Assembly: GCA_001767695.1 (NCBI GenBank)
Contig: MELR01000010.1
Location: 1-39,960, forward strand
Source: Actinobacteria bacterium RBG_16_68_21
Lineage (GTDB): Bacteria; Actinomycetota; Acidimicrobiia; Spongiisociales; UBA11373
Length of the DNA: 39,960 bases
Direction of reading: 5' to 3'
Shown: positions 1 to 39,960 of the stretch, one piece after another
Numbering within the stretch: position 1 is the stretch's first letter
Layout: each line of letters starts with the position of its first letter
Notes under the pieces: generated by a model
The model's input: only the letters and a program-made list of their open reading frames with translations
Told to the model about the DNA's origin: nothing
Databases searched by the model: none
Position numbers and translations under genes: made by a program

Positions 1-905
1 GTGGAGATCGAGTTGGCCGACAGGCAGTCCATGATCTCGCCTCGAGCCACCACTCCGCCGATGGCCAGGCCGTTGCCCAGGCCCTTGGCGAAGGTGAGCA
101 TGTCGGGGACGACACCGTGGGCCTGGTAACCCCAGAAGTTCTCCCCTGTGCGCCCCCACCCCGTCTGCACCTCGTCGGAGATCATCAGGATGCCGCTGCG
201 GTCGAGGACCTTCTTCATCTCGCCGAAGAACCCATCGGGAGGGGTGACAAACCCGCCCACACCCTGAATCGGCTCGAAGATCATGCACGCCACGTCGCCG
301 GCAGTGGCGATCGTGAGCAGATCCTCGAGGTCGGCGACGCACGCCGCGGTGAATTCCTTGTCCGGCAGGTGCCCGAACGGGCTGCGGTACTTGTACCCGC
401 CGTGGACGTAGGTCACCTGCACCGGCGACAGGCTGGATGCCGACCAAGAGCGGTTGCCGGTGATGGCGATGGCCGTGAATGACCGGCCGTGATACGAGTT
501 GCGGATCGCCAGCACTTGGTTCGACTGGCGATAGGCGGTCGCCAGCAGCAGGGCGGTGTCGTTGGCCTCGGTGCCGCTGTTGGTGAAGAACACCTTGGCG
601 TCGGGGATCCCCGACAGACCGGCAATCTTCTCCGCCAGCGCGATCTGACCTTCGATCAGGTACAGCGTCGAGGTGTGGAGCATCTTGGCGGCCTGCTCCT
701 GGATCGCCTTGACCACCTCGGGGGTCTTGTACCCGGTCATGGTGGTGAGGATCCCCCCGAAGAAGTCCAGGTACTCATTGCCCTCGGCGTCGACCACCCG
801 GCGCCCGTCACCGTCCACCAGGGAGATCGGGTGCTGGTAGTAGAGGGCTATCCAGGCGGGGAGGACCGCCTTGTGGCGTTTCAGCAGATCGTCGTGCTTG
901 CCCAT
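1..905 (-). CDS. Class III PLP-dependent aminotransferase (beta-alanine/GABA/AGXT2-like), 3' end outside window
   Basis: Hand translation of minus strand from ATG at 905: MGKHDDLLKRHKAVLPAWIALYYQHPISLVDGDGRRVVDAEGNEYLDFFGG...VFFTNSGTEANDTALLLA...FEPIQGVGGFVTPPDGFF...LISDEVQTGWGRTG...FAKGLGNGLAIGGVVA; open to window edge, so absent from the ORF track. Confidence 0.9.
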   Translation of the reverse strand, partial: MGKHDDLLKRHKAVLPAWIALYYQHPISLVDGDGRRVVDAEGNEYLDFFGGILTTMTGYKTPEVVKAIQEQAAKMLHTSTLYLIEGQIALAEKIAGLSGIPDAKVFFTNSGTEANDTALLLATAYRQSNQVLAIRNSYHGRSFTAIAITGNRSWSASSLSPVQVTYVHGGYKYRSPFGHLPDKEFTAACVADLEDLLTIATAGDVACMIFEPIQGVGGFVTPPDGFFGEMKKVLDRSGILMISDEVQTGWGRTGENFWGYQAHGVVPDMLTFAKGLGNGLAIGGVVARGEIMDCLSANSIS

Positions 906-990
906 CGAGACTCGTGCTCCTTGGTCGCGGGAGGGTGAGAAGGCTAGCCATGACCGGAGTCCGGGTCCGGGCTCGCTGCGCTCGCCGCAA

Positions 991-1026
991 TGCGCGATTC
1001 AGCGATGCGCGATGCGCGATGTGACG
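991..1026. repeat. Heptamer-period tandem repeat tract (TGCGCGA)
   Basis: tgcgcga-ttcagcga-tgcgcga-tgcgcga-tgtgacg. Confidence 0.7.
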
Positions 1027-1135
1027 AGGGGGCCTACGAAGAAGCCGGCCATCGGGGCCCGGGCGTCGGATCCGGAGTCCGGGTCCTGGCGCCGGTGTCC
1101 GGAACCGGGGGCGCTGGACGTGCGTCACAGGGTCC

Positions 1136-1549
1136 ATGAAACGAATCCTCGCCCTCACCCTGGTCGCCGCGCTCGCCATCACCGCCTGCGGCGACGGCGA
1201 CGCCACCCCGACGACCACCTTGCCCGCCCGGGCCGTGGTCGCCGAGTTCTCCACGGCCGACGGCACCTTCAAGGTCCTGCTCACCGGTGATGCCGCCGAC
1301 ACAGCCCGCGACGCCTTCACCAACGGCACCCAGCCGGGGATCCCCAACGGGCGCATCCTGCCCGGCGACGGCGGGGTCAACGCCCCTCACGAATGGCACC
1401 TCGAAGACGTCGAGTTCGCCGAAGTGACGATCGAGGTCTGCGACGGCACCGCCGCCTACGTCGACGGCGTCGGTTACGACGCCTGGGTGGCGTCACAGGG
1501 CGAGCGCTATTGCCCCTGGTCGGCCGAGTTGATCGGCCTGGAGGGCTGA
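1136..1549 (+). CDS. Small secreted lipoprotein, BP74 N-terminal-domain-like
   Basis: Signal peptide with lipobox (LAITAC); EWHLEDVEFAEVTIEVCDGTAAYV...YCPWSAELI resembles BP74-like proteins. Confidence 0.65.
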   Translation: MKRILALTLVAALAITACGDGDATPTTTLPARAVVAEFSTADGTFKVLLTGDAADTARDAFTNGTQPGIPNGRILPGDGGVNAPHEWHLEDVEFAEVTIEVCDGTAAYVDGVGYDAWVASQGERYCPWSAELIGLEG

Positions 1550-1570
1550 GCCCGGATAGCCGTCGCCAGA

Positions 1571-1607
1571 GTCGCTTCGCATCGCGCTTCGCGCATCGCG
1601 CATCGCG
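1571..1607. repeat. Heptamer-period tandem repeat tract (TCGCGCA)
   Basis: cgcatcg-cgcttcg-cgcatcg-cgcatcg; inverted relative to the tract at 991. Confidence 0.75.
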
Positions 1608-1631
1608 GCCGGGCCAAAGGCCCGGCTTCCC

Positions 1632-2474
1632 CTACGCCTCCACCAGCGGCCCGTAGGCGTCGGGGCGGCGATCGCGGTAGAACGCCCACTGCTGGCGAAC
1701 CTCTTCGATCATGTCGAGGTCGAGGTCGCGCACGATCACCTCGTCGTCCTTGTCCGAGGCGGCGTCGCCCACCTTCTGTCCGCGGGGGTTGACGAAGTAC
1801 GTCGAGCCGTAGAAGTCGTCGTCGCCCAGCGGCTCGACTCCCACCCGGTTGATCGCCCCGATGAAATACTCGTTGGCCACCGCCGCCGCCGGTTGCTCGA
1901 GGTTCCACAGGTACATGGACAGGCCGCGGCTGGTAGCCGACGGGTTGAAGACGATCTTGGCGCCGGCCAGACCCAGCGCCCGCCATCCCTCAGGGAAGTG
2001 GCGGTCGTAACAGATGTAGACCCCGATCCGTCCCACCGCGGTATCGAAGATCGGATAGCCGGTGTTGCCGGGACGAAAGTAGAACTTCTCCCAGAAACCC
2101 TTGACGTGAGGGATGTGGGTTTTGCGGTACTTCCCCAGGTAGGTGCCGTCGGCGTCGATCACGGCGGCGGTGTTGTAGTAAAAGCCCTCCTGCTCGATCT
2201 CGAACATGGGGACCACCAGCACCATCCCCGTGTCCTTGGCGAGTTGCTGCATCCGCTTGGTCGTTGGTCCATCGGGAATCGGTTCGGCATACCCGAAGTG
2301 CTCGTTCTCCTGTACCTGGCAGAAGTAGGGGCCGTAGAACAGCTCCTGGAAGCACAGCACTTGGGCCCCGTCCTTGGCGGCCTTGCGGGCCAGCTCGATC
2401 GACTTGGTGATCATCGACTCCTGGTCGCCGGTCCACGCGGCCTGGACGAGAGCCGCTCGCACGATGTTGGCCAT
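1632..2474 (-). CDS. Carbon-nitrogen hydrolase, beta-ureidopropionase / N-carbamoyl amino acid hydrolase-like
   Basis: Nitrilase-superfamily motifs: CFQELFYGPYFCQ (Glu), GKYRKTHIPH (Lys), VYICYDRHFPEGWRALGLAGAKIVFNPSAT (Cys). Confidence 0.88.
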   Translation of the reverse strand: MANIVRAALVQAAWTGDQESMITKSIELARKAAKDGAQVLCFQELFYGPYFCQVQENEHFGYAEPIPDGPTTKRMQQLAKDTGMVLVVPMFEIEQEGFYYNTAAVIDADGTYLGKYRKTHIPHVKGFWEKFYFRPGNTGYPIFDTAVGRIGVYICYDRHFPEGWRALGLAGAKIVFNPSATSRGLSMYLWNLEQPAAAVANEYFIGAINRVGVEPLGDDDFYGSTYFVNPRGQKVGDAASDKDDEVIVRDLDLDMIEEVRQQWAFYRDRRPDAYGPLVEA

Positions 2475-2574
2475 TGGGGAGATCTCCTTCGCTACGCGGG
2501 AGGGTGAACACTACGCGAAACCGCACGAGACGGCACCGAGCCATCGATGATCCCCTTACGGCGATAATCCGTAC

Positions 2575-3555
2575 GTGGATGTCGCTCTGTTCGATCGCGC
2601 CCTGCGCAAGATCCCGGCGATCGGGCTCGCCACCCTCGCCGGAGATCGGGTCGAAATGGCGGGGTTGGGGACCATCGCCGGCACCCCCGACCCGGGGCAG
2701 CTGCGCTGGGAGATCGGATCGATCACCAAGGTGTTCACCGGAGTGCTGCTCGCGGAGATGTCGCTACGGGGCGAGGTAGGTCTGGACGATCCGATCGGTC
2801 GCTTCGTCCCTGTGGAGGTGGCGGCCCGACTCCCCACACCCGACCTGCAGCCGACGCTGTGTGATCTCGCCACCCACACCGCCGGTCTTCCCCGCCTTCC
2901 CCTCAAGTGGTTGCGAACGATGAGGGGCAGCGCCGACCCCTACGCGGCACTGACCGAGGGAGACGTATGGGACGCCCTCGGGCCCAAGACGGCAAGACCG
3001 CGTCGGCGACGGTCCCGCTACTCCAACTACGGGGTGGGTCTGCTCGGCCACCTGCTCGCCCGGGCGGCCGGCACCACCTACGAGGCACTGGCGACGGACC
3101 GCATCCTGGAGCCCCTGGGGATGACGGCGACATCTGTGGACGGCGCCGACCCGGTCCCGGGATTCAGAAAGAGCCGTCCCACCCCACCGTGGACGATGGG
3201 CGCCCTCGCCGGAGCGGGGGCTCTCCGCTCCACCCTCACCGACCTGATCGGGTTCGCCGGGGCGTGCCTCGACCCTCCCACGGGCACCCTCGGCGAAGCC
3301 CTCGATCTGGCCCGGGCGCCGGCGTACCGGGGAAGACTGGGAATCAGCGGGATGGGCCTCTGCTGGCAGCTTCGGCCCACGCCCCGGGGCCGCCCGCAGG
3401 GAACCGTGTGGCACAACGGAGGCACCTACGGCGGGGCGAGCTTCCTGGCGGTCAACCCGAGTCTGCGGGTGGCGGTGGTCGCGTTCGGGAACGCCGGACC
3501 TGGCCTCACCTCGCCCCTCGACGGTCCCTCGTGGAAGGTGTTTGACGGCCTCTAG
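2575..3555 (+). CDS. Serine hydrolase, class C beta-lactamase family
   Basis: SITK (SxxK), YSNYG (YxN) and HNGGTYG motifs; GTG start. Confidence 0.85.
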   Translation: MDVALFDRALRKIPAIGLATLAGDRVEMAGLGTIAGTPDPGQLRWEIGSITKVFTGVLLAEMSLRGEVGLDDPIGRFVPVEVAARLPTPDLQPTLCDLATHTAGLPRLPLKWLRTMRGSADPYAALTEGDVWDALGPKTARPRRRRSRYSNYGVGLLGHLLARAAGTTYEALATDRILEPLGMTATSVDGADPVPGFRKSRPTPPWTMGALAGAGALRSTLTDLIGFAGACLDPPTGTLGEALDLARAPAYRGRLGISGMGLCWQLRPTPRGRPQGTVWHNGGTYGGASFLAVNPSLRVAVVAFGNAGPGLTSPLDGPSWKVFDGL

Positions 3556-3602
3556 CCTGCCGCCATGTCCTACTCCTCACGATCGCGGCGGTTCTCGCCG
3601 TA

Positions 3603-3980
3603 GTGGTGGCGATCGCCCACTCCTATCTCGGTGAGCGGTTCATCATCGGGCGCCTGCTGCGCCGGGAGAACCTCCCCCTGTTGTTCGGCACCGACCTGTG
3701 GACCAGGCGCATCCTCCGCTTCGCCTGGCATCTCACCACGATCGCTTGGTTCGGGTTCGCCGGCGTACTGATGGTGCTCGCCGACCACTTCGGAGACGCT
3801 GCGCCCCTGACAGCGGTGCTCGCGGCCGGTGACCCCCAGGCAACGGCACGCGGAGTCGCTCAGGCCGTCGCCGCCACCTTCGCCCTGAACGCCATGGTGA
3901 CCGCCATCGGCTCCCGAGGCCGTCACGTGGCGTGGGTCGTGTTCGCCGCCATCGCCGCGCTCACCTGGTTGGCCGTCTGA
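3603..3980 (+). CDS. Small integral membrane protein, unknown function
   Basis: 125-aa ORF with several hydrophobic segments. Confidence 0.5.
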   Translation: MVAIAHSYLGERFIIGRLLRRENLPLLFGTDLWTRRILRFAWHLTTIAWFGFAGVLMVLADHFGDAAPLTAVLAAGDPQATARGVAQAVAATFALNAMVTAIGSRGRHVAWVVFAAIAALTWLAV

Positions 3981-3986
3981 ACCCGA

Positions 3987-4219
3987 TCAGCCCCGGCGGC
4001 TCGCCGGGTGGTCCATACCCATGTAGACGCCGCCCTACTGCAACTCGTCGAGCATCTGGGCGATCCGCGCTCCCTGGTCTCGGCGCGCTTCGCCCGGGTG
4101 ATCCATCCCAAATAGTCGTTGCGCTGGTATTGGGGGTGAGCGTCGTAGGCGTCCTTCAAGCCGCGTGCCACCAATTCGCCGAGTACATCCTCGGGCATCG
4201 GGTTGAGCGGACGGGCCAT
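3987..4219 (-). pseudogene. Decayed YdeI/OmpD-associated (bacteriocin-resistance-like) family C-terminal fragment
   Basis: MARPLNPMPEDVLGELVARGLKDAYDAHPQYQRNDYLGWITRAKRAETRER, then the family-like continuation ..IAQMLDELQ*GGVYMGMDHPASRRG* in another frame with an internal TAG. Confidence 0.6.
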
Positions 4220-4275
4220 CGCACCGGGGTTACGATCCACGACGGGGACTCCGGAGGGTGCTTCGCCGAGGCGGC

Positions 4276-4851
4276 TCAGCGCTCCTCGCGCAGCAGGGTC
4301 CCACCGACCACCACGAGCGCGCCGACCAGGGTCAGTCCCATCCCCGACCCACGGGGGCCCACCAGTCGGCGGGTATCGATGACGGCGACCACCGCAGCCG
4401 CCACCGCGCCGAGCATCAGCACCGCCCGCAGCAACCGTGACGGCGAGAAACGACCGCCCAGGGAGAGGGTGGCCATCAATCCGCCGAGCAACACCGGCAG
4501 CACTCGACCTCCGCCGAACCCGAACGCCGTCAAGGGCCGCTCAGGAATCGTCAGTGTCAGCGCGCCGATCAGGATCAGCAGCGACCCTCCGATGATCATC
4601 GCCGCACCCACCGGAGACGGGAAGGTCAGCGGCCGTCGGGCGGCCTGGGCAGCCGGCCGGGGTCTGATGGGTTCGCCCTCGGGCCCGAACCCGAGATCCG
4701 GGACCGGCGTAGACCTGACGGCGCGTCGCGACCGGCGCGGTCTGGACCGGCGCGGGGCAGGCTGCTCCCGGCGCAACGAGCGGCCACAGCCGGGGCAGAA
4801 GAACGCACCCAGCGGCGCTTCGTAGCCGCATGCGGGACACGCCAGAGGCAT
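4276..4851 (-). CDS. Zinc-ribbon membrane protein, unknown function
   Basis: CPACG...CPGCG zinc ribbon at N-terminus, then several TM segments. Confidence 0.6.
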   Translation of the reverse strand: MPLACPACGYEAPLGAFFCPGCGRSLRREQPAPRRSRPRRSRRAVRSTPVPDLGFGPEGEPIRPRPAAQAARRPLTFPSPVGAAMIIGGSLLILIGALTLTIPERPLTAFGFGGGRVLPVLLGGLMATLSLGGRFSPSRLLRAVLMLGAVAAAVVAVIDTRRLVGPRGSGMGLTLVGALVVVGGTLLREER

Positions 4852-4948
4852 GGACGGAAGATACAGTCACCCATCGTTCGTCGCCCGGCTTGCCAGCGCC
4901 CATGTCGTCGCCCCGCGCCGGGTGGTGCGCTCCGATAACCTCCCGCCG

Positions 4949-5728
4949 ATGACCGACTCACCCGCCGTTGCCATCTCGGGGATATCGAAGGTGTTCGAGA
5001 GCTCCTCGGGACGGGTCGACGCCCTGCGCGACATCGAGCTGCACGTCACCCAGGGGGAGTTCGTCTCGTTGATCGGTCCTTCCGGATGTGGCAAGAGCAC
5101 GCTGCTCCGTCTCATCGGTGACCTGCTCGAACCGAGCGCCGGCAGGATCGAGGTCAACGGCACGACGGCCCACCAGGCGCGCCTCAATCGCGACTACGGC
5201 ATGGTGTTCCAGCAGGCGACCCTGTTCGAGTGGCGATCGGTGATCGAGAACGTCGAATTGCCTCTCGAGGTGATGGGACGAGACAAGGCCGAGCGAACCG
5301 AAACCGCGATGGCGATGTTGGACCTGGTGCAGCTCACCGAATTCGCCGAGCTCTACCCCTACCAGCTCTCCGGGGGCATGCAGCAGCGGGTGGCGATCGC
5401 CCGGGCACTGTCGTTCGAACCCTCGATCCTGCTGATGGACGAGCCGTTCGGCGCTCTCGACGAGATGACCCGCGAGCGCATGCAAGCCGAGGTCCTCCGC
5501 ATCTGGGCCAAGACCGGCAAGACCGTCGTATTCGTCACCCACTCGATCCCCGAAGCGGTGTTCCTCTCGACTCGCGTCGTGGTCATGTCTCCCCGCCCCG
5601 GCCGTATCGCCGGCATCGTCGACATCGACCTCGATCAGCCCCGCACCGACGACACCAGGGAGGCCACCCGTTTCTACGAGAAGATGACCGAGGTCCGCGA
5701 GGCGTTGCGCGGGGTCCAGGCGGGATGA
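4949..5728 (+). CDS. ABC transporter ATP-binding protein, NitT/TauT type
   Basis: GPSGCGKST (Walker A), LSGGMQQRVAIARAL (signature), ILLMDEPFGALD (Walker B). Confidence 0.93.
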   Translation: MTDSPAVAISGISKVFESSSGRVDALRDIELHVTQGEFVSLIGPSGCGKSTLLRLIGDLLEPSAGRIEVNGTTAHQARLNRDYGMVFQQATLFEWRSVIENVELPLEVMGRDKAERTETAMAMLDLVQLTEFAELYPYQLSGGMQQRVAIARALSFEPSILLMDEPFGALDEMTRERMQAEVLRIWAKTGKTVVFVTHSIPEAVFLSTRVVVMSPRPGRIAGIVDIDLDQPRTDDTREATRFYEKMTEVREALRGVQAG

Positions 5729-6576
5729 TCGCGGCCACGCAGGGAAACGCGCCGATACCCCCCGACGAGTTGTCTCCGGGTCATCGCAGAGGATGGGTGA
5801 GGACCCGGGTTCGTCGCTACCTGCCCGCGGCGTTGCTGTTCCTCAGTGGGCTCGTCCTCTGGGAGTTGATCGTTCGCGTGTTCCACATCAAGCGGTTTCT
5901 CCTCCCCCGTCCCACCGAGATCATCGGTGTCTTCGGTCGGGAGTTTGGGACCGTCACCGCGGCGGGGTGGTTCACGATGCGAGAGGCAATGGGGGGCTTC
6001 GTCCTCGGGGCGGTCGCCGGCGTCGCCATTGCCCTGCTCACTTCACGGTGGACGCTCGTCCGCGACGGCCTGATGCCTTTTGCCATCGCGGTGAACGCTA
6101 CGCCGATCATCGCCCTCGCTCCGATCATGAACAACTGGTTCGGAATCACCAACCCGATGGCAAAGATGAGCATCGTCGCGGTCATCGTGTTCTTCCCGGT
6201 GATGATCAACATGGTCCGCGGCCTCAGCGAGGTGAGTCCCGGCAATCTCGACCTGATGGGCTCCTATGGCGCCTCACCCCGGCAGATCCTGCGACGGGTG
6301 CGCATCCCCAACTCCCTCCCGTACGTATTCGGGGCGTTCAAGGTGGGCACGACGCTCAGCGTCATTGCCGCCATCGTGTCGGAGTACTTCGGAGGGTCTC
6401 GGGATGCCCTCGGGGTGTACATCAGCCAGCAGGCAGCCCTGTTTCATTTCGCCGAGGCGTGGGCGGCGATCCTGGTCGCATCGTTCTCCGGCATCGTCTT
6501 CTACCTGGCGATCGTCGCCATCGAGAGCCTGGTGATCCCGTGGCACGCGTCGATCCGGGCTGTCGCCGACACCTGA
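5725..6576 (+). CDS. ABC transporter permease (NitT/TauT type)
   Basis: Overlaps ATPase stop (ATGA); SYGASPRQILRRVRIPNSLPYVFGAFKVG EAA-loop motif. Confidence 0.92.
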   Translation: MIAATQGNAPIPPDELSPGHRRGWVRTRVRRYLPAALLFLSGLVLWELIVRVFHIKRFLLPRPTEIIGVFGREFGTVTAAGWFTMREAMGGFVLGAVAGVAIALLTSRWTLVRDGLMPFAIAVNATPIIALAPIMNNWFGITNPMAKMSIVAVIVFFPVMINMVRGLSEVSPGNLDLMGSYGASPRQILRRVRIPNSLPYVFGAFKVGTTLSVIAAIVSEYFGGSRDALGVYISQQAALFHFAEAWAAILVASFSGIVFYLAIVAIESLVIPWHASIRAVADT

Positions 6577-6654
6577 TCCCGGCACGCGCCGTCCCTTTCG
6601 CGTACCCTGCCTTTTCGATCGAACCGGTTCTCGGTTCCCAGGGGAGGTATCGAA

Positions 6655-7767
6655 GTGAAAACGAGGAAGAGGCGCGTCGCCGCGCTCCTAACGCTCACAG
6701 TGGCGTTCGCGCTGGTGGCGGCAGCATGTGGCGACGACAGCGCAGACACGACTTCCGCTGCAGAGCTGACGCCGATCAAGCTCCAGCTGCAGTGGGTGAC
6801 ACAGGCACAGTTCGCCGGGTACTTCGCGGCGGTGGACCAGGGGTTCTACGCAGATGAGGGTCTCGACGTGACCATCCTGCAGGGCGCGGTGGACATCGTG
6901 CCACAGCAGGTGGTGGCATCCGGCCAGGCCGAGTTCGGTCTCGCCTGGGTGCCCAAGGCGCTGGTTTCCAACGAGGAAGGCGCCGGCCTCGTCGACATCG
7001 GCCAGGTATTCCAGCGGTCGGGCACCCTCGAAGTGTCCTGGGCCGATTCGGGAATCACCTCGCCGAGCGATTGGGAAGGCAAGAAGGTTGGGACGTGGGG
7101 CTTCGGCAACGAGTTCGAGCTGACCGCAGCGATCGAGCTGTTCGACGTCACCGTCGGTGAGATCATCCAGCAGCCATTCGACATGTCGTTGTTGCTCAAC
7201 CGGGAGATCGACGCCGCCGAGGCGATGACCTACAACGAGTACGCCCAGGTGCTCGAGGCGACCAACCCGGTTACCGGGCAGCTGTACACGGCGGACGACC
7301 TCAGCGTCATCGACTTCAACGATATCGGCACTGCGATGTTGCAGGATGCCGTGTGGGTCAACGCCGAGTGGCTCGCCCAGCCGGGCAACGAGGACATCGC
7401 CACGAAGTTCCTGCGGGCGTCTTTCAAGGGCTGGATCTTCTGCCGTGACAACTTCGATGAGTGCGTCCAGATCGTGCTCGACAACGGCCCGACGCTGGGT
7501 GCCAGCCACCAGGCCTGGCAGCTCAACGAGATCAACAAGCTGATCTGGCCGTCTCCCAGCGGCATCGGGGTGATGGACCCCCTGCTGTGGGCGCAGACGG
7601 TGACCGTGGCCACCGGCCAGGGCGTGATCCAGGCAGCACCGCCCGAAGGCTCCTACCGCAGCGACCTGGCCCAGGAGGCGGTGGCGAGCCTGCAGGCCGA
7701 AGGTCTCGACACCACCGGATCCGGATTCGCTCCCCGAGAGGTGACTCTCAACCCGGGCGGCGAGTAG
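6655..7767 (+). CDS. ABC transporter substrate-binding lipoprotein, NMT1/THI5-like
   Basis: Lipobox LVAAAC; IKLQLQWVTQAQFAGYFAAVDQGFYADEGLDVTILQGAVDIVPQQVV is typical of NMT1/ThiY-like binding proteins; GTG start. Confidence 0.9.
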   Translation: MKTRKRRVAALLTLTVAFALVAAACGDDSADTTSAAELTPIKLQLQWVTQAQFAGYFAAVDQGFYADEGLDVTILQGAVDIVPQQVVASGQAEFGLAWVPKALVSNEEGAGLVDIGQVFQRSGTLEVSWADSGITSPSDWEGKKVGTWGFGNEFELTAAIELFDVTVGEIIQQPFDMSLLLNREIDAAEAMTYNEYAQVLEATNPVTGQLYTADDLSVIDFNDIGTAMLQDAVWVNAEWLAQPGNEDIATKFLRASFKGWIFCRDNFDECVQIVLDNGPTLGASHQAWQLNEINKLIWPSPSGIGVMDPLLWAQTVTVATGQGVIQAAPPEGSYRSDLAQEAVASLQAEGLDTTGSGFAPREVTLNPGGE

Positions 7768-7784
7768 CCGAGACGAATCGGGAC

Positions 7785-7814
7785 CGAAGGGGCGCCCCCG
7801 GGGGCGCCCCTTCG
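7785..7814. terminator. 30-bp perfect palindrome after binding-protein gene
   Basis: cgaaggggcgccccc/gggggcgccccttcg, 15-bp arms, 18 bp after the stop. Confidence 0.6.
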
Positions 7815-7840
7815 TCGTGGGGAAATGGGAGGTCTACGCG

Positions 7841-7870
7841 ACGATCCCCCGGGGTATGCCGGGGGATCGT
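7841..7870. terminator. Second hairpin (12-bp arms, 6-nt loop)
   Basis: acgatcccccgg-ggtatg-ccgggggatcgt. Confidence 0.5.
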
Positions 7871-8081
7871 CATGAGTCCGGGGACCGCACGGAGGTGGCG
7901 GAGGAAGGTGGGCGCCTCCGGTACGTTCCGGTGGAGTGGGACGGTGCGGACCGCCGAACTCAGCAACTGTATCGGCAGATGTTCTGAACACCTTGAGTGG
8001 TCTGTCTGATCACCTACCGTAGTCAACATCTGCTTCTTTCGGCTCCTTCCGCCTCGGCGCCTCCCGCCTACGCTCTCGGTC

Positions 8082-8981
8082 ATGCCGAGGCCACGCACGA
8101 TTGGCCGTGGGACGCTTGTGGCGACAGTGTTCCTGATCGCACTCGGCGGATACACCCGAGGCAGTGGCAGCGGGTATGGGTGCGAAGATCTCTGGCCGAT
8201 GTGCGAGAACGGCCTCCTCGGCGGCCTGCTCCCGCGCCTCGACTTCCACATGATCATCGAGTGGGCTCATCGCTGGGTGGCGGCGCTGGTTGGCGTGCTG
8301 ATCATCGTCACGACGATCTCGGCGTGGCGCTCCCGTCCGCGCAACCTCAGGGCAGTGATCCCGGCCCTCTCGGCGGTAGGTGCGATCGTCGTGGAGGCAT
8401 GGCTGGGCCGCATGGTCGTCAAGGGCGGGCTCGCCGCGGACCTCGTATCGCTGCACCTCACGGTATCCGTGGCGATCGTGGCGTTGCTGGCGCTGGTGAT
8501 GGTCGCCGATGAGTCTCCGGGGGTCCGATCCTCCCAGGACGCGGCATGGACGTGGTGGATCGGGATCGGTGCCGCCGGGGCGTATGCCGTGCTACTGCTG
8601 GGTTCGCTGGTCCACAATCTGTACGTCCCCGGTTGGCCGTTGGTGGGCGACCGAGTCGTCCCCGATCTTGGCAACAGTCATGTCGCCCTCCACTGGTCCC
8701 ACCGCCTCGTTGCCGCCATTGGACTGGCGTACCTGGTCGTCCTCGCGATCATGAACGCCCGTCGCAAGAGGCCGCGGTCGGAGCAACTCATGGTGGTCGT
8801 GTCTCTCGTGGCTTACGCCCTGAATGTCGGACTCGGCGCGGCCCACGTGTTCACCAAGGTGACGTCGGGCGGTCTCGTGGCTGCCCACCTACTGCTCTCC
8901 ACCGTGGTGTGCGCCGCCCTCATCGTCGCCGCGGCACGATCCGGTGGGTACGCCAACGGCAGCATCGGGACGGACGCCTAG
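8082..8981 (+). CDS. ctaA: COX15/CtaA-family heme A synthase-like membrane protein
   Basis: GGYTRGSGSGYGCEDLWPMC (loop Cys pair), EWAHR, SLHLTVS, HWSHR, AAHLLLS: the four expected heme-binding His positions are present. Confidence 0.85.
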   Translation: MPRPRTIGRGTLVATVFLIALGGYTRGSGSGYGCEDLWPMCENGLLGGLLPRLDFHMIIEWAHRWVAALVGVLIIVTTISAWRSRPRNLRAVIPALSAVGAIVVEAWLGRMVVKGGLAADLVSLHLTVSVAIVALLALVMVADESPGVRSSQDAAWTWWIGIGAAGAYAVLLLGSLVHNLYVPGWPLVGDRVVPDLGNSHVALHWSHRLVAAIGLAYLVVLAIMNARRKRPRSEQLMVVVSLVAYALNVGLGAAHVFTKVTSGGLVAAHLLLSTVVCAALIVAAARSGGYANGSIGTDA

Positions 8982-9033
8982 TTCAGTTCGAGCGCCGGTT
9001 CGCCCCCGGCGATCACGACCCGCCTCGCTTACG

Positions 9034-10026
9034 ATGGCGCCCATGACGCAGGCGGTGGCGGCGGTCGGTCTTCGGAGGCGACGGATACCCGACTGGGTGT
9101 GGAAGACCATCGCCTTCTGCGCGATCTTCGTCGGGCTCGCCCTGGCGTGGGAGAGCTACAAGGCGATCGGCAGGGCGACCGGAGGAACCATCCCGTTCAC
9201 CGACATCGGCCTCCCGGTGCGACCGGACAACTCGTCGATGCCCCATGTCGTCGACATCTTCGGAGCCCTATTCCGGCCCGTGAGCCGGGCCCGGGACGCC
9301 GACCTGCTGGTGGTGCTCCTTGTCAAGAACGCGGTGGTCACGTGGCATCGGGCCGCGGTGGGATTCCTCATGGGGAGCCTGGCAGGTTTCGGGCTCGGTG
9401 CGCTGTTCGCCCGATCGCGCCTCCTCGAACGGGGCTTGATGCCCTTCGTCGTCGCCTCACAGACCATCCCCCTCATCGCCATCGCCCCGATGATCGTGAT
9501 CTGGGGCGGCTCCGGAGCCTGGCCGTCGTGGCTGGTGCACGCCTTCTTCCTCGACGAGGCCGGGTTCTCGGTGGCAGTGATCTCCGCCTACCTGACCTTC
9601 TTCCCGGTCACCATCAACTCCCTGCGCGGGCTTCGCTCGCCGGACCCGACGGCTGTGGAGTTGATGCGGTCATACGCAGCGTCGGAGAGCCAGATCCTGT
9701 GGAAGCTCCGTCTTCCCGCTTCGCTCCCCTACCTGTTCACCGCACTCAAGATCTCGGCGACCGCCAGCGTCATCGGAGCAATCATCGGGGAGCTCCCCGC
9801 CGGGTTGGGGGACGGCCTGGGGCGTTCGCTATTGACCTTCTCCTACTACTACATCAGCGGTCCCCCCAAGCTCTATGCGGCGATCATCATCTCGGCGCTG
9901 CTCGGGATCACGTTCGTGGCACTGGTCGCGCTGGCCGAGCGGATCGTCATGCGCCGCGGCTATCGAAGGCGCATGGACGACGTCCCGTTGGTCGTTCAAG
10001 AGGCCGTCGAGGAGTTGGCTGTCTGA
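9034..10026 (+). CDS. Second ABC transporter permease, NitT/TauT type
   Basis: SYAASESQILWKLRLPASLPYLFTALKISATASVIGAIIGELP motif; multiple TMs; ORF track start is over-extended. Confidence 0.9.
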   Translation: MAPMTQAVAAVGLRRRRIPDWVWKTIAFCAIFVGLALAWESYKAIGRATGGTIPFTDIGLPVRPDNSSMPHVVDIFGALFRPVSRARDADLLVVLLVKNAVVTWHRAAVGFLMGSLAGFGLGALFARSRLLERGLMPFVVASQTIPLIAIAPMIVIWGGSGAWPSWLVHAFFLDEAGFSVAVISAYLTFFPVTINSLRGLRSPDPTAVELMRSYAASESQILWKLRLPASLPYLFTALKISATASVIGAIIGELPAGLGDGLGRSLLTFSYYYISGPPKLYAAIIISALLGITFVALVALAERIVMRRGYRRRMDDVPLVVQEAVEELAV

Positions 10027-10095
10027 GGAGAACGCCAGACAGATGACTCTCTCCTCTGCCTGAACACTCCACCTCCGTCAGACTGACCGCCGGTC

Positions 10096-10659
10096 GTGCA
10101 GAAACACCATGTGACACCCCCTGACGCAGTCGCAATCCGGCGGCTTCCCGCGGAGTCGACCGACCGCGTCGCCGACATCGACCGATCGGAGATCGTCACA
10201 TACGCCTACCGCTGCGCGGATGGAGTGCTCGAGCGATTCGATGTGACGTGGAACGTGCCGCCCTGGTCGCGCTCCGGTCCGGGAACCCACAGCGTGCAGT
10301 CACAGATGGATGGGATCCGACCGATCGTCGCCGGTGGTGGGGTTCTCCTGGGAGCGTTCGTCGGCGACACCCTCGCCGGACTCGCCATCGCGGTGCCGGA
10401 GTTCGAACCGGGCATGACGTGGCTGGCCTACATGCACGTCAGCCGGCGCTTCCGTCACCGCGGAATCGGACGGGCGCTGTGGGCTGAAGCCGAATCGATC
10501 ACCCGCGAGTGGGGGGCCCGCTCGATCTACGTGTCCGCCACTCCCAGCGGTCCCACCGTCGACTTCTACCTCTCTTGCGGCTGTCGTCCGGTCGAGGCTC
10601 CCCATCCCGCTCTCTTCGCCGACGAACCGGACGACATCCATCTCGTCCGAGAGTTGTGA
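10096..10659 (+). CDS. GNAT-family N-acetyltransferase
   Basis: YMHVSRRFRHRGIGRALWAEAE acetyl-CoA binding motif; GTG start. Confidence 0.8.
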   Translation: MQKHHVTPPDAVAIRRLPAESTDRVADIDRSEIVTYAYRCADGVLERFDVTWNVPPWSRSGPGTHSVQSQMDGIRPIVAGGGVLLGAFVGDTLAGLAIAVPEFEPGMTWLAYMHVSRRFRHRGIGRALWAEAESITREWGARSIYVSATPSGPTVDFYLSCGCRPVEAPHPALFADEPDDIHLVREL

Positions 10660-10778
10660 CGGCAATGGCTTCTGAAGCCTGGCGTCTCGGAAGGGTCGCA
10701 GCCTCTCGAGCCCCTGTTCGGGCTCGACGGCTCCTCCATCGTGCGGGTCCTCGCAAGCGCTCGGAGCCGCGCCGGGTC

Positions 10779-12137
10779 CTACATCGGGTCCTGGCGCTTG
10801 GCCAGGTTGTTGAACCGGTTGAACTCGGCAGCGAACCCGAGCTTGATCGTGCCGCGAGCCCCGGCGCGGTGCTTGGCGATCTCGACCTCAGCGATACCCA
10901 TCGTCTCCGGATTGCCGGCGTCGTAGTAGTCGTCGCGATAGATGAACAGCACGACGTCGGCATCCTGTTCGATGGCACCGGACTCCCGCAGGTCCCCCAG
11001 CCGGGGCCGTTTGTTCTCCCGTGACTCCAACTGGCGATTCAGTTGGGAGACCGCGATCACCGGCACCTGCAGCTCCCTGGCGAGATTCTTCATGGAACGG
11101 CTGATGTCCGCGATTTCCTGCTGCCGGTTCTCGGCAGCGCGGGGACCCTGCATGAGCTGCAGGTAGTCGACCACGACAAGCGACAGGCCCACTCTGCGCT
11201 TGAGTCGTCGGCACTTGGCGCGGATCGCGGTCACGGTGAGGTCGTGAGAGTCGTCCACATAGAAGGGCATCTCGTAGAGCTTGGAAGTTGCCTGGCTCAA
11301 CTTCCGCCAACGCTCGACGTCCAGGTTCCCGGTCTTGATCTTCGCCGCGTCGACCCCGGCGAGGGAGGCGAGGAGGCGATGGACGATTTCTTCCCTGCTC
11401 ATCTCCAACGTGAACAGCGCCACCGGGAGCTTCTGGTCGGCGATGTTGGCGGCGATGTTGATCGCCAGCGTCGACTTTCCCATGCCGGGCCGAGCGGCGA
11501 CGACGATCAGGTTTGCGGGATGGAGTCCGGCGAGGATGTGGTCTAGGTCACTGAAGCCGGTGGCCGTTCCGGTGATGTCGCCACCACTCTCCCCGAGCGA
11601 CTCGATCTTCTCCAGGGCCGCCTTGAGCAGCGGGCCCACCGGTTCGAGACCCTCGCCGAGCTTCCGCTCGGCCACCGCGAAGACCTCTGCCTCGGCGCTG
11701 TCGAGCACCTCGTCGATGGGGATGTCCCCTTGCAGGGCCAGCGATCCGACCTCGCCGCCGGCGCGGAGCAACCGTCGACGTGCCGAGGTCTCGTCGACGA
11801 TGCCGGCGTAGTAGTCGACGTTGGAGGTCGAGGGCACCCCCTCCATCAGCCGGGTGATGGCGCCGATGCCTCCCACCCGGTCGAGAGTTTCGGTACGGCG
11901 CAGCCAGTCGGCCACCGTGATCGGGTCGATCGGCTGATTGCCGTCGAACAAGGAGGTGATCGCTTCCCAGATCGACTGGTGGGCGGGCTTGTAGAAGTCG
12001 TCGGCCCGGAGCATCTCCAGGGCGACATTCGCCGCGTCGGCGGAGAGCATCACCGCCCCGAGGACGGATTCCTCCGCCTCGACGTTGTGCGGCGGGACCA
12101 CACCCTGTGTGGTTCTTCGCTCCAGTTGAGTGGCCAT
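10779..12137 (-). CDS. dnaB: Replicative DNA helicase DnaB
   Basis: MATQLERRTTQGVVPPHNVEAEESVLGAVML..., ARPGMGKST Walker A, DYLQLMQG, SQLNRQLESRENKRPRLGDLRESGAIEQDADVV; no intein. Confidence 0.97.
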   Translation of the reverse strand: MATQLERRTTQGVVPPHNVEAEESVLGAVMLSADAANVALEMLRADDFYKPAHQSIWEAITSLFDGNQPIDPITVADWLRRTETLDRVGGIGAITRLMEGVPSTSNVDYYAGIVDETSARRRLLRAGGEVGSLALQGDIPIDEVLDSAEAEVFAVAERKLGEGLEPVGPLLKAALEKIESLGESGGDITGTATGFSDLDHILAGLHPANLIVVAARPGMGKSTLAINIAANIADQKLPVALFTLEMSREEIVHRLLASLAGVDAAKIKTGNLDVERWRKLSQATSKLYEMPFYVDDSHDLTVTAIRAKCRRLKRRVGLSLVVVDYLQLMQGPRAAENRQQEIADISRSMKNLARELQVPVIAVSQLNRQLESRENKRPRLGDLRESGAIEQDADVVLFIYRDDYYDAGNPETMGIAEVEIAKHRAGARGTIKLGFAAEFNRFNNLAKRQDPM

Positions 12138-12144
12138 GCCCTCC

Positions 12145-12591
12145 CTAGGCGGGGATGACATCCAGGGTCAGTTGAATGTCGACCTCCGCGTGCGGCCGCA
12201 CCTCGATCGCGTGCAGCCCGATCTCCTTGATGGGACCGGCCAGCCTGATCTGCTCAGCCGGTACCGCGATTCCGGTGTACTTGGCGATCGCCTCGGCAAC
12301 GTCGCGTGCCCCGATCGATCCGAAGAGCCGCCCCTCGTCCGCCGCCCGGGCGGCGACGACCACAGTCGTTCCCGAGAGCGCTTGGGACATCTCGTTGGCG
12401 GCCTCCACCAGCTTCTGCTCGACCGCGGCGCGCGCCGCCCGGATCGCCTCAGCATCGCGCAGGGCGCCGGCGGTCGCCTTGACCGCCAACGAACGCGGCA
12501 ACAGGAAGTTGCGGGCGTACCCGGGGGAAACCTCGACGACGTCGCCCCGGTGGCCGACCTCGGCGACGTCCTGGATGAGGATGATCTTCAT
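12145..12591 (-). CDS. rplI: 50S ribosomal protein L9
   Basis: [36 protein letters not shown]. Confidence 0.97.
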
Positions 12592-12869
12592 CGGCCGAGG
12601 TATGGCAGCAGCGCCATCTCGCGTGCGTTCTTGATCGCCCGGGCGACCTTGCGCTGACAGCGCGGGCAGTTTCCCGTCACCCGCGAGGAGCGGATCTTGG
12701 CGCGGTCGGACATGAACTTGCGAAGCGACGCCACGTCCTTGTAATCGACGTGTCCCTTGGTGCGATCGCAAAATTCACAGGTCTGCTTCTTGGGCCGGCG
12801 ACCGCCCCGTTCGGGAGCGCGCCGCTTCCGCTTGGCGGCCGCCGGGCTGTTCTTTGATCGTGGTGACAT
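12588..12869 (-). CDS. rpsR: 30S ribosomal protein S18 (Cys-containing form)
   Basis: [60 protein letters not shown]; overlaps rplI start by ATGA. Confidence 0.97.
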
Positions 12870-12902
12870 TGTGGGGAAGGTCCTCCTGGTGGAACGTTTC
12901 TT

Positions 12903-13352
12903 CTAGAAGGGGGCTTCGTCGGGCCCGTAGTCGTCGCGAGCCACCGGCGCCGCCGCCATGGTGGGAGCGGAACCGCCGCCGAATCCATCTCCGGCCCTTG
13001 GCGAGCGGGTGACCGTCGCCGTCGCCCAGCGCAGCGAAGGGCCGATCTCATCGACCGACACCTCGACCACCGAGCGCTTCTCGCCCTCGGGGGTCTCCCA
13101 GCTCCGTTGCTCCAGTCGCCCGGTGACGATCACCCGGGTTCCCTTGCTGAGCGATTCGGCGCAGTTCTCCGCGGCGTCCCGCCACAGGGTGCCGCCAAAG
13201 AAGCTGGTGTCCTCCTGCCATTCGCCGTTGCGATCCTGGTACCGCCGGTTCACGGCGAACCGGATCTTCGCCATGGCCACCCCGGACGGCGTGAACCGAA
13301 GCTCCGGGTCGTCGACCAGGTTGCCGATGAGCGTCACGTGATTCGCTGCCAT
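12903..13352 (-). CDS. ssb: Single-stranded DNA-binding protein
   Basis: NHVTLIGNLVDDPELRFTPSGVAMAKIRFAVNRRY; acidic C-terminus DDYGPDEAPF. Confidence 0.96.
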   Translation of the reverse strand: MAANHVTLIGNLVDDPELRFTPSGVAMAKIRFAVNRRYQDRNGEWQEDTSFFGGTLWRDAAENCAESLSKGTRVIVTGRLEQRSWETPEGEKRSVVEVSVDEIGPSLRWATATVTRSPRAGDGFGGGSAPTMAAAPVARDDYGPDEAPF

Positions 13353-13444
13353 TGCTCTTTACCTCTTCGTCGAGATCGCTTTTGGGGAAGCGTCGTCGCT
13401 TGTGTTCGATCCGTTCATGATGAACGGGGGGTGTGACACTCCGG

Positions 13445-13729
13445 TCAGTCCGGACGGATGAACTTGTGTCGGACCACCTGGTCGGAGAGGGAAAGCGCCC
13501 GATCGATATCGACGATCGCTGCGGGCTCCGACTGGAACTCGAGCACCGAGTAGTAGCCCTCGGTGAGGTGATTGATCTCATAGGCGAAGCGTCGCTTGCC
13601 CCAGAAATCGTTCTTGGTGATCTCGGCGCCGCGCTCGGTGAGAGCGCCCGCCACCCGATCGACCTCGGTCCGAACGTCGGTCTCGGCCATCTCAGGCCGG
13701 AATATCGTCATCAACTCGTACGTGCGCAC
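13445..13729 (-). CDS. rpsF: 30S ribosomal protein S6
   Basis: VRTYELMTIFRPEM...WGKRRFAYEINHLTEGYYSVLEF; probable GTG start at 13729 inside the longer ORF 13445..13753. Confidence 0.95.
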   Translation of the reverse strand: MRTYELMTIFRPEMAETDVRTEVDRVAGALTERGAEITKNDFWGKRRFAYEINHLTEGYYSVLEFQSEPAAIVDIDRALSLSDQVVRHKFIRPD

Positions 13730-13848
13730 TAGCGCTCCACCTCCTTTGGACACCCGCGTACGGCGGGAGGCCCCCGTAGGGGCAGGTCGGGGAAGGCCAG
13801 GAGTGTATCGCGGCCAGGGGAGATCGCGGAAGTCGAGCCAGAGGCCGC

Positions 13849-13940
13849 CTACCGGCTACCGGCAAGAGATCGGACGGCGAGGGGCTCTGCGTAGGGAGCG
13901 CTCTTGCGGGCAGCGGGGAGCGGGCAGCGGGCAGCCGGCG
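13849..13940. repeat. Heptamer-period tandem repeat tract
   Basis: ctaccgg-ctaccgg-caagaga ... gcgggca-gcgggga-gcgggca-gcgggca-gccggcg. Confidence 0.75.
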
Positions 13941-13944
13941 CGAC

Positions 13945-14463
13945 TCAGGGAACCACCAACTCCAGCGGCTCCAGCCCTTCGAAGGCTCCCGGGGCCGACT
14001 CCAGCGCATAGCGATACCGGCCAGAGGGGTGATAGGTCGGGCACGGGTCGTCGGCACAGGGCACCATGGCGAGCAGATCGACGAGGGTCCCCTCGGCGCC
14101 GAAAAGGGCCACGTCGAGGGGAATGAGGGTGTCCTTCATCCAGAAGCCGACCGTCGTGTCCGCCTCGAACACGAACAGCATTCCGTCGAGATCGCCGAGA
14201 TCGCTGACCCCCATCAGCCCCTGAGACCGCAGCGCGGGTGTGTCGGCGATCACGACCGTCCACGTCTCTCCTGAGACGAGTATGTCGGCCCGCGGGAAAG
14301 CGGCGAGCACCTCGGGCACTGTTGCCGCTGGTGCCGAGGTCGCGGTCGTCGCCTCCGCAGTCGGCGTGGCGGTCGGCATCGCGGTCGAGGTGCCCGCGGA
14401 TCCCTCCGAACATGCCACGAATAGGGCGAGGAGTGGGAAAGACGCAGCGACCAGACGGGCGAC
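13945..14463 (-). CDS. DUF192-family lipoprotein (exact start uncertain)
   Basis: LFVAC lipobox; RSQGLMGVSDLGDLDGMLFVFEADTTVGFWMKDTLIPLDVALF is a DUF192 signature. Confidence 0.8.
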   Translation of the reverse strand, partial: VARLVAASFPLLALFVACSEGSAGTSTAMPTATPTAEATTATSAPAATVPEVLAAFPRADILVSGETWTVVIADTPALRSQGLMGVSDLGDLDGMLFVFEADTTVGFWMKDTLIPLDVALFGAEGTLVDLLAMVPCADDPCPTYHPSGRYRYALESAPGAFEGLEPLELVVP

Positions 14464-14474
14464 GTGGGCAGGTC

Positions 14475-15341
14475 TCAGGTCTCCACCATCGAGTCGTCGC
14501 TCAGCAGGGCCTTCGCCACCTCTTCGGGCATGTGGTAGGTCTCTTCCTCGGAAGGGAACTCGCCGGTCTCCACATCGTGGAACCAACGCTCCACTGCCGC
14601 GGTGGCGACCTCGGTCAGATTGGCATATTGCCGGACGAACTTGGCGACGTGGCCATCGCCGAGTCCGAGAAGGTCGTGGAACACCAGAACCTGGCCATCG
14701 ACATGAGCGCCGGCCCCGATCCCGATCGTGGGAGCCGAGACCTCCTTGGTGATCAACTCGGCGAGCAGGTCGGGCACGCCTTCGAGCACGATCGAAAACA
14801 CGCCGGCCGCGTCGAGTGCCCTGGCGTCGGCGATGAGTCCCCGGGCCGCCTCCAGATGCTTGCCCTGCACCCGGTACCCCCCCATGGCGTTGACCGACTG
14901 GGGCGTGAGGCCGAGGTGGCCCATGACGGGGATCTCGGCGTCGAGCACGGCCTGGATCATCGGGAGCCGTTTACGACCGCCCTCCAGTTTGACCGACTCC
15001 GCCCCGCCCTCCTGGACGAATCGCCCCGCGTTGCGAACCGTCTCCTCGACCGAGACGTGATAGGAGAGCCAGGGCATGTCCCCCACCACGAGAGCTGCCG
15101 GCCCGGTGCCGCTGACCGCTCGGGTGTGATGGACCATATCGTTCATGGTGACGGTGAGGGTCGTCTCGCGACCCAGGACCACGTTCGCCAGCGAATCGCC
15201 GACGAGAACGATGTCGGCGCCGGCGGCGTCGGCGATCCGCGCCGACGGGGCGTCGTAGGCCGTGATCATCTTCAGCTTTGGTCCGCCCTTGGCGGCGCGC
15301 ACCCTCGGGGCGGTCACTTTGTCGCGGGTCTGGTCGCGCAT
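14475..15341 (-). CDS. panB: 3-methyl-2-oxobutanoate hydroxymethyltransferase
   Basis: KLKMITAYDAPSARIADAAGADIVLVGDSLANVVLG...VMGHLGLTPQSVNAMGGYRVQG...PTIGIGAGAHVDGQVLVFHDLLG. Confidence 0.96.
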   Translation of the reverse strand: MRDQTRDKVTAPRVRAAKGGPKLKMITAYDAPSARIADAAGADIVLVGDSLANVVLGRETTLTVTMNDMVHHTRAVSGTGPAALVVGDMPWLSYHVSVEETVRNAGRFVQEGGAESVKLEGGRKRLPMIQAVLDAEIPVMGHLGLTPQSVNAMGGYRVQGKHLEAARGLIADARALDAAGVFSIVLEGVPDLLAELITKEVSAPTIGIGAGAHVDGQVLVFHDLLGLGDGHVAKFVRQYANLTEVATAAVERWFHDVETGEFPSEEETYHMPEEVAKALLSDDSMVET

Positions 15342-15462
15342 CTCGTTTCCCTTTCTCCCCACCGTCGCCGGTTGGGGGAATCCTGCGCTTCCGTCTGGGG
15401 CCCGCACTCGGGGATCGGCCGCATCCGTCGGCCGTGCCCCGCGGGCAGAAAGAATGGTACCC

Positions 15463-15581
15463 GCAGTTCGTAGTTCGTGACTCGTGGCTCGCAATCCGCA
15501 ACCCGCAAACCGCAACTCGCAAGTCGTAACTCGTAACTCGCTGCCCGTCGCCCGTCTTGCGGGCAGCTGGTAGCCAGCAGC
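15463..15581. repeat. Long heptamer-period tandem repeat tract, 13 units fitting GNNNNYC
   Basis: gcagttc gtagttc gtgactc gtggctc gcaatcc gcaaccc gcaaacc gcaactc gcaagtc gtaactc gtaactc gctgccc gtcgccc, then gtcttgc gggcagc tggtagc cagcagc. Confidence 0.9.
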
Positions 15582-15618
15582 GGCCGAGCGTGGTGAGGCC
15601 CCTCGCTAGCGTTGTCTC

Positions 15619-16095
15619 ATGCCACGCAAGGACATCACATTCACGGCCGCTGAGGCCGCCGGCTACCTGGAAGCGGGCCGCACCCTGATCGTCGCCTCGC
15701 ACAATCGAGATGGGAGCATCCATCTGGCGCCCATGTGGTACGTGATGGACCAGGGGAAGATCGTCTTCCGCTCGTTCGCCAAGTCGCAGAAGATCGTCAA
15801 CCTGCGCCGTGATCCCAGGATCTCGGTGCTCATCGAGACTGGTGATGCCTACGCGGAACTGCAGGGGATCCTGATCCGGGGGACGGCGACGCTGATCGAC
15901 GACCCGGGGTACACGCTCCGGGTCTACGGCCGGCTCGCCGCCAAGTACGCCATGGTCGGCGACGCCCCGATCGAACTCGACGACGAGGCGTTGGAAGCGG
16001 CGTTCGGGCGGTTCGCCGCCAAGAACACGTCGGTGATCGTGGAGCCGAAGAGGATCACCTCATGGGATCACACCAAGCTCGGTGGGGAGTACTAG
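15619..16095 (+). CDS. PPOX-class (FMN/F420-binding split-barrel) oxidoreductase-like protein
   Basis: GRTLIVASHNRDGSIHLAPMWYVMDQGKIVFRSFAKSQKIVNLRRDPRISVLIETG. Confidence 0.8.
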   Translation: MPRKDITFTAAEAAGYLEAGRTLIVASHNRDGSIHLAPMWYVMDQGKIVFRSFAKSQKIVNLRRDPRISVLIETGDAYAELQGILIRGTATLIDDPGYTLRVYGRLAAKYAMVGDAPIELDDEALEAAFGRFAAKNTSVIVEPKRITSWDHTKLGGEY

Positions 16096-16096
16096 G

Positions 16097-16138
16097 CCTG
16101 TCGCCGGTCGCCTGTCGCCCGTCGCCCGTCGCCCGCAA
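16097..16138. repeat. Heptamer-period tandem repeat tract (CCYGTCG)
   Basis: cctgtcg ccggtcg cctgtcg cccgtcg cccgtcg cccgcaa. Confidence 0.85.
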
Positions 16139-16214
16139 GAGGGTTCCAGTCTCCCGCGACCAGCAGGCTGATCGAGGGTCGCTGCCCTCTCCGCTCGGTC
16201 ACTACGTTCCCTCG

Positions 16215-16242
16215 CGCCTCCCCCATAAGAATGGGGGAGGCG
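16215..16242. terminator. 12-bp-arm hairpin between PPOX gene and padR
   Basis: cgcctcccccat-aaga-atgggggaggcg. Confidence 0.6.
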
Positions 16243-16249
16243 GAGACCT

Positions 16250-16291
16250 CGCTCATCGCCTTTCGCCCATCGCCTATTCGCTTTTCGCGTT
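16250..16291. repeat. Heptamer-period tandem repeat tract (CGCYNAT/TTT)
   Basis: cgctcat cgccttt cgcccat cgcctat tcgcttt tcgcgtt. Confidence 0.6.
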
Positions 16292-16331
16292 CTTGGCCCC
16301 ATGAGAACGCGAAAACTCACCTCCCCTTCGT

Positions 16332-16361
16332 TTGACAGTCGCTATATCGAACCGATATAAC
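16332..16361 (+). promoter_or_regulatory. Candidate sigma70-type promoter with overlapping palindromic operator upstream of PadR gene
   Basis: TTGACA (16332-16337), 18-bp spacer, TATAAC (16356-16361); perfect inverted repeat TATATCG-AAC-CGATATA (16343-16359) across spacer and -10. Confidence 0.7.
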
Positions 16362-16371
16362 GAACCCCACA

Positions 16372-16905
16372 ATGCTCGACATGGCGATCCTCGGCCTGCT
16401 CCGCGAGGGCCCGATGCACGGCTACGAGTTGAAACAGCGACTCGTCGACCTCGGCTTCTGGCGAATCTCGTTCGGCTCGGTCTACCCGGCGCTGCGGCGT
16501 CTCGACCGTTCCGGCTGGATCGAGGTATCCGGCGGGTCGGGTCGACGCAAGGAATACCGGATCACCGCTGAAGGCAAGGAGCACTTCCAGCAGATCCTCG
16601 AAGACGAAGCCTCGGAAGTGGAGAACACCACCGCGTTCCGGGTGCGCCTCGCCTTCTTCCGGTACATGGAACCGTCCGTTCGCATCGGGTTCCTGGAGCG
16701 ACGCAAGTCGGTGCTCCGGGAGCGCATCGCCGCTGCCCGCGGCTCACTCCGCAAGACCGCCGACCGGGTGGACCGCTACACGCAGGCGCTGATGGAGCAC
16801 GGGGTGAAGGTCGCCGAGGCCGACGTGGCCTGGATCGAAGAGTTGATCGCGTCCGAACAGCTGGACGCACCGCGGGGCTTCGACGACGCCCCCGGCGAGA
16901 AGTGA
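16372..16905 (+). CDS. PadR-family transcriptional regulator
   Basis: [52 protein letters not shown]. Confidence 0.95.
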
Positions 16906-16922
16906 GAGAGAGGGAGGACGAC

Positions 16923-18032
16923 ATGGCCAAGGTTCGAGTGGCGATTGCCGGAGTCGGCAACTGCGCCAACTCGCTGATCCAAGGCGTCACGTACTACCGC
17001 GACGCCGAGCCGGGGATGAGTGTCCCCGGTCTGATGCACGTCGAGCTCGGCGGATATCACATCCGCGACATCGAGTTCGTCGCCGCCTTCGACGTCGATG
17101 CCGCCAAGGTGGGCCAGGAGCTCACCAAGGCGATGTGGGCCGGAGTGAACGACACCTACCGGTTCGCCGAGGTCGCCGAGACCGAGGTCCAGGTCCAGCG
17201 GGGACCGACGCTCGACGGTCTGGGCAAGTACTACCGATTGACGATCGAGGAATCGGTCGAGGAGCCCGTGGACGTCGTGGTCGCGCTCAAGGAGTCGGGC
17301 GCCGACGTGCTGGTCGCCTACCTCCCGGTGGGCTCGGAGCAGGCGATCCGCTTCTACGCCGAGGCCGCGCTCGAGGCCGGTGTCGGGTTCGTCAACTGCA
17401 TCCCGGTGTTCATTGCCTCCAATCCCGAGTGGGCCCGCCGTTTCTACGATGCAGGTATCCCGATCATCGGGGACGACATCAAGTCGCAGGTCGGGGCGAC
17501 GATCGTCCACCGCACGCTCGCCCGCCTCTTCGAGGATCGCGGGGTGACGATCGAGCACACCAGCCAGCTGAATGTCGGCGGCAACATGGACTTCAAGAAC
17601 ATGCTCGAACGGGAGCGGCTCGAGTCGAAGAAGATCTCCAAGACCCAGGCCGTCACCTCGCAGTTGGACAACGCCCTTGCCTCGGACGACATCCACATCG
17701 GACCCTCCGACTACGTGCCGTGGCTCACCGACCGGAAGTGGGCCTACATCAGGATCGAAGGCAAGGCTTTCGGCGACGTTCCTCTCAACGCCGAGCTGAA
17801 GCTCGAAGTGTGGGACTCGCCTAACTCGGCCGGGGTGGTGATCGACGCGGTGCGCTGCATCAAGCTGGCACTGGACCGCGGCATCGGCGGGCCGCTGCTC
17901 GCCCCTGCCTCGTACTTCATGAAGAGCCCGCCCGTGCAGTTCCGTGATGCCGATGCTCACGCCTACGTCGAGGCGTTCTCCATCGGCGAGGACCTCACCA
18001 AGGAAGCCCTGGCGGAGTACCTCGCCGGCTGA
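16923..18032 (+). CDS. ino1: Inositol-3-phosphate synthase (actinobacterial type)
   Basis: [28 protein letters not shown]...[41 protein letters not shown]...[35 protein letters not shown]. Confidence 0.96.
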
Positions 18033-18055
18033 TCCGACAGCTCACTCTCTCTCAG

Positions 18056-18086
18056 ATCGAGGGCCGCCCTGGGGGCGGCCCTCGAT
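18056..18086 (+). terminator. Intrinsic terminator-like hairpin after ino1
   Basis: atcgagggccgccc-tgg-gggcggccctcgat (14-bp arms). Confidence 0.7.
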
Positions 18087-18098
18087 TCGCGCCAAGAG

Positions 18099-18266
18099 GC
18101 TGCCCGCTTCCCGCTGCCGGCTACCCGCAAGAAGGTTGCCCGTTTCCGGTTTCCAGTTTCCAGCAAGAGGCGGCCGAACCGGATTTCGCTCATCGCCCAT
18201 CGCGGACCTTGCCAATTGCCAATTGCGCCTCACGAACAACGAACAACGAACTACGAACTACGAAGG
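18099..18266. repeat. Mosaic of several heptamer-period tandem repeats
   Basis: gctgccc gcttccc gctgccg gctaccc; cgtttcc ggtttcc agtttcc; tcatcgc ccatcgc; gccaatt gccaatt; acgaaca acgaaca acgaact acgaact. Confidence 0.85.
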
Positions 18267-19021
18267 TGCGCCCTCACCCACCCGATGTCCGCCGTTTGCT
18301 CTTCGCTGCCTCCCGGGGTTTCCACCAGGATCGGGCAATCGACCGCAGAGACCACCGCGCCGAGCAGTTCCTCCGGGATCTCGCCTTCCGTCAGGTTGGC
18401 ATGACGATCGCGGTGGCTGCCGAGAGGGTCGCGAGAGTCGTTGAGGTGGACGAGATCCACCGCGCCGGTCATCTCGGTGACCCGGGCGACGAGGGTGGCG
18501 AGATCCTCACCCGCCGCCCAGGCATGGCACGTGTCGAGGCACACCCCTACGTTGTGGTTGCCGATCTCCTCCCACAGCAGGCGGTACCCACTCACATCCC
18601 GCAATACGGCGTTGCCGCCGCCGGCGGTGTTCTCCAGGAGGATCGGCACCGAGATGTCCACCGAGTCGAGTGCCTTCCGCCATCGCTCGATTCCGACCGC
18701 GACTTCCTCTTCGTCTCCGACGTGCCCGCCGTGGACGATCACGCCGGCAGCGCCGACGGCTGACGCCGCCGCCAGGGTGTCCGCCAGGATCTTGCGACTC
18801 GGTATCCGAATCCGGTTGTTGGGAGAGGCCACGTTCACCAGGTAAGGGGCATGGACGTACAGCCGGATCGGCGAGGCGACGAGGTCGGCGGCATCGTCGC
18901 GCGGCAGCGGCGCCTTCCAGGATTGCGGGCTGGACAAGAAGGTCTGCACGGCGTCGGCACCGCGGGACGCTGCTTCCGCAAGCGGATCGGCCGATGGCAC
19001 GTGGGCCCCCACCAGATTCAC
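18251..19021 (-). CDS. nfo: Endonuclease IV-like AP endonuclease
   Basis: VNLVGAHVPSADPLAEAASRGADAVQTFLSSPQSWK...IVHGGHVG...ILLENTAGGG...GVCLDTCHAWAAGEDL...VHLNDSRDPLGSHRDRHANLTEGEIP...ILVETPGG; GTG start. Confidence 0.93.
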   Translation of the reverse strand: MNLVGAHVPSADPLAEAASRGADAVQTFLSSPQSWKAPLPRDDAADLVASPIRLYVHAPYLVNVASPNNRIRIPSRKILADTLAAASAVGAAGVIVHGGHVGDEEEVAVGIERWRKALDSVDISVPILLENTAGGGNAVLRDVSGYRLLWEEIGNHNVGVCLDTCHAWAAGEDLATLVARVTEMTGAVDLVHLNDSRDPLGSHRDRHANLTEGEIPEELLGAVVSAVDCPILVETPGGSEEQTADIGWVRAHLRSS

Positions 19022-19632
19022 AGCTCGCCGCCTTCCGGCTGCACCCTCCCGGTCAGTTGGTCGAGCAGTGGTGCAACCTGATGCGCCGGCATGTCCCACT
19101 CGTCGGCGTACAGGTGGAGCCACGGAGGGTCCGCCTCTCCCCCGGCCGGATTCCCCGGCACCAGGTCGGGATCGTCGAAATGCAGCGACAGAACCGAGAC
19201 GTTGGTGCCGTCGTCGTCGCGGAGCCCCGAGCGGACCTCGACCACGTTGTCCCAGGGAAACAGCCGCGGGGGATGCCCTGGTCCGTCGACCCGCACCGAC
19301 AGTCCCTCCCGATCGGCCCGCAGGATCACCGTGGGTCGGATCAGCTCCTTGAGCGACCAACCCATGGCCGCCACACCCCCGGCGAGGAGGGCCGATCCGA
19401 GCACGACGTCACGTCGTCGCTGGGCCTGACCGTCGGCGCTGAGCTGTCGCACGGTGATGTCGACGACTCCCTTCGACCCATCGTCGGTCGAGCCGACCAC
19501 CTGGCTGGTGGTGTCCGGCTCGGGAAACCAGCGATGGGAGACGAGCATGTCCACGGCCAGCAGGATCGCCGGAACGGCGAGGGCGGCATAGCCCAGCATG
19601 CGAAGCGGGGAACGGGCGACCGAGACGTTCAT
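19018..19632 (-). CDS. PH-domain-like membrane protein, unknown function
   Basis: N-terminal TM, second hydrophobic segment, then PTVILRADREGLSVRVDGPGHPPRLFPWDNVVEVRSG (bacterial PH-like); overlaps nfo GTG start. Confidence 0.5.
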   Translation of the reverse strand: MNVSVARSPLRMLGYAALAVPAILLAVDMLVSHRWFPEPDTTSQVVGSTDDGSKGVVDITVRQLSADGQAQRRRDVVLGSALLAGGVAAMGWSLKELIRPTVILRADREGLSVRVDGPGHPPRLFPWDNVVEVRSGLRDDDGTNVSVLSLHFDDPDLVPGNPAGGEADPPWLHLYADEWDMPAHQVAPLLDQLTGRVQPEGGEL

Positions 19633-19694
19633 CGTCAAGCACTGTATCGAGCGGACGGCTCGGCCCGGGCTCCCCACGCCCAGGAACCCAACGC

Positions 19695-19729
19695 GGCGAG
19701 GCGGCCATCCGGTGGATGGCCGCCTCGCC
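19695..19729. terminator. Hairpin with 16-bp perfect arms between convergent/adjacent units
   Basis: ggcgaggcggccatcc-ggt-ggatggccgcctcgcc. Confidence 0.65.
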
Positions 19730-19816
19730 GGTCAGGGAGGAAACGCAATACGCCTCGGAGGCGGTACCTATCGAATCGGCACCGGCCGTCGCGCCTTGAG
19801 CGGAATGCGGGGGCGA

Positions 19817-22800
19817 TCAGCGCCTTCCGGAGACCCGCCAGATGGCCAAGTCCCATCTCCGCTCGCGGCGGTGGCCGTCCACGAGGACCGCCGCACCGAG
19901 GAGGAGCAACACGGCGGCGGCGATGAGGAACTGGTCGGCGGCGATGCCGGTAAAGGGCAGGGCTGCCTCGAGCTCGAACCCGAAATCGGCGGTCAGCACC
20001 GCGTTGCCCGCGGTCAGGTCGATCGTCATCACGGTCGGCGTGGTGGCGTGCGTCGCCGCTCCGATCGTCGCCGAATCGACCTCGAGGCGATAGGACCCCG
20101 GGGGCAGCGTGGCGAACTCGTAATGGCCGAATTCATCGGTGATGACCGATGGGAAGACATAGTCGTCGGCGGTGTCGAAGACGCCGTCGGGACCCGCCCA
20201 GGTCATGGTGATCGTGGCACCGGCGAGGGTCGGTTCGTCCTCGTTCTTGTTGCCGTCGCTGTCACGGTCCTCCCACACCAGGTCGCCAACCGAAGCAGTG
20301 CCGGTGTAGCCGAAGTCCAATCCGTTCACTACGGAACCGGCGATCACCATTGCTGCGGTCCGCCCATCGACCGCGGCGTCCGGATCGATGGAGATCTCGA
20401 GGCCGGTCAGGGCCGTCTGCCTGTCGATACGGACCTCGTAGGTCCCGGGTGCGAGGTTGGCGAAGAAGTAGTGCCCCTCGCCATCGGTGACCGTCGAGTG
20501 GACGACCGCCCCACTCTGGTACAGGTCGACGGTCACTCCGGCCCGCGGCGGCTCTCCAGGGTCACGACTCGGATCGTGATCGAGGTCGAGATAGACCTGG
20601 CCCGAGATCGACCCGGGGGGCGGCCCATAGCCGATGTCGGCGGCGGGGACCGCCACGCCGGCGACCGCGGTCACGGTCTGGTGGGCGTTGGCGGTGGTCA
20701 GGTCGTATCCGGCCGGCACGGTGGCGTCCACGACCCTGACATCGACCGACCCGGGGAGGACCGTCGCCGACCAATGCCCGTTGCTGGGGGTGGTCACGGT
20801 GACCGTGCCACCGCCCCCGGAGTCGGTGACCTGGACGCCGATACCGGCCAGTCCGGGCTCACCGGGGTCCATCACCCCGTCGCGGTCGAGATCGGCAAAC
20901 ACCACACCGGTGAGCGACGACCCTGACGGGGCGAAGGCCACCGTCGCCGAATCGGACTCCTCGATGTCGTTGCCGTCCTCGTCGTCCGCCGTGACCGTGA
21001 CCGTGTCGACGTGGTCCGGGTCACCGTACCTGCCGGTCAATGCGGCCTGAAACGAGCAGGTGGCGGTCGCGCCGGCCGCGAGCGAGGACGGCAGGGTTGG
21101 GCAGGTGTTGGCGGCAACGTCGGTGTTCCCCGCATCGAGCACGTCGCCGAAGACATCATCCCAGAGGGCATCGACGGTGAGCGGCTCGACAGAGAGGTTC
21201 TCCACGGTGACCGTGAACGTCACGGTTCCGCCCGGCTCGGTCACCGACGCCGCCGAAGTGGTCTTGGTGATCGACGCAGCGGGCAGCACGTCGTCGAAGG
21301 ACACGGTCGCCGATGCCTCATCGCGGGCGACGTCGCCCTCGTCGTCGTGGCCGGTGACGGTGACGGTGTCGGTGTGATCGGGGCCCGAGGCGTCCCCGGC
21401 GACGAACGCCTCGAACGAGCAGGCGAACGCCGCCCCGGCGGCCATCGTGGTCGGCAGGGAGACGCACGAGTTGGCCGACACGTCGGGGTTTGCCACGTCG
21501 AGCAGATCCCCGAACACGTCGTCGACCAGCGAATCGATGGTGAGCGTCTCTGCGGAGGTGTTGGTGACGGTGACGTCGAACGTCACGTCGTCGCCGGGTT
21601 CGTCTACCGACGATGTCGAGGGGGCCTTGGTGACGGCGATCGTGGAAGCGGTGTCGAGGAAGAACACGGTGGCATCGTCGGAAGCCGAATCGGTGGATCC
21701 GTCGTCGTCGATCACCGACGCGAGAACGACGTCCTGATGCGGGGGACCCGAGGCGTTGCCGGGGACGAAGGCGTCGAATTGGCAGCTGAGGGCATCGCCA
21801 ACGGCAATGGCGGTACCCACGACCGGGCAGGTGTTGGCGCTCACTGCGGGGTTCCCGGCGTCGGCCAGATCACCGAACCGGTCATCGGTGAGGGCGGTGA
21901 GGGTCACATCCTCGATCGAGTCGTTGGTGACGGTCACGAAGAACGTCACCGTCTCACCGGGCTCGGTCACCCAGTCCGAGGACACGTCCTTGACGACGCT
22001 GATCGAAGGAGGAACGTCCACGACTGTGCCCTCGTCATCGGTCTCGTCGCCGGGGTTTCCCTCGGGCGTGTCCGAGGACAAGGTCGCAGTGTTGTTGATC
22101 ACCCCGTCCACGGCAGAGCCGACATCCACCGCGATGTCGAACGCCACCGAGGTCACCCCGAGGTCACCCGGCAAGCAGGTGAGCGTGCCCACCGGTCCTT
22201 CCACGCAGGACGGGTCGCTGGCCGCGGGGACGAAGGTCACCGAAGGGGGAAGCGTGTCGACGACGACCACGGCAACCGCCGCGTCGGGTCCGGCGTTGGT
22301 GACGGTGAGTGTGTAGGCCAGCCGGTCACCGGGATGGAGAGGCGTCACTTCGTCGTCGACCTTGGTGAGCGACAGGTCTGCGAGCGTTTCGGCGTAGTCG
22401 GTAGCCGAAGCAGACTGCGGGGCCGGGAACTGATCGGAGTACGTCTCCGCGGTGTTGACGAACTCGGTTGTGCCCCCGGGAATCGGCGAGTCGACCGTGA
22501 CGTCGAATGTGATCGTGAGCATGCCATCGTCCGGGATCGTCACCCCCGACACCAGATTCGGCGGCGGCCCGGCCGCAACCGGGGTGCCTGCGACGTCCGC
22601 CGCCACCGACCCGCCGACATAGCTGACCCCAACGGGCAGGGTGTCGGTCACCACCACCCCCGTCTGGGGGGTGTCTTCGCTGTTGTGGACCCGGACGGTA
22701 TAAGTGATCGGGTCGCCGGCGCCGACGACGCCGCCCCCGACCGACGACGACTTCACGATGTGGAGGGGAGGCACGTCCAGCGGCCTCCGGTTGGTCGCCG

Positions 22801-24739
22801 TCGTCGGACCGTAATCGGTGACCATGATCGCGGTGTTCACCACCTCCGACACGCCAAAGGGAATCGGGCTGTCGACCACGACCGCGAACTCCGCCACCCG
22901 CGTCGCTCCGGGGCCGATGGTTCCCACCGCCAATCCCCCGGCCGGGGAGTCGGCGTCCAGAGGCGTAGGCGAGAACGGGGCGCCGTCGTCGGGTTTGGTG
23001 GCCCCGTCGAGGATCGTCGAAGAGGCGACGTAGGAGGTCAGCGTCGGTGGGTCGTCGGTGAGCACGACATCGTCCACGGCGACGATCCCCAGGTTCTGCA
23101 TGGTCACCGTGTAGGTGATCTCATCGCCGGCATCGGCGAGTCCGTCGCCGTCCCCGTCGTCGCTGATCACGGACGACTTGGTCATGATGATCTCGGGAAA
23201 GGGCAGGATCGTTGTGCCCATGTCGAGGGCCGGGGATCCGCCGGTGTACCCCGGTCGCTGGCCCCAGGCAGCAGCGAGGCGGGTGCCGTCGAGGGTGTAG
23301 AAGCGGGCGCCGGTGAGGTCACGGTCGCCGCCGGCCGCGGAGGACTCGCTCGGCAGGTAACAGTTCGAGGTGCCGTCGTCGTAGATAGTTATCGACGCAA
23401 AGGCGGTCACGTCACACGAGAAGTCGAAGTGGTTGCCGAGCGCGTCCACCCCGGCGCCTGTCGTCGGATCCCCGTCGCGGTCCACGTAGAGGGTGGTATC
23501 CGCCGACGGGGCGAGCCACACCGGGCTGTAGTTGTTGGTGAGCCCCTCCGACCCGGGGGCATAGGGCACGATCACCGACGGGGTGGTGGCCTGACCGGGG
23601 ACCAGGGTGTAACCCCAGTCGTAGGACGAGGTGCTGCTGCCCTCGGTGGTGATCATCTGGAAGGCGTAGAACGGCTCTCCCCCCTGGCTGGTGAACCTGG
23701 CGCCGGCATCCACCGGCATCAGGTAGGACGCCTGGGCGTGGGCGCCGACCGGTACGGTGTCGATCCCGCCGCCCCCGAGAAGCACGTCGACGGTGATCCC
23801 CCCGGCTCCGGGATTGAAGAGGAAGACCCTGGTGCCGAGAGTGCCGGAATACGATCCGACCGGACTGACGCTCTGATCCGACCAGATCGCGGTCGGATAC
23901 AACTCGAAGAGCCGCGATTCATAAGTAGCCCCGATGTCCCCTGTGGTCACGTACACGGACACGGGTTGGTTGGCGGTGACGACCGCGCCGAGCAGCACGC
24001 CTCCGTTCACCACGTGGGTTTCCCCCTCGGTGAGCGAAAAAGAGGTCTCGTACGACCCATTGGCATCGAGGTCGGCCGACACCGTGGTGCCGGCGGCGGT
24101 CCCCACCACAACCAGGCCGGTGTATTCGAATACCTGGTTGAAGTCGGCGTCCTCTCCTGCCGGGATGTCGAACCGGGTGCCCGACTTGTCGATGTCGAGC
24201 ACCTGGACCCCGCCGGCGAGCAGGGTCCCGGAGTCGGAGGCGTACCCGGTCTGGGTGACGGCGATGGGGGCGGTCGAGACGATCTTGTCCCGGCCGTCGA
24301 AGTAGTTGCCGGCGCCGCGCGCCCCGCCCACGTCGACAGAGACGTTGGATGTCTGCGTCCAGACCTCACCGGCGTCCATCGGCAAGACGAGCGTCGAAGC
24401 CTGGACGGGGGACAGCGCGTCGACCTCGTAGCCGTCCTCGAAATGGTCGTAGTAGACGACATTCCCGTCGGCACCTGAGGTGATCGAGATCGTCGAGATC
24501 ACCGGACTGTCACAACACGCCGGGTCGTCGGCGATGGTGCGCAGGATGCCGATGTACTGCTGTGCCTCATACGGCGTGTAATAGGTCTGGGCAATCGCCG
24601 GGGCGGCTTGGGCCGTCCCAGGGCGGGTCGCCTGGCCGAATACCGCCACTTGTGCGGCGATCGCCACGACGGCGAGCAGCGCACGGCTGATGTGGATGCG
24701 ACGGACCCTCCGGGTTCGCGCGCCCAAGCTCGGGTACAT
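19817..24739 (-). CDS. Large repeat surface protein with DUF11-like and SdrD-B-like domains and an LPFTG sorting signal
   Basis: Signal peptide ending AQAA; repeated DUF11-like units (DxxxxTLPxxVSYV..., VTEPGxxVTFxVTVxN); three SdrD-B-like units (SLTGVVFADLDRDGVMDPGEPGLAG, SISGQVYLDLDHDPSRDPGEPPRAG, SVGDLVWEDRDSDGNKNEDEPTLAG); C-terminus LPFTG-TM-RRERRW...RR. Confidence 0.9.
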   Translation of the reverse strand: MYPSLGARTRRVRRIHISRALLAVVAIAAQVAVFGQATRPGTAQAAPAIAQTYYTPYEAQQYIGILRTIADDPACCDSPVISTISITSGADGNVVYYDHFEDGYEVDALSPVQASTLVLPMDAGEVWTQTSNVSVDVGGARGAGNYFDGRDKIVSTAPIAVTQTGYASDSGTLLAGGVQVLDIDKSGTRFDIPAGEDADFNQVFEYTGLVVVGTAAGTTVSADLDANGSYETSFSLTEGETHVVNGGVLLGAVVTANQPVSVYVTTGDIGATYESRLFELYPTAIWSDQSVSPVGSYSGTLGTRVFLFNPGAGGITVDVLLGGGGIDTVPVGAHAQASYLMPVDAGARFTSQGGEPFYAFQMITTEGSSTSSYDWGYTLVPGQATTPSVIVPYAPGSEGLTNNYSPVWLAPSADTTLYVDRDGDPTTGAGVDALGNHFDFSCDVTAFASITIYDDGTSNCYLPSESSAAGGDRDLTGARFYTLDGTRLAAAWGQRPGYTGGSPALDMGTTILPFPEIIMTKSSVISDDGDGDGLADAGDEITYTVTMQNLGIVAVDDVVLTDDPPTLTSYVASSTILDGATKPDDGAPFSPTPLDADSPAGGLAVGTIGPGATRVAEFAVVVDSPIPFGVSEVVNTAIMVTDYGPTTATNRRPLDVPPLHIVKSSSVGGGVVGAGDPITYTVRVHNSEDTPQTGVVVTDTLPVGVSYVGGSVAADVAGTPVAAGPPPNLVSGVTIPDDGMLTITFDVTVDSPIPGGTTEFVNTAETYSDQFPAPQSASATDYAETLADLSLTKVDDEVTPLHPGDRLAYTLTVTNAGPDAAVAVVVVDTLPPSVTFVPAASDPSCVEGPVGTLTCLPGDLGVTSVAFDIAVDVGSAVDGVINNTATLSSDTPEGNPGDETDDEGTVVDVPPSISVVKDVSSDWVTEPGETVTFFVTVTNDSIEDVTLTALTDDRFGDLADAGNPAVSANTCPVVGTAIAVGDALSCQFDAFVPGNASGPPHQDVVLASVIDDDGSTDSASDDATVFFLDTASTIAVTKAPSTSSVDEPGDDVTFDVTVTNTSAETLTIDSLVDDVFGDLLDVANPDVSANSCVSLPTTMAAGAAFACSFEAFVAGDASGPDHTDTVTVTGHDDEGDVARDEASATVSFDDVLPAASITKTTSAASVTEPGGTVTFTVTVENLSVEPLTVDALWDDVFGDVLDAGNTDVAANTCPTLPSSLAAGATATCSFQAALTGRYGDPDHVDTVTVTADDEDGNDIEESDSATVAFAPSGSSLTGVVFADLDRDGVMDPGEPGLAGIGVQVTDSGGGGTVTVTTPSNGHWSATVLPGSVDVRVVDATVPAGYDLTTANAHQTVTAVAGVAVPAADIGYGPPPGSISGQVYLDLDHDPSRDPGEPPRAGVTVDLYQSGAVVHSTVTDGEGHYFFANLAPGTYEVRIDRQTALTGLEISIDPDAAVDGRTAAMVIAGSVVNGLDFGYTGTASVGDLVWEDRDSDGNKNEDEPTLAGATITMTWAGPDGVFDTADDYVFPSVITDEFGHYEFATLPPGSYRLEVDSATIGAATHATTPTVMTIDLTAGNAVLTADFGFELEAALPFTGIAADQFLIAAAVLLLLGAAVLVDGHRRERRWDLAIWRVSGRR

Positions 24740-24946
24740 CTGCGTCCTCGGCTTCGTAGCGGATCTTGTCCGCGATTGACCGAGAGCATCGGAAGGTCGG
24801 TGAGGACGCTTGACAGATACCAGCGAAAGGCCAAGAGCGATCAGCGAAACCGTCGGCGGCACACCCGGGACACCAGAGAACGCCCATCGCAGGCCGAGCG
24901 CAGCGAGGCCGCTCGCGGGCTCACGCAGTGAGGCCTATCGCGGCGC

Positions 24947-25729
24947 CTACCTCCCGAACCGCCGCTCGCGTCTCGTGAAGTCGCGCAGCGCCCTGAGGAA
25001 GTCGACGCGGCGGAAACCCGGCCAGTGCACGTCCACGAAGGAGTACTCGGCGTAGGCCGCCTGCCAGAGGAGGAATCCCGACAACCGGGACTCGCCGCTG
25101 GTGCGGATCACCAGGTCGGGATCGGGGAGATCGGCGGTGTAGAGGTGGGAGGCGATCGCGGCAGCGTCGATGGCGCCGGCCAGCTCCTCCGATTGCAGGC
25201 CGTCGGCCGCCAACTTGCCCACCAGGTCACGCACTGCGTCCACGATCTCCTGGCGCCCACCGTAGGCCAGGGCGATCGTGAGCCTTCGCCCGCCGCGGGA
25301 CGATCCGGCGGCAAGCCCCTCCGCCGCCTCCCGGAGGCGATCGGGAAGAAGGTGCAGACTTCCCACGACCCCCACCCGCAGGTCGGGGCCGGCTGCCTCC
25401 CCCAGCCGGTCGAACAGGTCGATGAGCACGTCGTAGTAGGGATCAAGCTCGGCGGCGGGGCGTGCCAGGTTTTCCTGGGAGAGCAGCCAGCAGGTGAGCG
25501 CCGGCACCTCCAATTCGCGGCACCAGCCGAGGAACTCGACGAACTTGTCCATCCCCGCTCGGTAGGACGAGGCGTAGTCGGGAAGCCCGGCGAGGCGAGC
25601 GAACCGCCGGTGGCCGTCGTGGATCACACCGATGTGCCGGGGGAGTCGCCCTCGATCGAGGGACCGCAACAGATGCTTCTCGTACAGCCGGTAGAGCGGT
25701 CGAGTCAACGCGCTGCTGGTGCCGTTCAC
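24947..25729 (-). CDS. Short-chain cis-prenyltransferase (Z-isoprenyl diphosphate synthase, Rv1086-like)
   Basis: RHIGVIHDGHRRFARLAG...LLSQENLARP...DPDLVIRTSGESRLSGFLLWQAAYAEYSFVDVHWPGFRRVDFLRALRDFTRRERRFGR; GTG start. Confidence 0.92.
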   Translation of the reverse strand: MNGTSSALTRPLYRLYEKHLLRSLDRGRLPRHIGVIHDGHRRFARLAGLPDYASSYRAGMDKFVEFLGWCRELEVPALTCWLLSQENLARPAAELDPYYDVLIDLFDRLGEAAGPDLRVGVVGSLHLLPDRLREAAEGLAAGSSRGGRRLTIALAYGGRQEIVDAVRDLVGKLAADGLQSEELAGAIDAAAIASHLYTADLPDPDLVIRTSGESRLSGFLLWQAAYAEYSFVDVHWPGFRRVDFLRALRDFTRRERRFGR

Positions 25730-25748
25730 CGGGATCTGCTCCTGCGGG

Positions 25749-27338
25749 TCATCCGGACAGTCCGCAGGCGTCCGTGCCGCCGAAGAAGCCGTCCTTGAAT
25801 GCCTGGAACCGCTCGAAGGCTCCGGCCCCCGTGCCTTGTTCGCCCGGTGTCGCCGACAGCGTGAGGAATCCGGCGATACCCTCTTCGAGGTCCCCGGCGG
25901 AGAGATACAGCTCCATGGGATTCCCGTCGACGGTGAGGCCGGCGGTCCACGTCCCGCTGAGGCAGTCGGCCTGCAGTTGAGCCTCCACCCCTTCGGTGGC
26001 GAGCCCCGCCCTTGCCTGCACCGCATGCCCCCATTGCGTCGCCAGGACGAGACCTACGGCGAAGTCCCCGATCTCGGTGTAGAGGCCGGGGAACAAAGTC
26101 TCGTCGTCCCACGCCACGTAGTCGTCGGGCGGGCAATAGAACGCATTGCCCTCATAGAACGATGGATCGGCGGTAAAGCCTCCGCATGCGGGGAGCGAAC
26201 CGGATGACGGCAGGTAGGGAATCAACCGGGATACCGGGCTCCAAGCCCCTCCGAAGACCTCGGGATAGACGATGCTCCAGTACGTGTCGAGCGCGGCAGT
26301 GAGTGTTGGCGTCACCTCGGACAGGGGCAGGTCACGGCCTTGTGACGGGTCGTCGCCCGACTGGAGATCGATGAACACGACCGGGGGCTGTTGCGTCTCA
26401 TAGGTCGCGCAGCGGGCAACTCCGTCGTTGAAGCCATCGAAGAACGCGCTCAGTCGGTCGAAGGACCCGCCGTGGGCGTCGGGTCCGCCGGGAGCCGTGC
26501 CCAGTCCATCGCCGATCAGAAGGAAGCCGGCCATCGCCTCCTCCAGATCACCCGGTTCGAGTCGAAGGATGTCGCTCTCGTCGGCGGCGATCCTCCCGGT
26601 CCATGCCCCCGCGAAGCAGTCTGCCTGCAGTTCGGAAATGATCGTCGGCTGGTTGAGGGAGTCGAAGCCGTACCGGTTCTGCACGGCATGACCCCACTCG
26701 TGGGCGAGGACCAGCGCCACGGTGAAGTCGCCGAACTCCTGGAACAGAGGTGCGATGAGTCCTTCGGCGTCCCACTGGATCGTGTCGTCCTCTCCGCAGT
26801 AGAAGGCGTTCTGCTCGTACTCGCGACGCTGCATGGATCCCCCGCATTGGGGACGGTCTCCCTGGGAGATGAAGTACGGACCGAGGCCGGCCAGCGTCGG
26901 GAACTCAATCCCCCACTGCACCGGCATCATCGCGGTCCAGAACTCCTCGAGGTCGACGATGGTGGCGTTCACGATCTCCTCGACGGTGGTGATCGGCGTG
27001 AAGTCGCCACCGGCGATGGTGGTTCCCGTCGAATCCCCGCGCAGACAGATTTCGATCACCGCCTGCGCCGTGGGGTCCGAACCGATGTCGACCTCGTTCA
27101 TGGCGATGAAATCGTCGACGGTCAGCCTCGCCTGGAACTCGTCGATGGTGCAGCGACAGAACGACTCCCCCGATGTCGGGGAGCAGCCACCCAGGTAGGC
27201 GTCTACCACCTCCTGCGGGTAGGCGGCGCCCGGCCCGGCGACCGTCGTCGTCGAGGCGACAACCGGCTCGGCGGTGTCGTCACCGCAGGCGGCAAACGCC
27301 AGCGCCGTTGCCACCGCGATGGCGACCAGGCGCCTCAT
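25749..27338 (-). CDS. Lipoprotein with two tandem neutral zinc-metallopeptidase-like (YpfJ-like) domains
   Basis: Lipobox FAAC; domain 1 NAFYCGEDDTIQWD...LAHEWGHAVQNR...ELQADCFAGAW; domain 2 NAFYCPPDDYVAWD...LATQWGHAVQAR...QLQADCLSGTW. Confidence 0.85.
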   Translation of the reverse strand: MRRLVAIAVATALAFAACGDDTAEPVVASTTTVAGPGAAYPQEVVDAYLGGCSPTSGESFCRCTIDEFQARLTVDDFIAMNEVDIGSDPTAQAVIEICLRGDSTGTTIAGGDFTPITTVEEIVNATIVDLEEFWTAMMPVQWGIEFPTLAGLGPYFISQGDRPQCGGSMQRREYEQNAFYCGEDDTIQWDAEGLIAPLFQEFGDFTVALVLAHEWGHAVQNRYGFDSLNQPTIISELQADCFAGAWTGRIAADESDILRLEPGDLEEAMAGFLLIGDGLGTAPGGPDAHGGSFDRLSAFFDGFNDGVARCATYETQQPPVVFIDLQSGDDPSQGRDLPLSEVTPTLTAALDTYWSIVYPEVFGGAWSPVSRLIPYLPSSGSLPACGGFTADPSFYEGNAFYCPPDDYVAWDDETLFPGLYTEIGDFAVGLVLATQWGHAVQARAGLATEGVEAQLQADCLSGTWTAGLTVDGNPMELYLSAGDLEEGIAGFLTLSATPGEQGTGAGAFERFQAFKDGFFGGTDACGLSG

Positions 27339-27697
27339 CGCCACCGCCCCCTCCAACCCCGCCACGGGCCCGGCCGCGGCGCCGTGTCCAGGATCCGGGT
27401 CGCCGGCAGCGAGGTCTCGAGCACGGCGTCGAGGCGTTCCACCAGCCACTGATCAAACGGGTCCGACGACGACCGCAGGCTCGCCAGGGCCGCCTCGGGA
27501 TCGTGCGCCTCGGTGAACACCACCGCGAGGGATTCGCGGTCGCGTTCCACCAGCGAGACCACCTGGCGGGTCACGCCCCGCCGACGTTGCGATTGGGCCC
27601 ACTCGACGCGGCGGGCGCCCATCAGCTCGGCGTGCAGCGCCCGCCACTCGTCCGCTTTGCCCGGCGCAATCGGGGTGAGGCTGAGAACCGCCGCCAC
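27335..27697 (-). CDS. Small conserved hypothetical protein (possibly DUF6176/ABM-like)
   Basis: 120 aa; stop overlaps the metallopeptidase ATG by 4 bp (ATGA). Confidence 0.55.
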   Translation of the reverse strand: MAAVLSLTPIAPGKADEWRALHAELMGARRVEWAQSQRRRGVTRQVVSLVERDRESLAVVFTEAHDPEAALASLRSSSDPFDQWLVERLDAVLETSLPATRILDTAPRPGPWRGWRGRWR

Positions 27698-27746
27698 GAG
27701 ACCTCCAGGGAGTACGGGCTGGAAACAGTAGCGAGGCCCTCAGATA

Positions 27747-28865
27747 TCAGGTGGTGAGGGTTCGGTACATGGCGACCAGTCGCCGGGCCCACGCTCCGCC
27801 GTCGAACTCCTGATCGAATCGCTCTCTTGCAGCCTTGCCCATCCACCGTCTCGAGTCACCGTCGTCGGCGAGAGACCCGATGGCTGCGGCGAGTGAAACG
27901 GGATCTCCCGGTGGGACGAGTACCCCTGCTCCGGGCACCACGATCTCGGGGATTCCGCCGACATCTGAGGCGACCGTCGGTATTCCCGCGGCGAGAGCCT
28001 GGATCAGTGCCGTGGGCAGCGCGTCGAACAGCGCCGGGTGTACCACCAGATCGGAAGCTGCCAGCAGGCGTGGCACGTCATCGCGGAAGCCGGTGAAGAC
28101 GATGCGTTCCGCGGGAAGCGCCGCGGCCCGGCGGCGGATGTCTGGCATGTTCGGACCGTCACCGACGATCACGAAGACGACCCCGTCCACCGCGGCTGCC
28201 GCTTCCATCAGCACGTCGTGACCCTTCCCGGGACGGAGCACCGCCACCGTGGTCGCCACCACGGCATCCTCTGGCACTCCGATCTCGGCTCGGATCTCCG
28301 CACACTCGGCGGGCTCGAAGCGGCCGGGATCGGGGACTCCGTTTCGCAATGTCACCACCCGCTCGGGTCTCTCCGGGAAGGTTGCCAGATACCACGAGCG
28401 GAGAGCATCCGACACCGCGATGGTCAATGCCGCCGATCGCATCCGCCGATGAGCGGCCCAATCGCGTTTGCGGGCGGCCAGGCCACCGACGCGGTCCTCG
28501 ATCACGTGGAGGGTGGACACGTGAGGCACGCCGATCTTGCCGGCAACCCGACCGGCGACGACGTCGGCGTGCTTCAGGTGGGAGTGGAGAACGTCCGGGG
28601 CCAGGCGATCGATCAGCCCCGTGAGGCGGCGGGGTCCCCGCGGATCCCACCAGCCGGCGAGGTCGAGGGAGCGCACGTCCACACCGGCGGCCCGCAACAT
28701 GCCCGCATACCGGTGATCGCCGAGCGGCATCATGCTGACCACCGACAGGTCCATCTCCGCCTGCGCCGCCACCCGGGCAAGATCCACCAGGACGTGCTCC
28801 GCTCCTCCCGGGGCGAGATGGTGGATTAGATGACACGCCCTCACCGGGCGCGGGGAGTCGCTCAC
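27747..28865 (-). CDS. Glycosyltransferase family 4
   Basis: HLIHHLAPGGAEHVLVDLAR...VLRPGKGHDVLMEA...IVFTGFRDDVPRLLAASDLVVHPALFDALPTALIQALAAGIPTVASDVGGIPEIV. Confidence 0.92.
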   Translation of the reverse strand: MSDSPRPVRACHLIHHLAPGGAEHVLVDLARVAAQAEMDLSVVSMMPLGDHRYAGMLRAAGVDVRSLDLAGWWDPRGPRRLTGLIDRLAPDVLHSHLKHADVVAGRVAGKIGVPHVSTLHVIEDRVGGLAARKRDWAAHRRMRSAALTIAVSDALRSWYLATFPERPERVVTLRNGVPDPGRFEPAECAEIRAEIGVPEDAVVATTVAVLRPGKGHDVLMEAAAAVDGVVFVIVGDGPNMPDIRRRAAALPAERIVFTGFRDDVPRLLAASDLVVHPALFDALPTALIQALAAGIPTVASDVGGIPEIVVPGAGVLVPPGDPVSLAAAIGSLADDGDSRRWMGKAARERFDQEFDGGAWARRLVAMYRTLTT

Positions 28866-28917
28866 CCGAGGAACATCGGCAGCGGCCATCGGGGTCTGAA
28901 GTGGACACGAAGCCCGC

Positions 28918-28997
28918 ACCCGCTGCCCGCTGCCCGCAAGTCAAGGACGCGCTGCCCGGTAGCCGGAAGCCGGTTGCGGGGTAGCCGGTCGCGCGGG
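28918..28997. repeat. Heptamer-period tandem repeat tract
   Basis: acccgct gcccgct gcccgca agtcaag ... tgcccgg tagccgg aagccgg ttgcggg g tagccgg. Confidence 0.75.
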
Positions 28998-29045
28998 TAG
29001 CCGGCCGCGGACTAGCGCTTGCTTCGCGCCTAGATTCGCGCGCCC

Positions 29046-30491
29046 ATGCGCGTTCTCGTCACCGGCGCCACCGGCTACATCGGAGGACGCGTCGTCCCCA
29101 GGTTGCTCGACGCCGGCTATGAGGTCAGGTGTCTCGCCCGTACCCCGGCGAAGCTTGCCCTCCATCCGTGGAGACATCGGGTCGAAGTGGTGGAGGGTGA
29201 CCTTCTCGATCCCGCGTCTGTGAAGGAAGCGGTATCGGGGTGCGAGGCGGCGCTGTATCTGGTCCACTCGATGGCAGCGGGAAAGGACTTCGCCCACCTC
29301 GATCGAATTGCCGCCTCCAATTTCCGGGCGGCCGCCGCCGACGCCGGCCTGCGCCGCATCGTCTACCTCGGAGGGCTCGGCTCCGACGATGCCGAGCACT
29401 CCCCCCACCTGAGCAGCCGCCACGAAGTGGGCAGCATCCTCGCTTCCGGAGCGACCCCGGTCACCGAGGTGCGGGCCGCAGTGATCATCGGATCCGGCTC
29501 CCTCTCCTTTGAAATGCTGCGCTCCCTCACCGAGGTCCTCCCGGTGATGACGACCCCGAAGTGGGTTCGGACCAGGTGCCAGCCGATCGCGGTGCGTGAC
29601 ATCCTCCAGATCCTTCTCAGCGCCCTGGCGGACACCTCGGCCTCCTTCCGGGTGCTCGAGGCCGGCGGGCCCGACGTTCTCACCTACGAGACGATGATGC
29701 AGATCTACGCCGAAGAGGCCGGGCTGCGGAGGAGGCTTCTCATCCCGGTGCCACTGCTCACCCCGCGACTCTCCTCGCTGTGGATCGGCCTGGTTACGCC
29801 CCTTCCTCCCAAGGTGGCCCGGCCACTTGTGGAGAGCCTTCGCTCCGAGGTGATCGTGACCAACCCGCAGACCCTCGTCCCGTTCGAACTGACGCCCTAT
29901 CGCCAGGCCGTTCGACGCGCCTTGAGCCGGCTCCCCGGCGGGGTGATCACCCGCTGGAGCGACGCCGATTCGCAGCCGGCGGCACCGAGCCCGGCGGACC
30001 CGGCGTGGTCGGGCGGGACCGTGTTCATGGACCGCCAGGTGATGCCCACCGAGACCGGCGCCGACCACCTCTTCTGGGCGTTCAGCCGCATCGGCGGCGG
30101 GGTCGGCTACTACGGGCTCGACTGGGCATGGCGGATTCGCGGCCTGCTCGATCGATTGGTCGGGGGAGTCGGGCTGCGCCGGGGCCGTCGCCACCCCACC
30201 GAGGTGCGCACCGGAGAGGCGGTCGACTTCTGGCGGGTCGAGGATGTCGTCCCCGGCCGCAGCCTCAGGCTCCGAGCAGAGATGCGGCTCCCCGGTGACG
30301 CTTGGTTGGAGTGGGAGGTCCGCGACACGGAGTTCGGCGCCGATCTCATCCAGACGGCCTGGTTCCGCCCCCGGGGCCTCGCCGGCCGCGTGTACTGGTA
30401 CTCCTTCCTGATACCCCACCGCGTCGTATTCCCCCGCATGGCGCATCGCATTGCCGCCGCAGCCGAAGAGAGAGGGTTTGCCTGTCGGTGA
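29046..30491 (+). CDS. NAD(P)-binding SDR-type protein with DUF2867-like C-terminal domain
   Basis: MRVLVTGATGYIGGRVVPRLLDAGYEVRCLAR; C-terminus GYYGLDWAWRIRGLLDRLVGGVGLRRGRRHPTEVRTGEAVDFWRVE...FLIPHRVVFPRMAHRIA. Confidence 0.88.
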   Translation: MRVLVTGATGYIGGRVVPRLLDAGYEVRCLARTPAKLALHPWRHRVEVVEGDLLDPASVKEAVSGCEAALYLVHSMAAGKDFAHLDRIAASNFRAAAADAGLRRIVYLGGLGSDDAEHSPHLSSRHEVGSILASGATPVTEVRAAVIIGSGSLSFEMLRSLTEVLPVMTTPKWVRTRCQPIAVRDILQILLSALADTSASFRVLEAGGPDVLTYETMMQIYAEEAGLRRRLLIPVPLLTPRLSSLWIGLVTPLPPKVARPLVESLRSEVIVTNPQTLVPFELTPYRQAVRRALSRLPGGVITRWSDADSQPAAPSPADPAWSGGTVFMDRQVMPTETGADHLFWAFSRIGGGVGYYGLDWAWRIRGLLDRLVGGVGLRRGRRHPTEVRTGEAVDFWRVEDVVPGRSLRLRAEMRLPGDAWLEWEVRDTEFGADLIQTAWFRPRGLAGRVYWYSFLIPHRVVFPRMAHRIAAAAEERGFACR

Positions 30492-31055
30492 CCCACGTTC
30501 TGATCGTGACGGCCGCGGTGGCTGCGGCGCCGTTCGTCGTCTTGTGGGGGATCAGCCTCGTCGTCGCCAACGCCTCGATCGTCGACCTCTTCTGGGGTCC
30601 TTCCTTCGCCATGGTCGCCTGGGCGGTGGGGATGTACTTCGAGACCGTCGGGGATCTGCAGCTCCGCCGCTTCAAGGCCGACCTCGCCAATGAGGGCTTG
30701 GTGATGGATCAGGGCCTGTGGCGTTACACCCGTCATCCCAATTACTTCGGGGGTGCGAAAACGTGTCCCGGGTCCTATCACGTTCCGGCTTGGCTACAAG
30801 CCGGAACGTGATCCCGCGGCGAACCTGTTTGCGTACCCCCGACGGCGACTTCATCGTGTGGTGGGGCACTTCCTGGTCTCGATCGCCGCCTGGACCTTGG
30901 CGTGGACAGTCGTGGGACCAATCCTGATGTCGATCCTGCTGCTACGGGTCAGCGGCGTGACCCTGCTCGAGAGAACCCTGCGGCAAAGGCGCCCCGGCTA
31001 CGAGGAGTGCGTCACCAAGACCGCGGCGTCCTTCCCCCGCCGACCGCGACCATAG
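30488..31055 (+). pseudogene. DUF1295 (steroid 5-alpha-reductase-like) membrane protein interrupted by a palindromic insertion plus a frameshift
   Basis: Frame 2 ...LWRYTRHPNYFG (to 30748), then frame 1 GDFIVWWG (30844-30867), then frame 3 HFLVSIAAWTLAWTVVGPILMSILLLRVSGVTLLERTLRQRRPGYEECVTKTAASFPRRPRP. Confidence 0.85.
30749..30843. repeat. ~92-95-bp palindromic insertion sequence (MITE/REP-like?) inside DUF1295 gene
   Basis: Inner perfect hairpin atcacgttccggctt-ggctac-aagccggaacgtgat (30777-30812); imperfect outer arms gggggtgcgaaaac / gtttgcgtaccccc. Confidence 0.75.
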
Positions 31056-31168
31056 AGATTTCCTCCAGCCGGGAACGCCGGCCGCGGGCACGATCGGCCT
31101 GGCTCAATCCGGTTCGGCCGGTATCGAGCCAAACCGCGGCGGAGCACACGACCGACTCGCGCATCGGT

Positions 31169-31291
31169 CTACGTGTCGATCGTGCCCTGGGTGGACTGGG
31201 CCTCTGGGTTCTCCCGCTTGCGCCGGATGACGAGGGCGGCGATCGCCGCACCCAGAGCCGCCAACCCGAACCACTTCTTCTTGGAGCCCAT
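31169..31291 (-). CDS. 40-aa single-TM microprotein
   Basis: Hand translation: MGSKKKWFGLAALGAAIAALVIRRKRENPEAQSTQGTIDT; K-rich N-terminus, one TM, polar tail; below ORF-track cutoff. Confidence 0.5.
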   Translation of the reverse strand: MGSKKKWFGLAALGAAIAALVIRRKRENPEAQSTQGTIDT

Positions 31292-31343
31292 GTCCTGAAG
31301 GGTACGCCAGCAGGGAGTGCAGTGCATGGGGAGATTACCCCGC

Positions 31344-31426
31344 ACCCGCTACCCGCACCCGCCACCCGCAAAGAGTGATTGAGCGGCCGACGGGTGGCGG
31401 GTAGCGGGGAGCCGGCAGCCGGTAGC
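31344..31426. repeat. Bipartite inverted heptamer-period tract
   Basis: acccgct acccgca cccgcc acccgca ... gggtggc gggtagc ggggagc cggcagc cggtagc. Confidence 0.85.
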
Positions 31427-31434
31427 CTGATTGG

Positions 31435-31854
31435 ATGCTCACGATCGGTTGGTGCGAGATGGTCCGGCTGCCTGTCCTCGGCATAGACGCCATCGCCGCC
31501 AAGATCGACACCGGTGCCAGCTCTTCCTCGATCGATGCCACCCGGGTTCGCGAGGTACCGAACTCCCCGGCGCGCACCGTCCGGTTCCGCATCCACCTCG
31601 ATGACGGCCAGTCGGTGATCGCCGAGGCTCCGGTGGTCGACGTGCGTACGGTGCGCAATCCCGGGCGGGGCGGCAGGGAAGAACAGCGGTACGTGATCCG
31701 GACCGATCTCGTCCTTGGAGGGGAATCGTGGCCGATCGAGGTCACCCTGGCGAGAAGGACCCGGATGGAATACCGGGTGCTAATCGGTCGGGAGGCACTC
31801 GGCGGGCGGGCCGTCGTGGATCCCGCCGCCGCCTTCCTCCTCGGAGGACCGTGA
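31435..31854 (+). CDS. RimB-like / ATP-dependent zinc protease family (retropepsin-like) protein
   Basis: [13 protein letters not shown]...[10 protein letters not shown]...[26 protein letters not shown]; overlaps rimK start. Confidence 0.8.
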
Positions 31855-32738
31855 TGCGCATCGGTGTCCTCAGCCGGCAGAGTGGGCTGTACAGCACGAG
31901 TCGACTGGTCGAAGCCGCACGCGAGCGAGGCCACGAGGTATCGGTGGTCGACTACCTCCGCTGCTACATGGACATCACATCGAAACGCCCCCGGGTGCGC
32001 TTCGCCGGACGGGAGCTGGAGTTCGACGCGATAGTCCCCCGGATCGGCGCCACCTACACCTTCTATGGAACAGCAGTTGTTCGTCAGTTCGAGGTGATGC
32101 ACGTCCTGACCGCCAACGAGTCGCAGGCCATCGCCCGGGCGCGCGACAAGCTCCGCTCGCTGCAGTTGCTCTCCCGAGCGGGTGTGGGATTACCCGTGAC
32201 CGGATTCGCCCACTCGACCAAAGACATCGACGGGCTGCTCGAGGTGGTGGGACGGCCTCCCTACGTGATCAAGCTGCTCGAGGGCACCCAGGGGGTCGGC
32301 GTGGTCAAGACCGACACGCGCAACGCAGCCGAGTCTGTCATTGCTGCGTTCCGCCAGCTCGATGCCAACATCCTGGTGCAGCGATACATCGCCGAGGCCG
32401 ACAACACCGACCTTCGGGCGTTCGTCGTCGGCGGCAAGGTGGTGGCGGCGATGGAGCGGGTCGCCGCCGAAGGGGAGTTCCGGGCCAATCTCCACCGGGG
32501 CGGAACCGCCCGGCACGCCGACCTCACCGCCTCTGAGGAAGAAACTGCTATTTCGGCCGCCCATGCCCTCGGCTTGGACGTGTCCGGGGTCGACATGCTC
32601 CGCTCCAAGGCGGGCCCGCTGGTCATCGAGGTCAATGCCTCTCCGGGTCTGGAGGGCATCGAGACCGCCAGTGGTGTCGACGTCGCCGGGGAGATCATCC
32701 GATTCCTCGAGGATCGGAACCCCCCGCCGGATTCCTGA
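31854..32738 (+). CDS. rimK: RimK-type ATP-grasp alpha-L-glutamate ligase
   Basis: [27 protein letters not shown]...[19 protein letters not shown]...[14 protein letters not shown]...[12 protein letters not shown]. Confidence 0.92.
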
Positions 32739-32883
32739 GTTCTCAACCCCTGCAGCCCGCACCACCCATTGGTTTCAGGCGGGTCGCGATCGGGAAAAAA
32801 CCTGCTCGAGAGCGTCACCTCGGCCGCGCGGGGAGTGTCTAACCCGCGTAAGGGGAAACGCCCACAACAAGGAGGAAACCCTA

Positions 32884-33390
32884 GTGGACGTAGCACTTAT
32901 TCTGCTCGGCGCCATCTTTGTGACGTACGGCTGGTATTGGGGCGGGGTCACCGAGTCCCGCACCACCGCCTACGCACTGGGTGCCGCATCGGCCATGTTC
33001 GGATTCTGGTTCGCCTTTAGCGGCGGGGCTGGTGGCGACGCAGTTGCCGGCACCATTCTCGGCTTCTCGGCCATCTACGGCTTCCTGGCCGCGTCGAACG
33101 CTTGGAACGAGTCGGCCCAGGATCGGACATACGGCATGTTCGCCCTGTTGTTCGGCGTTGGAGCGTTCTTGGCGTTCCTGTATTTCGTCGACAAGAGCGC
33201 TCCGGCTCAGTACGGCTATGCCGCGCTGGTCGCTGCCGTCGTGTTCGTGCTGCACTTCATCTCGGCGGGCCTTGTCTCCGACAGCCGCGGATTCAAGAGC
33301 TTCGTCGGATGGCTGACGCTGATCGCGGGCGCCGCGCTGGCCCTCTTCGGATGGGCCGCGGCGATGGGATGGGACTTCGGCACCCTGTAG
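32884..33390 (+). CDS. Six-TM membrane protein, possibly AmiS/UreI-like
   Basis: 168 aa, about 6 hydrophobic segments, AAGGAGG Shine-Dalgarno upstream of GTG; family assignment tentative. Confidence 0.55.
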   Translation: MDVALILLGAIFVTYGWYWGGVTESRTTAYALGAASAMFGFWFAFSGGAGGDAVAGTILGFSAIYGFLAASNAWNESAQDRTYGMFALLFGVGAFLAFLYFVDKSAPAQYGYAALVAAVVFVLHFISAGLVSDSRGFKSFVGWLTLIAGAALALFGWAAAMGWDFGTL

Positions 33391-33433
33391 CCGAACCACT
33401 CATTGGAGCCCCGGCTCTGCCGGGAAGACATGC

Positions 33434-33465
33434 GAGAGAGGGAGGCCATTGGGCCTCCCTCTCTC
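33434..33465. terminator. 14-bp-arm hairpin upstream of prkA
   Basis: gagagagggaggcc-attg-ggcctccctctctc. Confidence 0.65.
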
Positions 33466-33497
33466 TACGCTTGAGGTATCACGAGGTGAGGATTGAC

Positions 33498-35360
33498 ATG
33501 GAACCCAGGCAGCTCCTCGAACAGATCAGGACTCGAGTCGGTGCGACAGTCGAGGAAGTCACCTTCGCCCATTACCTGGAGATGGTGGCCGAAGATCCCC
33601 GCCTGGCCCGCCTCTCGCACGCCCTCATCTCCGACATGGTCGAGGCGTCGGGGATCTCAGTGGGGCCGGACGGCGAGGAACGCTTCGATCTCTTCGAAGG
33701 CGAGTTGTTCGGGCAGCAGCACGTGATCCAGCAGATCGCCGACTACTTCCGCGCCGCCGGGCGCCGTCTCGACGTCCGTAAGCGCATCCTCCTCCTCGTA
33801 GGTCCTCCGGGTTCCGGGAAGTCCACATTGGTCAACACGATGAAGAATGGGCTCGAGGCCTACACCCATACGGACGACGGCCGGGTATACGCCGTCAAGG
33901 GATCACAGATGCACGAGGACCCGCTGCGGATGATCCCCGAGGATCTTCGCAGCGAGGCAGGTGTCTACATCGAGGGAGACCTCAACCCCGAGGTTCGCTG
34001 GATGCTCGAGACCACCTACAAGGGTGACGTGGGAAAGGTGCCGATCGAACGCGTCTATTACTCCATCGCCCACGGCGTGGGGTTCGGCACATTCGTCGCC
34101 ACCGACCCCCGCTCCGAAGACCTCACCCGCCTTGTCGGCGAGGTGGATCTCTCCCAGTTGAACCCGGCCGATCCCGCCTCCACCCGCCGCGCCTTCCAGT
34201 TCGACGGCGAACTCAATGCAGCCCATCGCGGCATGGCCGACCTGCTCGAGGTCTTCAAAATGGATGAGCGGTTCCTCGCCGTCCTGCTCAGCCTCAGCCA
34301 GGAGCAGATCATCAAGACCAGCGGCCCGGGAACCATGTACGCCGACGAGGTGGTCATCGCTCAAAGCAACCTTGCCGAGTACCAGGAGTTGGTCGACAAC
34401 CCCCGCGCCGCGGCGATGCTCGACCGTCTCGTCGTGGTGAAGGTGCCTTTCGTGCTCTCGGTACGCGACGAGATCATGATCTACGAGAAGATGCTCGCCG
34501 GCGCCGATCTCGGTCGCCGCGATGTCTCGCCGCTGGCGCTCCACACTGCGGCCACGTTCGCCGTACTCACCCGCCTCACACATCCCGGGGGCGGAATGCA
34601 AGGCCTGATCCGCAAACTCCACCTCTACGACGGCCGCTACGGCATACACGGCGGGGTAGATGACGCCGCCAAGTTGCACGAGAAATCGCCCGAGGAGGGG
34701 ATGACCGGACTGAGCCCCCGGTATGTGATCAACCGGCTGTCCCAGATCGCCGGCGCCACCAAGGGCTGCCTCGACGGGCTGGCGGTCCTCGAGGCGCTGT
34801 GGGAGGGATTGCCTCAGCGAGCCGGATTCACCGAGGACGAACGGGAGCGCTGGGGCGCATTGCTAACCGCCACCCAGGCCGAGTACGACGAACTCGTTCA
34901 ACTGGAGCTGCGCAAGGCATCGGTGCTCGCCTACAAGGACTCCGCCGAGAAGATGGCCCGCGCCGCCAAAGACGAGATCGCCCGTTGGAAGGCTGAGGGC
35001 GAATCGGCCAACGTTCCCACGCTGCGCCGGTTGGAGCGGCTCATCGATGTCCCCCAATACGGTCGCGAGCGCTTCCGCGCCACACTGGCGGCCGTCTTCG
35101 AGTTGAAGGGGCAGCGGGGCCGACCGCTGCACACCCGGCATCCCCTGCTCGAGGTGGCGATCCAACGGGCGCTCCTCCCCTCGTGGGGCGACGTCAATCG
35201 CACGCTCGAGGACCAGACACCCAGCCTCATCGAAGGCCTCACCACCGCCGGTTGGCGCAAGGGGTGCGCTACCCAGTTGGTGGATTACGCCCACAAGTTC
35301 ACCGCCTCTCGACGGGAACGCAAGCGCGACGATGAGAAGAAGCCGATCTGGTATTCATAG
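33498..35360 (+). CDS. prkA: PrkA-family serine protein kinase / AAA+ protein
   Basis: LVGPPGSGKSTLVNTMKNGLE...GVGFGTFVATDPRSEDLTRLVGEVDLS...KMDERFLAVLLSLSQEQIIK...GLSPRYVINRLS. Confidence 0.93.
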   Translation: MEPRQLLEQIRTRVGATVEEVTFAHYLEMVAEDPRLARLSHALISDMVEASGISVGPDGEERFDLFEGELFGQQHVIQQIADYFRAAGRRLDVRKRILLLVGPPGSGKSTLVNTMKNGLEAYTHTDDGRVYAVKGSQMHEDPLRMIPEDLRSEAGVYIEGDLNPEVRWMLETTYKGDVGKVPIERVYYSIAHGVGFGTFVATDPRSEDLTRLVGEVDLSQLNPADPASTRRAFQFDGELNAAHRGMADLLEVFKMDERFLAVLLSLSQEQIIKTSGPGTMYADEVVIAQSNLAEYQELVDNPRAAAMLDRLVVVKVPFVLSVRDEIMIYEKMLAGADLGRRDVSPLALHTAATFAVLTRLTHPGGGMQGLIRKLHLYDGRYGIHGGVDDAAKLHEKSPEEGMTGLSPRYVINRLSQIAGATKGCLDGLAVLEALWEGLPQRAGFTEDERERWGALLTATQAEYDELVQLELRKASVLAYKDSAEKMARAAKDEIARWKAEGESANVPTLRRLERLIDVPQYGRERFRATLAAVFELKGQRGRPLHTRHPLLEVAIQRALLPSWGDVNRTLEDQTPSLIEGLTTAGWRKGCATQLVDYAHKFTASRRERKRDDEKKPIWYS

Positions 35361-35418
35361 CTCCCGGAGCTCCGCTCCGGGAGCTACCGCAACAGGCGGT
35401 CGGTTGCCACCGACCGCC
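35358..35418. terminator. Two tandem hairpins after prkA
   Basis: tagctcccggagc-tcc-gctccgggagcta (35358-35386) and ggcggtcggt-tgcc-accgaccgcc (35395-35418). Confidence 0.6.
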
Positions 35419-35420
35419 GC

Positions 35421-35476
35421 AATGAGCGATGAGCGATAAGGGGGATCTCGCTCATTGCTCTTCGCTCATCGCTCGC
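35421..35476. repeat. Bipartite inverted heptamer-period tract overlapping the cca 3' end
   Basis: aatgagc gatgagc gataagg gggatct cgctcat tgctctt cgctcat cgctcgc. Confidence 0.8.
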
Positions 35477-36866
35477 CGGACGAGCTCCGCTCTCCCCACC
35501 ACCCATCCAACAGCCGGTACGCCTGCTCTACGTCGTAGGGGCCCTCGTCGAGCCGGTACTCGAGCAGCATGTCCATCGCTTCTCCCACCACCGGCCCCGG
35601 GGCGATCCCCAGGTGGGCCATGACCTGATGGCCGTCGATGGGGGGCCGAATCGACGCCAGCTCCTCGCGCTGTGACAGGTCGGCGATGCGTTCTTCCAGT
35701 TCGTCGATGCGCCGTTGGATCGCCCGAGCCCGCTTCTCGTTGCGAGTGGTCACGTCGCATCGGACCAGCACGTTGAGGCGTTCGAGCAGAGGACCGGCAT
35801 CGCGCACATACCGTCGCACCGCGCGGTCGGTCCATCCCATCTTGAAGGTGTGGGGACGCATGTGGAGGTACACCAGATCCGAAATCGCGTCGATGTCGTC
35901 GTTGGAGTACCGCAACTCTCGCAACCGCACCCGGGTCAGGCGCGCCCCAACGACTTCGTGGTGGTGAAACGAGACTCCGCCGCGGTCGATCGACTTGGTC
36001 GCGGGCTTGCCCACATCGTGAAAGAGGGCAGCCAATCGGACGGTCCGGTCCTGAGGGCACTTGCCCACGACGGCGATCGTGTGGGCCAGGACGTCTTTGT
36101 GGTGGTGGACGGGATCCTGCTCCACCGCCAGGGCAGGCAACTCCGGAATCACCTCTTCGGCCAGACCGGATTCGACGAACCCCCACAACGCCGCCTCGAC
36201 GTGCTCTCCGATGATCAGTCGGTCGAGCTCACCGCCGATCCGCTCCGCGCTGACGATCCGAATACGACCTGCCATTCGGCGGGCGGCATCGAGTGCCCGT
36301 TCGTCGGCAGTGAAACCCAGCGTCGCCACAAAACGGAACATCCGAAGCATCCGCAGCGGGTCGTCGCCGAAGGAGATTTCCGGGTCGAGGGGAGTGCGCA
36401 ACACACCGGCGCCTAGGTCTACCAGCCCACCAAATGGATCGACCATCTCGGGTGATGGCTCCAGCCGCAGGGCCATGGCGTTGACCGTGAAGTCGCGGCG
36501 CGACAGGTCCGTCTCCAGGTCCCCGGAGAATGCCACCACGGGCTTGCGGCTGTCGTCGCGGTACACCTCACTCCGGAACGTGGTTATCTCGACCGACCTC
36601 CCGTCCACAATCCCCCCGACGGTCCCGAATTCCTTGCCGATCGTGACGAGGTTCTTCGCCCATCCGGACAGCAGCCCATGGATCTCGTCGGGGGTGGCCC
36701 CAGTGGCGAAGTCGAACTCCTCGTCGGCGCGAGCCCGGCCCATGAGGGCATCCCGCACGCTTCCCCCTACCAGGAACGCCTCGTGTCCGGCCAGACGAAA
36801 CCGCGCGGCCACCCGGGCCGGTACACCGTCGGCGCGGAGGAGCTGTTCGAGCCGCGGGGGAAACAT
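35466..36866 (-). CDS. cca: CCA tRNA nucleotidyltransferase / poly(A) polymerase family with HD domain
   Basis: AFLVGGSVRDALMGRARADEEFDFATGA...RRDFTVNAMAL...DDPLRMLRMFRF...LAALFHDVGKPATK. Confidence 0.93.
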   Translation of the reverse strand: MFPPRLEQLLRADGVPARVAARFRLAGHEAFLVGGSVRDALMGRARADEEFDFATGATPDEIHGLLSGWAKNLVTIGKEFGTVGGIVDGRSVEITTFRSEVYRDDSRKPVVAFSGDLETDLSRRDFTVNAMALRLEPSPEMVDPFGGLVDLGAGVLRTPLDPEISFGDDPLRMLRMFRFVATLGFTADERALDAARRMAGRIRIVSAERIGGELDRLIIGEHVEAALWGFVESGLAEEVIPELPALAVEQDPVHHHKDVLAHTIAVVGKCPQDRTVRLAALFHDVGKPATKSIDRGGVSFHHHEVVGARLTRVRLRELRYSNDDIDAISDLVYLHMRPHTFKMGWTDRAVRRYVRDAGPLLERLNVLVRCDVTTRNEKRARAIQRRIDELEERIADLSQREELASIRPPIDGHQVMAHLGIAPGPVVGEAMDMLLEYRLDEGPYDVEQAYRLLDGWWGERSSSGER

Positions 36867-36929
36867 GCCAGCGATGGTAGAGAGGGTCGAGTGCCCGATG
36901 CCCCATTCGGACACCGGCGAGCCGCTGTC

Positions 36930-38030
36930 TCAGGCGGCAGAGGTCTTGAGCAGACCGAGCTGCTCGGCCCGCAGCTTCAGGTCCCCGGGAGACGTGGCGT
37001 TGCGCATCGCCTGCTCGAAGGTGATCGTCCCATTGCCGGCCAGGCGGAGGATCGACTGATCGAAGGTCTCCATCCCGTAGTACGCCCCCTCGGCGATCAC
37101 GTCGGGGATCTCATGGGTGAGCGCCCGGTCGGCGATGCGGTCGGCAACCCGTTCGGTGTTGATCAACACCTCCACTGCGGGAACGCGGCCTCGGCCATCC
37201 GCCGTAGGGATCAGCCGCTGAGAGATGATCGCTCGCAGCGATGCCGCCAGCAGCAACCGCACCTGCCGCTGCTGTCCCGACGGGAAGAACTCGAGGATCC
37301 GGTTGATCGTCTCGGCGGCGTCGAGGGTGTGCAGTGTCGACAGCACCAGGTGACCGGTCTCCGCCGCCTTGAGGGCGGCGTCGATCGTGTCGGCGTCACG
37401 CATCTCGCCGATGAGGATCACGTCTGGGTCCTGACGGAGCACGCGGCGCATCGCCTCGGCGAAACCATCGGTGTCGACGCCGACTTCCCTCTGGCTGACC
37501 ATCGCCAGCTTGTCCCGGTGCACTACCTCAATCGGGTCCTCCACGGTGATGATGTTCACCCGGCGCGTCGAGTTGATGGCGTCGATGATCGCGGCGAGCG
37601 TCGTGGACTTCCCAGCTCCCGTGGGTCCCGTGACCAAGATGAGTCCCCTCGGTTCGGCAGCCAGTGAGCCGAGCACCGGGGGAAGGCCGAGCGAGGAGAA
37701 GTCGCCGGATGGCGGTCGCAACGCTCGAATGGCAATGCTCACGAACCCTCGCTGCCGATAGGCATTGACCCGGAAGCGGGACCCGTCTGCCAGACCGATG
37801 GCGAAGTCCGCCTCGTTGCGCTGCTGGAACTCCGAGGCGAGTCGGTCCGGAATGATCCTCGCCAGATAGTCCTCCACGTCCTTCTCATCGAGCGGCAACT
37901 CCGGGAGAGGCATCAGCTCGCCGGCAACCCTGATCATCGGGGGTACACCCGCTTTCAGGTGCAGGTCGGATGCACCCGCCTTCTGGGCGTCCGTGAGCAG
38001 GGCCTCGATGTGGGGAAGCGACTTGGGCAA
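36930..38030 (-). CDS. pilT: PilT-type twitching/retraction ATPase
   Basis: ASDLHLKAGVPPMIRVAGEL...LVTGPTGAGKSTTLAAIID...ITVEDPIEVVH...LRQDPDVILIGEMRDADTIDAALKAAETGHLVLSTLHTLDAAETINRI. Confidence 0.94.
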   Translation of the reverse strand: MPKSLPHIEALLTDAQKAGASDLHLKAGVPPMIRVAGELMPLPELPLDEKDVEDYLARIIPDRLASEFQQRNEADFAIGLADGSRFRVNAYRQRGFVSIAIRALRPPSGDFSSLGLPPVLGSLAAEPRGLILVTGPTGAGKSTTLAAIIDAINSTRRVNIITVEDPIEVVHRDKLAMVSQREVGVDTDGFAEAMRRVLRQDPDVILIGEMRDADTIDAALKAAETGHLVLSTLHTLDAAETINRILEFFPSGQQRQVRLLLAASLRAIISQRLIPTADGRGRVPAVEVLINTERVADRIADRALTHEIPDVIAEGAYYGMETFDQSILRLAGNGTITFEQAMRNATSPGDLKLRAEQLGLLKTSAA

Positions 38031-38072
38031 TATGCCGTCCAGGGTGTGACTGCCTTCGTATCGGCACGAGTC

Positions 38073-39086
38073 TCAGCCGGCTTGAACGCTGCTCCAGAAC
38101 TCGGCCGCCTGCCGGGCCGCGGTGTCCACCATCTGCAGTGACCGGTACGGAGACCGCCCCGAAGGCGCCGGAAACTTCTGGCCCACCGCTCCCTGCACGG
38201 TCGCCGCCACTGAAGCACTGATTGCCTCGAGGGCGTAGCCTCCTTCGAGGGCGAAGATCATGGGGACGCCGACCCGGGACAGGTGGGCCGCCGCCCGCCC
38301 GAAGTCTTCCGCTTCGAGCATCCAGTCGGCCAGGGGGTCGGCACGATGGCCGTCATAGCCGGCGCTGACCAGGAGCCAATCGGGAGCGAATTCGCCGAGG
38401 ATCGGAACCACGATGCGGACGAAGGCCTCCTCGACGGCATCCCCGGCCGTGCCCGCGGGGAGGGGAACATTCACGGTCCTGCCGCGGCCGGCGCCGTGGC
38501 CCACCTCGTCGACCCATCCGCTCCCCGGATAGAAGGGGAACTGATGAAGCGACAGATAGAGAACGTCGCCCCGTGACAGGAAGGTGTCCTGGGTCCCGTC
38601 TCCGTGATGGACATCGACGTCGACGATCGCCACCCGCGAACCGTCGGCGGTGAGGCGCTCGGCGACTATGGCGATGTTGTTGAAGATGCAGAATCCCAGG
38701 GCGCGGGCGGAGTGAGCGTGGTGTCCCGGGGGCCGAACCGCCAGGAAGGCGACCGGGGATGCTCCCCCCAAGATCGCCGCGACCGCCTCCAGACCGGCAC
38801 CGGCCGCTCGACGGGCCGCCTCCCACGACTCGGGGACGGCACCCGTGTCGGGATCGAGGTCTCCCCCTCCCGAAGCGCAGAACTCGGCAATCGCCGCCAC
38901 GTAGCCGGGCTCATGAACCAACGCCAGGTCGGCCAGAGATGCCAACGGTGCGGGACGCTCCTCGATCTCGCCGCCCCAGGAGCGGGCTCCTTGAAGGGCG
39001 GCTTCGATCCGCGACGGACGTTCGGGGTGTCCCGGCGAGTTCTGATGGAGGAGACACGCGGGGTGACTGATCACCAGCGGCTTCAC
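38073..39086 (-). CDS. Histone-deacetylase-family (acetoin utilization/AphA-like) protein
   Basis: AVRPPGHHAHSARALGFCIFNNIAI...VAIVDVDVHHGDGTQDTF...LSLHQFPFYPGSG...LVSAGYDGHRADPLADW...ALEGGYALEAI; GTG start. Confidence 0.92.
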   Translation of the reverse strand: MKPLVISHPACLLHQNSPGHPERPSRIEAALQGARSWGGEIEERPAPLASLADLALVHEPGYVAAIAEFCASGGGDLDPDTGAVPESWEAARRAAGAGLEAVAAILGGASPVAFLAVRPPGHHAHSARALGFCIFNNIAIVAERLTADGSRVAIVDVDVHHGDGTQDTFLSRGDVLYLSLHQFPFYPGSGWVDEVGHGAGRGRTVNVPLPAGTAGDAVEEAFVRIVVPILGEFAPDWLLVSAGYDGHRADPLADWMLEAEDFGRAAAHLSRVGVPMIFALEGGYALEAISASVAATVQGAVGQKFPAPSGRSPYRSLQMVDTAARQAAEFWSSVQAG

Positions 39087-39159
39087 ATCCCCAACTCTCG
39101 CAGGTTCCAGAGTGCTTCTCGATTCGGGCGCGCCCCGGCGTGTCGATACCATCGCCGCG

Positions 39160-39882
39160 GTGAACACACGGGTTCGGGTGGAGGGGAATTGGCCGGAACC
39201 GATCACCCTCCGTAAGGGATGGGCCCGGGCCGAGTCGCGTCCCTGGAATGAGGTCGTCCCGATGGCTCACCTCCGCCTCTGTCGTGGCGGGGGCCCTTCG
39301 TTCATCGACGACTGTGTGGATGCCCTGGGCGAGGTCGGCGTGACCGGCGTCCTCTCCCCGCCCCTCCCCCCGTCGGCTCAGAAATCGTGGCGCGACGCCT
39401 CTTTCGATCGCCACGCCGATCTGGCGCTGTTCCGTCGCGAACTAGACCGCATCCCCCCGCCGGGCCACCTGGTGGTCGCCGGCACCGAAGAGGACCTCGA
39501 CGAGGCGCTCCGCATCGACGCCGCCGCGTTCGACGACTTCTGGCAATTCGATCGCAGGGCTCTCGTGGAGGCGATGGCGGCGACCCCGCGGTCTGTGTTC
39601 CAGGTGGTCCGCCACCCGTCCGGCGGCCTTGCCGGATTCGCGGTGAGCGGCGCCGGCACCACGATCGCCTACTTGCAGCGCCTCGCCGTCGACCCAGAGT
39701 CACAGGGCAGCGGCATCGGGCGCTCGCTGGTGCGCTCCTCGGCGCGCTGGGCGAAGCGGGAAGGAGCCCATGCCCTCATCCTCAACACCCAGCTGGACAA
39801 CGCACCCGCCATCGGGCTGTACCACTCCGAAGGATTCGCCGTGCTCGACGAACCGTTGGCGGTGCTGAAGAGAGCGGTGTAG
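39160..39882 (+). CDS. GNAT-family N-acetyltransferase
   Basis: YLQRLAVDPESQGSGIGRSLVRSSARWAKREGAHALILNTQLDNAPAIGLYHSEGF; GTG start. Confidence 0.85.
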   Translation: MNTRVRVEGNWPEPITLRKGWARAESRPWNEVVPMAHLRLCRGGGPSFIDDCVDALGEVGVTGVLSPPLPPSAQKSWRDASFDRHADLALFRRELDRIPPPGHLVVAGTEEDLDEALRIDAAAFDDFWQFDRRALVEAMAATPRSVFQVVRHPSGGLAGFAVSGAGTTIAYLQRLAVDPESQGSGIGRSLVRSSARWAKREGAHALILNTQLDNAPAIGLYHSEGFAVLDEPLAVLKRAV

Positions 39883-39890
39883 GACCCGGT

Positions 39891-39960
39891 CTCCCGCCTC
39901 CCGTCTCCCGTCTCCTGAGGCAGTCGCACCCGGCGGGCGACGGGCGACGGGCGACACGGC
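39891..39960. repeat. Bipartite heptamer-period tract running off the window
   Basis: ctcccgc ctcccgt ctcccgt ctcctga ... gcgggcg acgggcg acgggcg acacggc. Confidence 0.8.

Follow-up and report, generated by a model that had tools for sequence, protein, structure and literature searches.

Heptamer arrays of the kind found between the genes ino1 and nfo in the window (the whole stretch of DNA analysed, 39,960 nucleotides) are the terminal repeats of insertion elements of about 0.4–0.5 kb. Each element carries a single IVP/S23 gene (PF05635), and the two arrays on either side of it share a heptamer unit that is inverted in one relative to the other, which allows the element to fold into a long hairpin. 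Taken together, the reading in which the arrays are S23-element terminal repeats, and the ino1–nfo tract a gene-less composite derivative of them, is the probable one. The link to S23 elements is strong for the arrays as a class, while for the tract itself we infer it; having neither partner array nor fold, the tract is filed as a likely derivative and not as a member.

The tract (18099..18266) lies on the forward strand between two convergent genes, ino1 for inositol-3-phosphate synthase on the left (16902..18032, forward strand; TIGR03450, PF01658) and nfo for deoxyribonuclease IV on the right (18251..19021, reverse strand; NF002198, PF01261). A terminator-like hairpin 3' of ino1 (18055..18087, forward strand, located by RNA folding) borders the tract without being part of it. 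Array 1 (18099..18126) is made up of GCTGCCC, GCTTCCC, GCTGCCG and GCTACCC, i.e. four units of GCTNCC(C/G), and is followed by the connector GCAAGAAG (18127..18134), an in-phase 3' border of C-rich arrays that is part of an anchored pattern (three GYYNCCN units plus GCAAGA) at 18106-18132. The register shifts by one base at this connector, array 2 beginning 36 bp (5 × 7 + 1) after array 1. Array 2 (18135..18162) contains GTTGCCC, GTTTCCG and two copies of GTTTCCA, and ends at the connector GCAAGAG (18163..18169; anchored pattern 18142-18168). Further on, a module formed by ATTTCGC and array 3 (18183..18203, with TCATCGC/CCATCGC at 18190-18203) is common to other composite copies. Array 4 (18209..18226) has the unit TTGCCAA, with two GCCAATT copies at 18211-18224, and array 5 (18232..18264) is formed by two ACGAACA and two ACGAACT units (18232-18259) plus a partial unit. 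All these features are on the forward strand. Array 5 supplies the stop codon of nfo, the open reading frame of which ends at 18251, giving the C-terminus RSS. Tandem Repeats Finder recovers most of the five arrays (1, 2, 4 and 5), the first two being read from the sequence as well.

The first-pass annotation had described five arrays of 7-bp period within 168 bp, and these are present: the lag-7 identity of the 168-bp tract is 0.60, compared with a mean of 0.26 (s.d. 0.033) in 2000 dinucleotide shuffles, of which the best reaches 0.42 at any lag from 3 to 20. The segment had also been read in continuous 7-bp steps. Tandem arrays are readable in any rotation, so this reading carries little weight, and the one-base shift at GCAAGAAG speaks against a single register. 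With a fold z-score of +2.5 the tract is less structured than its shuffled counterparts, by which an RNA or hairpin function was rejected, and an Rfam search of the whole window gave no match. Both features of an intact S23 element are missing from the tract: no PF05635 gene is located inside it and none of its five arrays has an inverted partner. The missing partner and the missing fold were counted against its derivation from such elements. Terminal inverted repeats, present in the gene-less forms of the related genome G008, are likewise absent from it.

About a dozen further period-7 tracts are present in the window, including those at 986-1021, 1573-1607, 13845-13939, 15488-15541, 16096-16135, 16249-16288, 31391-31426, 35422-35474 and 39889-39955; several of them end at GCAAGA, and the one at 39889-39955 resembles an inverted pair. 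On the reverse strand, an open reading frame of 1681 amino acids (19817-24862) with DUF11-type repeats and a weak SdrD-like match probably encodes a surface protein.

The genome of the window, G000, is actinobacterial (Acidimicrobiia-like), 92% complete and comprises 2.03 Mb in 35 contigs. In the 1.09 Mb surveyed, where genes were taken from a simple codon-score caller and gene borders are consequently approximate, 161 period-7 tracts are intergenic and 17 coding, and tracts with a period of 4, 5, 8, 10 or 11 do not occur. Of the 495 gaps with a length of 40 bp or more, 128 contain a period-7 tract, and these tracts comprise 66 different units, many of which fit GYYNCCN. When the tract region was compared with G000 by BLAST, several contigs were found to contain copies of the mosaic with its order preserved, and a composite profile built from 12 copies, that of the window included, gave 65 matches in the 1.09 Mb against one in the reversed-genome control. 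GCAAGA borders the C-rich arrays of G000 in phase, 45 times downstream and 15 times upstream (p = 1e-4). GCAAGAR lies upstream of the module TTTCGCTCATCGC in 19 of the 33 intergenic copies of this module and downstream in three. Inverted gene-less pairs are not significant in this genome (nine versus six).

The composite is thus present as many dispersed copies in one genome, like a MITE, and is not a microsatellite, in which a single unit is amplified in place: there are five units, and their ordered mosaic recurs. The earlier argument that adjacent unlike heptamers with one period speak against the expansion of a single microsatellite unit is borne out by this recurrence. The claim that the five heptamers were amplified locally is contradicted by the dispersed, ordered copies; as the mosaic recurs elsewhere in G000, that of the window was not built in situ. 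Overall, the interpretation first given to the tract is partly supported.

The intergenic position of the arrays might suggest a host regulatory sequence kept by selection, e.g. C-rich Rho-loading sites or intergenic terminators, and where an array separates tandem genes, the sense strand is indeed more often the C-rich one (73 versus 48, p = 0.03). We consider this highly improbable, and a terminator or Rho role was rejected, the strand bias being weak: the preference for convergent gaps is not significant (p = 0.12), ino1 already has its terminator-like hairpin, orthologous gaps do not conserve the units and relatives without S23 genes manage without arrays.

The first lead to S23 elements as the source was a gap compared between genomes G008 and G013, where inverted heptamer arrays surround a gene for a four-helix-bundle protein. 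The protein belongs to PF05635 (IVP/S23) and is TIGR02436 by NCBIfam; among solved structures, XCC0516 of Xanthomonas comes nearest to it, and one copy matches NF033474 weakly. Genes of this S23/IVP family widely carry the annotation "four helix bundle protein"; to our knowledge, no function has been settled for them in the time since intervening sequences were first reported from rRNA. PF05635 is present in 62 of the 138 genomes of the order, and most of its genes are flanked by a matching unit in opposite orientation, for example GGTATCC ×8 on one side and GGATACC ×5 on the other. A strict inverted-array test was passed by 27 of 49 S23 genes and by six of 1444 other genes (p = 1e-38); the 49 loci include 20 further loci, which agree with the inverted, unit-matched pattern. 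At the 16 two-sided loci, the distance between the left unit and the reverse complement of the right unit is 0.44, compared with 3.18 ± 0.28 after permutation (minimum 1.94 in 5000 permutations). Of the array sides around S23 genes, 45 are at period 7 and 0–3 at other periods. The unit differs between elements, and both ends of each match; in G000, where a single S23 gene was found (C25:28291-28608), they are AGCGTGC and GCACGCT. The full element at locus L256 can fold as a long hairpin (z = -6.3) with a stem of about 38 bp.

The S23 copies inside one genome are divergent, so that no recent intragenomic jump is seen. Protein sequence and heptamer unit covary weakly (Mantel r = 0.11, p = 0.014), by which a tight coupling of the two was rejected; this suggests a fast turnover of units in which the match between both ends is preserved. 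At one orthologous site in three congeneric species (L281, L299 and L300), the S23 elements have different heptamers, and in one of the species the gene is reversed between its arrays, which would be expected from recombination between inverted ends or from recurrent insertion. No S23 homologue was found in phages at E ≤ 1e-3. A reverse-transcriptase partner was rejected, since PF00078 was not detected in G000 (92% complete) or in most of the array-rich family relatives, the genomes searched being G000, G002, G007, G008, G012 and G013.

An insertion with a target duplication, as judged against an empty relative, was seen at a cyanobacterial plasmid locus; as this is outside the phylum of the window, it was counted against the proposed origin of the tract. 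Plasmid S23 homologues are located mostly in Nostoc, Calothrix, Anabaena and Pseudanabaena, and 11–12 of the 16 homologues examined from the plasmid search have inverted heptamer ends. The locus in question contains a full element in Trichormus and Scytonema and is empty, at 97–98% identity, in Nostoc linckia, Tolypothrix PCC 7601, Aulosira and others. With a length of 428 bp, the insert is flanked by the 5-bp target duplication GTAAT. As the empty allele has no heptamer, entry of the S23 element into pre-existing arrays is excluded at this site. The two full elements differ in array length by exactly 14 bp. At the same site, Nostoc C052 has kept the left array as a solo array together with a truncated S23 gene, and Brasilonema has a gene-less inverted mini-form with the same unit. 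Two more loci, with junctions read by eye, are consistent with an altered duplication of about 5 bp. The S23 insertions examined sit at gene junctions. Other plasmid S23 elements (L284, L285 and L290) lie between CRISPR genes (cas6/cas4, cas10/cmr3). Elhai and colleagues reportedly described, in 2008, small dispersed repeats in Nostoc, which may be related to the heptamer arrays.

Orthologous ino1–nfo gaps were compared, as had been proposed as a check. In two species of one genus (G017 and G024) the gap contains AGTCATC ×6 and ×2, a difference of 28 bp; the units are not conserved, the gaps of relatives containing different heptamers or none. The supposed 7-bp step of gain and loss is supported by these 28 bp and, more cleanly, by the 14 bp of the cyanobacterial pair, at related loci rather than in the tract of the window.

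Anchored arrays number 61 in G000, 47 in G008 and 77 in G013. They are found in 20 of the 138 genomes of the order, with none in the backwards control there, and only in G000 and G008 among 298 genomes sampled across the phylum. Their co-occurrence with S23 genes in the 138 genomes has p = 9e-5, kinship being ignored. Within the family, there are 163 arrays per Mb in G000 and 204 in G008, compared with 8 in G010 and 0 in G006 (no S23 genes), the array-poor values coming from small samples of 0.07–0.12 Mb per genome. As expected of derivatives, period-7 arrays are thus found together with S23 genes and are missing from S23-less relatives. In sister genomes, units known from an S23 element reappear in dispersed gene-less arrays. 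In G102, an S23 element adjoins a series of several different heptamer arrays, a mosaic like that of the window, and such a mosaic is absent from the S23-less relative G034. Also counted against the derivative reading were the single S23 gene of G000 beside hundreds of arrays and its non-significant inverted pairs, the divergence of S23 copies inside one genome, the kinship ignored in the 138-genome association, and G003, which has an S23 element yet no dispersed arrays in 0.12 Mb. The G003 element is possibly a recent arrival, given this absence. It is located at L337 (C1:1333048-1334344), is the one S23 element of a complete family genome and has long inverted arrays.

These distributions also bear on slippage, in which a polymerase or repair defect would favour 7-bp duplications in any non-coding DNA, S23 elements merely sharing the habit. 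No other class of long simple repeat is as common in bacteria as the heptamers, and the polymerase footprint has been proposed as their cause, according to work cited in PMC4692102 and PMC4679880; array lengths do change by multiples of seven, and NucS was not found in G000 (92% complete). However, NucS is present in 11 of the 14 family members, several of them array-rich, and MutS is absent from all 14, array-rich and array-poor alike, by which loss of mismatch repair was rejected as the cause; arrays are nearly absent from S23-less family genomes although MutS is missing family-wide. Slippage cannot equip two ends at a distance of 500 bp with a shared, inverted unit; the mosaic is copied whole and in order to many loci, and there is no seed heptamer at the cyanobacterial empty site. 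As the origin of the arrays slippage is unlikely, although it probably acts on them once they are formed.

Somewhat more doubtful still is that the composite of G000 is a separate repeat family, spread by another mechanism and resembling S23 elements in period and vocabulary by chance. The composite copies contain no S23 gene, S23 elements did not show the GCAAGA connector at their inner border, and S23 units from the same family come only slightly closer to the units of G000 than those from other families do (p = 0.02). Against this, the strict period of 7 is identical, and S23 genes and arrays co-occur across genomes. The gene-less arrays of G008 form 19 inverted pairs and two direct ones, compared with a null value of 5.4, and several of the inverted pairs carry GCAAG at their inner border, in some with the full GCAAGA. 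In the G008/G013 gap, one species has a gene-less inverted pair and the other an S23 element.

If the tract derives from S23 elements, as we consider probable, several element ends would have accumulated side by side and would then have been dispersed as one unit. In G000 this composite may have spread to dozens of gaps, to be blurred later by 7-bp slippage. The period would be 7 throughout because all arrays stem from one element class. Conceivably, both ends of an element change together by hairpin-templated copying or by exchange between the arms. We tentatively propose, with less confidence than for the origin of the arrays, that the S23/IVP elements are distinct transposable elements, the ends of which are recognised by their 7-bp periodicity and mutual complementarity, not by a fixed sequence, and are rewritten together, and that their solo and composite remnants may account for much of the heptamer content of bacterial genomes. 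Many bacteria have more 7-base repeats than has been explained, and a tiny, overlooked mobile element offers a possible source of them. In the open-access literature, subscription journals being mostly outside the scope of the search, we found no paper joining the heptamer excess with S23 elements; here the two are tied together, and insertion boundaries and a target duplication are given. The link predicts which genomes carry arrays and provides a testable transposition system with ends of no fixed sequence.

Several known systems are similar in part. The heptamer excess of bacteria, tentatively ascribed to polymerase slippage in work cited in PMC4692102 and PMC4679880, includes GGGAATC of Xanthomonas, GGGGATT of Nostoc, TAACTGA of Beggiatoaceae and the cyanobacterial STRR sequences. 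These heptameric simple sequence repeats share with the arrays described here their intergenic position, period of 7, few to dozens of copies and variability among relatives (PMC4692102, PMC4679880); they are, however, single-unit repeats of unexplained origin, whereas here many units form ordered composites with an identified source element. The dispersed gene-less derivatives beside few coding copies, and the inverted mini-forms, are reminiscent of MITEs, REPs and REPINs (for the last, PMC3116915), but S23 elements have no fixed terminal sequence, the unit varying while both ends match. The Avd protein of diversity-generating retroelements is a distant relative of the S23 protein, to judge from the one weak NF033474 match, although no reverse transcriptase was detected in the six genomes searched.

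The closest similarity is to the intervening sequences of 23S rRNA, which share with the present elements the S23 protein family, an inverted-repeat stem and heptameric repeats in that stem (PMC4990558). That of Coxiella has heptameric repeats at its start, in two or three copies depending on the strain, and at 428 nt it is similar in size to the 428-bp element of Trichormus; the stems of intervening sequences in rRNA are cut by RNase III, and their mobility has already been proposed (PMC4990558). Intervening sequences are known only as rRNA insertions, whereas the present elements are located at protein-gene junctions, several per genome, and have gene-less derivatives by the hundred; the tract of the window has no gene or stem and lies in the ino1–nfo gap, not inside a 23S rRNA gene. 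One of the S23 homologues, that of Azospirillum (L286), does lie within 23S rRNA.
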